From assembly GCF_017498485.1 (NCBI RefSeq), contig NZ_CP071795.1, positions 930,001 to 994,000 of the forward strand: 64,000 nt of DNA, in the 5' to 3' direction. The stretch comes from Polaribacter batillariae (GTDB lineage Bacteria > Bacteroidota > Bacteroidia > Flavobacteriales > Flavobacteriaceae). The notes under the pieces are model-generated. The model saw only the letters and a program-made list of their open reading frames with translations. It was not told the DNA's origin and ran no database searches. The position numbers were made by a program, and so were the translations under genes. Every line of letters begins with the position of its first letter. Position 1 is the stretch's first letter. Below are positions 1 through 64,000 of the stretch, one piece after another.

Positions 1-943
1 CGCTATAAATAGAAATAACATCACTCGCATTTTTTGTAGGATCTGGTGCTGGAAGTACATCTGTTTTACTTATCGTTAAAGAGCCTTTTGCTGCTACTCC
101 AGCAATACTTGCTGTTACTTTAGCTTCGCCATCAGATAAAAGAGTTACTACACCAGATTCATTAACAATTGCTACATTGTTGTCTGATGATTGAAAAGAA
201 AAATAAGAAGGGCTTATATTTAGTGTGATATCATTACCTGCCCAATTGAGCGTGTGTGTTAATTCGGAAATTGTATAATTATTGTTTAATGAAATTCGTG
301 ATTCTTGGTCTTCACCGTTAAATAGCTTTGGTCTAGACTGTCCTATAGTACCAAGTTTTTCAAACTTTACTTCATCTAACCAAAAAACATAACCACCTTC
401 GTCTGATGCATTTCTAGCTCCTTCTGCATACCAAAGCATTCCTTTTTCTGCAGTTAATTTTGATGGATCTGGAATTGGAATTACATATTTTACCCAATTG
501 GTAGTTAAAGGTAAATCATTTAATGCAACTCTAAATTTACTATTCGTATCTGGATCTATACCAAAACCTATTTCGTTTATTTTTGCTGCTTGTGAGGCTT
601 TTGCATAAAAAGTAAGGGCATCGTAACCTGTTAAGTCTCTTGGAAAACTTACTGGAAAATTTGCACCAGCATATCCTACACCAAATGCAGGTACATCTAT
701 TCTCATAGAAGCAGAACCTCTGAAAGTAGTTTCGGTATCTACAGAAAAAGCGTCTAGTTTAGAATCTCCAAAAGGATTATAATCTAAACCTGCACTAAAT
801 CCATCTATGAAAATATTTGGATTATTAGAATTATTTGCAAAAACAGCTTCGTCAGATAAATTTCTTTCGCAACTTAAGGTAAACATTAATATTAAACCTA
901 AAAGAGGTACGTATTTTATTTTTATATTTTTTAGTGTTTTCAT
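1..943 (-). CDS. Surface glycan-binding lipoprotein with Ig-like domain (3' end outside window)
   Basis: Read on the minus strand from an ATG at 943, the frame stays open for 314 codons to the window edge, so the C-terminus is missing. Residues 1-24 are a hydrophobic signal ending in a lipobox (FTLSC, Cys25), so the product should be a lipoprotein. Residues of about 30-190 look like a jelly-roll carbohydrate-binding module: they include 'FYAKAS', a typical phrase in CBM4/9-like modules, and a final strand 'VFWLDEVKFEKLG'. Residues of about 205-290 resemble a bacterial Ig-like domain (Big_2: 'VAIVNESGVVTLLSDG'). The last visible residues, 'NASDVISIYS', look like the start of another binding module. 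The gene starts 7 bases after the upstream hydrolase gene and is probably co-transcribed with it. A binding rather than catalytic role is inferred; a catalytic domain could still lie beyond the edge. Confidence 0.75.
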   Translation of the reverse strand, partial: MKTLKNIKIKYVPLLGLILMFTLSCERNLSDEAVFANNSNNPNIFIDGFSAGLDYNPFGDSKLDAFSVDTETTFRGSASMRIDVPAFGVGYAGANFPVSFPRDLTGYDALTFYAKASQAAKINEIGFGIDPDTNSKFRVALNDLPLTTNWVKYVIPIPDPSKLTAEKGMLWYAEGARNASDEGGYVFWLDEVKFEKLGTIGQSRPKLFNGEDQESRISLNNNYTISELTHTLNWAGNDITLNISPSYFSFQSSDNNVAIVNESGVVTLLSDGEAKVTASIAGVAAKGSLTISKTDVLPAPDPTKNASDVISIYS

Positions 944-950
944 TTGTGTC

Positions 951-3900
951 TTATTTACCAATGTTAATATGAATATATGTTCTTATTTCCCATTCTGAAC
1001 CATTAGGAAACCCAACAGGACTGATTCTTGGTACAGTTTCAAATTCTGATGCAGTTGCCGTAGGTAAATATCTTGGTGAGAACTCATTTAAAGAACGCCA
1101 AGTTCCGCGAAGTCCAATTTTAGTATCTGGTAAAATAAACCAATCTGGTTTGCCTACAGTTGTAGATACATCTAACATTAATTGAACAGGGAATGTTAAG
1201 TTAAAATCTCTATGATAGTCAAAAGGTCCCCAATCGTTAATTTTCCAGGTATGAACTAATTTAAATTTATTATAAATCATTCTAATATCTCCCCCAAAAC
1301 GTTCTATGGTTCTTGCGTCACTTCCGTTTGCTTGTGCATTTCCAAAATAGATGTTTGCAATGACTCCTAAATCTGGATTTACTTTAGATACAATTCTCGA
1401 ATTTACCTCCCAAAGATCTTTTGCTGGAGCAGATTTATCAAATGCAAAAGAAGTACGATTTGCGAAGAAACCAATTGCAGCATCTTGTGTCGTTGGTAGA
1501 TGACGATATACAAAACCTAAATTGAATGCAAATTTTGCGTCTTCTGCCCTATCATTATCCCATTGATACATATACGTAGCAGGGGTTGGATCGTATGTAA
1601 ATAAAATTTCTCCTGCTGTAGTTTCTCTATTTCCACCTCTTACTACAAATGGATCATCTATAAAGTTTCTAAGTCTTCCAGGTGCACCAATATCGTTGGG
1701 CATTGCTGCTACCAATGGTTTTTGATATAAGAAATTTGGTGCTATTTGAAATTTGCCACCAAAATTATAAGCAATTCCCGTTAAAAAATTATTCATGTTA
1801 CCACTTCCAGAATCTTTTAATTTCCATCCTGTAAAAGTAAGCGTTGGATCTGCACCTCCATTTGCTACTAAGCCCATAACAGAACCTTGTGCATACCAAT
1901 TAAAGCCTCCGTTAGAATACGTTATTTTAGCTTTACCCCCCAATTGTCTTTAGAATTTATTCTATCGTTATATACTATATAGTTACCTGAAGTTCCAGTT
2001 GCTACTTGAAAAGTTCTACCATTTAATGGTCTTCCTGCCCAAATTGCTCCCAATTGAAAACCAAAATGTGTTCCTTTTTTTTCGAAAGCAATCGTAGCTC
2101 TTTCTGTTGGTAAAAAAGGAATAACCCCAGTTCTTGTTTGTGCGGGATCTAAAATACGATTTCCATTTTCGTCTATACCATTACCTGAAACTAAATCTTT
2201 ATGATAAACCGCAGAGAAATCTAATCCTGCAATTTTTCTTTGATATTTTAACAATACTGCAGGGTTTGCTCCCCACCATAATTGAGGGCCAAAAGCTGCC
2301 TTTAAGCCAGATAAAACTCCTTTACCATCTACTTCCATCCCTAAAATTTCACCATTGTAAATATCTAAGTTAGGACCATAATTTGCTTCTGGATACAATC
2401 CGAAGAAATCGCCTTCATATCCCCAGTGATAATGACCCGTTCTGTAAAAACCTCTCATGTCAAAACCCTTAGCATTCCACTCAAATTCTGCATTGTAAAC
2501 CCTTAATCTATTGTTATCTGTTAAAGTTACAACACCATCTGGAGTATCTACTTGTATGGGTCTTCCTACATTTTCGTAAAAAATATCGTCAATAGGATTA
2601 CCAGCAACATTTCCTAAAATATTAAAATTAACTTCTGCCTTCATATTGTTTGTAGGTTTTCCTTGAACTCCTATATAGTAAGACTGCATGTGATCAAACC
2701 CTAGTTTATTTGGATAAGTTTGTCCTGTACCATCTGCAACATTTGGAGTTTTAATTAAAGAACCTCCTGTATTAAACGTTGTAAACTCGGCTCTTAAATT
2801 CGTTAAGGATATTTTTTCTGTGCCTCCAACTGATGCTTTATCTCCTCTTGCTCTAAGCACAGCATCCATTAAATTAATGTTCTTAAAATGATTTTCGAAT
2901 TCTGTAGCGTTGCTTTTAAAAGGATTGAATTTATGAACTTCTTTAAGTGCATAATAAGCTGCTCTTGGGTATAAGGTATATAAACCTCTAATGTCTGTTG
3001 GCCCTTTTGCTGCAATACCAAACCATTCTTCATTCATATTTTTATCACCAGGTTTGGCTTGATCTCTGCTATATCCATTACTTGGCCATGAGGCTTTGGT
3101 ATCATGGATATCCGCATTTTTTCTTTCATCAAACCCCGCTTTAAACCAACCATCACTAGATTGAAAGGTAAAACCTCCAATGGAGTTTTCTGCTTTTCCT
3201 AAACCATAAGAATTGGCATATATTTCTTTCCAGTTATTTACCATGTAATATGCTTGCATTAGCTGGTCTTCTTTATTGTCTCTTGCATTGTAGGCATCTG
3301 AACCAAACTCTGTAAATAATATGGGTTTGTTAAATTCTTTCTTTACTTTATCAAAAGCGTCATAAAAAGAAACTCCACGATACATATTGGTACCATAGAT
3401 GTCTAAATCTTTACACTCTTGTGCAACAATATCTAAATACAATAAATCGCCATTACAAATTCCTATTGGGTGGTTTTTATCAACCGCTTTCATAGCCAAA
3501 GCTGCATCATTAAATAGCTTGTACATTGCTCTTGCTTCTGCTCTTTTAGCCTTGTCTTGGTCGTTAATTACAATACCTTCATCGGTTTCTGCGCCTTCCC
3601 AAGTTAAGTGATAGTTGTTTTCGTTACCCAACATAAAAAGTAAAAGACCTGGTGTATTTTTATACAAATTGGCCATTTTAACGGATGCTTCTATTAAATG
3701 TTTTCTAACTTTTTCGGTGCCATATTTTGTTTTTGGATACCACACACCATCTAGTGTTAAGCCATAAGCTCCGAACTGATGATTTATCATCGTATAAATA
3801 CCAAAGTTTTCGTAGATGTAAGTTATCCATTTAGGAGGCATGCCTATATAAGTTCTAATTGCATTAACTCCCATATTTTGCCACAAAGCCATTTCTTCGT

Positions 3901-4126
3901 CTAAACCTGCTTTGATAATGTCATCTGGTTTTTCCCAAAATTTTGCATCCAATACGTTGTAACCTATTGGAACATAATCCCAATTGATACCATTTACAAT
4001 AAATGGTTTACCATCTACTTCTAATCTTATACCTTTACCGTCTTTTACTATAGCAACTTTTTCGCTCTGCGCATAGAAACTTAGTGTAAACAAGACAAGT
4101 ACTAATCTTAGTAAACTGTTTTTCAT
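951..4126 (-). CDS. TIM-barrel glycoside hydrolase (GH2-like) with outer-membrane-barrel-like C-terminus; frameshifted
   Basis: Two minus-strand frames (4126-1922 and 1943-951) make one protein of about 1058 residues if one G is added to the G6 run at 1936-1941; the length then becomes a multiple of three. Residues 1-19 are a signal peptide. Residues of about 22-410 form a clan GH-A TIM barrel like the catalytic domain of GH2: the likely acid/base is the second E-containing motif 'LGNENN' and the likely nucleophile is E in 'LFTEFGSD'. Residues of about 430-1058 are rich in alternating aromatic strands ('FDMRGFYRTGHYHWGYEG', 'FKLVHTWKINDWGPF') and end in a strand 'IRTYIHINIGK', resembling an outer-membrane beta-barrel. 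No T9SS tail is present. The neighbouring regulator and binding lipoprotein suggest polysaccharide use. The substrate is unknown; beta-glucan is one guess. Confidence 0.72.
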
Positions 4127-4831
4127 AATTTATGATGTTTAATTGATAATAATGTTGATTTTGAATTAGATAATTTTAAGAAAATCAAAATCAAACCATA
4201 GTGATTATTTGAATTACATAAAATTAGTGCTATTTTTTTATTAAAACAGCAAAGAACACCTCAACAAAAAACATACATCTTAAAAAAGGCTGTTTTTCTT
4301 AAAGAAATTAACATTATTTGTTTTAAATTTTAACGTTTTTATGAAACAAAAAAAGGCAATGTATGGGTAATGTATGGTTAAAGAAAGTAAATGATGAGGT
4401 AGCTACATCCTAGTTTTAGCTATAATTCTGTTAAAAAGCGAATAATTAATTGCATATCATTTTAATTACCAGCTGTATTAAACTAAATAATTTGTTATAT
4501 AAGTGAATTTAAAACGAACATTAAATTAATTGAAGCGTTTATTTACAACACAACACTATTAGTCTATTTAGTGGTGGTGTTAATGAATACAAGTAGTGTT
4601 TTTTTTATTTAAAAATTGACTAACATTTTATTTAAATACATTCAACAAAATAAAAGTATTAAACTAAAGAATTTCTTGAAATCGACGATTTTAGAGGCAG
4701 ATCCACTGAGGTATTTTGCTTGGTTTCATTTAAAAAGTTAAAAATCAAAATTCTGTATTTAGATGCCCGTTTTTACAAGAATGACTATTTTAATGGAAAC
4801 CTTGAGGCAGGAATTCGAGAATATTTTTCAA
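4127..4831. other. Intergenic region between GH2-like gene and regulator
   Basis: About 700 bases without a convincing gene. It must hold the promoter of the leftward hydrolase/lipoprotein operon. The most distinct element is a direct repeat, AATGTATGG, at 4358-4366 and 4369-4377. One frame (4663-4893, plus) stays open for 76 codons but has no ATG at its start and matches nothing I recognise. Confidence 0.5.
4358..4377. promoter_or_regulatory. 11-bp-spaced direct repeat, candidate operator
   Basis: AATGTATGG occurs at 4358-4366 and again at 4369-4377, an 11-bp period, so both copies would face the same side of the helix. It lies about 230 bases upstream of the start of the leftward hydrolase operon and between that operon and its presumed regulator. 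A role as regulator binding site is inferred. Confidence 0.35.
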
Positions 4832-7632
4832 TTAAATCTCTAATATGTAATTCGTTAAGTTTGAATCGTGAGGTAAATTCATTTTTTTTCTAAGACGATA
4901 TCTCTTAACCTCTACACTTCTTGGTGAGATATTTAATAAAGGTGCAATTTCTTTTGAAGATAAATTTAACCTAAGGTATGCACACAATCTTAAATCGTTT
5001 GGAGTAAGTGTTGGATGTTTCTCTTTTACTTTTTTTAAGAATTTTTTATCTGCATTATTAAAAGCTTCTTGAAACATTTTCCAATCGTCTGTATTGTTTA
5101 GGTTTTTATCAATAATCTTAACGACCTTCGCAACACTTTTTTCTCCGCCATTAATCAATTCTGTTTTAATTGTGTTTAAAAATTCGTTCTTTTTAATGAT
5201 ATTCATAGTAGAAGTAGCCAGTTCTTTATTTTTATTATCAATATCGTTTCTTAATTTTTCGTTATTCAGTTTAATTATTTCTTGTGTACTTGCGAGTTCT
5301 TTAAGTTCGGCTTCTTTTTTTGTTTTTTCTAACAAATCTTCTCTTTGTTTTTTATAATATCTTTTCGAGGCTATATGCACACTATAAAACGCAAATAAAG
5401 ATGATAACACATACATTGTAATTAATAGATTAGATATGTACCAAGGCCTTGCTATTGTAAATTTATAGGTCGCAATATTTGCACTTTGAGTGCCCCTACA
5501 AGACCTCTTACTTTAAAGGTATAATTGCCATAAGAAAGGTTTTCGAAAAGTATGGAGTAATTTTTAGAAGGAGAACTCCACGTTTTATTAACCCCTTCTA
5601 ATTGGTATTGATATTTAGTGTTTAATGTTTTTTTATAATTAGGCACACTAAAGAAAAATTCTAAGTTGTTATTCTTATAGCTTAAGTCTGCACTTTTATT
5701 AAGATTTAAATTCTGTTTCGAGCCATCTGTTTCGAAACACTGTACTTTATTAATAAAAACTGTAAAGGGAGAAGTTTCTTTTAGTGATTTTAAATCCACT
5801 TGAATGTAGCCATTTGATGTTCCAATTAGATAAACATCGTTATTAATATGAAGAATATTTTCGTAACCAGATGCAGCTTTAGGAATCGATTCTGAAATTG
5901 GAATTGTACTAATATTGGGTTTATCGCTTAGTTTTCCGGGTGATAAATATTTAATATGATCTTTAGAAAAAAACCATAACTTATCACTAGAAGTGTTGTA
6001 AACCAACCTTGCAGAAATAAAAGCATCGTCTGAAATTAATTTGCTATACAAACTGTCTTTCTGAAACGTAGCTTTATCTTTATGATACACATAAACACCT
6101 TTTTTACTGGCATACAAAATTTTGTTTCTATATTTTAAAATACTAGAGTGAATGCCTTTTGTTAATGATTTTTCTTTTTCTAGTTTGGTTACATTTTTTA
6201 ACTCCTTATCTATAGTTAACTTAAAAACCCCTTTATATTCGTGGTTAACAAAAAACTGATTCTCATCAAATTCTACAAGATACTTGCTAGAGTTATCAAA
6301 ACCTTTTATTTTGTTTTCTAACTGCCAAAAATTATTTTTCTTTTTAAGCACGTACAAGCCATCGTAACATCCTTGAATTATAGTAAAATCGTCAATTTTT
6401 AAAATATCCCAGGTTCCTTGTTTATTAAAAATATTTGTTGCTTTGTCTTCGGTTATGATAAATGTTCCTGAATCGTGACCGCAAAATAAATTATTATCTA
6501 TTTTTGTTAAACTCCAAACCTGACCTTGCGTGTTGGCAACAAATTTAAAAGCGTCTTTTGAGTTTAATTCTCTATAAAACAACCCTTGATTTGTGCCTAA
6601 ATAAAGGTTTTTACCATGTACTATGGATGTATAAATAGTACCTAAAAAATCGCTTTTTCTATTGTACATTTTAAAAGGCGATGTATTATTAATGCAATCG
6701 ATTCCGTTATCTAAGCCCAACCAAAGGTTATTTTCTCGATCTTCAAAAATCGATAAGACTGTATTATTATTTAACCCAATATTTTGTGCTACTTTATAAT
6801 TTAAGGTACCATCTGCATTTAGGTTGAATAAGCCATTTGAGATACTTCCTAAAGCAAAGTTTTTATTTTTTAGCTGCTTTGCACTGTATATTGTTTTATT
6901 AGAAAGTAAATCATCGGAAGCAATATTCCATTTTAATAACTCTTTATTTTTAAAATAATAGAAACCACTTTGTTGTGTTATAAAAAAAAGCTTGTTGTTT
7001 TTATTAAAAATTTCTACAACAACATTCTCTTTTAGCACCTTATGGTTCGAAACTAATTTTGCTTTTCCGTTTTCTATTTTAAATAATCCTTTTTTATTTT
7101 CATGAAAATAAATAACATCGTTTACTTTACATAATTTATTAATTCTGTTTTCTACATTTATAATTTTAACCAATTTAGATTCTAAATTGTAGAGGTATAT
7201 TCTTTGTAAAGATTTAAAAATCATCCAGCCATCTATCTCTACAATATTCCAAATTTGTTCATCTTCTAACATTTGAACCTTTTGCTGTTTCGCAATTGAA
7301 GTAAAATTTAGCTCTCCAAATTCATCTTTAATCCAAAAACCAAAATCCATATAAAACCCTGTAAAAATTTTATTGTCATGTGATTTTACAGATCTCATAA
7401 TTGTTTCATTGGGGGTTTCAAACAACCTCCATGTTGCACCATTATATTCTAAAAGACCTTTATTGTTAGCAACATATATAAATCCTTCTTCGCATTGTGA
7501 AATTGCCCAATTTTGATTTTCTGCTTGATAATCGTCTGTGTAAAAAATGTTTATTGGCGGAAACTCTTGGGCATAATGCAAGCTACTTACAAAAAGAAAT
7601 AACTGTAAAAAGAAAAGTCTTAACCTAATCAT
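4832..7632 (-). CDS. Propeller-type sensor regulator with LuxR-like HTH (Y_Y_Y domain); frameshifted
   Basis: The frames 7632-5452 and 5416-4832 join into one protein of about 933 residues when one G is added to the G4 run at 5493-5496. The bridge then reads through 'ANIATYKFTIARPWYI', which neither annotated piece contains. Order of parts: signal peptide (1-21); two-component-regulator propeller repeats ('NLWLGLDNGI', 'YLGTNQGLFY', roughly 25-630); a Y_Y_Y domain (about 640-725); one membrane segment (about 730-752); a coiled coil (about 757-840); and a LuxR-like DNA-binding region ('SSKEIAPLLNISPRSVEVKRYRLRKK'-type, described here by its start 'SSKEIAPLLNISPRSVEV'). There is no kinase domain. 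Such proteins are membrane-spanning sensors that detect glycan fragments in the periplasm and bind DNA directly. The adjacent leftward hydrolase operon is the likely target. Confidence 0.85.
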
Positions 7633-7872
7633 TATAAAAATATATCGTTAATGTTTGGTTACTAATTTACATTAAATATTGTAAACAAAGGCTTTATTAT
7701 ATTTTTGTATGGTTTCTGTACAGATATTTTTTTACTTTATTATAAAATATCTTAAAAGTTTTAGACCGGCAAAACTAAATACTACATGGGTTTTAAAACA
7801 TGACTTCTGTTAAAGACGGTATTTTTTTAGAAGAAATACAGTTGCCAACAAAGAACTGAGCTAGGTTAAATT

Positions 7873-8316
7873 CTATTCCTTTATCATCCTTAACTTAATA
7901 ATACTATCTATTAATTTGCTTGCTTTTTTCTCGTAAATAGAATCGTCTTTTTTAGTCCATGTGTTTTTTGCATTTTTATTAACTCTGTTATTATTTATGT
8001 ATTTTAATTGCTTTTGTAGCTTTTTAATTTTTTCTTCGACGGTTAGTTCTTTTCCTGCTTTGTAGCCCAATCTCTCTAAGTTTTTTTCTAAGGTTTTTAC
8101 TTGTTTTTGATATTTTTTTTCTTTGGCAAGAGACCATTTTTTAGCTGTTTTAAATTTTTCTCTCTGCTCTTTTAGAAAAGCTATTTTAGCCTTTATTTTT
8201 TTTATTAGCACGGTATAATCTTGTTCTACAACCCTAGTGTTTTTTCTATTTTTTACCATAGAAGTAGCATTGGTCGCAAAAATAAAAAGCAAACAAAATA
8301 TAATTTTAAATTTCAT
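7873..8316 (-). CDS. Small secreted coiled-coil protein, function unknown
   Basis: A 147-residue lysine-rich product. The frame extends to an upstream ATG at 8340, but the ATG at 8316 gives a proper signal peptide (MKFKIIFCLLFIFATNATS), so it is preferred. The mature part is highly charged and predicted helical ('KIKAKIAFLKEQREKF', 'KKYQKQVKTLEKNLERL', 'EKIKKLQKQLKYI'), suggesting a coiled coil in the periplasm. I do not recognise the family. It lies downstream of sucC on the same strand but behind a terminator-like hairpin, so it is probably transcribed separately. Confidence 0.6.
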   Translation of the reverse strand: MKFKIIFCLLFIFATNATSMVKNRKNTRVVEQDYTVLIKKIKAKIAFLKEQREKFKTAKKWSLAKEKKYQKQVKTLEKNLERLGYKAGKELTVEEKIKKLQKQLKYINNNRVNKNAKNTWTKKDDSIYEKKASKLIDSIIKLRMIKE

Positions 8317-8354
8317 GGGATATAAATATACTATTTTCATTTTAAAAATTGAGG

Positions 8355-8388
8355 CAAAAAAAAACCTTTACAAAAATGTAAAGGCTTC
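8355..8388 (-). terminator. Rho-independent terminator of sucC
   Basis: On the minus strand CCTTTAC/GTAAAGG (8365-8371 with 8378-8384) forms a stem with a 6-base loop, followed by a long run of T (8355-8364). It begins about 20 bases after the sucC stop codon. Confidence 0.75.
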
Positions 8389-8408
8389 TTCTATTTTAAA
8401 AAGTATTT

Positions 8409-9605
8409 TTAAGCTTGCAAAACTTCTTGTACTTTATCTGCAGCTTCTTGAAATTCTGTTGCAGAAATAATTTTCATGCCAGAATTATCTATCAATTCTT
8501 TTGCTTCTTTAGCATTTGTACCTTGTAAACGGCAAATAATTGGAACATTTATTCTATCTCCCATATTTTTATAAGCATCTACAACACCCTGTGCAACTCT
8601 GTCGCAACGAACAATGCCTCCAAAAATATTTACTAAAATTGCTTTTACATTTGGGTCTTTTAAAATAATGCCAAAAGCTGTTTCAACTCTTTGCGCATCT
8701 GCAGTACCACCAACATCTAAAAAGTTTGCTGGTTCTCCTCCAGATTCTTTAATTAAATCCATGGTTCCCATTGCTAAACCAGCTCCATTTACCATACAAC
8801 CAACGTTTCCGTCTAAATCTACGTAATTTAAACCAGCTGCTTTCGCTTCTACTTCGATTGGGTTTTCTTCTCTTAAATCTCGCATTGCAGCGTAGTCTCT
8901 ATGCCTGTATAATGCATTTTCATCTAAAGAGACTTTTGCATCTACAGCCATAATTTTATTGTCGGATGTTTTTAACACTGGATTAATTTCAAACATCGAA
9001 GAATCTGAGCCAATATATGCTTTGTATAAATTTGTAACAAACTTGGTCATTTCTTTAAAAGCTGCTCCAGACAAACCTAAATTAAAAGCAATTTTACGTG
9101 CTTGAAAAGGCATAATTCCTAATAGAGGGTCTATTTCTTCTGTAAAAATTAAATGTGGGGTTTCTTCTGCAACTGTTTCAATATCCATACCACCTTCTGT
9201 AGAATACATAATCATGTTTCTACCAGTAGATCTGTTTAATAAAACAGACATGTAATATTCTTCTGGCTCAGAATCTCCAGGGTAATATACATCTTCTGCT
9301 ACTAAAACTTGATTTACTTTTTTACCTTCTGCAGATGTTTGTGGTGTTACCAACATCATACCTATAATGTCGTTAGAAATGCTTTCTACTTCTGCTAAAT
9401 TTTTAGCTAATTTTACACCTCCTCCTTTTCCACGACCACCTGCGTGAACTTGCGCTTTTATAACATGCCAACTTGTACCAGTTTCTGCCGTTAATTGTTT
9501 TGCTGCCTCTACAGCTTCTTTGTGGTTGCTTGCTACAATTCCGCGTTGTATTTTAACACCAAAACTATTTAAAATTTCTTTTCCTTGATATTCGTGTAAG
9601 TTCAT
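8409..9605 (-). CDS. sucC: Succinyl-CoA synthetase (ADP-forming) beta subunit
   Basis: 398 residues, the normal length for SucC. It starts 'MNLHEYQGKEIL', the standard N-terminus of the ATP-grasp domain. The glycine-rich 'QVHAGGRGKGGGVKL', 'FEINPVL' and the C-terminal ligase part with 'NIFGGIVRCD' are all present. With the alpha subunit (sucD, not in this window) it interconverts succinyl-CoA and succinate in the TCA cycle while making ATP, in the cytoplasm. A separate location for sucD is common in this group. A promoter-like element lies just upstream and a terminator just downstream, so the gene appears monocistronic. Confidence 0.97.
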   Translation of the reverse strand: MNLHEYQGKEILNSFGVKIQRGIVASNHKEAVEAAKQLTAETGTSWHVIKAQVHAGGRGKGGGVKLAKNLAEVESISNDIIGMMLVTPQTSAEGKKVNQVLVAEDVYYPGDSEPEEYYMSVLLNRSTGRNMIMYSTEGGMDIETVAEETPHLIFTEEIDPLLGIMPFQARKIAFNLGLSGAAFKEMTKFVTNLYKAYIGSDSSMFEINPVLKTSDNKIMAVDAKVSLDENALYRHRDYAAMRDLREENPIEVEAKAAGLNYVDLDGNVGCMVNGAGLAMGTMDLIKESGGEPANFLDVGGTADAQRVETAFGIILKDPNVKAILVNIFGGIVRCDRVAQGVVDAYKNMGDRINVPIICRLQGTNAKEAKELIDNSGMKIISATEFQEAADKVQEVLQA

Positions 9606-9629
9606 TCTTGTAAATGTTTAAAACGTTCA

Positions 9630-9662
9630 CAAAAATACAAATTCAGATGTGAAACAGCACAA
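9630..9662 (-). promoter_or_regulatory. Promoter of sucC (Bacteroidetes type)
   Basis: Read on the minus strand, TATTTTTG (9637-9630) matches the -7 consensus TAnnTTTG, and a TTG (9662-9660) lies 22 bases upstream in the place of the -33 box. The start codon at 9605 follows 24 bases later. Confidence 0.5.
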
Positions 9663-9850
9663 TCTTTCAAATAAAAATAAGAAAACTTATAATCTTTAAA
9701 TTTCTACGAAAACCTAGAAAATTTATTCAAATAACCAAATTGTAATATTTTTTATTTTTTTTTGTAAGGTTTATGTATTTTAACAGACTACTGCATTATA
9801 AAAAATCTATTAAAGTTTTTTGGGTTGATTGATTTAATAGGATTTGATAT

Positions 9851-9890
9851 GAAATCAGAAATGCGTTATGTATTTCTGATTTCTTTTTTA
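9851..9890 (+). terminator. Strong hairpin with T-tail upstream of lolD
   Basis: GAAATCAGAAAT (9851-9862) pairs perfectly with ATTTCTGATTTC (9872-9883) around a 9-base loop and is followed by T-rich sequence (9884-9890). It faces the plus strand, yet no plus-strand gene precedes it: sucC is divergent. It may end a short untranslated transcript or attenuate lolD, 25 bases downstream. The rest of 9663-9850 shows nothing else I can name. Confidence 0.6.
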
Positions 9891-9915
9891 TACTTTCGTT
9901 TCAAATTCTAAAAAA

Positions 9916-10575
9916 ATGATTGTTAGCAAAAATATTCATAAATATTATGGTGATGTAGAAGTGCTTAAAGGAGTCGATTTACACATAAAAAAAGGTGAAA
10001 TTGTTGCAATCGTTGGTCCTTCTGGAGCTGGAAAAACTACGCTTTTGCAAATTTTAGGAACTTTAGACAAACCTTTAAAAGAGCAAGATTTTGTGCTTCG
10101 CATAAACGATGTTTCTCTAAACAATTTAACGGACAAAGAATTGTCTTCTTTTAGAAATAATCATATTGGTTTTATTTTTCAATTTCATCAATTATTACCA
10201 GAATTTACAGCATTAGAAAATGTATGCATTCCTGCCTATATTGGAAAGAAAGGAAAAAAAGAAACTGAAAAAAGAGCCAAAGAAATTTTAGATTTCTTAG
10301 GCTTGTCTCACAGAATAGATCACAAACCCAATGAACTTTCTGGCGGAGAACAACAACGTGTGGCTGTTGCAAGAGCATTAATTAACAACCCATCTGTAAT
10401 TTTGGCTGATGAACCTAGTGGGAATTTAGACAGCGAATCTGCAAAAAATTTGCACGAATTATTTTTTAAACTTCGTGATGAATTTGGGCAAACTTTTGTT
10501 TTAGTTACTCATAATAAAGAACTTGCAGAAATGGCAGACAGAACCCTTACCATGAAAGATGGTAAAATTATCTAA
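9916..10575 (+). CDS. lolD: ABC transporter ATP-binding protein, LolD family
   Basis: 219 residues, typical for a LolD-type ATPase. Walker A 'GPSGAGKTT' (about 36-44), Q-loop region '[11 protein letters not shown]', signature '[15 protein letters not shown]' and Walker B '[12 protein letters not shown]' are all intact. LolD drives release of lipoproteins from the inner membrane together with LolC/E-type permeases, which are not adjacent here. The many lipoproteins in this window are likely clients. Close relatives (FtsE, MacB-type ATPases) share these motifs, so the LolD label rests on the length and overall pattern. Confidence 0.85.
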
Positions 10576-10623
10576 AAATTGTAACAAAACTTGTTTTTAT
10601 ACCTCTAATGTATAAACCTTTGT

Positions 10624-11163
10624 ATGAAAGAAACTTTCTTGAACCTTATTGCTTATTTTAAAAACCCTATTTTAAAACAAGACAGTAATACAAACCTTAA
10701 TTATCGTTTTAAACTATTTTTTAAACTTTTGCTAATTTGCGTTTTAACAGGAATTATAATTACACCTATTTTTGCTTTGTTAGAAGTTTTAGATTGGATA
10801 AATATGGACGCTCACGAAGTAGAAAAAATGTTTAAAGGAATGGCCAAGTGGAAAGTTTTGTTACTAGGAGCTGTTGTAGTTCCTGTATTAGAAGAGCTTC
10901 TTTTTAGAGCTCCAATAACTGCTTTTAACAAACCAAAATCTTTTAGATTTGCTTTTTATTTTTTCGCCTTGTTATTTGGTTTTGTGCATATTACAAATTT
11001 TAAAATGACTACAAATGTTTTATTATTGGCGCCAATTTTAGTATTGCCGCAAATTCTTATCGGCTTTTATTTGGGCTATATTAGGGTGCGTTTAGGCTTG
11101 CAATGGTCTATGTTATTGCATGGTTGTTATAATGGCTTTTTTTTAGCGATTTCTTTTTTATAA
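10624..11163 (+). CDS. CPBP-family intramembrane metalloprotease
   Basis: 179 residues with several hydrophobic segments (about 32-54, 75-90, 105-122, 130-150). It has the three CPBP (Abi/CAAX protease-like) motifs: 'EELLFR' (motif 1, EExxxR), 'FGFVHITN' (motif 2, FxxxH) and 'HGCYNG' near the C-terminus (motif 3, HxxxN). These residues bind zinc within the membrane. It lies 48 bases after lolD on the same strand and may be co-transcribed. The natural substrate cannot be told from sequence. Confidence 0.85.
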   Translation: MKETFLNLIAYFKNPILKQDSNTNLNYRFKLFFKLLLICVLTGIIITPIFALLEVLDWINMDAHEVEKMFKGMAKWKVLLLGAVVVPVLEELLFRAPITAFNKPKSFRFAFYFFALLFGFVHITNFKMTTNVLLLAPILVLPQILIGFYLGYIRVRLGLQWSMLLHGCYNGFFLAISFL

Positions 11164-11222
11164 AGAAACAAAAAAGAAAACGCGCGAACACCAAAAAACA
11201 AACACTATTTCTTCAATAAAAG

Positions 11223-13858
11223 TTATTTGTTTATAATTATCTTTTTTATTATTCTTTTATTGTTTTCAGCTTTAAATACTAAGAAATACAATCCGTTTTT
11301 ATAAGATGAAAGATCAATTCTTTTTACAGGAGAATCGATTGTCATAACCTTACTTCCTAACGTGCTAAACAAATAAATTTGATGAATTTTTATATTCGTG
11401 TTTACAGTAATATAATCTTTGGTTATAGTTGGGTAAACAGAAATTTGATTGTTAAGAAGATGATCGCCAATACTTAATGTGGTCTCAAATTGACCAACCA
11501 TCTCATCGAAATAATAATTTGTAGCCGTTTTACCAGCAAGCAGTCTTAGAGAAATTCCTGAGGTAGCTTCTGTAATTTTAGCTGTTAAGGTGTATTTTGC
11601 GTATGATGTTGTTAATGTTGGAAAAATTCCCGGAAAATCGGAACCTCCAGCAGTTTTATCTACCTTTAACTGAATTCCTACTTGTGCTGCTACATCAGAT
11701 TTTGCCCAAACATCAACAGTGATGGTTTTTCCATTAAAATCTCCATTATATTTTACATTCTCAAACCTAATATCTCCTAATTTTGGAGTGGCTAATGTAT
11801 TTACTTGGGTGGTTGCTATTTTAAAGGCGTTACTACCTTCATTTACCATGGTACTTTCATCAGAAAATGTAGCTTCAGCATCTGTAGAATTAGATATCAT
11901 ACCAGACCAACTACCATCTGCTAATAAACATTCTGCATTTCCATTTGCAATTATATTTTCATTAGAAGCAGTACAAGCTGTATGGTTAATTGTAATAATG
12001 CTAATGCTGTAAGCTGGAATATTTAAATTGCCGGCAGTTGCTGTTTGGGAACTAGTACTCCAAGGATTGGTATTGTTTGCATAAGCTGTTGTTAATTCTG
12101 ATGTAATATCTTCCGAAAAAGTTTTAATTGAATAATTGCCACTATAAGCAACACCATCTACCGCAAAATTTAAAGTTGAAGCAACAGGTAATTTATTAAC
12201 AACAAATAACTTGTAGTCGGTACCAGTATTTACCGCTTTTGCATACAAGCCTTCTAAGCCAGTTTCTAATTCTGGACCAGAGCTATAAGCGTCATACACT
12301 TCGTTATTTTTAAAAACTTCAAAAAGAGATGCATACATTACCCCTAATGCAGTTAGTTTCATTTGCCCACTATTTACATCTAAAAAGGTTAATGTAGCTT
12401 CTGAATAAATGTTGTTTCTCCATAACATATGAATTCCTGCTTGTTCTACAATTCCTTGTTGATGCCCTTTTTCTAAAGCCAAAAACACATCTGCACTGGC
12501 CAATGTTTGGGTAAAATTAACTGGAATATCATCAGATAAAACACCCCATTCTGTTATTAAAGCTGCTTTTCCTGGAAAGTTTGTACCAAATTTAGCAACT
12601 CTTTCTTGAGTTATTTTGTAAGAATTCATCATTTTATAAACGGTAGAACCACTGTATAAAAACGAATTTGTGTTATTGTAGTTATGAAACGTTGCTGCTT
12701 CAAAATAATCGTTAGACTGTGTAGCTTGTTTTATACTATTATTCCAACTACCTGTAAAATAATAATCTTTTTCTAAACAAACTGCTGCCTTTACATTTGG
12801 ATTAACAGTTTTTAGTTGCGTAACCATGTTTTGGGTGTGAGAAATATAAGTTGTAACATCAGTAACATTGCCTCCTTGTTGCTCTGAGTGAAAGTTTTCG
12901 TTTCCTAATTCAATCCATTTTACGTCTAAGCCGTCATTTAATCTACTTTGATATCTGTTTTTTGATGCTTCTGGTGAGTCTATTAAAACATTAAACATTA
13001 AAGTTGATGATGCATTCGTGTTTATACAAACATCTTTATAATCAGCATAATCAAATTTATATGTATCACTGTGGTTGCCAATAGTAATGCCATTTGAGCC
13101 TTGTGGATGGTAGCCATCTGTATTCCAATTATAATAATTCCCTACAGTGCCTCCTGGAAATCTAAAGTTAGTTTGCGGAAACCAGTTATTAATAACTTGA
13201 CTAGTTTCTGGTGAACCCAAGAGTAACCACCTCGGTTTTCTAAAAACCTAAAATGTGTATTTGACGATAATAAATCGTTATTAAAAGTATGTTTACTATT
13301 CGTATCTATACTTAAATTATAAGTTGGGTTTGCAGGTACTGAGAATGGAAATGCAAATTCCATTGCCGGTTCGACATTTGTAATTACTGGATTTTTAATT
13401 TTCATGGTACCAGTAGCACTTTGCATTAAGAATTCTACTCTTACAGAGCTAATTGCTAAAGTGTTGTATTTTTTTATTTTAACACCTACTTTATAAAAAG
13501 CGTTAAAAGGGTGTTTTGTTAAATTTTCTGCGACTAAAAGATTGCTTGTACCTCCTTTATAAACTTTTACTCTAGGCGATTGAAACACCCTATTTCCATA
13601 ACCAATATTAGTAAGTTCTATTTCTGCAGTTATATAAACGGTGCTATAGGTGTTAGAAACAGGCACATCTAAATATACTCTTCTAATTCCTGAAGTTGCT
13701 CCAACTATGGTATATTCGTTTCCAGAAAGAGAAATTCCTGCACCTTCTTCTGTCCAAGTATTGGTGTTAAAATTAATGTCTGCTGGTAATGTTTGCCCCA
13801 ATAAACTAGTTGCGATAAATAGCGTAAATACTATTTTTAAAAGTATCTTTTTATTCAT
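11223..13858 (-). CDS. T9SS-secreted clan GH-A glycoside hydrolase with CBM; frameshifted
   Basis: The frames 13858-13142 and 13220-11223 join into an 878-residue protein when one G is added at the G3 run at 13216-13218. The preferred start (13858) opens a clean signal peptide, MNKKILLKIVFTLFIA. Residues of about 25-160 form a beta-rich N-terminal module. Residues of about 165-560 are a TIM barrel of the GH51/GH39/GH79 type: 'FRFPGGTVGNYYNW', acid/base E321 in 'WIELGNENFH', nucleophile E437 in 'LITEWGV'. A CBM4/9-like module (about 640-790) and a T9SS type A sorting tail ('ISVYPTITKDYITV'...'IIKKIIINK') follow. It is therefore predicted to act outside the cell. The exact GH family is uncertain. 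A good promoter precedes it. Confidence 0.78.
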
Positions 13859-13888
13859 TTTTTTTATTTCTGTAAAAGTAATACATAA

Positions 13889-13921
13889 CAAAGCTAATAA
13901 AGTTCAAAAAACATCAAAAAA
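13889..13921 (-). promoter_or_regulatory. Promoter of the secreted GH-A enzyme gene
   Basis: On the minus strand, TAGCTTTG (13896-13889) matches TAnnTTTG exactly and a TTTTTTG (13921-13915) is placed 18 bases upstream as the -33 box. The start codon at 13858 follows 30 bases later. Confidence 0.6.
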
Positions 13922-13960
13922 GGTTCGTTAAAAGAAATAACGTATAAAATCGATAAAAAA

Positions 13961-14968
13961 TTAATTTGCTGCTTTTTTGATATAAAATTTTGCAAGTTTG
14001 CCAGACGCTGTTAAGTCTTCGTGTTTCCAATTACCATATATATTTGAACCTGGTTTAAGAGCAGAAGCTCCTTCTTCTTTACTATTGATGGACCAATTGC
14101 AATGCGTAATATTATTTTTTTCCATAAAATCCATCCATTTTTTTACAGATTTAGCATTTACCTCTCCATTTCCGTTGGCATTTACACTTCCCCATTCAGT
14201 TACCATTAAGGCAATACCATTATCTATAGCTTTTTGTGCTTTATTCATTAACCATTCTTTATGAGAACCCGCATAAAAATGTAAGGTATAAGCTATGTTT
14301 TTAAACCCTTTTATTGGATTTTCTGAAGCAATATCAACATCTTGAGACCATTTAGGAGTGCCCACAACAATTATATTTTTTTTATCAATTTTACGAATTG
14401 CTTCAATTACTTTTTCCGCATAAGGTTTAATTACCTCGTTCCACGAAACATCTAAAGGTTCGTTATAAATTTCGTAAATAATATTGGGGTGTTTACCATA
14501 TTTAGTTGCCATATTTGTAAAAAACGCAATCGCTTCTTTTTCGTTGTCTTCTGCTCTATGACTGTGCCAATCTATAATTACATACAATCCTAATTCTAAA
14601 CAAGCTGCTACCACTGTTTCTAATTTTGCTTGGTTTGTTTCTGGGTCGAAAATGTAACTATCGTGAATGTCTGGATCTGCAGTCATTGGAATTCGAATGA
14701 TTTGTGCATTCCAGTCTTCCTTTAAAAACCGAACCACTTCTTTGTTGTAAAATTCATTTCCTCTGTAATAATCGTTGGACCAAAACAAACTATTGCCTGC
14801 AAAACTTACGGGTTCTCCTTTTTCATTTACAATTTTATTTCCATCAACAGAAAGAAAACCATTTTTTGCAACTACCGAATTTTCTGTTGTAATACTGGGC
14901 ATTTTTTGAGTGTTTTTTTTAGAATTACAGCTAATAAATATGATGAAGCAAAAAATAAAAATTCTCAT
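13961..14968 (-). CDS. GH5-family endoglycanase lipoprotein
   Basis: 335 residues. Signal with lipobox 'FIISCN'-type ending (FIIFISC, Cys14). The GH5 catalytic domain runs from about 38 to 330: 'GNSLFWSNDYYRGNEFY', 'YVIIDWHSHRAED', acid/base in 'YEIYNEPLD' and nucleophile in 'LMVTEWGS', a pattern close to subfamily GH5_2 (endo-beta-1,4-glucanases). The residues after the cysteine are N-S-K-K, not acidic, which suggests a periplasmic-facing enzyme. It resembles the GH5 at 31721-32995 over almost its whole length, so the two are paralogues. It is transcribed leftward, next to the secreted GH-A enzyme, and divergent from the sulfatase block. Confidence 0.88.
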   Translation of the reverse strand: MRIFIFCFIIFISCNSKKNTQKMPSITTENSVVAKNGFLSVDGNKIVNEKGEPVSFAGNSLFWSNDYYRGNEFYNKEVVRFLKEDWNAQIIRIPMTADPDIHDSYIFDPETNQAKLETVVAACLELGLYVIIDWHSHRAEDNEKEAIAFFTNMATKYGKHPNIIYEIYNEPLDVSWNEVIKPYAEKVIEAIRKIDKKNIIVVGTPKWSQDVDIASENPIKGFKNIAYTLHFYAGSHKEWLMNKAQKAIDNGIALMVTEWGSVNANGNGEVNAKSVKKWMDFMEKNNITHCNWSINSKEEGASALKPGSNIYGNWKHEDLTASGKLAKFYIKKAAN

Positions 14969-14999
14969 TGTATCTTTTTTATGTAAATTAGGTTGTAAA

Positions 15000-15007
15000 C
15001 AAATTTA
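15000..15007 (-). promoter_or_regulatory. Candidate -7 element of the leftward GH5 gene
   Basis: TAAATTTG on the minus strand (15007-15000) fits TAnnTTTG, 32 bases from the start codon. No clear -33 box was found. Confidence 0.35.
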
Positions 15008-15133
15008 AATTATTTTTTCCTTTAATTCTGCTATTTATGTGAGGTTTGACGATATCTAAACCTTTTAAGATAGTGAGTAAACCTTTTTTTTGAAGTTCAG
15101 AATTACTTTTATCGAACTAAATTTTCCCATAAA

Positions 15134-16789
15134 ATGAAATATACTTTTTCGAAGTTACCTTACTTACTCTTGGTTTTAATGATTGCTTTCGCATGCAAAT
15201 CTGAAAAGAAAGAAACTGCTAAAAAAACGACCAGCAAAAAGAAGCCCAATATTGTCTTTTTTATTGCAGATGACATGTATCCTTGGATGTTTAACAATAC
15301 TCCAGAAGGAAAAGATAAAGATGGAAACCCCTTGAACTTAACACCTGCCTTAGATAGAATGGCGAAAGAGGGTGTTTGGCTAGAAAACATGAAAGTAGTT
15401 TCGCCTGTTTGTACTCCTAGTCGTTATAATTGTTTAACAGGAAATTACGCAAGTAGAGCAACCAATGAAGCTTTTATTGGTTTTACAAAGAAAAACGATG
15501 GTCAAACTGTAATACAGTGGAATTCTTACATTGTTCCTGGAGAAAAAACAATGGGCACCTATTTTCAAGATTTAGGTTATAAAACGGGTTTTGTGGGTAA
15601 AAACCATATCATAGAAAGTCTATCGCAAGTTGGAGATGGTGGAGAAAAACCAGAGTTAGATGCAGACCCAAAAGACCCAAAAGTTTTAGAAGGTTTAGAG
15701 TATCGATACAAAGAGTTACAAAAAGACATCAAAAAATCTGGTTTCGATTATGCCGATAAACTATACCACAACAACCCAAACTGGTTAGGAATTAGAGCTT
15801 TGGCTTACCAAAATATGGATTGGATTGCAGAAGGTGGTGTAGAATTTATAGAAAAATACAAAAAAGAACCTTTTTTACTTTACATCGCTTCCACTTTACC
15901 ACACGCTCCATTACAACCAGAGCTTTCTTGGAAAGCAGATAGAAGAATTACCCCAAAAGGAATTTTAGACAAAGCACCTACAGTTTTACCTCAACCACCA
16001 GTAGAATCAATTAAAAAAAGAATTAAAGAAGCTGGTTTTGAGGGTAAAAACCGCGAAAATATTTTATGGTTAGATGATGCCGTTAATGCCTTATTTAAAA
16101 AACTAGAAAAAGAAGGCGTTTTAGACAATACCATTGTGGTTTTCTTTAACGATCATGGGCAAGATTTTAAAGGAACCTTGTATGAAGGAGGTGTAAATTC
16201 GCAAGCTTTTATTTGGAAAAAAGGCGGATTTAAAATAGGAAACACATTAAATGCCCCAGTTTCTAATGTCGATTTTTTACCTACATTGCTAGATTTTGCA
16301 GGCGATACTAAAAACTTAAACAACTTTGATGGAAAAAGTTTTAAACCTGCATTAGAAGGTAAAGAATATAAAGGCAGAACCTCTTTTTACCATGAATTAG
16401 GTTATGCAAGAGCCGTTGTAAAAGATGGTTTTAAATATTATGCAGTAAGGTACCCAAAATGGGCTATGGACTTTACTTTAGAACAACGTAAAGATACATT
16501 AGATAAATACACCAAGTTTAGAGAATCTTTTGGCGAGCATGGTATTTCAGATAACCCAAAAGCACCTTATGGGCAATTAGAAATGGTTCCTGGTGGTGGT
16601 GGTGCAGAACACAATGCTTATATGAACCATCCAAATTTTACAGCGCCAGATCAATTGTACGATTTAAAAAACGATCCTGAAGAAAAAAACAATTTAATTA
16701 ATGACCCAAAATATGCCGAAAAACTTAAAATGTTAAAGGCCGAATTAAAAACATACATAGAATCTCTTCCCGGAAAATTCGAAATTTAA
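15134..16789 (+). CDS. S1-family sulfatase lipoprotein (CTPSR)
   Basis: 551 residues. Lipobox 'IAFAC' gives a lipoprotein. Type I sulfatase motifs: metal-binding 'FIADDMYPWM', the formylglycine precursor Cys93 in CTPSR followed by 'TGNYAS', and the C-terminal metal site 'VFFNDHGQDFKGTLYEGG'. A maturase must convert Cys93 to formylglycine; none is encoded in the window. It is first gene of a rightward run of sulfatase, sulfatase, GH10 and sulfatase. Substrate and position of the sulfate removed are unknown; periplasmic action is inferred. Confidence 0.93.
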   Translation: MKYTFSKLPYLLLVLMIAFACKSEKKETAKKTTSKKKPNIVFFIADDMYPWMFNNTPEGKDKDGNPLNLTPALDRMAKEGVWLENMKVVSPVCTPSRYNCLTGNYASRATNEAFIGFTKKNDGQTVIQWNSYIVPGEKTMGTYFQDLGYKTGFVGKNHIIESLSQVGDGGEKPELDADPKDPKVLEGLEYRYKELQKDIKKSGFDYADKLYHNNPNWLGIRALAYQNMDWIAEGGVEFIEKYKKEPFLLYIASTLPHAPLQPELSWKADRRITPKGILDKAPTVLPQPPVESIKKRIKEAGFEGKNRENILWLDDAVNALFKKLEKEGVLDNTIVVFFNDHGQDFKGTLYEGGVNSQAFIWKKGGFKIGNTLNAPVSNVDFLPTLLDFAGDTKNLNNFDGKSFKPALEGKEYKGRTSFYHELGYARAVVKDGFKYYAVRYPKWAMDFTLEQRKDTLDKYTKFRESFGEHGISDNPKAPYGQLEMVPGGGGAEHNAYMNHPNFTAPDQLYDLKNDPEEKNNLINDPKYAEKLKMLKAELKTYIESLPGKFEI

Positions 16790-16839
16790 TAACATCAGCT
16801 ATACACAACAATGTATTTAAAGTCAAAAAAAACAATAAA

Positions 16840-18420
16840 ATGAAAACAAAGTATATAAAATTAATAGCTTTTACCACCTTAGTAATTTTTGCTTGTAAGG
16901 CGCAAAAGAGTGTAAAAATCACCACAAAAAAAGAAATTGTTTCTAATACCGATAAAAAGAATATACTTTTTATTGCTATAGACGATTTAAAACCATTGCT
17001 CTCTAACTACGGAGAATCTCAAATGAAAACCCCAAATTTTGATAGACTCGCAAAAATGGGTATGACTTTTACAAATGCTCATGTACAATATGCCGTTTGC
17101 GGAGCTTCTAGAGCGAGTGTTATGACTGGTACAAATCCAGATACTAACGAAGTGTGGGATTTGCATACAGATTTTAGAGAATCTGCACCCAATTTGGTTT
17201 CGATGCCAGAATATTTAATTTCTCAAGGTTATGAAAGTACAGGAACTGGAAAAATTTATCATATTCCTTCTGCTGCAGATGGTCATGATGCAAAAACATG
17301 GAGCATACCTCATGTGATGCCTAAAAACTACGACCCAAAATATGGTGAGCCAGCCTATGCATATTATCAAGATCCAGAGACTAAAGCAAAAATGGAAAAG
17401 CTTACAAAAGAAGCTATAAGTAAAGGCATTAAAAAATGGAAAACACGTGGCTATGTGCTAAAAAAACACAAACCAAGTACAGAAAGTGCAGATGTAAGTG
17501 ACGAAGCTTATAACGATGGTTTATTTACACAAACCGCATTAAAACAATTAAATACTTTAGAAGCAGGCAACAAACCTTGGTTTTTAGCTGTAGGGTACCA
17601 AAAACCACATTTACCTTTTGTAGCTCCCAAAAAATATTGGGATTTATATGATAGAGATCAAATTAAATTGGCTCCTTTTCAACAATTATCAGAAGGAACT
17701 CCAAAATTTGCATACCACTCTTTTGGCGAGTTAAGAGCTTTTTCTGACATTGATAGTAAATTAAATATTGGCGATAAAGTTCCTGAAGCAAAACAACGTG
17801 AATTAATACATGGTTATATGGCTTGTGTCTCTTATATAGATGCTCAAATAGGGAAACTTTTAGACGAATTAGAAAAAAGAAATATTTTAGACGATACTAT
17901 AATTGTACTTTGGGGAGACCATGGTTTTCATTTAGGCGATCATACAGAATGGTGTAAACATTCTAATTTCGAGCAAGCAACTAGAATTCCTTTTATGTTT
18001 GCAGGTCCTGGAGTTGCAAAAAATCAAAAATCGCATCATCCTGTAAATTTAGTAGATTTGTTTCCAACTATTTTCGATTTAGCGGGTGTGCCACAACACT
18101 CACAAACCGATGGAAAATCTTTAGTGCCTCTTTTAGATAGTGATAACTCTACAAATATTGATATGGATTATGCATATCATCAATATAAAAGAGGTCCTAA
18201 AATGGGCTATTCTATAAGAACAGAAAGATATCGTTATACAGAATGGCACGATAATAACTACAGAAGTTACAACGATTACAACTCGTCTAAAATTGCTGGA
18301 TACGAATTATACGACTACCAAAAAGATCCTTTAGAAACAAAAAATCATGTTAAAGACCCTGCATATGCAGCAACCGTTAAATTGTTAAAAAGCAAATTAA
18401 AATCGCATTTAACGAAGTAA
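16840..18420 (+). CDS. S1-family sulfatase lipoprotein, iduronate-2-sulfatase-like (CGASR)
   Basis: 526 residues with a lipobox 'VIFAC'. 'FIAIDDLKPLLSNYGE' supplies the first metal ligands; Cys87 in CGASR is the formylglycine precursor; 'LWGDHGFHLGDHTEWCKHS' is the second metal region. The 'DDLKP' and 'GDHGFHLGDH' wording is typical of sulfatases annotated as iduronate-2-sulfatase (S1_7-like), although the true substrate here need not be iduronate. It starts 50 bases after the previous sulfatase. A good terminator follows 20 bases after its stop. Its nearest relative here is the CGASR sulfatase at 36645-38114. Confidence 0.93.
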   Translation: MKTKYIKLIAFTTLVIFACKAQKSVKITTKKEIVSNTDKKNILFIAIDDLKPLLSNYGESQMKTPNFDRLAKMGMTFTNAHVQYAVCGASRASVMTGTNPDTNEVWDLHTDFRESAPNLVSMPEYLISQGYESTGTGKIYHIPSAADGHDAKTWSIPHVMPKNYDPKYGEPAYAYYQDPETKAKMEKLTKEAISKGIKKWKTRGYVLKKHKPSTESADVSDEAYNDGLFTQTALKQLNTLEAGNKPWFLAVGYQKPHLPFVAPKKYWDLYDRDQIKLAPFQQLSEGTPKFAYHSFGELRAFSDIDSKLNIGDKVPEAKQRELIHGYMACVSYIDAQIGKLLDELEKRNILDDTIIVLWGDHGFHLGDHTEWCKHSNFEQATRIPFMFAGPGVAKNQKSHHPVNLVDLFPTIFDLAGVPQHSQTDGKSLVPLLDSDNSTNIDMDYAYHQYKRGPKMGYSIRTERYRYTEWHDNNYRSYNDYNSSKIAGYELYDYQKDPLETKNHVKDPAYAATVKLLKSKLKSHLTK

Positions 18421-18440
18421 ATTAATAATTGTTGAACAAG

Positions 18441-18470
18441 AGCGACAACACCAATTGTCGCTTTTTTTTT
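18441..18470 (+). terminator. Rho-independent terminator after the sulfatase pair
   Basis: AGCGACA (18441-18447) pairs with TGTCGCT (18456-18462), followed by a run of T to 18470. Confidence 0.75.
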
Positions 18471-18669
18471 CCAATTAATCTAGAAATAAAGCCTTTCGTA
18501 ATTCGAGAAATTATTTCATTTTAAATAAATTATAAAAAACAAACTTTTTATAAACTCTAAATTTTTGTTACCACTATCTCATCATTTTAAAACTAATTGA
18601 AAATAAATGATCACGATTCAATTTAAAAATAATTTTGAAATTAAATTGGAAAGACCTAGCCCGTTTTTA

Positions 18670-19782
18670 ATGCGACCAATCTTTATTTCTGTACTTTTTA
18701 TGATAACTTCTTGCGCTACTAAAAAAATTGCACAATCAAAAACAAAGGGCATACAAAAGATTGATTATAAAAAATTTAAAACCAATACCATTTTAGTAGG
18801 TGCAACCCTAAATTATAGAGAGTTAAACACAAAAAAAGAAACCTTATTTTTAAAAGACTTTAAATATTTAACTCCTGCAAATGCTGCCAAACAACACATT
18901 ATTCATCCCTCTCCAAACATTTGGAATTGGAACAATACAGCCGCATTTTTAAAGTTTGCAGAAAAAAATAAAATTGCTGTAAGATTACATGGTCCTATAA
19001 GTCCGCAAGCTTCTTGGTGGGCGAAAGATGATGATAGAACACCACAAGAACTAGAAACAAATTTAATAGAATTTGCTACAGCTTTTGCAAAAAAATACAA
19101 CAATCACCCAAATGTAATTTGGATGGATGTTGTAAACGAAACAGTACTTGCTAACGGAAAATGGCATGGCCCAAAACCAGGAAAAGACAAATGGGAAAAC
19201 CCTTGGTTAGCCATTGGTTTAGATGAAAACGATTTTCCGCTATACATCTTAAAAGCTTTCGAAATTGCTACAAAACATGCACCTAATATTAAATTGGTTT
19301 ACAACCAAAACGCTGGCATGAACGATGTAATGTGGCATAAAGTAAAAAAAGCAATCTTATACTTAAAATCTAAGGGCTATAGAGTCGATGGTTTGGGTTG
19401 GCAGGCGCATCTTTTATTAGGCGCTAGCAGAGAAGATTTTGTAGATAATATCGATAAAACCTTACTAAAACTAGGCAACTTAATAGATTGGGCGCATCAA
19501 AATAATTTAGAATTTCATGTAACCGAATTAGATTATTTAATCAAAGAAAACAATCTTAAAAACATAAAAGTAGAGAGAGAAATTCAGGCAAAAATATATC
19601 AAAAAATTATAGACCTTTTACTATCTAAAAGTAAAAATGGCTTTGTGTCTTTAAACCTTTGGGATTTAGGGGTTCGTTTTAGAAAAGGAAAAGGATATTT
19701 TCAATCTATTTATGATGAGCATCTTGAACCTACACCAGCCTACGAAGTCATTAAAGGCACACTTCAACCTAATAAAAAATAA
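18670..19782 (+). CDS. GH10-family endo-xylanase-like lipoprotein
   Basis: 370 residues from the ATG at 18670. An upstream in-frame ATG at 18607 exists, but only the 18670 start gives a normal lipoprotein signal (MRPIFISVLFMITSC, Cys15). The GH10 barrel spans about 45-360: 'LNYRELN', 'VRLHGPISPQASWW', acid/base E in 'WMDVVNET', and nucleophile E in 'HVTELDYLI'. GH10 enzymes are retaining endo-beta-1,4- (some beta-1,3-) xylanases. Post-cysteine residues A-T-K-K suggest a periplasmic location. It lies in the sulfatase block, which hints that its chain carries sulfate. It differs from the second GH10 at 33218 by lacking an N-terminal beta module. Confidence 0.88.
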   Translation: MRPIFISVLFMITSCATKKIAQSKTKGIQKIDYKKFKTNTILVGATLNYRELNTKKETLFLKDFKYLTPANAAKQHIIHPSPNIWNWNNTAAFLKFAEKNKIAVRLHGPISPQASWWAKDDDRTPQELETNLIEFATAFAKKYNNHPNVIWMDVVNETVLANGKWHGPKPGKDKWENPWLAIGLDENDFPLYILKAFEIATKHAPNIKLVYNQNAGMNDVMWHKVKKAILYLKSKGYRVDGLGWQAHLLLGASREDFVDNIDKTLLKLGNLIDWAHQNNLEFHVTELDYLIKENNLKNIKVEREIQAKIYQKIIDLLLSKSKNGFVSLNLWDLGVRFRKGKGYFQSIYDEHLEPTPAYEVIKGTLQPNKK

Positions 19783-19802
19783 ACCGACCATTATATATTT
19801 CC

Positions 19803-21239
19803 ATGAAAACAATTAATTTTTTTATAGTTATCGTATCAATTTCACTTGCATTTTCTTGCAAATCTAAAATTGCTACTTCAAAAAATAAAACATCAGAAAC
19901 AACAATTTCTACAAAAAAACCGAATATTTTAATTATTCATGTAGATGATTTAGGTTTTCATGATTTAAGTGTAAATGGTTCTAAAATTTATCAAACCCCT
20001 CATTTAGATAAATTAGCCTCTGAAGCTGTTGTTTTTAATAATGCGTATGCAAACTACCCAAGATGTGTACCTTCTAGGTATGCAATGATGACTGGAAATT
20101 ATCCAATTAAAAATGGCAATGTACCAGATGATGGCTTTAAAATGAATACCATTTCAGATAATAAAAACTTTGTGAAAAATATTAAAAATGCGGGCTATCA
20201 AACCGCCTATTTTGGCAAATGGCATTTAGGAGATAAAAATAGTTTGAAAAAATTTGGGTATGATTATAGCTTTGCTGCAGGTCATGCAGGTTCGCCAATT
20301 AGTTTTTTATATCCTTTTAATGTAGCAAAAAAAGGGAATGGTAAGTCTAAAAAATCGCCCATTCCAGATGTAGATAAGGTAAGTAAAGAAGGTGATTATT
20401 TAATGGATGTAATGACAGACAATGTTGCCAAATACATTAAAAACGTAGATAAAAACAAACCCTTTATGGCCATGTTTTCTTTCTATGCAGTACATCAACC
20501 ATTAGAAGCAAAAGAAAAAGACATTGCAAGAAATAAAGAGGAAATTAAAAATTTCGATTTTGGAAATCAGCCCGAATTTATAAAAGAAGGAACTGGAAGA
20601 ACTAAAATGCGACAAAATCATCCAACTTATGCTGCAATGGTGGAAACGATGGATGAAAATGTAGGTAAACTTTTGAAGTTGCTGAAAGATTTAGATATTG
20701 ATAAAAACACGATTATCGTGTTCTCATCTGACCATGGAGGTTTATCTAACGACGGAACCAGAAAACGCGATTTAGCCACCTCTAACTTTCCATTAAGAGC
20801 AGGAAAAGGCTGGTTGTATGATGGCGGTATTAAAGTACCATTATTTGTAAAATGGGCAAATCATTTTCAGCCCAAAAAAGACAACGAATCTTTAGTAATG
20901 TTAATGGATGTATTTCCAACAATATTAGACATCACATCGCAAAAAGACTTAAAAACTAACGGAAAAAGTTTTCTTCCTATTTTAAAAAATAAAGAAAAGT
21001 GGAACAATAGAACTGTCTTTTGGCATTCATCTAAAGCAAGACCAGTAAGTACGGGCGACACCAAATCGTCTGCCATAAGAAAAGGCAATTATAAGTTGAT
21101 TCATTGGTACAAAGAAAAACGTGTAGAATTGTATGATATGGCAAAAGATCCATCAGAAAGTAACGATTTATCGAAAGAAAAGCCTCAGTTAGTGGCTCAA
21201 TTACTAAAAGAATTAAACACCTGGAAATCTGAATTCTAA
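19803..21239 (+). CDS. S1-family sulfatase lipoprotein (CVPSR)
   Basis: 478 residues. Lipobox 'LAFSC'. 'IIHVDDLGFHDLSVNGS' provides the first metal ligands, Cys88 in CVPSR the formylglycine precursor, 'YFGKWHLGDKNS' a conserved Lys/His region, and 'VFSSDHGGLSND' the second metal site. It follows the GH10 by 20 bases and is probably co-transcribed with it. This architecture is that of arylsulfatase-A-like enzymes; specificity is unknown. Confidence 0.93.
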   Translation: MKTINFFIVIVSISLAFSCKSKIATSKNKTSETTISTKKPNILIIHVDDLGFHDLSVNGSKIYQTPHLDKLASEAVVFNNAYANYPRCVPSRYAMMTGNYPIKNGNVPDDGFKMNTISDNKNFVKNIKNAGYQTAYFGKWHLGDKNSLKKFGYDYSFAAGHAGSPISFLYPFNVAKKGNGKSKKSPIPDVDKVSKEGDYLMDVMTDNVAKYIKNVDKNKPFMAMFSFYAVHQPLEAKEKDIARNKEEIKNFDFGNQPEFIKEGTGRTKMRQNHPTYAAMVETMDENVGKLLKLLKDLDIDKNTIIVFSSDHGGLSNDGTRKRDLATSNFPLRAGKGWLYDGGIKVPLFVKWANHFQPKKDNESLVMLMDVFPTILDITSQKDLKTNGKSFLPILKNKEKWNNRTVFWHSSKARPVSTGDTKSSAIRKGNYKLIHWYKEKRVELYDMAKDPSESNDLSKEKPQLVAQLLKELNTWKSEF

Positions 21240-21357
21240 TTTTATAAAATCGTTATTTTTTTAAATCTTTTGAGATATTTATTTGGTAAAATAAAAATCT
21301 TCACAGTTAATAGTATTAAAAAACAATTGGCTATAATAATTTAACTTATGTGTTTTT

Positions 21358-24300
21358 ATGAGATTTAAAGTATCTTCTTTTTGTATTGGTGTTTTGCTTT
21401 TTGTATCAAATTTAATTTGTAGCCAAGAATCTAAGCAAGAATTTCAGTTTGTAAGTATTAAAGAAGGCATTTCTAAGGTAGGTGTTTCTTGTATAATTCA
21501 AGACAAATTTGGTTTTATTTGGATTGGCACTAGAGGAACAGGCTTATATAAATTCGATGGTATCGATTACACCAATTACAAACACGAATTGCAAGATACC
21601 ACTTCGTTAAGTAGTAGTAGAATTGTGGCTGTTTTTATAGATAGTAATGAAAGGTTATGGGTAGGTACAGAGAATGGTTTGTGTTTTTATAATAGAGATT
21701 TAGATGAATTTACAAGAGTTGTTTTAGATGAAGCCAATCGTAAAATTGATAACGAACATATTTTATCTCTAGAAGAAGATGCCAACCAGAATTTATTGGT
21801 TGGTACAATTGGTTTGGGCTTATACACTCTTAATATAAATAGCCTTAAAACAAATAAAATATTAGAATCTTCTATATCAGATACTTATGAAGAAATTCAT
21901 ATTAAAAACATAAAATACACCAAACAAGGAAAAACTTTTGTAGCGACAAATTTCGGCCTAAAAGAAATCGATTTAATTAACAACAGGTTAATAGATTCGA
22001 AATTATTTGTTGCAGAAATGGATTTTTTTGACATTCCTATTGAAACCATGTTTTTAAGCGATAATTATTTGTGGATAGGAGCACAAAACAATAAAGGCGT
22101 TTATAAGTGTAAATTAAGTAACGATAGCAACAATCATATCGAAAATATCGAAAACTTTTATTTCACTACTAAAAAAATAATGACTATTAAAGAGCTACCT
22201 AATAAAACCATCTTAATTGGCACAGAAAACGACGGTCTTTTTCATATCAAAAATAATGGCGAAGTTATTAAAAATTACGTAGCCAGTAAATCTGAAGAAA
22301 GTACAATTCTTCACAACTCCATTTGGGCACTTTTTGTAGATATAGAAGGGAGAATTTGGATGGGCTATTACAATAGTGGTGTTGCTGTTAGTGATGATTT
22401 GTACGACAAATTTCATCATATTAAAAACTTGCCTAATACAAATAATTCTTTAAAAGCGGGTTCTGTAATGAGCGTAGAAAAAGATCGTTCTGGTAAGTTG
22501 TGGTTGGCTACAGATGGAGGTGGAATAGATATTTACGACCCACAAAAAGCCAGTTTTACACACATTAACTCAACAGATACTTCGAATTACACAGGCCTTA
22601 CGTCTGATTATATAGAAGTTTTATTTATAGATTCTAAAGAAAATATTTGGGCAGGTAGTTGGCAAAAAGGCTTGTATTTTTTAAAAAAAGGAGAACGTTC
22701 TTTTGTTAATTTTAATAAAGAAAATACAAATGGAAAATTAGCCTCTAATATTATTTTAAGTATCGCAGAAGACCATAAAGGTATTATTTGGATTGGTGCT
22801 TTTAATAACGGTTTACACTCTTATAATCCTAAAACAAAAACTTTTAAAAGATATAATTATGGAGAATTTATTGCTGCAGGATTCGATTCTCCAGACATCA
22901 GAAAAATTTTTATTGATTCAGAAAATATAATTTGGATAGGCACCCCCATTGGCTTGTACAAATTAAAAGAAAAAAATGATGGAAGTTTCGACATTCGTTT
23001 TATGGGAAATAAAATGATTGAGAAATACAACAACCCTTCAAATGCAAACCATATATTATCTATCTACGAATGTTCAAATAATAAAATTTGGATAGGCACC
23101 AGAGGAGCAGGATTGTGTATGTACGATAAAAAAACAGATGCTTTTACTTGGTACAATAAATCTACAGGTTTATTAGAAGAAAACGTAGCCGCCATTATAG
23201 AAGACAATCAAGGTTTTTTATGGGTAAGTGGTAATTCTGGTTTAACCAAAATTAATTTAGAAAAATCTCAGTATAGAAATTTTACCTATAACGATGGTTT
23301 ATTGTCTAACGATTTTAATTTTGGCTCAGTTTTTAAAGACGATAAAGGAGTGCTTTATTTTGGTAATTTTAAAGGGGTAGATTATTTTAAACCTACAGAG
23401 TTAAAGGTTAATAAAAAAGCCCCTATTATTTACTTAAAACAGTTTAAATTATTTAACGAGAAAACACATCCTTTAGAAGTAAATTCTCCACTTGTAAAAG
23501 TTATTTCTGCAACAGATAGTATTAGTTTAACCCATAATCAATCTGTTTTTACCATAGAATATTCAGGAATTAATTTTACAAGACCAGAGAAAAATAGTTA
23601 CGCTTATTATTTAGAAGGATATGAAAATACTTGGAACTATGTTGGCAACAAGAGAAGTGCAACTTACACGAATTTAGATAATGGAAATTATGTTTTTAAG
23701 TTAATGGCTGCCAATAACGATGGTGTGTGGAATAAAGAACCATTAAGTTTAATAATTACAGTTCTTCCACCTTGGTGGAAAAGTAAAATTGCGATTATTA
23801 GCTACATGTTATTTTTTGCGCTTTGTTTGTACCTACTAAATTATCTTACCCAAAAAAGAATTAACGAAAGAGAAATACTCAATACAGAGAGAATTCAACA
23901 ACAACAAAAAGACGATTTAAACAAAAAAAAGATTCAATTTTTTACAAACATTTCGCACGAATTTAGAACACCTCTAACCTTAATTATAAACCCTTTAAAA
24001 GACATTATTAACTCTAAAGAATTCGAGCTTCCAGCTACAATAAAAAATAAACTTGCAATCATTTACAAAAATACAGATAGGCTGTATAGATTAATTAATG
24101 AATTAATGGATCTTAGAAAACTTGAGCTAAATAAAATGAATGTTAGAGCTCAAAAAATTCATCTTATCGACTTTACAAAAAATATCATTAGTTATTTCGA
24201 AGAAGAAGCCAGTAGCAAAAATATTCTCTTAAGTTTAGATGCAGATGTTAGTGATATTGTTGTTTGGGGCGATGCTAAAATGTTAGAAAAAATAATTTTC

Positions 24301-25527
24301 AACCTCCTCTCTAACGCCATAAAAGTAACTACTAAAGGCGGTACAATAAGTGTTGTACTAGAATCTAGTGACAAACTACATTTACTTCCTTTGGTCGATA
24401 AAAATTCGCCAGTAAAAATTATTGAAATAAAAATATCAGATACTGGTTTAGGAATGCCAAGTGACCAAAAAGAAAAAATTTTTGAACGTTTTTATCAAGT
24501 AGAAAGACAAAACGAATCTTATATTGGTGGTACAGGTATTGGTTTAGAAGTAGTACAAAATTTTGTGCACCTTCATAAAGGCAAAATAGATTTAGACACA
24601 AAACTAGGAGAAGGAACTACATTTAAAATTAAATTACCAGAAGGCAATAATCATTTTAAATCAGAAGAAATTGCAATAGGTAATGAAGACTTCGAAATAA
24701 GAAGTAGCGAGTATTTACCAACCGGAAAAATTGAACTATCAGAAGAAAAAACAATTAAAAGCGAACCAAAGAAATTATACAAAATTTTAATTATAGAAGA
24801 CAACTTAGAATTAAAAGAATATTTAAAAACAGAATTAAGCAAACAATACAAAGTATTTTTAGCAAGCAATGGTAAAGAAGGTTTAAATGTTGTAAAACAA
24901 GCTTACCCAGATGTTATTATTACAGATGTTATTATGCCAGAAATGGATGGTTTTGAGTTTTGTAAAATGGTTAAAGACAACCCATCAACAAGTCATATAC
25001 CCTTGTTAATGCTCACTGCAAAAGCTACTATAGAAAATAGAATCGAAGGAATTGAAACTGGTGCAGATGCCTACATGGTAAAACCATTTGATTTAAAATT
25101 ATTAAAACTTCGTTTATCTCAATTAATAAAAAGTAGAGAACTAATCTTCGAAAAATATTTTGGTGCCATTAGTGGCTCAGAAAATTCAGTTAATGCGACT
25201 TCTATAGACAAAGAATTTATAGAAAACCTACTTAAAAACATCAATAAAAATATTAGTAATCCTAACTTAAGTGTAGAAGAACTAGCTTCGTTATTAAATC
25301 TTAGCAGAAGCCAACTTTATAGAAAAATAAAAGCACTAACAGGACAAACAGTTAACGAGTTTTTAAGAAGAATTCGATTAGAAAGAGCCAAACATATTTT
25401 AGAAAATGGGTCTGCAAATATTAGTGAAGCTTGTTATAATGTTGGCTTTTCTTCGCCTTCATATTTTGCAAAGTGTTTTAAAGCTCATTTTGGTGTCTTA
25501 CCTTCAGAAATCGAAATAAAAAAATAG
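21358..25527 (+). CDS. Hybrid two-component system (HTCS) sensor-regulator of the PUL
   Basis: 1389 residues, full length for an HTCS. Order: signal peptide (1-22); propeller repeats ('FIWIGTRGTGLYKFDG' and many like it, about 30-720), which sense oligosaccharides in the periplasm; Y_Y_Y domain (about 730-800); membrane segment (about 805-830); histidine kinase with phospho-acceptor H867 in 'NISHEFRTPL'; ATPase with 'GTGIGLEVVQNF'; receiver domain with phospho-acceptor D1190 in 'ITDVIMPEMDG'; AraC-type HTH to the end ('LSRSQLYRKIKALTGQ'). It lies directly before the SusC/SusD genes, separated by a strong hairpin, and is the probable activator of region C. Confidence 0.96.
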   Translation: MRFKVSSFCIGVLLFVSNLICSQESKQEFQFVSIKEGISKVGVSCIIQDKFGFIWIGTRGTGLYKFDGIDYTNYKHELQDTTSLSSSRIVAVFIDSNERLWVGTENGLCFYNRDLDEFTRVVLDEANRKIDNEHILSLEEDANQNLLVGTIGLGLYTLNINSLKTNKILESSISDTYEEIHIKNIKYTKQGKTFVATNFGLKEIDLINNRLIDSKLFVAEMDFFDIPIETMFLSDNYLWIGAQNNKGVYKCKLSNDSNNHIENIENFYFTTKKIMTIKELPNKTILIGTENDGLFHIKNNGEVIKNYVASKSEESTILHNSIWALFVDIEGRIWMGYYNSGVAVSDDLYDKFHHIKNLPNTNNSLKAGSVMSVEKDRSGKLWLATDGGGIDIYDPQKASFTHINSTDTSNYTGLTSDYIEVLFIDSKENIWAGSWQKGLYFLKKGERSFVNFNKENTNGKLASNIILSIAEDHKGIIWIGAFNNGLHSYNPKTKTFKRYNYGEFIAAGFDSPDIRKIFIDSENIIWIGTPIGLYKLKEKNDGSFDIRFMGNKMIEKYNNPSNANHILSIYECSNNKIWIGTRGAGLCMYDKKTDAFTWYNKSTGLLEENVAAIIEDNQGFLWVSGNSGLTKINLEKSQYRNFTYNDGLLSNDFNFGSVFKDDKGVLYFGNFKGVDYFKPTELKVNKKAPIIYLKQFKLFNEKTHPLEVNSPLVKVISATDSISLTHNQSVFTIEYSGINFTRPEKNSYAYYLEGYENTWNYVGNKRSATYTNLDNGNYVFKLMAANNDGVWNKEPLSLIITVLPPWWKSKIAIISYMLFFALCLYLLNYLTQKRINEREILNTERIQQQQKDDLNKKKIQFFTNISHEFRTPLTLIINPLKDIINSKEFELPATIKNKLAIIYKNTDRLYRLINELMDLRKLELNKMNVRAQKIHLIDFTKNIISYFEEEASSKNILLSLDADVSDIVVWGDAKMLEKIIFNLLSNAIKVTTKGGTISVVLESSDKLHLLPLVDKNSPVKIIEIKISDTGLGMPSDQKEKIFERFYQVERQNESYIGGTGIGLEVVQNFVHLHKGKIDLDTKLGEGTTFKIKLPEGNNHFKSEEIAIGNEDFEIRSSEYLPTGKIELSEEKTIKSEPKKLYKILIIEDNLELKEYLKTELSKQYKVFLASNGKEGLNVVKQAYPDVIITDVIMPEMDGFEFCKMVKDNPSTSHIPLLMLTAKATIENRIEGIETGADAYMVKPFDLKLLKLRLSQLIKSRELIFEKYFGAISGSENSVNATSIDKEFIENLLKNINKNISNPNLSVEELASLLNLSRSQLYRKIKALTGQTVNEFLRRIRLERAKHILENGSANISEACYNVGFSSPSYFAKCFKAHFGVLPSEIEIKK

Positions 25528-25577
25528 CATTTTATACGTTTATTTCAAATCATAAATAGTATTAGTGAAAAACATGT

Positions 25578-25620
25578 AGCACTCCAATACAACAAATGTT
25601 GTATTGGAGTGCTATTCTCT
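25578..25620 (+). terminator. Perfect 16-bp hairpin between HTCS and SusC operon
   Basis: AGCACTCCAATACAAC (25578-25593) pairs perfectly with GTTGTATTGGAGTGCT (25598-25613) around a 4-base loop. The following sequence is only moderately T-rich. It most likely ends the HTCS transcript; because it is symmetrical it could also work from the other strand. Confidence 0.65.
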
Positions 25621-25655
25621 TGTTTGGTTTAAAATGTTTTAGCTTCTGGTATTAA

Positions 25656-25691
25656 TTTGATATTAACAAAATACATTCTTGCCTAAATTTG
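25656..25691 (+). promoter_or_regulatory. Promoter of the SusC/SusD operon
   Basis: TAAATTTG (25684-25691) matches the -7 consensus. TTTG at 25656-25659 may be the -33 box, although the 24-base spacing is a little long. Just upstream TATTAA is repeated at 25650-25655 and 25661-25666, an 11-bp period, a possible binding site for the HTCS. Transcription would start near 25698. Confidence 0.5.
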
Positions 25692-25708
25692 AGTAACATT
25701 TATAGAGA

Positions 25709-25807
25709 ATGAAAAAAAATAATTCACACGCTAAACTTATTACCGAAATTCTGGTTATCGGGTTAATAATTGTTTTGTTTGTAATTGTTTTTAATAACTT
25801 TCTATAA
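25709..25807 (+). CDS. 32-residue predicted single-span membrane peptide
   Basis: ATG at 25709 opens a 32-codon frame: a short basic/polar N-terminus (MKKNNSHAK) and then an almost unbroken hydrophobic stretch (residues 10-28, with 'LVIGLIIVLFVIVF'). It begins about 11 bases after the expected transcription start and ends 34 bases before the SusC start. It could be a tiny membrane protein or a leader peptide that couples translation to the transporter. I know no matching family, and chance is possible for so short a frame. Confidence 0.45.
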   Translation: MKKNNSHAKLITEILVIGLIIVLFVIVFNNFL

Positions 25808-25841
25808 GGGTCTAACTTTTTAATAACCAATTCTATACACA

Positions 25842-28800
25842 ATGGTAAAATTTAAACTCTTAATTACTGCATGTCTTTTTCTCTGCATGCACAATGCTTT
25901 TTCTCAAGAGAAAACAATTACTGGTCTCGTAAAAGATGTTACTGGATCTCCCATCCCTGGAGTTTCAGTGTCTATACTAGGAGAAACTAGAGGAACCAAT
26001 ACAGATTTTGACGGAAAATTTTCTTTAAAAAATGTAAAAACAACAGATAAATTAATGTTTTCTTACATAGGAATGAAAGAGCAAATTATTCTTGTTGGAG
26101 ATAAAACGACAATCGATGTAACTTTATTAGATTCTCAAGAAGTTTTAGACGAAATAATAGTTGTTGGTTATGGTACACAAAAAAAAGGGTTAGTTACGGG
26201 TTCTAATGTAAATTTAAAAGGCGCTGTATTAGAAGAATTAAACACAGCCTCTCCTATTGAAGGCTTGCAGGGTATAGCCCCAGGTGTAAATATTACAAGA
26301 AACAATGGGCAACCAGGAGCAGGAACTAAAGTTACAATTCGTGGTTTAGGTACCAATGGTAACTCGAACCCTTTGTATATAGTAGATGGTATTGCGGTTG
26401 GTAATATAGACTACTTAAATGCATCAGACATACAATCTTTAGATGTTTTAAAAGATGCAGCTTCTGCAGCAATTTACGGTTCTAGAGCTGCAAATGGTGT
26501 TATTTTAGTAACAACAGTTAAAGGTAGAAAAAATACAGCTGCAAAAATATCTTTCAATTCTTATTACGGTATTCAAAATATTTATAAAAGTGCCACACCT
26601 TTAAATGCACAAGAATACATGTATATTATTGACGAAGGTTTTGCAAACGATGGTAAAGCACTTAATAATTGGGAAGCTATGGTAAAAAACAATAGCTGGT
26701 TAAACGATAATTACCCAGGCAATTTAGGAGATCAATTAGGTACTGAAATTTGGAACAACATACAAAATGGAGGCAAAGGAACCAATTGGTTCGATGAAAT
26801 TACTTCAAAAAACGCTGCAATTACTAGTCATACTCTTAATATTACTGGAGGTGGTGAAAACAATGTGTACTCTCTAGGTATCTCTTATTTTAACCAAGAA
26901 GGTTTAATAGGAAACCATATTACTAATGCAGGTTTTAAAAGATTAACAGCAAGATTAAATACAGAATTTGTGTTAAGAAAAAACGACAAACATAATATCT
27001 TAACGCTTGGACAAAATCTTACCTACACCAATACAGATAATAGAAATGTAGCAACTGGCAATATTTATTATAATGATTTACACAATGCTTTAGTGCAAAA
27101 TCCATTAATGCCAGCATATTGGCAACCTTCTATAGATAATAATGTAAACGAATATGGTTTTACACCTACTTTAAATGGTATTGCAGACAACCAACACAAC
27201 CCTTTAGGTGTTTTGTTTTATAGACACAATTTTAATAATTTAGGAAATCAGAACAACAAAATTGTTGGAAATGTTTATACAGAATTAGAGCCCATAAAAA
27301 ACTTAAAATTTAAATCGGTTTTCGGTTTCGATTCTTGGTTTGGGCATTCAAGATCTTATTCGCCAGTATTTGCTCTTGGTTTAAAATACTTAAACACAAA
27401 AGATGCTGTTTCTCAAAGTCAATATCAAGGAACCAATATAACATTTACCAATACAGCATCTTATAAACATTCTTTTGGAAACCATACTATTGATGGATTA
27501 TTAGGTGTAGAAGTCTTTAAAAATAAATTAAATGTAAATGTTAGTGGTAGAAAATCAGGATCTATTTTTGGAGATCCAGAATTTGCATATTTAGATAATT
27601 TTGGAACAATCGATAATTTGAGTAATATTAGTACAAATGGTAAAGATGCTTTTGCTGGTGGTGGTGGTTTACTGTCTTACTTTGGCAGAGCTCAATACAA
27701 TTACAAAGAAAAATATTTATTTACTGCAATAATGCGTGCAGATGGTTCGTCGAACTTTTCAAAAAATAATAGATGGGGATATTTCCCTTCATTCTCTGCA
27801 GGTTGGGTAATATCAGACGAAGAGTTTATGAGCACAACTTCTAGCTTTTTAGATTACGCTAAAGTAAGAGCGAGTTGGGGGCAAAATGGAAACCAATCTG
27901 TTAATAACTTTATTTATAGCTCTACAATTGAGTATTCCGAAGATATTGGATATTATTTTGGAGACTCTAAACCCGTTTCTGTTGATGCAGCATTTCCTGC
28001 AAGAGTACCCAATCCAGATATTAAGTGGGAAACTTCTGAACAATTAAATTTTGGAATAGACACTAGGCTATTCGATTCAAAACTAGGGCTGTCTTTAGAT
28101 TGGTATAAAAAAACAACTAAAGATTGGCTTGTACAAGCACAAGTATTAGGTACAGCAGGTGCAGAAGCTCCTATAATTAATGGAGGCGATATCGAAAACT
28201 CTGGTGTTGAGTTTGTTTTAAACTGGGACGACAATATTGGTAACGTTAAATACGGAGCAACCATTAGTGGCGCTTTTAATAAAAATAAAATTACTAGAAT
28301 TGCAAATGCAGATGGTGTTTTTAACGGTCTTTCAAATGTACTTTCGCAAGGAACTGCATCTATTTCTAGAGCATCTGTTGGTTTGCCAATAGGATATTTC
28401 TACGGATTTAAAGCAGATGGTATTTTACAAAATCAAGATGAAGTTGATGCTTACGTAACTCCAAATGGAGACCCTTATTTTGCAGACCAACGTCCTGGAG
28501 ATGTACGTTTTGTAGATCAAAATCAAGATGGGGTTATCGATGATAAAGATAAAGTAATGTTAGGAAATCCACACCCAGATTTTGAATTAGGTGTTCAACT
28601 AAATGCAGAATACAAAGGATTTTATGCCAATGTAACTATGGCTGGTAAATTTGGTATGCAAGTAATGAAATCGTACCGTTCTTTTGTAGATAGAATATAT
28701 GAAAACTATACAACCGAAATTTTTGGACGTTGGCACGGTGAAGGAACTTCAAACAAAATACCTCGTTTAGGCGCTAGCGCTCATAGAAATACCTCTTTTG

Positions 28801-29069
28801 TATCAGATATTTTTATGCACAATGCAGATTATTTGAGAATTAACAATTTAACTATTGGAGTAAATTTAGATCAATATTTAAAAAATGTAAACTTTGCATC
28901 GAAAATCAAAATCTATGCTTCTGTTAACAATTTGTACACTTTTACAAACTATAATGGTATGGATCCAGAAGTTGGTTATGGTGGCGGAACAAATTGGGCT
29001 TCTGGTGTCGATTTAGGTTTATATCCATTACCTAGAACAGTAATATTTGGTTTAAACTTAGACTTTTAA
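25842..29069 (+). CDS. SusC-like TonB-dependent outer-membrane transporter
   Basis: 1075 residues, normal for a SusC. Signal peptide (1-21), carboxypeptidase-regulatory-like domain (about 25-105: 'ITGLVKDVTGSPIPGVSVSI'), TonB box region 'DEIIVVGYGTQKK', plug domain (about 115-225: 'PLYIVDGIAVGNIDYLNASD', 'AAIYGSRAANGVILVTT'), then a 22-strand barrel to the terminal strand ending 'VIFGLNLDF'. It forms the import channel for oligosaccharides with the SusD lid encoded next. It lies 15 bases before that gene and is probably under control of the HTCS. Confidence 0.97.
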   Translation: MVKFKLLITACLFLCMHNAFSQEKTITGLVKDVTGSPIPGVSVSILGETRGTNTDFDGKFSLKNVKTTDKLMFSYIGMKEQIILVGDKTTIDVTLLDSQEVLDEIIVVGYGTQKKGLVTGSNVNLKGAVLEELNTASPIEGLQGIAPGVNITRNNGQPGAGTKVTIRGLGTNGNSNPLYIVDGIAVGNIDYLNASDIQSLDVLKDAASAAIYGSRAANGVILVTTVKGRKNTAAKISFNSYYGIQNIYKSATPLNAQEYMYIIDEGFANDGKALNNWEAMVKNNSWLNDNYPGNLGDQLGTEIWNNIQNGGKGTNWFDEITSKNAAITSHTLNITGGGENNVYSLGISYFNQEGLIGNHITNAGFKRLTARLNTEFVLRKNDKHNILTLGQNLTYTNTDNRNVATGNIYYNDLHNALVQNPLMPAYWQPSIDNNVNEYGFTPTLNGIADNQHNPLGVLFYRHNFNNLGNQNNKIVGNVYTELEPIKNLKFKSVFGFDSWFGHSRSYSPVFALGLKYLNTKDAVSQSQYQGTNITFTNTASYKHSFGNHTIDGLLGVEVFKNKLNVNVSGRKSGSIFGDPEFAYLDNFGTIDNLSNISTNGKDAFAGGGGLLSYFGRAQYNYKEKYLFTAIMRADGSSNFSKNNRWGYFPSFSAGWVISDEEFMSTTSSFLDYAKVRASWGQNGNQSVNNFIYSSTIEYSEDIGYYFGDSKPVSVDAAFPARVPNPDIKWETSEQLNFGIDTRLFDSKLGLSLDWYKKTTKDWLVQAQVLGTAGAEAPIINGGDIENSGVEFVLNWDDNIGNVKYGATISGAFNKNKITRIANADGVFNGLSNVLSQGTASISRASVGLPIGYFYGFKADGILQNQDEVDAYVTPNGDPYFADQRPGDVRFVDQNQDGVIDDKDKVMLGNPHPDFELGVQLNAEYKGFYANVTMAGKFGMQVMKSYRSFVDRIYENYTTEIFGRWHGEGTSNKIPRLGASAHRNTSFVSDIFMHNADYLRINNLTIGVNLDQYLKNVNFASKIKIYASVNNLYTFTNYNGMDPEVGYGGGTNWASGVDLGLYPLPRTVIFGLNLDF

Positions 29070-29084
29070 TTTAAAAAATATAAA

Positions 29085-30800
29085 ATGAAAAAATTAATTT
29101 ATATATCGCTAATACTTCTCATTACAGCAACAAGTTGCGATTCAGATTATTTAGACACAAAAAATCTATATGAAAAAGATATAGACAACTTTTATAAAAC
29201 ACCTCAAGACATTAAAGATGCAATAGCAGGTGTTTACCATTCTCTTTTTACAGTATCTCCTCTTAGTAACGAGCATATTACCTCTAATTTACTATCAGAC
29301 ATGATGTTAGGTGGTGGTGGTGCAGGAGATCAACACGCTAAAAATGTAGATAATTTTTTAGACCCTGCAATAGATACTTATGCCGAATTATGGAAAGTTA
29401 CCTACAATGGTATCACTAGAGCCAACGCAATAATAGAAAAAGTAAGCGAAATTGAATTTAATACATTTTTCGATAGCCCAGCTGAAGCAAGTAAATTTAA
29501 ATCAGAAACTCTTGCTGAAGCCTATTTTATGAGAGCTTTTTTATATTTCAGAGCCGCAAAATTCTTTGGAGGCATGCCTTTAATTTTAAAAATCAACGAT
29601 GCTAGAGATGTTCCAAGAGCATCTATAACAGATACTTTTGCGCAAATCTCTTCAGATTTAAAGAAGGCAATCGAAAATTTTCCTACAGTTAATCAATTAA
29701 ACATTCCAACTTCTAGGTATGGTCATGCAAATAAATGGGTTGCAGAAGCATATTTAGGCAGAGTATATTTATATTACACTGGTTACATGACTAATATCGA
29801 AGGGCAATCTACTTCAGAACTACCTCTTGCAGAAGGTGGCAGCTTATCTAAAACCGATGTTGCCAATTTTTTACAAGATTGTATTTCAAATAGTGGCTAT
29901 CAATTAACTCCAGATTTTAGAAATATTTGGCCTTATTCGTACATAAATGAAGCTGCAGGAGCCAACGTTTTTCCATATGCTACAAATCAAAATTTATCTT
30001 GGGTAGGTCAAGACGGTCACTCTCCAACGTATGGTACAGGCAACAACGAAACTATGTTTATGGTAAGATATGCTACTTCAGAATGGGGTAGAGGCGGAAA
30101 TGGTCAAGGACCTAAATTTACAAATAGAGCCTGTCTTTTTCAAGGAATAAGAGACAATTCTACATTAGAACCATTTGGTCAAGGATGGGGTTGGTGTACA
30201 GTAAATCCTAAACTTTGGAATAATTGGGATGATGCTGACCCTAGAAAAAAAGGATCTATTATTGAAGTAGGTGATTCTGAACAAGGTACGCAAGGGTATG
30301 AAGCAGATAAAGGAGACCACGAAACAGGTTTCTTCAATAAAAAATATACACCATTGCAATTTAACGGACCAGATGGATTAAAAGGTCTTTTCCATTATAT
30401 ATACGACGATTTTGATAATTTTCAGTTATGGCATGCTCAAGATTTCATTTTAATGAGATTTGCAGATGTATTATTAATGCATTCAGAAATTACTGAAACT
30501 GCAGATGGATTAAATAGAGTTAGACAAAGAGCTAATTTAGCTCCTATTGCATACTCTTTAGATGCTTTAAAAAATGAAAGAGTGCACGAACTATCTTTTG
30601 AAGGATTACGTTGGTTCGATCTTGTAAGATGGGGAGACGTAACAACTGCCTTCGATGCTAGCATTAATGTTAGAAACTCTGGAATTGAGCAAGTATATAA
30701 AGTAAACTACAGACCAGAAACAAAAGGGTTATTGCCAATACCAGAAACAGAAATTAATTTATCTAACGGTAAATATAAGCAAAACCCAGGTTGGGAATAA
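29085..30800 (+). CDS. SusD-like glycan-binding outer-membrane lipoprotein
   Basis: 571 residues. Lipobox 'ITATSC' followed by D-S-D-Y-L-D, an acidic stretch typical of surface-exported lipoproteins in Bacteroidetes. The helical TPR-like N-terminal fold is visible in 'RANAIIEKVSEIEF' and 'ETLAEAYFMRAFLYFRA', and the RagB/SusD C-terminus in 'NERVHELSFEGLRWFDLVRWGD'. It caps the SusC channel and binds sugar chains at the cell surface. Confidence 0.97.
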   Translation: MKKLIYISLILLITATSCDSDYLDTKNLYEKDIDNFYKTPQDIKDAIAGVYHSLFTVSPLSNEHITSNLLSDMMLGGGGAGDQHAKNVDNFLDPAIDTYAELWKVTYNGITRANAIIEKVSEIEFNTFFDSPAEASKFKSETLAEAYFMRAFLYFRAAKFFGGMPLILKINDARDVPRASITDTFAQISSDLKKAIENFPTVNQLNIPTSRYGHANKWVAEAYLGRVYLYYTGYMTNIEGQSTSELPLAEGGSLSKTDVANFLQDCISNSGYQLTPDFRNIWPYSYINEAAGANVFPYATNQNLSWVGQDGHSPTYGTGNNETMFMVRYATSEWGRGGNGQGPKFTNRACLFQGIRDNSTLEPFGQGWGWCTVNPKLWNNWDDADPRKKGSIIEVGDSEQGTQGYEADKGDHETGFFNKKYTPLQFNGPDGLKGLFHYIYDDFDNFQLWHAQDFILMRFADVLLMHSEITETADGLNRVRQRANLAPIAYSLDALKNERVHELSFEGLRWFDLVRWGDVTTAFDASINVRNSGIEQVYKVNYRPETKGLLPIPETEINLSNGKYKQNPGWE

Positions 30801-30821
30801 ATAATTTAAAACATTATAGAA

Positions 30822-31616
30822 ATGAAAAACTTTAAAATAAAAAATCTATGGATGCTTATTGTCATTATTATTATGGCAGCTTGTTCTCCAATAGAAGATA
30901 GAGACGAACTCGTAAACTCAACTGATATAGAAGGAGTAGAATTGGTGGCAACTCAAAGTACACCTGGAGGTAATAAAATTACTTTAAGTATGGTAACTCC
31001 AGGAGTTACAGGACATTGGGATTACGGATTAGGATTGGCTTTTACAGATAAAGTTGAATTTGTATATCCTATCCCTGGAAAATCTACTTTTACCTACAAT
31101 GGTACTTTAGGTGCAGAGTTTTTCTCTAAAACTATTGAGGTACAAATTGATGCTTTAGATACTCCTATAGATCAAGATTATTACGATTTAGTAAGTGCAA
31201 ACACTGCAGCAGGCAAAACTTGGGTATTTAATGGAACAGGTGGTGATGGTGGTCTTTGGTGGTATATGGTTGCTCCAAACAATCCAGATGGTTGGCAAGG
31301 AGCTTGGTGGAATGCGGGTGGTACTTGTTGCCCTCCTCCAGATGCAACAGGAAGCATGAAATTCGATTTAAATGGTGGAGCAAATTTTACATATACTTCT
31401 TCTCCTGGTGCTACTCCTGTAGTATCTAGTTTTAATTTAGATGTAGAAAATCAAACATTAACAATTGTTGGTGGTAATATCTTGGGGGCTCAAGAACCAA
31501 GAGGTAACCCTGATGGAAAGTACACAATTATCTCTTTAACAGAAACAGAATTAATTCTTTATGTACCCACAAATGGAGGAGGTACAGGATGGACCTGGGT
31601 TTTTAAACCCCAATAA
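30822..31616 (+). CDS. Surface glycan-binding lipoprotein of the SusCD operon (SusE/F position)
   Basis: 264 residues. Lipobox 'IIMAAC' followed by S-P-I-E-D-R-D-E, an acid-rich surface-export type signal. The mature part has no recognised catalytic motif. It is exceptionally rich in Trp and Gly in the middle ('GGDGGLWWYMVAPNNPDG', 'GWQGAWWNAGGTCCPPP'), as expected of a sugar-stacking surface. Its place directly after SusD is that of SusE/SusF surface glycan-binding proteins. A strong terminator follows, so the operon is likely the small peptide, SusC, SusD and this gene. Confidence 0.75.
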   Translation: MKNFKIKNLWMLIVIIIMAACSPIEDRDELVNSTDIEGVELVATQSTPGGNKITLSMVTPGVTGHWDYGLGLAFTDKVEFVYPIPGKSTFTYNGTLGAEFFSKTIEVQIDALDTPIDQDYYDLVSANTAAGKTWVFNGTGGDGGLWWYMVAPNNPDGWQGAWWNAGGTCCPPPDATGSMKFDLNGGANFTYTSSPGATPVVSSFNLDVENQTLTIVGGNILGAQEPRGNPDGKYTIISLTETELILYVPTNGGGTGWTWVFKPQ

Positions 31617-31651
31617 TGTAATTATTTTTTTTGAATTAATGATTATTTATT

Positions 31652-31686
31652 AGAGGTTTTAGAGTAGATTCTAAAACCTCTTTTTA
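31652..31686 (+). terminator. Rho-independent terminator of the SusCD operon
   Basis: AGAGGTTTTAG (31652-31662) pairs with CTAAAACCTCT (31671-31681) and is followed by T residues to 31685. Confidence 0.8.
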
Positions 31687-31720
31687 TAACTTGCAATAAA
31701 CTTTAAAAAAACTAAAAATA

Positions 31721-32995
31721 ATGAAATATAAAAAAATTGCAATTATTGGATGGATATTTGTAGCGCTCTTATCTGGTTGTGCTAAAGATGCAATCATAGA
31801 AGATATAGAAAATAAATCCAACCAGTCTAATTTGCTTACCCTATCTATTGAATATAAAAATTCAATTTTCGATTGCGAAATATTAAATAATAGCATTATT
31901 TTAAAAAGAGCACTTCCATATGGAGCTAATGAGGTAGCTATTCATTCAATTACTACTTCGCCTGGTGCTATTTCTAATAAAAAGAAAGGAGAAAAACTCC
32001 TCGTAAATAATCAACCCATACCACTAGTAATTACAGCAGAAAATAAAGCATCTAACCAACAATACACCTTAAATTTACGAACCAAAAAATATGCTTCTAT
32101 TGTTCAAGAAAATGGCCTTTTACAAGTAAATGGAAATAAAATTGTAAACAAAAATTCGATACCTATAAGTTTAGCAGGTAATAGTTTTTTCTGGACAAAT
32201 AATAATTGGAACGGATTTCGTTTCTATAACGCTTCTGTTGTTTCTTGGTTAAAATTAGATTGGTCTGCTAAAATTGTAAGAGCTGCTATGGGGGTTGAAG
32301 ATGCAGGAGGGTATTTAGAGGATAAAACCTCAAACAAAGCAAGAGTAAAACGTATCGTTGATGCAGCTATAAAAGAAGGTATTTATGTAATTATCGATTG
32401 GCATTCTCATCATGCAGAAGACAATGTAGATGAGGCAATATTATTTTTTAAAGAAATGGCAGAGTTGTATGGACAATATAACAATATCATTTACGAAATT
32501 TACAATGAACCATTAGATGTTTCTTGGGAAAATACAATAAAACCATATGCAACATCTGTTATAAGCGCTATAAGAGCTATAGATTCAGATAACTTAATTG
32601 TCGTGGGCACACCAGAATGGTCTCAGAGAGTCGATTTAGCAGCAGAAAACCCTATTACAGGTTTTAACAATATTGCTTACACGCTTCATTTTTATTCTGT
32701 AAATCATAAGCAATGGTTAAGAGATAGAGCAAAAAAAGCATTAGATAAAGGTATTGCATTGTTTGTAACAGAATGGGGAGCCCTTGGCTACACCCAAGAA
32801 GACCCAGAAACTGAAAAATGGATGACATGGTGTAAAGAGAATTCAATAAGTCATTGTAATTGGGCAGTAAACAATAAGAAAGAAGAATGGTCAATAATAA
32901 AAGAGGGTGCAAGTGAATCTGGCTCATGGAAAGACAATAATTTAACAGATGCTGGTTGGCTAACAAGATCGATAATTAGAAATTGGAACGATTAG
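31721..32995 (+). CDS. GH5-family endoglycanase, surface lipoprotein with N-terminal module
   Basis: 424 residues. Lipobox 'LLSGC' is followed by A-K-D-A-I-I-E-D, which contains K-D and more acids as in flavobacterial lipoprotein export signals; surface exposure is therefore inferred. Residues of about 35-120 form a small beta domain resembling the DUF5018/cadherin-like N-terminal domains of Bacteroidetes lipoproteins. The GH5 barrel (about 130-420) carries 'YVIIDWHSHHAED', acid/base in 'YEIYNEPLDVSW' and nucleophile in 'LFVTEWGALG'. It closely parallels the GH5 at 13961-14968, which lacks the N-terminal domain. The pair may cut the same chain at the surface and in the periplasm. Confidence 0.9.
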   Translation: MKYKKIAIIGWIFVALLSGCAKDAIIEDIENKSNQSNLLTLSIEYKNSIFDCEILNNSIILKRALPYGANEVAIHSITTSPGAISNKKKGEKLLVNNQPIPLVITAENKASNQQYTLNLRTKKYASIVQENGLLQVNGNKIVNKNSIPISLAGNSFFWTNNNWNGFRFYNASVVSWLKLDWSAKIVRAAMGVEDAGGYLEDKTSNKARVKRIVDAAIKEGIYVIIDWHSHHAEDNVDEAILFFKEMAELYGQYNNIIYEIYNEPLDVSWENTIKPYATSVISAIRAIDSDNLIVVGTPEWSQRVDLAAENPITGFNNIAYTLHFYSVNHKQWLRDRAKKALDKGIALFVTEWGALGYTQEDPETEKWMTWCKENSISHCNWAVNNKKEEWSIIKEGASESGSWKDNNLTDAGWLTRSIIRNWND

Positions 32996-33023
32996 ATGTA
33001 GATCAATACCCCTTAAACCTATG

Positions 33024-33052
33024 AAAACCTTCGTTAAACGGAGGTTTTTTTT
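33024..33052 (+). terminator. Rho-independent terminator after the GH5 gene
   Basis: AAAACCTTCGT and ACGGAGGTTTT form an 11-bp stem (one G-T pair) with a TAA loop, followed by a T run. Confidence 0.8.
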
Positions 33053-33217
33053 GCGTTTGACAATAATGAAACCTTTTTTGATAATTAGAAGATATTGTAA
33101 TTAAAGTATTTAGGTAATTTAACTTTTTTAAAAATTTCTTACTATTAGTCGCTTTTTTCTGATGGTAATAAAACATAAAATAGACTATATTATACTAAAA
33201 ATTATACATACACAAAA

Positions 33218-34969
33218 ATGAGAAACTTCTTATTAACAGCTTTCATATGCATTTTAACGGCAAATGGTTTTGCCCAAAAAAATAGTAAAGGAGAAAACTT
33301 AATTCTTGAAAATAAATTAAAATTTGTTGGAACTAATAAAAAATTTGCCAAAGTAACTTTTTTAGAAAACAAAGATGCATCCACTCCAATATTAGAGTTC
33401 GAAACCTTAATACAACCTAAATTTATTTACAACTGTGCCACAGCTTTTCCTATAAAAGAAGAAAATTATAAACCAGGGAGAGTTTTTTTAGTGTCTTTTG
33501 AAGCTAAAACAGTAAAATCAAGTTTAGAAACCGGTGAAGCCAAAGTAAATATTTTATTTAGGCAAACCAGCTCCTATAAAGATAATTTAGTGGCTACGCA
33601 AAGTATATCATCTAACTGGCAAAAATATTACATTCCTTTCGAATCTAATGTAGCATTAACAAAAGAAGAGTTTAAACTTGTGTTTCATTATGGTTTTAAA
33701 CCCCAATCTTTTCAAGTTAAAGATTTAAAATTTAAAGTATTTCCAGAAGGAACCCATATTAAAGATTTACCAAAAACCAAAATTACTTACCAAGGCATGG
33801 AGGCAGATGCCAATTGGCGTAAGTATGCAATCTATCGAATTGAAAAAAACAGAAAATCAGATTTTCAAGTTCAATTAACTAAAAACGGAAAACCATTTAC
33901 AGATAAAACAATAAATATCGAGCTTGTAAAACACGATTTTCCTTTTGGTGCAGCTGTAGATGCAAAAAAAATTGTCGAAAACCCTAAATATTACAACAAC
34001 TTCAAAAAAGCATTCAATCATGTTGTTTTAGCTAATGATTTAAAGATTAAAGCATGGAGGTGGAAAGAAAAAAGACCCACAACTCTAAAAGCACTTGAGA
34101 TACTAAACAACGACCATTACAAAGTAAAAGGGCATGTGTTAATTTGGCCCGGATTTAATTATTTAACCCCTATTTTTAAAGAGAAAAAAGACGACCCTAA
34201 AGCCATTGTAAAACTTATAGACGACCATATAAATACAATGTTAAAGGTTACCAAAGGTAAAGTTGCACTTTGGGATGTAGTTAACGAAGCCTATACCAAT
34301 CAAGATTTACAAAAAATTACAGGATCAGAAGAAATATTGTATAACGGATTTAGAAAATTAAAAGAACAACAACCTAATGTTCTGGCATTTACAAACGAAT
34401 ATGGTATTATTAGCAAAGGTGGTTTAGATGCTAAAAAACAACAATGGTATTACAATTTTGTAAAAAGAATCGACGAAAACACCAATGGTTTAATCGATGG
34501 AATTGGCATTCAATGCCATATTGGTTCAGATTTAACACCTCCAGAAAAAGTAGTTCGACTTTTAAACTATTACGCAAGTCTTGGTAAAAAAATTAGCATT
34601 TCAGAATTTACAATGGACATACAAGATCCAGAAATTAGAGAACAGTACACTAAAGATTTTATGATCGCAGCGTTTAGTCATCCTAGTGTTAGCGAATTTT
34701 TGTTCTGGGGATTTGTAGAAGACGAACGCAAAAAAGTAGATATTTATAAAAAAGATGGGGCTGTAGGAACTATGGGAAAAGCCTATTTCTCTCTAGTAAA
34801 TGGCGCTTGGAAAACTCAAGTAACAGACAAAACAAACAAAGAAGGCATTATTAAAAACAGAGGTTTCTATGGCGAATATCAATACACTTTTATAGAAGAT
34901 AACAAACTCGTAAAAGGAACCTTTTCTGTAAAACCAAATCAGTCTAATTTTATTAAAATTAAATTGTAA
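33218..34969 (+). CDS. GH10-family endo-xylanase-like enzyme with N-terminal beta module
   Basis: 583 residues. A normal signal peptide (cut near 'ANGFAQK') and no lipobox suggest a soluble periplasmic enzyme. Residues of about 25-185 form a beta-sandwich (CBM4/9-like) module, ~190-240 a short beta linker, and ~245-520 the GH10 barrel: 'GAAVDAKKIVENPKYY', 'KGHVLIWPG', acid/base E in 'LWDVVNEAYT', nucleophile E in 'SISEFTMDI', 'LFWGFVED'. A short beta domain closes the protein. Its stop overlaps the next sulfatase start by one base (TAATG), showing tight coupling. Xylan-type substrate is inferred from the family. Confidence 0.9.
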   Translation: MRNFLLTAFICILTANGFAQKNSKGENLILENKLKFVGTNKKFAKVTFLENKDASTPILEFETLIQPKFIYNCATAFPIKEENYKPGRVFLVSFEAKTVKSSLETGEAKVNILFRQTSSYKDNLVATQSISSNWQKYYIPFESNVALTKEEFKLVFHYGFKPQSFQVKDLKFKVFPEGTHIKDLPKTKITYQGMEADANWRKYAIYRIEKNRKSDFQVQLTKNGKPFTDKTINIELVKHDFPFGAAVDAKKIVENPKYYNNFKKAFNHVVLANDLKIKAWRWKEKRPTTLKALEILNNDHYKVKGHVLIWPGFNYLTPIFKEKKDDPKAIVKLIDDHINTMLKVTKGKVALWDVVNEAYTNQDLQKITGSEEILYNGFRKLKEQQPNVLAFTNEYGIISKGGLDAKKQQWYYNFVKRIDENTNGLIDGIGIQCHIGSDLTPPEKVVRLLNYYASLGKKISISEFTMDIQDPEIREQYTKDFMIAAFSHPSVSEFLFWGFVEDERKKVDIYKKDGAVGTMGKAYFSLVNGAWKTQVTDKTNKEGIIKNRGFYGEYQYTFIEDNKLVKGTFSVKPNQSNFIKIKL

Positions 34970-36639
34970 TGAAATACCATTTGTTTACAATTGCCCTTCT
35001 ATTTCTTTTCTCGTGCAAACCCAAAGATACCAATAAAACAGTAGTAACACCCAAACAACCAAATGTTTTATGGATTGTTACTGAAGACATTAGCCCAACC
35101 TTATCTTTTTACGGAGATAAAACTGCGAAAACACCAAATTTAGATCGTTTGGCAAATGAAAGCCTAATTTACGACAATGCTTTTACAACTGTAGGGGTTT
35201 GTGCTCCAAGTAGATCTTCTATCATTACAGGAATGCACCCAACAAGTATTGGAACCATTCACATGAGAACTTCACACGATGTTTTTTCGTGGGGAAAAAG
35301 AGATTATAGCGCCAAAATAGATATAAAAGACATCGCAGGAAATCCTATTAGAAAATATGCAGCAGTAATTCCAGAATATGTAAAATGCTACACAGAATAT
35401 CTAAGAGCTGCAGGATATTTTACTACAAATAACTCTAAAACAGATTATCAATTTGCAGCTCCAGTAACAGCTTGGGATCAAAATAGTGCAAAAGCACATT
35501 GGCGAAACACACCCAAAGGAAAACCTTTCTTTTCTATTTTTAATATTGATGTTTCTCACGAAAGTTATTTATGGCGTAATAAAAACCTACCATTAACTGT
35601 AAACCCAGATAGTGTTCCTGTACCCCCTTATTTACCAGACAATAAAGAAACTAGAAATACCATAGCAAGACATTATAGCAATGTAGAGTTGATGGATAAA
35701 CGTGTTGGAGAAATCATCAAAGAATTAAAAGAAGACAGTTTATATAACAATACCATTATCTTTTTTTACAGCGACCATGGAGGTCCGTTACCAAGAGGAA
35801 AACGTGCCATTTTAGATTCTGGATTAAAAGTACCTTTTATGGTAAAGAATATAAACGGAGAAAAAGGGAGAACAGATAGACTTATTTCTTTTGTAGATTT
35901 AGCACCAACAATGTTAAGTTTAGCAGGCGTTAAACCAAAAGATTATATGGAAGGTTACGCATTCATGGGAAAATACGATACCACAAAAAGAGAGTATGTA
36001 TTTGGTAGTTCAGATCGGTTTGATGAATTTACAGATCGTATTCGCTCTGTTAGAAACAAAAAATACTTGTACTTAAGAAACTCATTCCCAGAATTGCCAA
36101 AATATAAAGATGTAGCCTATAGAAAAAACATTCCTATGATGCCTACTTTCTTAAAATTAAGAGATGAAAATAAACTAAACGACGTTCAAAAAATTTGGTT
36201 TGGCACTAAAACCAAAGAAGAATTATACGATTGTAAAAACGACCCATTTAATTTAACGAATCTTGCTGATAAACCAGCCTATGCCCAAATTTTAGAACAA
36301 ATGAGAACAGCATTAGATACTTTTCAAAAAGACAAAATAGATTATGGTAAAATACCTGAAGCTACATTAATCAATCAAATGTGGCCCAATTTTAAGCAAC
36401 CCATTACAGAAAATGTAACGTTAACCATTAATAAAGATATAGTAACATTATCTTCAGCCACAAAAGGAGCTTCAATTGCCTATATCATTTCAAATAATCG
36501 TGACGAAAAACTAGATTTTAATAGTGGTTGGCAACTTTATTCCGAACCAATTACTGTAAAAAAGGGACAAACAATATACACCATCGCACAACGTATTGGT
36601 TTTAAAGAGAGCCAAATTTTAAAAGAAACAATAGAATAA
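34969..36639 (+). CDS. S1-family sulfatase lipoprotein (CAPSR)
   Basis: 556 residues. Lipobox 'FLFSC'. First metal ligands in 'IVTEDISPTLSFYGD' (the second acidic ligand is E-D rather than the more common D-D), formylglycine precursor Cys78 in CAPSR followed by 'SSIITGMHPTSIGTIHMR', and 'FYSDHGGPLPRGK' as second metal site. The C-terminal extension after about residue 480 is beta-rich ('TLTINKDIVTLSSATKGASI') and resembles the chitobiase-like C-terminal domain found on related heparan-sulfatase-type annotations. Coupled to the GH10 before it. Confidence 0.92.
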   Translation: MKYHLFTIALLFLFSCKPKDTNKTVVTPKQPNVLWIVTEDISPTLSFYGDKTAKTPNLDRLANESLIYDNAFTTVGVCAPSRSSIITGMHPTSIGTIHMRTSHDVFSWGKRDYSAKIDIKDIAGNPIRKYAAVIPEYVKCYTEYLRAAGYFTTNNSKTDYQFAAPVTAWDQNSAKAHWRNTPKGKPFFSIFNIDVSHESYLWRNKNLPLTVNPDSVPVPPYLPDNKETRNTIARHYSNVELMDKRVGEIIKELKEDSLYNNTIIFFYSDHGGPLPRGKRAILDSGLKVPFMVKNINGEKGRTDRLISFVDLAPTMLSLAGVKPKDYMEGYAFMGKYDTTKREYVFGSSDRFDEFTDRIRSVRNKKYLYLRNSFPELPKYKDVAYRKNIPMMPTFLKLRDENKLNDVQKIWFGTKTKEELYDCKNDPFNLTNLADKPAYAQILEQMRTALDTFQKDKIDYGKIPEATLINQMWPNFKQPITENVTLTINKDIVTLSSATKGASIAYIISNNRDEKLDFNSGWQLYSEPITVKKGQTIYTIAQRIGFKESQILKETIE

Positions 36640-36644
36640 AAATA

Positions 36645-38114
36645 ATGAATTTTTTAAAGTTTTGCATTCTAATAATCTTTTTTGGTGGATTTTTTTCTTG
36701 TAAAACCAACCCAAAAAACACAGCTCAAAAACCCAATGTACTGTTATTGTATATGGATGATTTGCGCCCAGAAATAGCCAGTTATGGAGCTTCACAAATA
36801 AAATCTCCAAACATAGATGCTTTGGCAAAAAAAGGAATTCAGTTTACAAATGCCTATTGTAATGTTCCTGTTTGTGGTGCCTCTAGAGCAAGCATGCTTA
36901 CAGGAATGCTACCAACTAAAAATAGGTTTTTAAACTACAATACCTTTGTAGAAAAAGAAACGCCCAATGCAATTACATTGCCTCAACTCTTCAAAGAAAA
37001 TGGATATACAACCATTTCTAACGGAAAAATATACCATCATTTAGACGATCGAGAAAACGATTGGAACGAAGTTTGGAGACCTTATGCTTTTGATAAAAAC
37101 AACAAAGGTTTAGCACCAACAGATTATTGGCAATCACTTTGGAAAGATTATCAAAATAAAGAAAATATAGCCGAATACAAAGCCACAAATACAGGCCCTG
37201 CTTATGAGAGTACACAAGTAAACGATTCTATTTATATTGATGGATTACTAACCGAAAAAGTAATTAGAGACATAAAAAAACTAAAAAAAACGAACAAACC
37301 GTTCTTTTTAACAGCGGGTTTTATCAGTCCGCATTTACCATTTAATGCCCCAAAAAAGTATTGGAATTTGTATGATAGAAAATCCATAAAACAACCACAG
37401 AACTATAATTTTATCCCTAAAAACGCCCCAAAAATGTCTATTAGCAATTGGCCAGAAATGAGAGCCTATTCTAATATCCCTAAAACAGGACAAGTTTCCG
37501 ATAGCATCGCAATTGATTTAATTCATGGTTATTATGCCACAGTTAGTTACACAGATGCTTTAATCGGAAAAATTTTAACTGAATTAAAAACACAAAATTT
37601 AGATAAAAATACCATTGTTATCTTAGTTTCAGATCATGGTTACAACTTGCAAGAACACACACAATGGGCAAAATTTACGAATTACAATACCTCTACTCAA
37701 GTACCTTTAATTATTTACAATCCATTATCAAAAAAAAGCGGAAAAACAAATGCCCTAGTAGAATTGGTTGACCTCTACCCTACTTTAGCACATCTTTGCA
37801 ATTTAAACATTCCAAAAAATCAGTTAGATGGAAAAAGTTTGGTTGCTAATTTAGCAGATCTTTCCAAAGCAGGAAAAGAAACGGTTTTTATAAAGAAAGG
37901 GAATGGTTTTACAGTTAAATCTTTAAATTTTAGCTATACAGAATTTATCAATCCCAAAGACAATTCAACCATAACAGCAATGTTATACGACCACAGCGTT
38001 AATAAATCTGAAAATGAGAATGTGGTAAATTATCCAGAATATCAAAAAACTACACAAAAATTAAAATTTATTTTACACACAAAATATCTTTCAAATATCA
38101 AAGAAAAAAAATAA
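36645..38114 (+). CDS. S1-family sulfatase lipoprotein, iduronate-2-sulfatase-like (CGASR)
   Basis: 489 residues, starting 5 bases after the previous sulfatase. Lipobox-like 'GGFFSC'. 'LYMDDLRPEIASYGAS' supplies metal ligands, Cys77 in CGASR is the formylglycine precursor, and 'LVSDHGYNLQEHTQW' is the second metal region. It pairs with the CGASR sulfatase at 16840-18420 (shared 'HLPF.APKKYW.LYDR' block), so the two are probable paralogues with related substrates. Last gene of this operon. Confidence 0.92.
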   Translation: MNFLKFCILIIFFGGFFSCKTNPKNTAQKPNVLLLYMDDLRPEIASYGASQIKSPNIDALAKKGIQFTNAYCNVPVCGASRASMLTGMLPTKNRFLNYNTFVEKETPNAITLPQLFKENGYTTISNGKIYHHLDDRENDWNEVWRPYAFDKNNKGLAPTDYWQSLWKDYQNKENIAEYKATNTGPAYESTQVNDSIYIDGLLTEKVIRDIKKLKKTNKPFFLTAGFISPHLPFNAPKKYWNLYDRKSIKQPQNYNFIPKNAPKMSISNWPEMRAYSNIPKTGQVSDSIAIDLIHGYYATVSYTDALIGKILTELKTQNLDKNTIVILVSDHGYNLQEHTQWAKFTNYNTSTQVPLIIYNPLSKKSGKTNALVELVDLYPTLAHLCNLNIPKNQLDGKSLVANLADLSKAGKETVFIKKGNGFTVKSLNFSYTEFINPKDNSTITAMLYDHSVNKSENENVVNYPEYQKTTQKLKFILHTKYLSNIKEKK

Positions 38115-38149
38115 ATATTTTTTTTATTTCTCAATATAGCTAGTACTTT

Positions 38150-38157
38150 TTTTGCAT
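38150..38157 (-). promoter_or_regulatory. Inverted copy of ATGCAAAA upstream of the AraC-type gene
   Basis: TTTTGCAT here is the reverse complement of ATGCAAAA, which is repeated before the fucose operon (39074-39081 and 39088-39095). A shared operator for the regulator encoded between them is inferred. Confidence 0.3.
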
Positions 38158-38200
38158 TTTTAATTGCTAATTGTTTTTTTATCATTAATTTTATAAATCG

Positions 38201-39061
38201 ATGAAATTACATTTATTAGATAGAAGCAATACTACTGCAACAATTTCAGTAAAATTAAATAGTTATCCGAACTTTTTAAAAATTTGGCATTATCACCCTG
38301 AGTTAGAGTTGGTCACAATTTTAAAAAGTAAAGGAACACGTTTTATAGGAGATAGCATTCAAAAATTTCAACCTAGAGACGTGGTTTTAATAGGTAAAAA
38401 CTTACCACACATGTGGTTAAACGATGCCAATTATTTCAAAGAAAACAGTACTCTTAAAGCAGAAGCCATTTCAGTTCACTTTAAAGAAGATTTTTTAGGC
38501 ACCGAATTTTTAGATTTGCCCGAAATGAAATCAGTCTCTAAGCTATTTAAAAAAGCAGCTCAAGGCATACATTTTAAAAGTGTTTCTAAAAAATTAAGAC
38601 AAGATATAGAAGATTTAGTAACTTCTTCTGTCTTTTACAAAACCCACCTGTTTTTAGATATTTTATATCGGCTTTCTATCCATAAAAACTATAAGCTACT
38701 GTCTAGTCGTGGTTACACAATTTCATTACAAAAAAAAGATGCTGCATTATCAAGCCAAGTAGTAGCCTACATATTTAAGAATTTTAATCAAGAAATTAGT
38801 TTAAGTAGCGTTGCAAAAATTGCACAAATGAATACAAGTGCTTTTAGCAGATCGTTTAAGCGTGTGCATCGCAAAACATTTTCGAAATATGTAAACGAAA
38901 TAAGAATTGGTTATGCCTGCAAACTACTTCAAGAAAATCAATTAAATATTGCGACCATCGCTTACGAATCTGGTTTTAATAACCTATCTAATTTCAATAG
39001 GCAATTTAAAAATATAAAACATGTTTCCCCTTCAACCTATCTAAAAAAACACATCAACTAG
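38201..39061 (+). CDS. AraC-family transcriptional regulator
   Basis: 286 residues. Residues of about 1-150 look like a cupin/AraC N-terminal ligand-binding domain ('WHYHPELELVTILKSKGTRF', given here by 'HYHPELELV' and 'FIGDSIQKF'). Residues of about 190-286 contain the double helix-turn-helix ('SLSSVAKIAQMNTSAFSRSF', 'IATIAYESGFNNLSNFNRQF'). It stands alone between the sulfatases and the fucose operon, 114 bases before the latter, and is the obvious candidate to control fucose use. The ligand could be fucose or a pathway intermediate; this is inferred from position only. Confidence 0.9.
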   Translation: MKLHLLDRSNTTATISVKLNSYPNFLKIWHYHPELELVTILKSKGTRFIGDSIQKFQPRDVVLIGKNLPHMWLNDANYFKENSTLKAEAISVHFKEDFLGTEFLDLPEMKSVSKLFKKAAQGIHFKSVSKKLRQDIEDLVTSSVFYKTHLFLDILYRLSIHKNYKLLSSRGYTISLQKKDAALSSQVVAYIFKNFNQEISLSSVAKIAQMNTSAFSRSFKRVHRKTFSKYVNEIRIGYACKLLQENQLNIATIAYESGFNNLSNFNRQFKNIKHVSPSTYLKKHIN

Positions 39062-39073
39062 ATGTATAATAAT

Positions 39074-39095
39074 ATGCAAAACATTAAATGCAAAA
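39074..39095. promoter_or_regulatory. Direct repeat ATGCAAAA upstream of fucose operon, candidate operator
   Basis: ATGCAAAA occurs at 39074-39081 and 39088-39095, 14 bases start to start, about 50 bases upstream of the -7 box of the fucose operon. Directly repeated half-sites at such places suit AraC-type activators. Confidence 0.35.
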
Positions 39096-39146
39096 TTAGT
39101 ATTAGTCTATGTTGAATATGTAGTGGACTTTACACTTCTACTAAAT

Positions 39147-39154
39147 TACATTTG
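39147..39154 (+). promoter_or_regulatory. -7 element of the fucose operon promoter
   Basis: TACATTTG matches TAnnTTTG exactly, 21 bases before the start codon of the fuconate dehydratase gene. No good -33 box is placed correctly, which would suit activator-dependent transcription. Confidence 0.45.
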
Positions 39155-39175
39155 TGAAGTAATAAATTATTTATA

Positions 39176-40495
39176 ATGAAACAATCGATTACCATAACAA
39201 ATGTCGTCACAAAAGATGTGCGCTTTCCAACTAGCGACTCGTTAGATGGTTCTGATGCAATGAATCTAGACCCAGATTATTCTGCAGCTTACGTTATCTT
39301 AAAAACCAATCATCCAGAATTAGAAGGCCATGGATTAACTTTTACAATTGGTCGTGGAAATGAACTGTGCGTTGCTGCCATTGAGGCATTGTCTCATTTA
39401 GTAGTCGGAAAAACGTTAGAATCGTTTACTAAAAATATGGGCGATTTTTGGAAAATGATAACAGGCGATAGCCAATTACGTTGGTTAGGACCAGAAAAAG
39501 GTGTAATTCATTTAGCTACTGGAGCCGTCGTAAATGCTGTTTGGGATTTATATGCAAAAGCAGAAAAAAAACCACTTTGGAAATTAATTGCAGACATGGC
39601 GCCAGAAGAATTCGTAAAATGTATAGACTTTACTTACATTACAGACGCTATTACCCCTAACGAAGCCTTAGAAATTCTTAAAAATAACGAAGCCACAAAA
39701 CAAAATCGAATTGATAATTTGTTAGAAAAAGGATACCCTGCTTACACCACTTCTGCAGGCTGGTTAGGTTATAGCGACACTAAAATGCGACGACTTTGCC
39801 AAGAAGCAAAAGCAGAAGGTTTTAAACACATGAAAATAAAAGTGGGGTCTAATTTACAAGACGATATGCGTCGTGCACAAATTATTCGTGAAGAAATTGG
39901 AGACGATTTACAATTAATGATGGATGCCAACCAAAAATGGGATGTAGATGAAGCCATAGAAAATATGGCTTCGCTTAAAAAATTTAACCCATATTGGATT
40001 GAAGAACCTACAAGTCCAGATGACATTTTAGGGCATGCAAAAATCGCAAAAGCAGTTGCTCCCATTAAAGTTGCCACAGGCGAACATTGCCAGAATCGAG
40101 TAATATTTAAACAATTAATTATGGCAAATGCTTTGCAAATTTGTCAAATTGATAGTTGTAGAGTTGGTGGAGTAAACGAAATTTTAGCCATATTATTAAT
40201 GGCAGCAAAATATAAAGTACCCGTTTGCCCACATGCAGGTGGCGTTGGCTTGTGTGAGTATGTACAGCACCTATCTATGATCGATTATATTTGTGTAAGT
40301 GCCACCACCGAAAATAGAATTATAGAATACGTAGATCATTTACACGAGCATTTTTTCGAGCCTGTAGTTATTAAAAATGGCGCTTACATGCCACCAAAAC
40401 AACCAGGATATAGCATTACAATGAAACCAGAATCTTTAGAAACCTTCAGTTTTCCAAACGGAGCTGTATGGGTTAAAAAACTTCAATTACAATAA
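39176..40495 (+). CDS. L-fuconate dehydratase (enolase superfamily)
   Basis: 439 residues, the usual length. It removes water from L-fuconate to give 2-keto-3-deoxy-L-fuconate in the cytoplasm. Diagnostic features are the catalytic base motif 'HMKIKVGSN' (KxK), metal ligands in 'LMMDANQKWD', 'WIEEPTSPDD' and 'ATGEHCQNR', and the catalytic His region 'VCPHAGGVGLCEYVQH'. The strong match to the whole active-site pattern of the Xanthomonas-type enzyme makes the assignment firm. First gene of the fucose operon; the next gene starts one base after its stop. Confidence 0.95.
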   Translation: MKQSITITNVVTKDVRFPTSDSLDGSDAMNLDPDYSAAYVILKTNHPELEGHGLTFTIGRGNELCVAAIEALSHLVVGKTLESFTKNMGDFWKMITGDSQLRWLGPEKGVIHLATGAVVNAVWDLYAKAEKKPLWKLIADMAPEEFVKCIDFTYITDAITPNEALEILKNNEATKQNRIDNLLEKGYPAYTTSAGWLGYSDTKMRRLCQEAKAEGFKHMKIKVGSNLQDDMRRAQIIREEIGDDLQLMMDANQKWDVDEAIENMASLKKFNPYWIEEPTSPDDILGHAKIAKAVAPIKVATGEHCQNRVIFKQLIMANALQICQIDSCRVGGVNEILAILLMAAKYKVPVCPHAGGVGLCEYVQHLSMIDYICVSATTENRIIEYVDHLHEHFFEPVVIKNGAYMPPKQPGYSITMKPESLETFSFPNGAVWVKKLQLQ

Positions 40496-40496
40496 T

Positions 40497-41273
40497 ATGG
40501 CATTTAGTTTAAAAGGAAAAACAGCAATTATTACAGGTGGAGGAAGTGGAATTGGAAAAGCCATTTCAACCACGTTTGCAAAACAAGGTGCACAGGTTTG
40601 TATTCTTGATTTTAATAAAGAAAACGGAACTTCAACAGTTTTAGAAATTATAAATAAAAATGGTGCTGCACATTTCTATCAATGCGATGTTTCAAATCAA
40701 AAACAAATAAATACTATTGTTACAGAAATCGTAAAAAACAATACTATTGATATTTTAATAAACAACGCAGGAATTGCACACGTAGGAAACATAGAAAACA
40801 CCAATCTCGAAGATTTAGACCGTTTGTACAACGTTAATATCAAAGGGGTTTATAACGGAATGAAAGCCGTTATTCCACACTTTAAAAAACAACAAAGTGG
40901 TGTCATTATCAATATGGCTTCGATTGCATCTTCTGTTGGAATTTCAGATCGATTTGCATATTCTATGACCAAAGGCTCTGTATTAACAATGACGTATTCA
41001 GTTGCAAAAGATTATATTGCCAACGGAATTAGATGCAATTCTATTTCTCCTGCACGTGTACACACACCTTTTGTAGATGGATTTATAAAGCAAAATTATC
41101 CAGATAATCAAGCAGAAATGTTCGAGAATTTATCTAAAACACAACCAATTGGTCGCATGGGAAAACCCGAAGAAATCGCAAACCTTGCCTTGTATTTATG
41201 CAGCGATGAAGCCTCTTTTATTACAGGAACAGATTTTCCAATAGATGGCGGATTTATTAAATTAAATGGCTAA
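40497..41273 (+). CDS. SDR dehydrogenase, probable 2-keto-3-deoxy-L-fuconate dehydrogenase
   Basis: 258 residues, classical short-chain dehydrogenase. Nucleotide-binding 'TGGGSGIGKAI' near the N-terminus, 'NNAGIAHVG', catalytic Ser in 'NMASIASS' and a canonical YxxxK ('YSMTK') are all present. In the non-phosphorylating fucose pathway such an enzyme oxidises 2-keto-3-deoxy-L-fuconate at C4 to the 2,4-diketo acid, using NAD(P)+. Position between the dehydratase and the FAH hydrolase supports this step. The alternative, L-fucose dehydrogenase, is assigned to the second SDR (43033-43812), but the two could be swapped. Confidence 0.85.
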   Translation: MAFSLKGKTAIITGGGSGIGKAISTTFAKQGAQVCILDFNKENGTSTVLEIINKNGAAHFYQCDVSNQKQINTIVTEIVKNNTIDILINNAGIAHVGNIENTNLEDLDRLYNVNIKGVYNGMKAVIPHFKKQQSGVIINMASIASSVGISDRFAYSMTKGSVLTMTYSVAKDYIANGIRCNSISPARVHTPFVDGFIKQNYPDNQAEMFENLSKTQPIGRMGKPEEIANLALYLCSDEASFITGTDFPIDGGFIKLNG

Positions 41274-41346
41274 ATTTAACGGCACAAATACTTAATAAAT
41301 TTCAAAACCCTATTAAGATTTAAACAAAAAACAAAGATATTTTAAA

Positions 41347-42198
41347 ATGAAACTCATAAGATTCGGAGCAGAAGGAAACGAAAAAGCAGGACTTCAATTA
41401 GAAAATAAAAGAATAGATGTTAGTGCTTTTGGCGAAGATTATAACGAACATTTTTTTGAAACAGACGGCTTAAAACGTTTAAAAGAATGGTTAAAAACAA
41501 ACGAATCGAATTGTCCAGCGATTAATAATGCTGTAAGATTAGGTTCGCCAATCGCAAGACCTTCAAAAATAGTTTGTGTAGGATTAAATTATGCAAAACA
41601 CGCAGAAGAAGCAGGCATGCAAATACCAAAAGAACCTGTATTATTCTTTAAATCTACCACCGCAATTGTGGGGCCTAACGACAATGTTGTAATTCCTAAA
41701 AATAGTACAAAAACCGATTGGGAAGTAGAATTGGCCATTGTAATTGGTAAAAAAGCATCGTATATAAATATAGAAGATGCAGAAGATTACATTGCAGGTT
41801 ATGTTTTACATAACGATGTTTCGGAACGTGCTTTTCAAATAGAAAAAGAAGGCCAATGGTGTAAGGGAAAAGGCTGCGATACATTTGCACCTCTTGGACC
41901 GTTTTTGGCTACAAAAGAAGAAATAAAAGACCCTAATCATTTAGAGTTATGGTTAGAAGTGAATGGCGAGCGTTTACAACATTCTTCAACATCCGACTTT
42001 ATTTTTAACGTACAAGAAGTAGTTGCATACATCAGTCAATACATGACCTTATTACCTGGAGACGTTATTTCTACAGGAACACCTTTTGGCGTAGGTTTAG
42101 GCTTCAATCCACCAAAATATCTAAAACCAGGTGACGTAATGCGTTTAGGAATTGAAGGTTTAGGCGTTTCAGAACAAAAAGCAGTAGCATACAAATAA
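41347..42198 (+). CDS. FAH-family hydrolase, probable 2,4-diketo-3-deoxy-L-fuconate hydrolase
   Basis: 283 residues. Fumarylacetoacetate-hydrolase fold with 'IVCVGLNYAKHAEEAG', metal-binding Glu/Asp in 'DWEVELAIVIGKKA', 'NDVSERAFQ' and 'GDVISTGTPFGVG'. In this pathway the enzyme splits 2,4-diketo-3-deoxy-L-fuconate into pyruvate and L-lactate. The presence of an L-lactate dehydrogenase-type gene in the same operon fits that product. The stop overlaps the next start by one base (TAATG). Confidence 0.9.
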   Translation: MKLIRFGAEGNEKAGLQLENKRIDVSAFGEDYNEHFFETDGLKRLKEWLKTNESNCPAINNAVRLGSPIARPSKIVCVGLNYAKHAEEAGMQIPKEPVLFFKSTTAIVGPNDNVVIPKNSTKTDWEVELAIVIGKKASYINIEDAEDYIAGYVLHNDVSERAFQIEKEGQWCKGKGCDTFAPLGPFLATKEEIKDPNHLELWLEVNGERLQHSSTSDFIFNVQEVVAYISQYMTLLPGDVISTGTPFGVGLGFNPPKYLKPGDVMRLGIEGLGVSEQKAVAYK

Positions 42199-43028
42199 TG
42201 AGAATAGACGCACATCAACATTTTTGGCAATTTAATCCGCAAAGAGATATGTGGATTACAGATGAAATGGCTGTGCTTCAAAATAATTTCTTACCTAAAG
42301 ATCTAGAACCTTTACTGCAAAAACATCAATTTAATGGTTGTGTGGCAGTACAAGCAGCTACTTCAGAAAAAGAAACTCAATTTTTGTTAGATTTAGCTAA
42401 AAAAAATAAGTTTATAAAAGGTGTGGTAGGTTGGCTAGATTTGTGTAATGGAAATATTCAAGAACGACTAAGTTATTTTTCATCTTACAAAAACTTAAAA
42501 GGTTTACGACATATTGTACAAGCAGAACCCAATGGTTTTATGTTACGCAAAGATTTTCAAAAAGGTATTTCTGCTCTAGAAAAACACAATTTAACCTACG
42601 ATATTTTAATATTTCCACATCAATTAGAAGAAGCTATTGAGTTGGTTACTTCTTTTCCGAAACAAAAATTTATTTTAGACCATTGTGCAAAACCGTACAT
42701 TAAAGATAAAAAAATAACGGTTTGGAAAAAGCATATCGAAAAATTAGCCTCCTTTAAAAATGTAGCCTGTAAAGTCTCTGGTTTGGCCACAGAAGCCGAT
42801 TGGAGCACATGGAAAAAAGAAACCATACAACCATATCTTAATGTGGTATTCGATTCTTTTGGCACCAAAAGAACCCTTTTCGGAAGCGATTGGCCAGTAA
42901 GCTTATTAGCTGGAGATTATACAAAAACAGTAGGTTTAATAGAAAACTATATTTTACAATTTTCTAAAATAGAACAGCAACAAATAATGGGATTGAATGC
43001 CAAAGACTGGTATTCTTTAAACAACTAA
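42198..43028 (+). CDS. Amidohydrolase, probable L-fuconolactonase
   Basis: 276 residues, amidohydrolase_2 (COG3618) fold. It opens with the metal motif 'IDAHQHFWQF' and continues with 'RHIVQAEPNGFM', 'FILDHCAKP' and 'FGSDWPVS', the hallmark of sugar lactonases in this superfamily. It hydrolyses L-fucono-lactone from the fucose dehydrogenase reaction to L-fuconate. Operon position fixes the substrate by context. Confidence 0.9.
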   Translation: MRIDAHQHFWQFNPQRDMWITDEMAVLQNNFLPKDLEPLLQKHQFNGCVAVQAATSEKETQFLLDLAKKNKFIKGVVGWLDLCNGNIQERLSYFSSYKNLKGLRHIVQAEPNGFMLRKDFQKGISALEKHNLTYDILIFPHQLEEAIELVTSFPKQKFILDHCAKPYIKDKKITVWKKHIEKLASFKNVACKVSGLATEADWSTWKKETIQPYLNVVFDSFGTKRTLFGSDWPVSLLAGDYTKTVGLIENYILQFSKIEQQQIMGLNAKDWYSLNN

Positions 43029-43032
43029 AAAT

Positions 43033-43812
43033 ATGGATTTAAAGCTTAAAAATAAAGTAATTATTGTTACTGGTGGCTCAAAAGGCATTGGTAATGGCAT
43101 CTGTAATTTGTTAGCAGAAGAAGGTGCTATTCCTGTAATTGTTGGTCGAAATAAACAAAATGTTTTAGACGCTGTTCAAAAAATAAAAAACAATGGTGGT
43201 AAAGCCTTTTATGCTTTCGCAGAATTAACAGATAAACAAGCTTGTGAAGATGCTGTAAACACTGTAATTAAAGAATTTGGTCGTATTGACGGATTGGTAA
43301 ACAACGCTGGCGTTAACGATGGTGTGGGGTTAGAAAACGGAAATTACGACGATTTTATGACCTCAATACAACGAAATGTAACGCATTATTATGCAATGGC
43401 ACATTTTGCGTTGCCGGAACTTAAAAAAAGCAAAGGTGCAATTGTAAACATAGGTTCTAAAACTTCGGTTACAGGCCAAGGAGGAACCTCTGGTTATGCA
43501 GCTGCAAATGGGGCAAGAAACGCACTAACCAGAGAATGGGCTGTAGAATTACTACCTTACAGCATACGTGTAAATGCAGTTATTGTGGCAGAATGTTTTA
43601 CACCATTGTATAAAAAATGGCTAGATACATTTCCAAACCCTAAAGAAAAATTAAATAAAATTACAAAAAATATTCCTTTGGAAAACCGAATGACAACTGC
43701 TATAGAAATTGCAAATTCGGTTGCTTTTTTATTGTCAGAAACCTCTAGCCATACTACAGGCCAATTATTTTTTGTAGATGGTGGATATACTCATTTAGAT
43801 CGCTCAATATAA
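43033..43812 (+). CDS. SDR dehydrogenase, probable L-fucose dehydrogenase (YxxxN active site)
   Basis: 259 residues. Rossmann motif 'VTGGSKGIGNGI', 'NNAGVND', Ser region 'NIGSKTSV' and Tyr155 in 'SGYAAANGARNA'. The residue four after Tyr155, normally the catalytic Lys, is Asn159. The rest of the protein is intact, so either this subfamily works without that Lys or another residue replaces it. Assigned as the first oxidation, L-fucose to L-fucono-lactone, because it sits between the lactonase and the FucP permease and because the other SDR fits the later step better. Confidence 0.8.
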   Translation: MDLKLKNKVIIVTGGSKGIGNGICNLLAEEGAIPVIVGRNKQNVLDAVQKIKNNGGKAFYAFAELTDKQACEDAVNTVIKEFGRIDGLVNNAGVNDGVGLENGNYDDFMTSIQRNVTHYYAMAHFALPELKKSKGAIVNIGSKTSVTGQGGTSGYAAANGARNALTREWAVELLPYSIRVNAVIVAECFTPLYKKWLDTFPNPKEKLNKITKNIPLENRMTTAIEIANSVAFLLSETSSHTTGQLFFVDGGYTHLDRSI

Positions 43813-43814
43813 TT

Positions 43815-45155
43815 ATGAAAAACACTACAAAAACACCAGTCGTATCCAAAAAGGTATTGATTCCTTTTATTTTAGTAACATCTTTATTTGCGCTTTGGGG
43901 CTTTGCAAATGCAGTTACAGACCCTATGGTTAATGCTTTTAAAAAAGTATTAGAATTAACAAACACCCAAGCTTCGTGGGTTCAAATGGCTTTTTACGGT
44001 GGTTACTTTTGTATGGCATTACCCGCAGCTTTGTTTATGCGTAAATATTCTTATAAAGTTGGGGTATTAATAGGTTTAGGGTTATACGCTGTTGGGGCTT
44101 TATTATTTTATCCTGCAGCCATTACAGAACAGTTTTGGTTTTTCTGCCTAGGGCTATATGTTTTAACCTTTGGTTTGGCGTTTTTAGAAACTGCAGCAAA
44201 TCCTTATATTTTAGCAATGGGTGCAAAGGAAACAGCAACACAACGTTTAAATTTAGCGCAATCTGTAAATCCTGTTGGATTAATTGCTGGACTACTAGTC
44301 GCTAAATTTTTTGTGTATGACAAACTGCAATCAGACGATATTGTAAATTTTAGTGCTTTAGACGAAACAAAAAGAGCCTTAATTAGAGTCTCTGATTTGG
44401 CCGTAATTAGAGATCCATATGTAATATTAGGATTGGTTATTTTAGCGGTATTCGTTTTATTTTTAGTAAATAAAATGCCACAATCAAAAGAAGAAGGAAC
44501 AATGCCTAGCTTAAAAGATACTTTTAAAAAACTTTTAGGCAATAAAAAATATGTTTTAGGTGTAATTGCTCAAATATTGTATGTGGGAGCTCAAATTATG
44601 ACATGGACTTATATTTACCAATATGCAGAAGCGATCGATTTAGCAAATGCAAATGTGGTTGGCTATGAAAAAATTAACGTATTTACTTACCAATTTATAG
44701 CATTTGTGTTATTTACTTTAGGTCGTATCGTAGGAACAGCAATGCTACGTTTTATGAGCCCTGGCAAATTACTAATGTCTTTTGCATTGCTCGCAAGCAT
44801 TTTTGTTTTAATGGCTATATTTATTGAAGGTATTTTCGGTTTATATGGTGTTGTAGGCATATCTTTTGCCATGTCTCTAATGTTTCCAACTATTTACGGA
44901 ATTGCATTAAATGACTTAACAGAAGAACAATCTAAAGTAGGCTCTGCAGGATTGGTCATGGCCATTGTTGGGGGTGCATTACTGCCAATGCTACAAGGGG
45001 TAATTATAGATGCTGGAGGAAGAGGCGTTGCAGACACCAAAATTATGGGGGTTTCAGAAATTAATTTCTCTTTTATTTTGCCTTTAATTTGCTTTGCTTA
45101 TATCGCTTGGTATGGTTTAACCGTGTTTAAAAAACACGAAACAATAAATCGTTAA
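43815..45155 (+). CDS. fucP: L-fucose:H+ symporter, FucP-type MFS permease
   Basis: 446 residues with about 12 hydrophobic segments. 'LFALWGFANAVTDPMVNAFKK' (given by its core 'FALWGFANAVTDPM') and 'FLETAANPYILAMG' are typical of the FHS family (FucP/GluP). It brings free L-fucose over the inner membrane. It starts 2 bases after the fucose dehydrogenase stop. Other FHS members move glucose/galactose; the operon argues for fucose. Confidence 0.93.
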   Translation: MKNTTKTPVVSKKVLIPFILVTSLFALWGFANAVTDPMVNAFKKVLELTNTQASWVQMAFYGGYFCMALPAALFMRKYSYKVGVLIGLGLYAVGALLFYPAAITEQFWFFCLGLYVLTFGLAFLETAANPYILAMGAKETATQRLNLAQSVNPVGLIAGLLVAKFFVYDKLQSDDIVNFSALDETKRALIRVSDLAVIRDPYVILGLVILAVFVLFLVNKMPQSKEEGTMPSLKDTFKKLLGNKKYVLGVIAQILYVGAQIMTWTYIYQYAEAIDLANANVVGYEKINVFTYQFIAFVLFTLGRIVGTAMLRFMSPGKLLMSFALLASIFVLMAIFIEGIFGLYGVVGISFAMSLMFPTIYGIALNDLTEEQSKVGSAGLVMAIVGGALLPMLQGVIIDAGGRGVADTKIMGVSEINFSFILPLICFAYIAWYGLTVFKKHETINR

Positions 45156-45173
45156 ATATATACAGTTTACAAA

Positions 45174-45515
45174 ATGAAAGGTTTAAAAAGACATTGTTTT
45201 GCGTTAGATTTAGTTGATGATCCTGTACTTATAGCCGAATATAAAAAATATCATGAAAAAATATGGCCAGAAATTACTGCTAGTATTAGAAACGCTGGTA
45301 TAGAAAACTTAGATATTTACTGTGTAGATAATCGATTGTTTATGATTATGGAGGTAAATAGTACTTTTTCTTTTGAAAAAAAAGCAATGATGGATGCTAA
45401 AAACCCAAAAGTACAAGAATGGGAAACTCTTATGTGGACATATCAACAAAAATTACCAACATCAAAACCTAACGAAAAGTGGCGATTGATGGAGCATATT
45501 TTTCAATTAGAATAA
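45174..45515 (+). CDS. L-fucose/L-rhamnose-type mutarotase (RhaM-like)
   Basis: 113 residues, the standard size for COG3254 mutarotases. It begins 'RHCFALDLVDDPVLIAEYKK' (core 'ALDLVDDPVL') and includes 'HEKIWPEI', 'IYCVDNRLFMIMEV' and 'KPNEKWRLMEHIFQL', all typical. It interconverts the anomers of the deoxy-hexose so that the dehydrogenase gets its preferred form. The neighbouring genes favour fucose over rhamnose. Confidence 0.9.
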   Translation: MKGLKRHCFALDLVDDPVLIAEYKKYHEKIWPEITASIRNAGIENLDIYCVDNRLFMIMEVNSTFSFEKKAMMDAKNPKVQEWETLMWTYQQKLPTSKPNEKWRLMEHIFQLE

Positions 45516-45517
45516 AA

Positions 45518-46666
45518 ATGAATTTAGAATACAATACAAAATACCCATCAGTTGATGATTTGCGTAAAAAAGCAAAAAAACGCATTCCAAAATTTGCTTT
45601 CGAATACCTAGATGGTGGTTGTAACGACGATGTAAACCTTCATAAAAACACAAAAGAAATTAGAGACGTAGAATTAATTCCTAAGTACTTAGACCCACAT
45701 GGAGGTTCTACATTAAAAACAGCACTTTTTGGCCATACATACGATGCTCCTTTTGGAATTGCTCCTGTTGGCTTGCAAGGCTTAATGTGGCCCAATGCAC
45801 CAGAAATTTTAGCAAAATCGGCTCACAAACATAACATTCCGTTTATTTTAAGCACTGTTACAACTAGCAGTATCGAACGCATTAGCGAAATTACAGAAGG
45901 AAAAGCGTGGTTTCAATTATATCATCCTACAGAAGACCGTTTACGAGACGATATTATCAAACGAGCAGAAGCCGCACATTGCCCTGTGTTGGTTATTTTA
46001 TGCGATGTACCTACATTTGGGTTTAGACCCAGAGATATTAGAAACGGTTTGGCAATGCCACCAAGAATGTCGTTATCGAACATTCTTCAAGTTTTAGGAA
46101 AACCAGAGTGGACATTTAACACCTTAAAATATGGGCAACCTAATTTTGAAACCTTAAAACCCTACATGCCTAAAAATCTCGATTTAAAACAACTAGGCTT
46201 ATTTATGAATAATACTTTTTCTGGACGTTTAACGGAAGAAAAAATTAAACCAATTCGCGATATGTGGAAAGGTAAAATTGTCTTAAAAGGAGTCGCTACT
46301 GAAGCAGATACAGAAACTGCAATTCAATTAGGCTTAGATGGAGTTATTGTTTCGAATCACGGAGGAAGACAATTGGATGCAGGAGAATCAACCATAAAAC
46401 CATTAACAAGAATTGCCGAAAAATATGGAAATCAAATTAAAGTAATGATGGATAGTGGCATGCGCTCTGGCCCAGATATTGCCAGAACATTAGCCAGTGG
46501 TGCAGCATTTACTTTTATGGGACGCAGTTTTATGTATGGTGTTTCTGCTTTAGGAAAAAAAGGTGGCGACCACACAATCGCTATCTTAAAAACACAATTG
46601 CAACAAGTTATGGAACAAGTTTGTTGTGAAAACGTAAAAGATTTTAATCAATTTTTAAAAAAATAA
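45518..46666 (+). CDS. lldD: FMN-dependent alpha-hydroxy acid dehydrogenase, probable L-lactate dehydrogenase
   Basis: 382 residues from the ATG at 45518, two bases after the mutarotase stop. A longer frame opens at 45479 inside the mutarotase gene but would add an unlikely 13-residue leader. FMN-binding and catalytic motifs of the glycolate oxidase/lactate dehydrogenase family: 'PFGIAPVGLQGLMWP', 'FQLYHPTEDR', 'KIVLKGVATEAD', active-site His and Arg in 'VSNHGGRQLD', and 'MMDSGMRSGPDIARTLASG'. It oxidises the L-lactate made by the FAH hydrolase to pyruvate and passes electrons to the membrane. Confidence 0.88.
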   Translation: MNLEYNTKYPSVDDLRKKAKKRIPKFAFEYLDGGCNDDVNLHKNTKEIRDVELIPKYLDPHGGSTLKTALFGHTYDAPFGIAPVGLQGLMWPNAPEILAKSAHKHNIPFILSTVTTSSIERISEITEGKAWFQLYHPTEDRLRDDIIKRAEAAHCPVLVILCDVPTFGFRPRDIRNGLAMPPRMSLSNILQVLGKPEWTFNTLKYGQPNFETLKPYMPKNLDLKQLGLFMNNTFSGRLTEEKIKPIRDMWKGKIVLKGVATEADTETAIQLGLDGVIVSNHGGRQLDAGESTIKPLTRIAEKYGNQIKVMMDSGMRSGPDIARTLASGAAFTFMGRSFMYGVSALGKKGGDHTIAILKTQLQQVMEQVCCENVKDFNQFLKK

Positions 46667-46703
46667 TTAAACTATTTTTTAGTTTTAGAGTCTTATATAA
46701 AGT

Positions 46704-48485
46704 ATGAAGAAATATACACTACTTCTATTATTTATATACGTTTCATTAAATAATGTCGCTCAAAAACAGCAACCCAGCTATAAAGATCAATGGCAGTTTG
46801 CTGCCAAAGATTCTAGTTTTTATGTAACTGCAGAGCAACAAAAAGAACTCTATGCTACAGAAACAGAAATAGAATGGTTTAAAGACGCCAAACTCGGTAT
46901 TTTTGTGCATTGGGGACCCGCCTTATTAAAAACAAATGTGTTGAGTTGGGGCAGAAATGGAGAAAGACCTGGAGCAGGAAAACCCGCTAAAAATGGTATA
47001 AAACCAGTAATTTACGATAATCTTTATAAAAAATTCGACCCAAAAAATTTTAATGCAGACAAATGGATGCAACAAATAAAAAATTGGGGTGCAGAATACA
47101 TTGTATTTACAGCAAAACATCATGATGGCTTTGTGTTTTTTGATGCAAAAAATACAGAATATAGTATTATGAATACGCCTTATGGAAAAGATATTTGTAA
47201 ACAATTGGCTGATGCTGCACATAAAGCAGGTGTAAAATTATTTTGGTATTATTCGCAACCAGATTGGTTTCATCCAGACAATCTTCGAGAAAAACACTAC
47301 GAAAATTATTTGCCTTACATGAAACAACACATCCAACAATTATTTACAAAATATGGTAAAATTAACGGTGTTTTTTGGGATCATTTAGCAACAAAATATT
47401 GGCAATGGGATTCGTATCACATCTTAAAAGATCTAAAAAAATGGCAACCAGGAATTATAAGCAATGCCAGAGTGGGTTTTGGTTGGCCTTTGGAAGATCG
47501 AGGAGATTACGACACTCCAGAACAAAGTTTAGGCCCCGTAAATCATCATAGATACTGGGAAGCCTGCTTAACCATGACAGACAAATGGTTGTACAGCCCA
47601 AAAGGCCCCATAAAACCATATGAAACTGTGTTAAGTATGTTAATTCAGGTTGCAGGAAATGGCGGAAACTTACTATTAAATTTAGGCCCAAATGGAAAAG
47701 GAGAATTTGTAGAAAAAGAAGTTGTTGAAGTAGAAAAACTTGGAAATTGGATTAAAAAATACGGAAACACCATTAAAAACACACGTCGTGGAATTTATAT
47801 TGGTGGCGATTATGGCGCATCCACTCAAATTGGCAACAAATTGTACATTCATGTTTTGCAAAAAAGAGCAAACAATACAGAAGTTGCTATAGTATTACCT
47901 CAACTGCCAACAAAAATAATAGCAGCAAAAGGCATTACAGAAGGCTTCAAAAATCACGAAATTAAAAACGGAAAACTCATTCTTCATTTTGATAAAAATT
48001 TAGATAACATTGTTGAGTTGACTTTGGCTGAAAATCCTAATCAATTTGAAAGAATTGAAACCTGGAAAGCCAAACCAATTTCTAAAGAAGAATTTATCGT
48101 TTCTGAATCTTCCTTCTTAGATAAAAATAAAAAAGGAACTGTTATTTACAACACCAAAGGCAATGTGTTTAGCGAAGGAATTCATCTAAAAAAATGGTGG
48201 GAACCTAGAAAAGACGATAAAAATCCTAGTTTAAGTTTAGATTTTACATCAGCAAAAAAGGTAAATACGGTTTTATTAAGTGAAAATATGCGTTCGCATT
48301 GTGTCCGTGATTTTACAATTGAAACAAAAGACAAAAATGGCAATTGGAATACTATTTATAATGGCAAAACAATTGGCGAGGGTTTGCGAATAAAACTGAA
48401 TGGAAATGCTATTTATGGAATTCGTTTAAACGTATTCAAAAACACAAAAGCAATTCAAATTACAGCATTTAATAGTTATGAATAA
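46704..48485 (+). CDS. GH29 alpha-L-fucosidase with C-terminal F5/8-type domain
   Basis: 593 residues. Signal peptide (about 1-19, before 'AQKQQ'). GH29 barrel: 'WFKDAKLGIFVHWGPALL', 'YIVFTAKHHDGFVFFD', likely nucleophile D226 in 'GVFWDHLA', and 'GGNLLLNLGPNGKG'. A C-terminal beta-sandwich (about 450-593: 'SLDFTSAKKVNTVLLSENM') resembles the discoidin/F5_8 domain common in fucosidases. It releases L-fucose, presumably in the periplasm, feeding FucP. It overlaps the next sulfatase by 8 bases. Linkage specificity is not readable from sequence. Confidence 0.94.
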   Translation: MKKYTLLLLFIYVSLNNVAQKQQPSYKDQWQFAAKDSSFYVTAEQQKELYATETEIEWFKDAKLGIFVHWGPALLKTNVLSWGRNGERPGAGKPAKNGIKPVIYDNLYKKFDPKNFNADKWMQQIKNWGAEYIVFTAKHHDGFVFFDAKNTEYSIMNTPYGKDICKQLADAAHKAGVKLFWYYSQPDWFHPDNLREKHYENYLPYMKQHIQQLFTKYGKINGVFWDHLATKYWQWDSYHILKDLKKWQPGIISNARVGFGWPLEDRGDYDTPEQSLGPVNHHRYWEACLTMTDKWLYSPKGPIKPYETVLSMLIQVAGNGGNLLLNLGPNGKGEFVEKEVVEVEKLGNWIKKYGNTIKNTRRGIYIGGDYGASTQIGNKLYIHVLQKRANNTEVAIVLPQLPTKIIAAKGITEGFKNHEIKNGKLILHFDKNLDNIVELTLAENPNQFERIETWKAKPISKEEFIVSESSFLDKNKKGTVIYNTKGNVFSEGIHLKKWWEPRKDDKNPSLSLDFTSAKKVNTVLLSENMRSHCVRDFTIETKDKNGNWNTIYNGKTIGEGLRIKLNGNAIYGIRLNVFKNTKAIQITAFNSYE

Positions 48486-49902
48486 GTTGGTATTGGCCTT
48501 TTTATCGTTTTTTACTCTCTACTCTTGTAAGGCTCAAGATGCAACATCAATTAAACAAAAACCCAACGTCGTTTTTATTTTGGCGGATGATTTGGGTATT
48601 AATGCCCTAAACTGTTATGGCAATACTTTGGTAGAATCGCCAAATATCGATACACTTTTTTCTGAAGGCATGCATTTTACAAACGGCTATTCGAACGACC
48701 CAACTTGTGCCCCTTCTAGAGCATCCATAATTTCAGGCCAATATGTGCCAAGACACAAAGTCTATAGGGTTGCAGACAGGTATAAAAAAGATAAAAAAAC
48801 ATTGAAAGCCATGCAGTTTTTACCACCAGAAATTAATAAAGTAAAAGGTTCTGGAGCTGGTTTAAGTTTAGATAAAATAACCATTGCAGAAGCATTGAAA
48901 AGTAATAATTACACAACATCTGCCTATGGTAAATGGCATTTAGGTAAAAACGAATTGCAGATAAAAAATCAAGGTTTTGATGAAGGTTATGAAATTACAG
49001 GGCATTACAACTTTAAAACATCGCCAAATCAAACAGATTTAGACAATACTTTGTATTCTGCTGATGTAATTACTGAAAAAACAATTGAATTTATCAAAAA
49101 AGCAAAAGCAGCTAACAAGCCATTTTTTGCCTATGTTCCTTATTATTTAGTGCACAAACCTTTGCAACCAAAGCCTGAATATGTATCTTATTTTAAACAA
49201 AAACTAAAAGACCATAAAGAGGTTGGTAACGATGAGGTTAAGGTGCTAGCGATGATTAAAAGTTTAGACGATAGTGTGGGGCAATTATTGCAAACCTTAA
49301 AAAAATTAGGTTTAGAAGACAATACAATTATCGTTTTTACTAGTGATAATGGACATTATAAAACCGAAAGTAATATTTTTAATCAGCCTTATAAAGGTGT
49401 AAAAGGAGAAACTTTTGAAGGCGGTATTCGTGTTCCGTACATTTTTAAATGGAAAAACAAAATTAAAGCAGGCTCAAAATCAACAGAACCCATTATTCAC
49501 GTAGATATTTACCCAACATTGTTAGGTTTAACCCAAACACCAAAACCCACAAATTATATTTTAGATGGCGAAGATATTTCGCCTATATTATTCCAAAAAA
49601 CATCAAAAACCAAAAGAGATGCCTTAATTTGGCAATACACCAACTATGCAAGATGGAACGAGAAGAAAAAAGAATTTGCCAGTGAATGGGTAAATGTGAT
49701 TCAAATGGATGGTTATAAAATGACAGAAGTTATAGAAAGTGGTAAATATAATTTATACAATCTAAAGAACGACCCTTATGAAACAATTGAAATTTCCAAA
49801 AAAAACCCACAAATTATTTCAAAAATGAAAAAAAGACTGGAAACATGGAAATTAAATACAGAATACCAAAAGCCTGTAAAAAACCCTAAATACAAATTAT
49901 GA
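48478..49902 (+). CDS. S1-family sulfatase lipoprotein (CAPSR) of the fucosidase operon
   Basis: 474 residues. Lipobox 'TLYSC'. 'FILADDLGINALNCYGN' gives the first metal ligands; Cys77 in CAPSR is the formylglycine precursor; 'SAYGKWHLGKNE' and 'VFTSDNGHYKTESN' are the other active-site blocks (the second metal site has D-N rather than D-H, as in many arylsulfatase-A-like enzymes). Translational coupling with the GH29 suggests that it removes sulfate from fucose so that the fucosidase can act, or the reverse order. This is inference from context. Confidence 0.93.
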   Translation: MNKLVLAFLSFFTLYSCKAQDATSIKQKPNVVFILADDLGINALNCYGNTLVESPNIDTLFSEGMHFTNGYSNDPTCAPSRASIISGQYVPRHKVYRVADRYKKDKKTLKAMQFLPPEINKVKGSGAGLSLDKITIAEALKSNNYTTSAYGKWHLGKNELQIKNQGFDEGYEITGHYNFKTSPNQTDLDNTLYSADVITEKTIEFIKKAKAANKPFFAYVPYYLVHKPLQPKPEYVSYFKQKLKDHKEVGNDEVKVLAMIKSLDDSVGQLLQTLKKLGLEDNTIIVFTSDNGHYKTESNIFNQPYKGVKGETFEGGIRVPYIFKWKNKIKAGSKSTEPIIHVDIYPTLLGLTQTPKPTNYILDGEDISPILFQKTSKTKRDALIWQYTNYARWNEKKKEFASEWVNVIQMDGYKMTEVIESGKYNLYNLKNDPYETIEISKKNPQIISKMKKRLETWKLNTEYQKPVKNPKYKL

Positions 49903-50771
49903 ATGTATTAAAAAAAGCTGTTTTTGTATTGCTAGTTGTTTTTTTATCAAGCTGTAAATCCGATAAAAAGGAAGCATCTAAATTGTTTAAAAAAGAAAAC
50001 TTAATTCCTTGGTCTATCGTTGGTTTCGACGTAAAAGAGCGTACACCAAAGCAGCGTTTAGAAATGTTAGAACGTTTAGGGTACAAACAATATGCTTATG
50101 GTTATCGCCCTAAACATTTGCCTACCATGGCACAAGAATGGCAGTTGGCAGCTCAAAAAAACATAAAACTCTCTGCAGTTTGGCTTTATGTAAATTTATA
50201 TAAAGATAGTATTGGTGCCTTAAGACCCGATGCAGAAGCTGTTTTTAAAAATCTAGAAAAAGTAGGCTTAAAAACTCAAATTTGGGTGGGTTTTTATCCA
50301 GAATATTTTAATGACTTAACAGATGCAGAAGCTTTAAAACAATCTGTAAACATGATATCTTATTTGTCTAAAAGAGCAAATAAATTAGGTTGTAAAATAG
50401 CATTGTACAACCATGGAGGTTGGTTTGGGAAGCCTCAAAACCAACTTCGAATTATAAAAGCGTTGCCAAATGAAGATTTAGGAGTTGTGTTTAATTTTCA
50501 TCATGCACACGATTCTTTAGATAATTATCACGAAAACATAAAAAGCTTGTTACCCTACTTATGGTCTGTAAGTTTAAATGGAATGAAAGCAGAGGGTCCC
50601 AAAATAATTACTATTGGAAAAGGAAACCTAGAAAAGCAAATGATTCAACAATTAATTGACTTAAATTACAGAGGCCCTTTTAACCTTTTAGGACACGTAA
50701 AAGGAGGTGATCCTGAGGTTATTATCGAACAAAACTACCAAGGTTTGCAATTGCTGTTTTCTAAAAAATAA
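49899..50771 (+). CDS. Lipoprotein with xylose-isomerase-like TIM barrel, function unknown
   Basis: 290 residues, overlapping the sulfatase by 4 bases (ATGA). Lipobox 'FLSSC'. The mature part reads as a sugar phosphate isomerase/epimerase (AP endonuclease 2-like) TIM barrel: 'RLEMLERLGYKQYAYGY', 'KIALYNHGGWFGKPQ' , 'DLGVVFNFHHAHDS', and 'PFNLLGHVKGGDPE'. Conserved His, Glu and Asp of a metal site seem present. Enzymes of this fold normally act in the cytoplasm; as a lipoprotein it should sit in the periplasm, so an isomerase, epimerase or lyase acting on freed sugar is possible. No firm function can be given. Confidence 0.7.
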   Translation: MNVLKKAVFVLLVVFLSSCKSDKKEASKLFKKENLIPWSIVGFDVKERTPKQRLEMLERLGYKQYAYGYRPKHLPTMAQEWQLAAQKNIKLSAVWLYVNLYKDSIGALRPDAEAVFKNLEKVGLKTQIWVGFYPEYFNDLTDAEALKQSVNMISYLSKRANKLGCKIALYNHGGWFGKPQNQLRIIKALPNEDLGVVFNFHHAHDSLDNYHENIKSLLPYLWSVSLNGMKAEGPKIITIGKGNLEKQMIQQLIDLNYRGPFNLLGHVKGGDPEVIIEQNYQGLQLLFSKK

Positions 50772-50923
50772 TGCAAAATCTTTACAAAAACAGTCGTTTT
50801 TTTGCAATTTCCAGTAGAATTCACTCATTTAATACCTTTACTGACAATTATTAAACCTTAAATTTATATTATAGATAGATATTTACATTCATAATATTTA
50901 AAAACAATAAATAAATTTAAGTC

Positions 50924-51271
50924 ATGAAAAAAATTACTTTTTTATTCGTCCTTTTTTTAGGGTTGTCGTTCACAACTTTTTCACAATCAAAGAAAGAGGT
51001 ATTAAGAGTTAAAACTAAAGCTACTGAAATTACCAACAAATTAAATGACAGAATTGTAAAAGGCAATGCCAATGTAGCACTATCTGAAGAACAAAAAGTT
51101 GAAATCATTAAAATTCATACAGAAAGAATTAATGCTTTAAAAAAATTAGGCAAAGATGCTAGTAAAGAAGAAAAAGACAAACTTAATAAATCTTACTATA
51201 AAAAGATTTTTTCAGAAATTCTTACAAAAGAGCAAATAAAAGCCCAAAGAAAAAAAAGTAGAAAAAAATGA
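50924..51271 (+). CDS. Small periplasmic protein, function unknown
   Basis: 115 residues. Signal peptide (MKKITFLFVLFLGLSF...FS-Q) followed by a Lys-rich helical body ('VALSEEQKVEIIKIHTER', 'LTKEQIKAQRKKSRKK'). The spacing of helices with 'LSEEQ' and 'LTKEQ' recalls small Spy/CpxP-like periplasmic proteins, which sense or chaperone, but the match is weak. It lies between the fucosidase operon and the secreted GH5, 21 bases before the latter. Confidence 0.65.
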   Translation: MKKITFLFVLFLGLSFTTFSQSKKEVLRVKTKATEITNKLNDRIVKGNANVALSEEQKVEIIKIHTERINALKKLGKDASKEEKDKLNKSYYKKIFSEILTKEQIKAQRKKSRKK

Positions 51272-51292
51272 TAATCTCACAAAGATTTTACC

Positions 51293-53196
51293 ATGCAAAA
51301 ACTGTTTTCTTTAGTTTCGCTATTATTTTTTCTCTTTACGGGGTTTACCATTGCCCAAATTGCTCCTAACCAAATGGTAAAAAATATGGGAAGAGGCATA
51401 AATATTGGCAATGTACTTAGTGCTCCTGTAGAAGGAAACTGGGCACCTGTGCTACAAAGAACCTACATACAAGACGTTGCAACTGCAGGCTTTACCAATG
51501 TAAGAATACCAATGGATTTTTTTGGGAGTAGAACTTCTGGAGATACATCTATATATTCTAAAAGTGCGAATACATCTGCATCTTACACTGGTACTTCTAA
51601 AGACTATGTTGTAAATGCTTCTTATTTAGATAGAATTGAAACCGTTATTAACTGGGCTTTAAACGAAAATCTTATTGTTATTTTAGATTTTCATGGAGCC
51701 AAACTAAAAGAAGAATTTTTAGATACTTTTGATGCTTCTTATAAACCAGCTTTATACACCCATCCAACCTCAGCAAAACGTGTAGCTGATAATCAAAAGT
51801 TTAGAGCTATTTGGACGCAAATTTCCGAACGTTTTAAAGACTATTCCTATAATTTATTGTTTGAAATTGTAAACGAACCTTATTTTAGAATGTTTGCCAC
51901 AGAAATGAATGTTTTAAATACAGATATTATAAATATTATAAGAAACTCCGGAAACAATAATGTTGCTAGAAATATTATAATTACAGGGGTGGTGCTAATT
52001 CTTGGCAAGCACCATTACAAATTTCATCAACTATTTTAAACAGCGATTCTTACTTAATACCAACGTTTCACTATTATAGACCTTTTAATTTTACTAGTTC
52101 TTCTAAAGAGAAATTTACAGATAACGATTGGGGAACTACGGATGATAAAGCAATTGTAGATTCTGAATTTGATCAAGTAAAAACCTGGGCAACAAACAAC
52201 AACGTTCCTATTTTTTTAGGGGAATTCTCCGCAGACAATGTTTGTGGTTATAATTATGTAAAAGGCAAATGTGGCAACTTTGGCGGGCCAGATAAAGCCT
52301 CTAGAATTGCTTACCACGAGTATTTAGCAGAAGCTGCTATCAGTAGAGGTTTTAGTTTTGCAGCTTGGGATGCAGGAGACAAAGCAGAAAAAACAGTCTA
52401 TAAAGTAACAGACAGAACTTGGGTTGAAGAAATTAAAAATGTTTTGCTTGGCACCTCTGTAAGTACATGTATTAACAACGAATTAATTAAAAATACAGAT
52501 ATAGAATGCGGAGCAAACCACATATGGCATCTCTTTACACAAAATAATGCAGTAGCCTCATTAACAGAAGCCACACCTAACAATAGTAAAAACAACAAAT
52601 CTTTAAATGTAAATGTTACAAATGCTGGCAATAGCTTTAATGAGGTAATCTTAAAAAATAGCACGATTAATAATGATACCTTTTCTAATAAAACTATTGA
52701 AGTTAGTGTATTTGCAAAAGCATCTACACCTCAACAACAATTTAAATTTCGAATAAAAACAATTTCAAATGGTGTAGCAACATTCAATGCTTCCAATAGT
52801 TTTAGCGTATCCAGTACAAATTTCGAACAATACAAGTTTAATTTTACCATACCTTCTAACACAACAAGTATAGAATTTCAGGTTTTGTGTGGCAAAATTT
52901 CAGGAGAATATTATTTCGATGATTTTTCTATACAAGGAAAAGTGCTAAGTGTCGAAAATGTTTCGAGTGCTAAAAATATTTTTAAAACATATCCTAACCC
53001 CGTAAATCAATATTTAAACGTAGAATCTTCAAAAAAAATAAAAAAAATAATTCTTTACACAATTAATAACAAACATTTCGAACTTGAAATTTTGCACAAT
53101 CGCATAGATTTAACTAAATTTAACACCGGAGTTTATTTTTTAAGAACTTTTTTTGAAGATAACACATTCAATCATTCGAAAATCGCAATCAATTAA
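51293..53196 (+). CDS. T9SS-secreted GH5 endoglycanase with CBM; frameshifted
   Basis: The first frame (51293-52039) and a second frame reaching 53196 join into a 634-residue protein when one G is added to the G4 run at 51986-51989. Between them the second frame reads on through 'NSWQAPLQISSTIL' with no stop. Signal peptide (about 1-21), GH5 barrel (about 25-385: 'MGRGINIGNVLSAP', 'LIVILDFHGAKL', acid/base in 'FEIVNEPYF', nucleophile in 'FLGEFSAD'), a CBM4/9-like module (about 390-545) and a T9SS tail ('IFKTYPNPVNQYLNV'). It should act outside the cell. The barrel is unlike the two GH5 lipoproteins, so it belongs to another GH5 subfamily. Confidence 0.82.
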
Positions 53197-53208
53197 AACC
53201 TTATTCAT

Positions 53209-54420
53209 ATGAAGAAAATTACTTTATCAGCATTCTTTTTATTCTTAAGCACCATTGGCTTTTCGCAAGTAGTAAATGGTACCTTTGACACAGACATAAA
53301 TGGCTGGGTTTCTCAAAATTCTGGAACTATTTCTCATGAAGCTTCAGAAGGAGCAACCGCAAATGGTTCTTTAAAAATTATAGCTACATCGCTTCAAAAC
53401 TCTGGGGCAAAAATAGATCCCAATATCACACTTACGCAAGCTGGTAATTACCTTCTTAAATTTAAAGTAAAAGGAACGAAAGATTCTCAAATTCGTGGAG
53501 ATGTTTTTCAAGGTAGTTTCTTTGGAGGTGCTGTTTATACAATTAAAGCAACTGACGTTTGGGAAGAATATGTAACAACTTTTAACGGCTTAACAACAGA
53601 CCCACTTAACCTTAGAATTATTGCAAGAACAGGTAATGCCACTTATTTAATAGATGATGTTGAGTTACTGGAAACTACAACAGAAGATATGTTTGTTACA
53701 AACGGAGATTTTGAAACAGGTTCTTTAGATGGATGGACAAATAATGGAGCAGATGTAAGTTTAACTTCTGGTACAGGAAACGGAAGTACTACAGCTGCAG
53801 TATTAACATTTACTCAAGACATTACAACATTTAATTTTTTAGATAACGATGAGTACGATTTTGGTCAAACAGTTAACCCTTCTAGTATTTCTATAAGTTT
53901 TGATGCAAAATCAAATAATACAGCAATAGAATTACAAGTGGTTTTTAGAACCTTAGATGCTTCTGGCGCTGTTTTAGAAACAGCAAATACAGGTAAAAAA
54001 ACAGTAACTGTTGCAGATACCTGGGAAACAATTACATTTAATAAACCAATTACAAAACCATTTCATAAAATTCAAGTTAGGCTTAAAATTAACGAATCTT
54101 CAACCGCTTTTACAGGAGATACTGTAACTTTCGATAATGTTAGTTCTCAGTTTTCTCATGTGGTTTTAGGGGTAGAAGATAATAAATTTGCTACAGATGT
54201 ATCTGTATATCCAAACCCAAGTAATGGTATTGTAAATATTAAAACAAAAGCACAATTATCTTCTGTACAGTTATTTAATTTAATTGGTAAAAAAGTATTT
54301 GAAATCAATAAATTTAATAATCAATCATTAAATTTTTCTCAATTTAGCAAAGGTATGTACTTACTAAGGTTAATTGACGAAAATAATAACACAAAAACAC
54401 AAAAATTAATTATTAACTAA
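53209..54420 (+). CDS. T9SS-secreted protein with two carbohydrate-binding-like modules
   Basis: 403 residues. Signal peptide (about 1-19), first beta-sandwich (about 22-155, 'GTFDTDINGWVSQNSG', ending 'TYLIDDVELLE'), second (about 160-318, 'NGDFETGSLDGWTNNGAD', 'YDFGQTVNPSSISISFDAKS', ending 'TFDNVSSQF'), then a T9SS sorting tail ('VSVYPNPSNGIVNIKT', 'KTQKLIIN'). Both modules resemble CBM4/9-type domains. No catalytic domain exists, so it most likely binds the polysaccharide outside the cell. It begins 12 bases after the GH5 gene. Confidence 0.82.
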   Translation: MKKITLSAFFLFLSTIGFSQVVNGTFDTDINGWVSQNSGTISHEASEGATANGSLKIIATSLQNSGAKIDPNITLTQAGNYLLKFKVKGTKDSQIRGDVFQGSFFGGAVYTIKATDVWEEYVTTFNGLTTDPLNLRIIARTGNATYLIDDVELLETTTEDMFVTNGDFETGSLDGWTNNGADVSLTSGTGNGSTTAAVLTFTQDITTFNFLDNDEYDFGQTVNPSSISISFDAKSNNTAIELQVVFRTLDASGAVLETANTGKKTVTVADTWETITFNKPITKPFHKIQVRLKINESSTAFTGDTVTFDNVSSQFSHVVLGVEDNKFATDVSVYPNPSNGIVNIKTKAQLSSVQLFNLIGKKVFEINKFNNQSLNFSQFSKGMYLLRLIDENNNTKTQKLIIN

Positions 54421-54431
54421 AAACAAAAATT

Positions 54432-57008
54432 ATGAAAAAAGTTTTACTTATTCTCTTAACAGTCTTTTCTGTAAATTTTTATGGACAAGATGTTGTTTAT
54501 AATTTCAATTCAGATACAGAATCCTTTACACAAGGTGGTTTTCCAAGTTTTGCATATAATGCAAACGGTTTTGTAACTACTGGCGATGCAACTACATTTA
54601 CAGGCGGTTTTCAGCAAATTAGAACACCTGAAGGCTTAAATTTATCAGAAACAAAGTATAGAGTGATAAGAATTGTGGTTGAAAATTCTACTGCAAATTC
54701 TGAATGGCAAATTATGAATTATCAACCTGGAAGTACGGCAGGTAATACAGCTGGTAGAACAGATTTTACAATAACACCTGTTGCTGCTGGTTCAGGATTT
54801 ACTACTTATGATATTCCAATTACCGTAAAAACAACTACACCTGATGGTATAATAGATAGAATTGCCATTAGAGCAAAACAAGGTAATGCCTACGATTGGT
54901 CAGCAGGAGGAGAATTAAAAGTTGCACAAATAGTAATTATTGATACTGATAACTGGCTTTCTAATCCAGATTTTGAAACTATGACAAACTGGACAGCTAA
55001 TGGTCCTGATATTACAGGAGGTTATACTACTACAGATCCTATAATAGGTTCACAATCAGGAACAGTTACCTTTACACAAAATGCAACATCAGGAGGTAAT
55101 TGGTTAGAAAACGACATCTATGACTTTGGAGAAACTGTAGGCCTAACAGGAGATGAAATGACCATAAATTTTTGGGCAAAGTCGTCAAGAGCCGGAATTA
55201 ATGTAAGAGCTAGATGGCAATTTTATGATGCTGGAGGTTCACTTATAGGTTCTGCTCAATTTTCAGGTGTAACTGCTGTAGCAGCTGCAGATACATGGCA
55301 AGAAATATCAATTACCAAAACAGGTCTTACAGATGACTTCAATCAGATTAAATTAAGTTTAGGTGTTCACAATAATGGAACTGTTCCACAATCAGGAGAT
55401 GTAATCACTTTTGATTTTATAACAACTGATTTAAATACCTTTACAACAAGTAATTCTTGGACTGGTAGTACAGATTCAGACTGGGCAACTACAGCTAACT
55501 GGACAAATGGTATTGTTCCAATAGCAACAGCAGATGCAGACGTTCAAGTAAGTGCCAACAACCCAGTAATTGGAGCAACTACAGGTGCAACAGTTAATAA
55601 TTTAACGATAGATGCTGGAGCTTCTCTAACCATTAATTCTGGAGGTTCTTTAATAGTATCAGGAACCTCTACAGGAGAGGTAACTTACAACAGAAACATT
55701 ACAACTCCTGCTCCAACTGGAGATACTTCTATAGATAATTTAGAAGGTTGGCATTTAATGTCTTCTCCTGTTAACGGACAAGCTTATGGTGGTGCTACAA
55801 CTTGGTTTACTGATAATAATATCGCTAGTGGTACTGGAGCCAATAGAGGTGTTGCTACCTATAATAATACTGTAGCTTCAAACAACTGGGCATATTCTAC
55901 AGGAACTGCTGCTACTTTTAATACCGGAACAGGATATTCTATAAAAAGAACGACTACAGGCGATGTTTCTTTTACAGGAACTTTAAATACTACGAATATT
56001 ACAGATGTTACAATTAGCACACAATCTGGTGCAAGCGGAACCGATTTTAATCTAATAGGCAACCCTTTTACTGCTTATGTGAATGCTAAAACTTTTTTAG
56101 AATTGGCAGCAAATACAGCTTTATTAGATTCTGAAACAATTTGGGTTTGGAATCCATCTTCTAAAAACTACGATGCAAAATTATCTGGAGACGTAACACC
56201 TTTTAAAATTGCTCCTGGACAAGCTTTCTTTGTAAAAGCAAAAGCAGCAACTGGTAATGGAGATGTAACTTTTGAAACCTCTTCTTTAAGTCACGATACA
56301 GATACTTTCTTAAAATCTGTTGGAAAACCAGAAATAATAGTAAATATTAAGGATGGAGACGTAACAAGATATGCAAAAGTAAGATACCAAAATGGTAGTA
56401 CTTTAGGTTTTGATAATGGATATGATGGAGAAACTTTTAACGGAGTTCCAAATAATATAGATATTTTTAGTAAGTTATTAGAAGGTAATCAAAGTAAAAA
56501 TTATCAAATACAATCATTACCTAATAGTAATTTAGAAGACATGGTAATTCCTTTAGGAGTTTTCACTAAAACTGCAAAAGAAATTACTTTTACAGCAGAA
56601 GCACTAAATTTACCTACAGACTATAAAGTATTTTTAGAAGATAGAGAAAACAATACTTTTACTCGTTTAGATGAAGTAAATTCAGAATACAAAACAAACG
56701 TAGCTGCTGGTAATATAGAGGGGCGTTTTTATATACACGCTAAAACTTCTTCTGTTTTAAGTGCAGACCAAGAAATTTTAAACACCGTTAACATATATAC
56801 TTCTAATAATAATCTTAAAGTAGTTGGTTTACAAAAAGGAACATCAACAATTTCTTTATTCAATATTTTAGGAAAACAAGTTTTAAACACTTCTTTTGAA
56901 GCTTCAAACGTAAATAACATTGCGCTACCTAAATTAGCAAAAGGAGTTTACATTGTAAAATTACAAGCAGAAAACGCAAAGTTATACAAGAAAATAATTT
57001 TAGAATAA
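54432..57008 (+). CDS. Large T9SS-secreted protein with binding-like modules
   Basis: 858 residues. Signal peptide (1-18). A beta-rich N-terminal module (about 20-172), a second module (about 175-335, 'NPDFETMTNWTANGPD', 'YDFGETVGLTGDEMTI') clearly related to the second module of the previous protein, then a repetitive Thr/Gly-rich region (about 340-440), a globular beta region with 'GWHLMSSPVNGQAYGG' and 'NLIGNPFTAYVNA' (about 455-600) often seen in large T9SS surface proteins, and a T9SS tail ('TVNIYTSNNNLKVV', 'YKKIILE'). No hydrolase motif. Probably an extracellular binding or adhesion protein; starts 12 bases after its neighbour. Confidence 0.75.
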   Translation: MKKVLLILLTVFSVNFYGQDVVYNFNSDTESFTQGGFPSFAYNANGFVTTGDATTFTGGFQQIRTPEGLNLSETKYRVIRIVVENSTANSEWQIMNYQPGSTAGNTAGRTDFTITPVAAGSGFTTYDIPITVKTTTPDGIIDRIAIRAKQGNAYDWSAGGELKVAQIVIIDTDNWLSNPDFETMTNWTANGPDITGGYTTTDPIIGSQSGTVTFTQNATSGGNWLENDIYDFGETVGLTGDEMTINFWAKSSRAGINVRARWQFYDAGGSLIGSAQFSGVTAVAAADTWQEISITKTGLTDDFNQIKLSLGVHNNGTVPQSGDVITFDFITTDLNTFTTSNSWTGSTDSDWATTANWTNGIVPIATADADVQVSANNPVIGATTGATVNNLTIDAGASLTINSGGSLIVSGTSTGEVTYNRNITTPAPTGDTSIDNLEGWHLMSSPVNGQAYGGATTWFTDNNIASGTGANRGVATYNNTVASNNWAYSTGTAATFNTGTGYSIKRTTTGDVSFTGTLNTTNITDVTISTQSGASGTDFNLIGNPFTAYVNAKTFLELAANTALLDSETIWVWNPSSKNYDAKLSGDVTPFKIAPGQAFFVKAKAATGNGDVTFETSSLSHDTDTFLKSVGKPEIIVNIKDGDVTRYAKVRYQNGSTLGFDNGYDGETFNGVPNNIDIFSKLLEGNQSKNYQIQSLPNSNLEDMVIPLGVFTKTAKEITFTAEALNLPTDYKVFLEDRENNTFTRLDEVNSEYKTNVAAGNIEGRFYIHAKTSSVLSADQEILNTVNIYTSNNNLKVVGLQKGTSTISLFNILGKQVLNTSFEASNVNNIALPKLAKGVYIVKLQAENAKLYKKIILE

Positions 57009-57036
57009 CTTACGAGAACATCAAAAACGCAACATC

Positions 57037-57213
57037 ATGAAGAAACATATAAATAACAAACAAAAAAACGAAAAAATTTCTCGTAAAGATGCTCTTAAAA
57101 AGATTGGTAATTACGGAAAATACGCAGCCTTAACTGCATTAGGCACCTATATGATTTTAAATCCACAGAAAGCCCAAGCACAAAGCCCAGAAGCTCCTGG
57201 TACAGGATTTTAA
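57037..57213 (+). CDS. 58-residue protein with Tat/Sec-like signal, function unknown
   Basis: ATG at 57037, 28 bases after the previous stop, followed by a terminator. The N-terminus is long and basic (MKKHINNKQKNEKISRKDAL), then a moderately hydrophobic segment ('YAALTALGTYMILN') and 'AQAQS', which looks like a cleavage site, leaving only a Pro/Gly-rich tail 'PEAPGTGF'. Similar tiny genes with 'ISRKDALKK' followed by 'GKYAALTA' accompany T9SS proteins in flavobacteria, as far as I recall. The purpose is unknown. Confidence 0.65.
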   Translation: MKKHINNKQKNEKISRKDALKKIGNYGKYAALTALGTYMILNPQKAQAQSPEAPGTGF

Positions 57214-57240
57214 AAGACTTTTACAATAAAAATAACTCAA

Positions 57241-57272
57241 AAAACCAAGAACAGCCGTTCTTGGTTTTTTTT
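57241..57272 (+). terminator. Rho-independent terminator closing the secreted-protein operon
   Basis: AACCAAGAAC pairs with GTTCTTGGTT around an AGCC loop, followed by an eight-T run. Confidence 0.85.
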
Positions 57273-57324
57273 ATACCACTAATCATTTAAAATGCCCCGA
57301 ATAAAATCAATTTAACAAAATATT

Positions 57325-57337
57325 ATTGTTTAACAAT
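57325..57337. promoter_or_regulatory. Palindrome ATTGTT-T-AACAAT, candidate operator of the TetR-like gene
   Basis: A perfect 6-1-6 palindrome lies 47 bases upstream of the regulator start. TTTAACAA also occurs at 57311-57318, so the half-site is repeated. A near-consensus -7 box, TATCTTTA, follows at 57361-57368. Autoregulation is inferred. Confidence 0.45.
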
Positions 57338-57383
57338 TTATTAATTTTATTAAACATTCGTATCTTTACATAAATTCTATATT

Positions 57384-58040
57384 ATGGCTCGAAAAAAAAA
57401 CATCACAAAAGATCAGTTAATTAATTGGTACATGGAGTTTGTACTTGAAAACAACCATCAACCAAAATCCGTTTTTAGTTTTGCAAAAGAAAATAATTTT
57501 GAAGAAAGTGATTTCTACAAATTTTATGGTTCTTTTGAAGCTATTGAAGAAGCAATTTTTTCAGAATTCTTCCATCATACCATAAAGATTTTACATAAAA
57601 GCGAAGAGTTTGAGAATTATGATGCTAGAAATAAGCTACTCATTTTCTATTTCACCTTTTTTGAAATATTAACAGCAAACAGAAGTTACGTGGTTTATGC
57701 ACTAGAAGATAGTAAAAAAGATATTAAAAAATTAAAATCTTTAAAGAACTTACGTAAACAATACACCCAATTTGTTGAAGATTTAAATATTGAAAGAATT
57801 GAATTAAAACAAGAAACATTAGAGAAAATTCAAAATACTTCTATCAAAGAATCTTCGTGGATGCATTTATTAATAACTTTAAAGTTTTGGTTAGATGATA
57901 CTTCTCCATCTTTCGAAAAAACAGATATTTTTATTGAAAAGTCAATCAATGCTCGTTTCGATTTAATGGATATAAAACCCTTAAAAAGCATCATCGATTT
58001 TGGAAAATTCATTTTAAAAGAAAAAGTGAATTTCTACTAA
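57384..58040 (+). CDS. TetR-family-like transcriptional regulator
   Basis: 218 residues. The N-terminal 60 residues give a TetR-type HTH ('KSVFSFAKENNFEESDFYKF' with core 'FAKENNFEESDFYKFYGSF'), and the rest is an all-helical ligand-binding domain of the flavobacterial type. It heads a tight run of genes (10 bases to the ABC1 kinase gene) concerned with flavin and light, and is probably their repressor. The inducing signal cannot be read from sequence. Confidence 0.82.
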   Translation: MARKKNITKDQLINWYMEFVLENNHQPKSVFSFAKENNFEESDFYKFYGSFEAIEEAIFSEFFHHTIKILHKSEEFENYDARNKLLIFYFTFFEILTANRSYVVYALEDSKKDIKKLKSLKNLRKQYTQFVEDLNIERIELKQETLEKIQNTSIKESSWMHLLITLKFWLDDTSPSFEKTDIFIEKSINARFDLMDIKPLKSIIDFGKFILKEKVNFY

Positions 58041-58050
58041 ATAAAAAGCC

Positions 58051-59356
58051 ATGAAAACCATAGATTCCATACCAACATCAAAAATGCAACGCGCCAGTAA
58101 ATTAGTAACTACAGGTGCAAAAATAGGCGTAAATTATTTAAAATATTATGGAGATAAAATTACCAAAACAGAAGTTGAAGCCAAAGCAAGATTAAATGAA
58201 AATAATGCAGAAGATATTTACGATGGCTTAAAAAAATTAAAAGGAAGTGCCTTAAAAGTAGCCCAAATGTTAAGCATGGAAAAAAGCATTTTGCCACAAG
58301 CTTATGTAGAAAAGTTTTCACTATCTCAATTTTCTGTACCACCACTATCTCCTGCTTTAGTTACAAAAACTTTCAAAAAATATTTTGGTAAAAATCCGAA
58401 TGAGATTTACGATAAATTCGATACTGTTTCTGTAAATGCCGCAAGCATTGGTCAGGTGCATAAAGCCGAAAAAGATGGCAAAAAACTGGCGGTTAAAATT
58501 CAGTATCCTGGAGTTGCAGAAAGCATCGCATCCGATTTGGCTTTGGTAAAACCTATTGCCATTAAAATGTTTAATATTAGAGGAAAAGATTCCGATAAAT
58601 ATTTTAAAGAGGTTGAAAACAAATTGGTTGAAGAAACCAACTATGTTTTAGAAGTTGAGCAAAGTAAAGCAATTGTAGATGCTTGTAAACATATACCAAA
58701 TTTAAATTTTCCTAATTATTATCCAGAATTATCTTCAGACAGAATTATTACGATGGATTGGATGAATGGTGTACACTTATCTGAATTTAAATTTAAAAAC
58801 CAAGAAGTTGCCAATAAATTAGGTCAAGCTCTGTGGGATTTTTACATGTTTCAAATTCATAACTTACAAAAAGTACATGCAGATCCGCATCCTGGAAATT
58901 TCTTAATTTCTCCAGAAAATGAGTTGATTGTAATTGATTTTGGATGTATGAAAACCATTCCTAACGATTTTTATGTTCCTTATTTTGAATTATCAAAAAA
59001 AGAAAACTTAGCAAATGCAGCATATTTTGAACAAAAATTATACGAATTAGAAATTTTAAAAAAAGAAGATTCTAAAGAAGAACTTATCTTTTTTAAAGCC
59101 ATGTTTCACGAAATGTTAAGCCTTTTTACGCAACCTTTCCACCAAGAAACTTTCGATTTTTCTGACGAAGTATTTTTCGGAAAGCTTTCTGAATTAGGTG
59201 CAAAATATTCTAAAAGTACAGAGTTAAAAAAACATGAATGGAAATAGAGGCTCTAAACACTTTATTTACATCAACAGAACCTTTTTTGGTTTGTATAATT
59301 TAATGCACGATTTAAAGGCAAAAAACATAAAAATCGATAACTACAAATCTCTATAA
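58051..59356 (+). CDS. ABC1/AarF (UbiB-like) kinase family protein; frameshifted near C-terminus
   Basis: As read, the frame stops at 59247 after 398 residues. Removing one A from the A7 run at 59226-59232 restores a 434-residue protein ending at 59356, with a C-terminus 'GSKHFIYINRTFFGLYNLM' that fits the family; the restored stop overlaps the next start (TAATG), as expected in a tight operon. UbiB-family features: 'KGSALKVAQMLSM' (KxGQ-like motif, here KVAQ), 'NAASIGQVHKAE' (Ala-rich loop), 'AVKIQYPG', 'HADPHPGNFLI' and 'VIDFGCMK'. These atypical kinases/ATPases work with isoprenoid quinone or lipid metabolism at the membrane. Confidence 0.85.
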
Positions 59357-59973
59357 TGGCATTTTTCAATAGAAAAAACATCGATCGATTAGACAAAATT
59401 TATAAAATAAATTTAATAAATAGTTGCTCTGGTTTTAAATCTGCAAATCTTTTGGGTTCTATTTCTACAGATGGTAAACCCAATGTTGCCATTTTTAGCT
59501 CTGTAACACACTTAGGCTCCAATCCGCCAACTTTGGGCTTTATTTTAAGACCAACCACGGTTCCTAGAAATACGTACAAGAACATAAAAGAAACCGGGTT
59601 TTTTACCATCAACCATATTTTTGAAGATATTATTGAAGACGCGCATCATACTTCAGCAAAATATCCAGAAGAAATATCAGAATTTGATAAGACCAATTTA
59701 AAAGAAGAATATAAAGGAAACTTTAAAGCACCTTTTGTAAAAAACAGTCCTGTTCAAATGAGTATGAAATTTATTGAAGAAATTTATGTACCCTCGAATG
59801 ATGTGATGCTTATCGTTTCTCAAATTGAAGAATTGTATATAAAAGATGCGCTTTTACAAGATGATGGTTTGGTAAACTTATCGTTGGCAAACGTGGCAAC
59901 TATCAACGGTTTAGACACCTATGCAATTCCACAATTTAAGAAGCAATTGCCATACCAGAGACCCAAAAAATAA
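59356..59973 (+). CDS. Flavin reductase-like FMN-binding protein
   Basis: 205 residues. Flavin reductase-like domain: 'SCSGFKSANLLGSISTDGKP', 'PNVAIFSSVTHLGSNPPTLG' (cores 'ANLLGSIS' and 'AIFSSVTHLG'), 'RNTYKNIKETGFFTINH' and 'SPVQMSMKFIEE'. Family members bind FMN and reduce flavins or act as small flavoenzymes. In this cluster it may supply reduced flavin to the cryptochrome/photolyase proteins; that is inference from neighbours. Confidence 0.85.
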   Translation: MAFFNRKNIDRLDKIYKINLINSCSGFKSANLLGSISTDGKPNVAIFSSVTHLGSNPPTLGFILRPTTVPRNTYKNIKETGFFTINHIFEDIIEDAHHTSAKYPEEISEFDKTNLKEEYKGNFKAPFVKNSPVQMSMKFIEEIYVPSNDVMLIVSQIEELYIKDALLQDDGLVNLSLANVATINGLDTYAIPQFKKQLPYQRPKK

Positions 59974-59984
59974 CTATAAACGCT

Positions 59985-61406
59985 ATGAAAATTCTTGTTA
60001 CAGGAGCAACTGGTTACATTGGTAAAAGATTAATTCCTTTATTATTAAATGATGGACACAGTGTTGTTTGCCCTGTTAGAGACTTTAAAAGAGCCGAAAA
60101 TTACTTCAAAGAAAAAGAAAATATAATTCTTGTTGAAGCCGATTTTTTAGATGCAGACAGCCTAAAAAACATACCAAAAGATATCGATATTGCTTATTAT
60201 TTAATTCATTCGATGTCTAATTCTGCCAAAGAATTTCATATTTTAGAAAAAAAATGCGCTTTCAATTTTAAACGATTTGCAAAAACAACAAACTTAAAAC
60301 AAACCATTTATTTAAGCGGAATTACAAACGACACCAAACTGTCTAAACATTTATTATCAAGAAAAAATGTCGAAAACACCTTAGCTTCTAACAAATACGC
60401 GTTAACCACCTTTAAAGCAGGTATAATTGTGGGTTCTGGAAGTTCTTCCTTTGAAATTATTAGAGATTTGGTTGAAAAACTACCCGCAATGATTGCCCCC
60501 AAATGGCTAAATACCAAAACACAACCCTTAGCCATTAGAGATGTATTATCATTTTTACACAAGGCGCTTGGTAAAAAAGAATTATACAACACTTCTTACG
60601 ACATTTTTGGTCCAGAAATATTGACTTATAAAGAAATGTTATTACAATTCGCAGACGTAAGAAAACTAAAGAGAACCATCATTACAGTTCCTGTAATGAC
60701 ACCTAAACTATCTTCTTATTGGTTGTATTTCGTAACATCTACTTCTTATAAATTAGCGAGTTCTTTGGTAAATTCTATGGGTGTAGAAGTTATAGGAAAA
60801 AAGAGTGACATTAATAAAATTTTGGACGTAAACCCAATGACATACAAGAAAGCTGTAAAATTGGCCTTCAAAAAAATTGAGCAAAATAGCATCGTTTCTA
60901 GTTGGAAAGATTCTTATGTAAGCAGTGGTAAGTTAAAAAATTATGTACACGAGTTTATCAATGTTCCAGAATATGGTTGTTTTAAAGATTTTAAAAAGAG
61001 AAAAGTAACAAATAAAGAACGAACCTTAAATAAAATTTGGGCAATTGGTGGAGATACTGGCTGGTATTATGGAACCTTTTTATGGAAAATAAGAGGATTT
61101 ATAGATCAAATTTTTGGTGGTGCAGGTTTACGAAGAGGAAGAAGACACCCAACAGAACTTTATGCTGGAGACGCTTTAGATTTTTGGCGAGTTATTTATG
61201 CTGATAAAGAAAAAGGCAAACTCCTACTCTATGCAGAAATGATTTTACCAGGAGAAGCCTGGCTAGAGTTTAAAATCGAAAACGATATTTTATATCAAAC
61301 CGCCACTTTTAGACCTCATGGATTGGCTGGTAGATTGTATTGGTATGCAGTAATGCCTTTCCATTGGTTTGTATTTAATGGAATGATAAACAACATTAAC
61401 AAGTAG
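59985..61406 (+). CDS. NAD(P)-binding SDR protein with DUF2867 domain
   Basis: 473 residues. An extended/atypical SDR (NmrA-like) N-terminal half with '[16 protein letters not shown]' at residues 3-18 and '[16 protein letters not shown]', and a C-terminal DUF2867 domain (about 315-470: '[20 protein letters not shown]' with core '[14 protein letters not shown]', '[13 protein letters not shown]', 'GEAWLEFKI'). This fusion often sits beside photolyase genes in flavobacteria. The substrate is unknown. Confidence 0.85.
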
Positions 61407-61408
61407 TT

Positions 61409-61549
61409 TTGAAAAAACAACATCTTCCTGAAAAAATATGCTTGGTTTGTGAGAAACCATTTACTTGGCGAAAAAAATGGGAAAAAAATTGGGAAGAAGT
61501 AAAATATTGTAGCGAAAAATGCAGGAGAAACAAGAAAAAACAGGTTTAG
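61409..61549 (+). CDS. DUF2256 small zinc-binding-like protein
   Basis: 46 codons from a TTG at 61409, just after the previous stop. Contains '[16 protein letters not shown]' and '[14 protein letters not shown]': two Cys pairs (CxxC and CxxxC) as in DUF2256 proteins, which regularly precede cryptochrome/photolyase genes. It overlaps the Cry-DASH start by 31 bases. Too short for routine gene callers, but the motif match is strong. Confidence 0.85.
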
Positions 61550-62829
61550 TTTGGTTTCGTAATAATTTACGAGTAAATGACAATATCTCTTTAAAAAAAG
61601 CAACAGAAAATCATAAGAACGTAATTGCAGTTTATTTTTTTGATCCAAAATATTTTAAAATTGATGAGTTTGGGTTCCAAAAAACTGGAAAATTTAGAGC
61701 AAAGTTTTTAATTGAAACAATTACCGATTTACAAAAAAATCTTTCTGATGTAAACATTATACTCCTTACCTATTCTGATGCTCCAGAAGATAAAATTCAT
61801 GCAATTTGTAGCGAATTTTCTATTGACACCATATACACTCAAAAAGAATGGACAAAAGAAGAAGTTGATACCAATAATTTAATAAAGAATACGTTACCTG
61901 AAAATGTTTCTTTTATCGAAGATTATGACCAGTTTTTATATCATCCAAATACAGTTGTAACAGATTTTTCTAAAATTCCGAATGTATTTACACAATTCAG
62001 AAAAAAGTTAGAAAAAAAAGTGAAAATTCAAGAATTGAATACTACTCAAAAGCTCTCGGATACTAATTTAATTGAAAATAACACAAAAATTCCAACTTTA
62101 ACAGAGTTAGGTTTTCAAAATTTTAAAAAAAACGAAAAAACTGCTTTCCCTTTTTCCAGTGGCGAAAATTCGGCATTAGAAAGACTAAACAATTACTTTT
62201 TTGAAACTAAAAAAGTTGCTTTTTATAAAAAAACCAGAAACGGTTTAGTTGGTACAGATTATAGTACAAAATTTTCTGCTTGGTTAGCAAACGGAAGTAT
62301 TTCAGCAAAAACTATTTATTGGAAAATGAAAGAATTTGAAGCTGAATTTGGCGCAAATCAATCTACTTATTGGGTAATTTTTGAATTGATTTGGAGAGAC
62401 TATTTTAAATACATTTCCTTAAAGTATCATTCAAAAATCTTTAAAATTGGTGGAGTTTTAGAAAAAGAATATCATTGGAATACCGATTTAGAAATTATTC
62501 AAAAATGGATTGATGGAAAAACAGAAGACGATTTTGTAAACGCCAACATGATAGAACTAAAAGAAACTGGCTGGATGAGCAACAGAGGAAGACAAAATGT
62601 TGCCTCATATTTTGCCAAAGAATTACTACAAGATTGGCGAATTGGCGCTGCTTATTTCGAATCGTTGTTAATAGATTGCGATGTGCATAGTAATTATGGA
62701 AACTGGATGTATGTTGCTGGTGTTGGAAATGACCCAAGAGATCGAAAATTCAACACAAAATTACAAGCAGAACGTTATGATGCGAATCATAAGTTTAGAA
62801 AATTATGGTTGCAAAAAACCTTGTTTTAA
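61519..62829 (+). CDS. Cryptochrome-DASH family protein
   Basis: 436 residues. Photolyase N-terminal domain opening '[20 protein letters not shown]' (core '[11 protein letters not shown]'), and FAD-binding C-terminal domain with '[13 protein letters not shown]', '[12 protein letters not shown]', '[18 protein letters not shown]' (the 'NRGRQ' signature), '[20 protein letters not shown]' (core '[14 protein letters not shown]') and '[14 protein letters not shown]'. These are diagnostic of Cry-DASH, a blue-light flavoprotein that repairs cyclobutane dimers mainly in single-stranded DNA and may also signal. Confidence 0.95.
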
Positions 62830-62847
62830 GGTTATTAAAATTAGTGT

Positions 62848-62876
62848 CTCCTCGAGCGCAGTCGAGAGGTTTTTTT
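62848..62876 (+). terminator. Terminator-like hairpin after Cry-DASH
   Basis: CTCGA and TCGAG flank a 6-base loop and are followed by a seven-T run (62870-62876). It contains the first copy of the 16-bp element listed next. Confidence 0.6.
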
Positions 62877-62916
62877 AAGTTATTTGAATTTTAAATTAGA
62901 TCTCGACTGCGCTCGA
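62852..62916. repeat. Inverted pair of a GC-rich 16-bp element
   Basis: TCGAGCGCAGTCGAGA at 62852-62867 and its exact reverse complement TCTCGACTGCGCTCGA at 62901-62916. It is far more GC-rich than its surroundings, and each copy is itself partly palindromic. Such elements are scattered in intergenic regions of flavobacterial genomes, as far as I recall. Confidence 0.75.
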
Positions 62917-62969
62917 CCTGACAAAATTTAATCACATTAAAAACTATTGAATAGAAAACATTATTTTTT

Positions 62970-64000
62970 ATGAAATCAAATGAAATACATATTATTTTTC
63001 CGCATCAACTTTTTAAAACTTCCAAAGTATTAGCTAAAGTGGATGATATTATTATAGTTGAAGAATATTTGTTTTTCAATCAGTATAAATTTCATCAACA
63101 AAAAATTGCTTTTCACAGAGCAAGTATGAAATCTTATGCGGACTTTTTAACCGAAAAAGGAAAAAAAGTAAGTTATATAGAGGCTAAAAATGAGTTGAGT
63201 GATGTTCGAAAATTACTCCCAAAATTATCAAAAGACGGTGTTTCTAAAATCCACATTATCGACCCAACAGACAATTGGTTAGAAAAACATATTCATCAAT
63301 CTAAAGAAGATTTAGAATTAATTTGTTACGATAATCCTTTATTTATCAATACAAAAGAAGAGTTATCAACTTTTTTTAAACCTACAAAAAAGAAATTTTT
63401 CCAGACTTCATTTTATAAAAGTGAAAGAAAAAATAGAGATATTTTAATGGATGGAAAAAACCATGTTGGTGGTAAATTAACTTTTGATGATGAAAACAGA
63501 AAGAAATATCCGAAGACAAAAACACCTCCAATAATTCAGTTTCCTGCGCAAAATAAATATCACAAAGAAGCTACAAAATATGTAAATGAAAACTTCTCAA
63601 AAAACTACGGAAAACTAAACGAATTTTTAGTGTATCCTATCGATTATAAATCTGCCCAAGAGTGGTTACAACAATTTTTTGAAGTACGTTTTCACGAATT
63701 TGGTGCTTATGAAGATGCAATTGTTAGAGAAGAACATTTTTTGAATCACAGTTTATTATCTCCTTTAATAAATATAGGTTTATTAAATCCAAAATATGTT
63801 ATTGACCAAGCTATAGAATTTTCAAAAAAAAATGATGTTCCTATAAATTCTACAGAAGGTTTTGTGCGTCAAATTTTAGGTTGGCGAGAATTTATAAGAG
63901 GTGTTTACGAAGTAAAAGGAACTGAAGAACGCACCAAAAACTTCTGGAAATTCAGTAGAAAAATACCAAAATCTTTTTATGATGGTACAACTGGCATTCA
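62970..64000 (+). CDS. FeS-type (6-4) photolyase / cryptochrome family protein (3' end outside window)
   Basis: ATG at 62970 opens a frame of 343 codons running off the edge; family members are about 500 residues. 'NEIHIIFPHQLF' at the start, 'VEEYLFFNQYKFHQQKIAFH' (core 'EEYLFFNQYKFH'), 'HVGGKLTFDDENRKKYPK', 'FHEFGAYEDAI', 'GFVRQILGWREFIRGVY' (core 'QILGWREFIRG') identify the deoxyribodipyrimidine photolyase-related group (FeS-BCP). These repair (6-4) photoproducts with FAD. The Cys ligands of the iron-sulfur cluster would lie beyond the window edge. Confidence 0.9.
   Translation, partial: MKSNEIHIIFPHQLFKTSKVLAKVDDIIIVEEYLFFNQYKFHQQKIAFHRASMKSYADFLTEKGKKVSYIEAKNELSDVRKLLPKLSKDGVSKIHIIDPTDNWLEKHIHQSKEDLELICYDNPLFINTKEELSTFFKPTKKKFFQTSFYKSERKNRDILMDGKNHVGGKLTFDDENRKKYPKTKTPPIIQFPAQNKYHKEATKYVNENFSKNYGKLNEFLVYPIDYKSAQEWLQQFFEVRFHEFGAYEDAIVREEHFLNHSLLSPLINIGLLNPKYVIDQAIEFSKKNDVPINSTEGFVRQILGWREFIRGVYEVKGTEERTKNFWKFSRKIPKSFYDGTTGI

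Follow-up and report, generated by a model that had tools for sequence, protein, structure and literature searches.

The window, the whole 64,000-nucleotide stretch of the Polaribacter batillariae genome analysed here, carries near its start a minus-strand gene in which an enzyme domain is joined to an outer-membrane-type beta-barrel (Table 1). The surrounding genes form a laminarin operon and are ordered as a regulator, the fusion, a Big-type lipoprotein, GH16, a PKD lipoprotein, GH149, GH17, GH30, a GPH-type MFS carrier and a further GH17. The Big-type lipoprotein, whose whole gene encodes 471 aa in a related locus (L081), is likely a surface glycan-binding protein; in 70 of 75 relatives it is the first gene recognised after the fusion, and GH16 and GH149 are present in most. 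The regulator (4832-7632) is itself frame-broken near a G-run, around 5416-5491; its counterpart in a relative from the same genus is unbroken. A separate SusC/SusD pair, belonging to another glycan locus, lies on the plus strand at 25842-30800. Operons of the same type in other genomes hold a distinct lipoprotein GH-A family of 340-355 aa, 24-27% identical (L137:8120-9148; L170:9148-10209), which perhaps fills the same role there as the fusion enzyme. Genome G719 encodes a 1093-aa protein (L135:7559-10837) in which an N-terminal extension precedes a GH-A domain of weak similarity (25%); it lies near GH16 and GH3, and its architecture is unlike that of the fusion.

Table 1. Features of the fusion gene and the adjoining genes, in window coordinates.
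Feature	Position	Strand	Basis or remark
Whole GH-barrel fusion gene	951..4126	-	Two frames here, meeting at G-run
Signal peptide MKNSLLRLVLVLFTLSFYAQ, without lipobox	4067..4126	-	Judged by eye
Clan GH-A TIM-barrel domain, GH158/GH157-like	2915..4066	-	Profile and structure model
Glu169, predicted acid/base, GNENN	3620..3622	-	Invariant in 64 relatives
Glu273, predicted nucleophile, FTEFG	3308..3310	-	Invariant in 64 relatives
Two linker helices, conserved ARGDKA, enzyme to first strand	2813..2914	-	Model
24-stranded outer-membrane-type beta-barrel, spanning frame break	954..2812	-	Model and fold matches
Lipoprotein with Big_2-like region, 7 bases downstream of fusion	2..943	-	Cut by window start
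Upstream regulator, sensor part (Reg_prop, Y_Y_Y)	5452..7632	-	Pfam
Upstream regulator, LuxR-type DNA-binding part, frame-broken from sensor	4832..5416	-	Pfam

The fusion gene is read in two different frames, 1922-4126 (734 aa) and 951-1943 (330 aa), which are broken apart at a G-run (the C-run 1936-1941 on the plus strand). The first-pass annotation had bridged this break and treated the two frames as one protein, and the relatives bear it out. About 78 relatives, 54-87% identical, were found, and nearly all of those with contig coverage carry enzyme and barrel in a single uninterrupted ORF of about 1041-1094 aa, with a shorter frame of 902 aa at one locus (L071). These one-ORF fusions are spread across the Flavobacteriia and other Bacteroidota, and the enzyme-barrel fusion is real and conserved. 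Because a genome of the same genus (L136) has the gene in one unbroken frame, the fusion is not a product of chance, and only the P. batillariae genome shows the break. Overlapping minus-strand frames of 665 and 249 aa at 11223-13891 resemble one split glycosidase gene with a secretion-type C-terminus, whose likely frame break lies near 13142-13220. Given this similar frame pair and the broken regulator, the break in the fusion gene may equally well come from sequencing error or from decay. All structure models and structural searches were made with intact relatives.

The enzyme domain belongs to clan GH-A, as had been proposed, and has both catalytic glutamate motifs. It shows the hallmarks of the clan, a TIM barrel with glutamates following strands 4 and 7 and an asparagine ahead of the acid/base. 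Glu169 lies in an NEN motif and Glu273 in TEFG, and both glutamates and the asparagine preceding the first are invariant in the 64 sequences compared. The two positions correspond to E137 and E220 of BuGH158, in which N136, E137 and E220 were shown to be essential (PMC7157763). The only Pfam match is to the GH2 TIM domain (Glyco_hydro_2_C), at 23 bits against a cut-off of 21; GH2 membership was rejected, as the flanking jelly-roll and Ig domains are absent and the TIM domain begins right after the signal peptide. A profile built from 27 relatives matched GH2, GH158 and GH157 structures at E-values of 1e-4 to 1e-3, where the GH158 values (2.7e-4 to 2.8e-4) are weak and no better than that for GH2 (1.1e-4). 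In the AlphaFold model of an intact relative the domain forms a TIM barrel, with GH158 and GH157 endo-beta-1,3-glucanases as the top Foldseek matches. VIA-align with the enzyme model also placed GH158 and GH157 in its top group, which GH5 and GH2 share at the same Z of about 25. The enzyme is most likely a beta-1,3-glucanase, a prediction with which the operon fits.

When the full-length model was submitted to VIA-align, the TIM domain matched alone, and the barrel was therefore folded and searched separately; the pTM of the full-length model, 0.51, does not predict how enzyme and barrel are placed relative to one another. Folded alone with 73 relatives in the alignment, the C-terminal ~620 residues gave a model with 24 long strands (pLDDT 77, pTM 0.74). 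The connections between these strands average 24 residues after odd strands and 5 after even ones (p about 1e-4), which places short turns on one side and long loops on the other. Foldseek matched the model to the outer-membrane barrels FepA, MOMP, BtuB, PfeA and OprC. VIA-align gave first the 24-stranded ushers FimD and PapC (Z 13, about 365 residues, nearly the whole barrel), followed by AlgE and OprD-type porins, while its longest alignment was to MtrB (414 residues). TonB-dependent transporter barrels thus lead one search and ushers the other, with 24 strands counted in the model against 22 for the former. An usher identity was rejected: the size is alike, but no usher family matches and no pilus genes lie nearby. 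The fold matches suggest that the modelled strands close into a barrel. The proposal of one large outer-membrane-type barrel is supported by the model, and the stacked beta-sandwich modules named beforehand as the outcome that would count against it did not appear. The membrane-type final strand that had also been described is present (EWEIRTYIHINIGK), but its terminal residue is lysine where an aromatic residue is usual. Cysteine is absent from the barrel. Conservation of strand residues (majority) is 0.83 for inward-facing and 0.70 for outward-facing positions, a comparison in which only the conservation contrast is informative, since the outward face was chosen by hydrophobicity; four long loops (3, 4, 7 and 11) hardly vary at all (0.89-0.98). 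Sequence searches of Pfam, NCBIfam and the PDB gave no family or relative for the barrel, and a viral structure library gave weak barrel matches only. Pfam and NCBIfam scans of the fusion detected no plug, SusC or TonB-receptor family, its N-terminus being the enzyme.

The short-turn side of outer-membrane barrels is the periplasmic one. With 24 strands and long first and last connections, both termini of the barrel would fall on the short-turn, periplasmic side, and the enzyme would be periplasmic as well, provided that its linker does not run through the pore. Such threading would make the barrel an anchor that displays the enzyme outside the cell, as in autotransporters such as EstA, and it would suit the canonical termini, the two helices of ~25 residues just before the first strand, an arrangement that autotransporters share, and a substrate that is extracellular. 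Autotransporter barrels have 12 strands, whereas the model has 24, so that the strand number of type V barrels (12 or 16) is not found here. The inner lining of the barrel is also more conserved than its outer face, and barrel-less homologues end near the linker helix, which seems to be part of the enzyme and not of a translocation unit. The signals of these barrel-less forms also argue against display. Judged by eye and with a simple lipobox pattern, several have apparent type I signals and others are lipoproteins. In Bacteroidetes, acidic residues at positions +2 to +6 mark surface lipoproteins (PMC5080379). The surface classes of the fusion loci average 1.94 (SusD), 1.97 (Big-type), 2.26 (GH16) and 3.34 (PKD) such residues, and GH17 and GH3 average 0.44 and 0.33. 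Eight barrel-less enzyme lipoproteins, three of which are more distant relatives of 340-480 aa, average 0.62, against 1.9-3.3 in the surface classes. From these periplasm-type signals the enzyme looks periplasmic, and the enzyme probably sits at the periplasmic side of the barrel; the first-pass view that the barrel holds it at the cell surface is probably wrong, and we regard surface display as unlikely.

How the fusion relates to SusC/SusD was assessed from its neighbours and from whole genomes. Among 54 loci with full upstream sequence, 31 have no SusC/D within 8 kb upstream, the regulator usually being the nearest recognised gene, and 23 have SusC/D just upstream, with SusD proteins that form a family of about 50-74% identity. 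The P. batillariae genome has 19 SusD matches, the best of them 33% identical to the laminarin-type SusD, and its best SusC proteins are 36-38% identical to the laminarin-type SusC; no close relative of either was found in it. A laminarin-type SusD is present in 11 of the 19 other fused genomes and missing from eight. With SusC/D upstream in 23 loci and a laminarin-type SusD in these 11 genomes, the barrel is not always the sole route. In genome G657 (98% complete, 1.8 Mb), one of the eight, a search that was positive in the other seven found no SusD, and no SusC-like match appeared at E 1e-30. Its fusion is intact, lies on a short contig (L173), and is the obvious outer-membrane route there, a general porin being another possible one. 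The only partners visible on this contig are a Big-type lipoprotein, GH16 and a sugar carrier, which makes a minimal set.

The enzyme occurs without the barrel in at least nine genomes. In a tree of the enzyme domain, made by a quick method and with several weak forks, the barrel-less forms require at least six changes among the fused ones and often sit on long branches, which suggests that the barrel was lost repeatedly. No standalone barrel was found in 395 genomes, where the barrel fragments seen lie at contig ends or in broken genes. Since the barrel was never found without the enzyme in these genomes while the enzyme occurs without the barrel, dependence runs only from barrel to enzyme, which would be expected of a barrel that serves the enzyme's substrate. 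Barrel loss is not demonstrably associated with SusCD in the operon, SusCD being present in 4/9 barrel-less loci and 23/54 fused loci; nor is the absence of a nearby SusCD specific to the fused form, with about half of the barrel-less loci likewise lacking it. At four loci (L132, L133, L134 and L164, in G449, G930, G304 and G104) the barrel-less enzyme lies in laminarin operons with SusC/SusD, and some of these enzymes have longer branches than the fused forms.

We consider it reasonably probable that the fusion is an outer-membrane channel dedicated to glucan, with its own glucanase tethered at the periplasmic mouth; the fusion, its operon and its occurrence without a laminarin-type SusCD are seen in the sequences and the barrel-type fold in the models, and transport, sidedness and substrate are extrapolated from them. 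Under such a scheme, the surface lipoproteins (the Big-type and PKD binding proteins and GH16) would bind laminarin and make the first cut. The fragments would then pass through the barrel and be cut again on emerging by the GH158/GH157-like endo-beta-1,3-glucanase, after which the GH17 and GH30 lipoproteins would complete degradation in the periplasm. Finally, the MFS carrier would import the short products, which GH149 would phosphorolyse in the cytoplasm. The fusion could in this way replace SusC/SusD. It speaks against a channel that a 24-stranded pore would be expected to be gated while no plug was identified, and that the gene is broken in the P. batillariae genome.

If the barrel did not conduct glucan, it could fix the glucanase to the outer membrane as a periplasmic anchor only, with uptake left to SusC/D elsewhere. 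SusC/D adjoin the fusion in the 23 loci already mentioned, the enzyme was retained through several losses of the barrel, and one of the 19 SusD genes of P. batillariae adjoins another GH16, all of which suits an anchor. A lipid anchor would suffice for that role, however, as in the barrel-less forms; the lumen and loops of the barrel are conserved; the SusC/SusD proteins of P. batillariae are not of the laminarin type; and G657 has no SusD. We therefore rate an anchor as rather improbable. Very doubtful is an export pore, in which a trimming hydrolase would act with a polysaccharide-secreting barrel as in PgaA/PgaB or AlgE: the fold matches include AlgE and ushers, and exporters share the hydrolase-plus-barrel layout, but the locus is without a synthase or polymerase and all neighbours degrade or import beta-glucan. 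An artefactual join of two adjoining genes, which the two frames of the window might suggest, has virtually no chance of being correct, as it is already refuted by the one uninterrupted ORF of nearly all covered relatives and by a profile search in which the barrel was found only behind the enzyme.

Genes in published laminarin loci probably represent the same fusion, judging by their operon company. In Muricauda laminarin loci the candidate is named 'GH2 beta-glycosidase' (PMC13188888); in North Sea laminarin loci with high expression, including one without susCD, it is 'GH0' (PMC10108472). No mention of a barrel was found in either text, and among open-licence papers no description of such an enzyme-barrel fusion was found. 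FORMB_11920, a Formosa porin that was also considered, is a different gene, nitrogen-linked by its described context. Laminarin represents one of the largest marine carbon fluxes, and its uptake by Bacteroidota is inferred from SusC/SusD genes. If the fusion is an importer, laminarin uptake would be under-counted where there is no SusCD, and a single chain would couple hydrolysis to transport across the outer membrane. The barrel, for which Pfam, NCBIfam and the PDB hold no sequence relative that we found, may represent a Bacteroidota glycan importer of a new class, a 24-stranded family always joined to a periplasmic glucanase, that imports laminarin without SusC/SusD and couples entry to hydrolysis, a broader reading that we advance tentatively. 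As an importer, the fusion would offer a compact alternative to the Sus complex with its several lipoproteins, and one open to testing.

The enzyme of the fusion shares with GH158 (BuGH158, GH158(Pro)) and GH157 the GH-A TIM barrel, the NE and TEFG motifs and a laminarin-type operon, but the identity is only about 20%, and where the C-terminus of BuGH158 is an Ig-like domain (PMC7157763), that of the fusion is a membrane barrel. Type V secretion proteins (EstA, PlpD) likewise combine an N-terminal enzyme and a C-terminal barrel in one chain; they have 12 or 16 strands and a surface or secreted passenger, whereas the fusion has 24 strands and evidence for a periplasmic enzyme. The export systems PgaA/PgaB, AlgE and BcsC also place a hydrolase at an outer-membrane barrel, but they work in the direction of export, mostly keep the hydrolase on a separate chain, have 16-18 strands and belong to a synthase operon. 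Formosa laminarin loci encode an MFS-GH17 fusion (PMC6246565) that likewise joins a transporter and a laminarin hydrolase of the same pathway in one polypeptide, although the transporter is an inner-membrane carrier and not an outer-membrane barrel, and the enzyme family is unrelated. SusC/SusD is matched by the fusion in gene order, since in both glycan operons the regulator is followed first by a large outer-membrane barrel and then by a surface lipoprotein. In contrast to SusC, the fusion has no plug, carboxypeptidase-like or TonB-box region that we could see, counts 24 strands instead of 22, is partnered by a lipoprotein other than SusD, and carries its enzyme in the same chain as its barrel.
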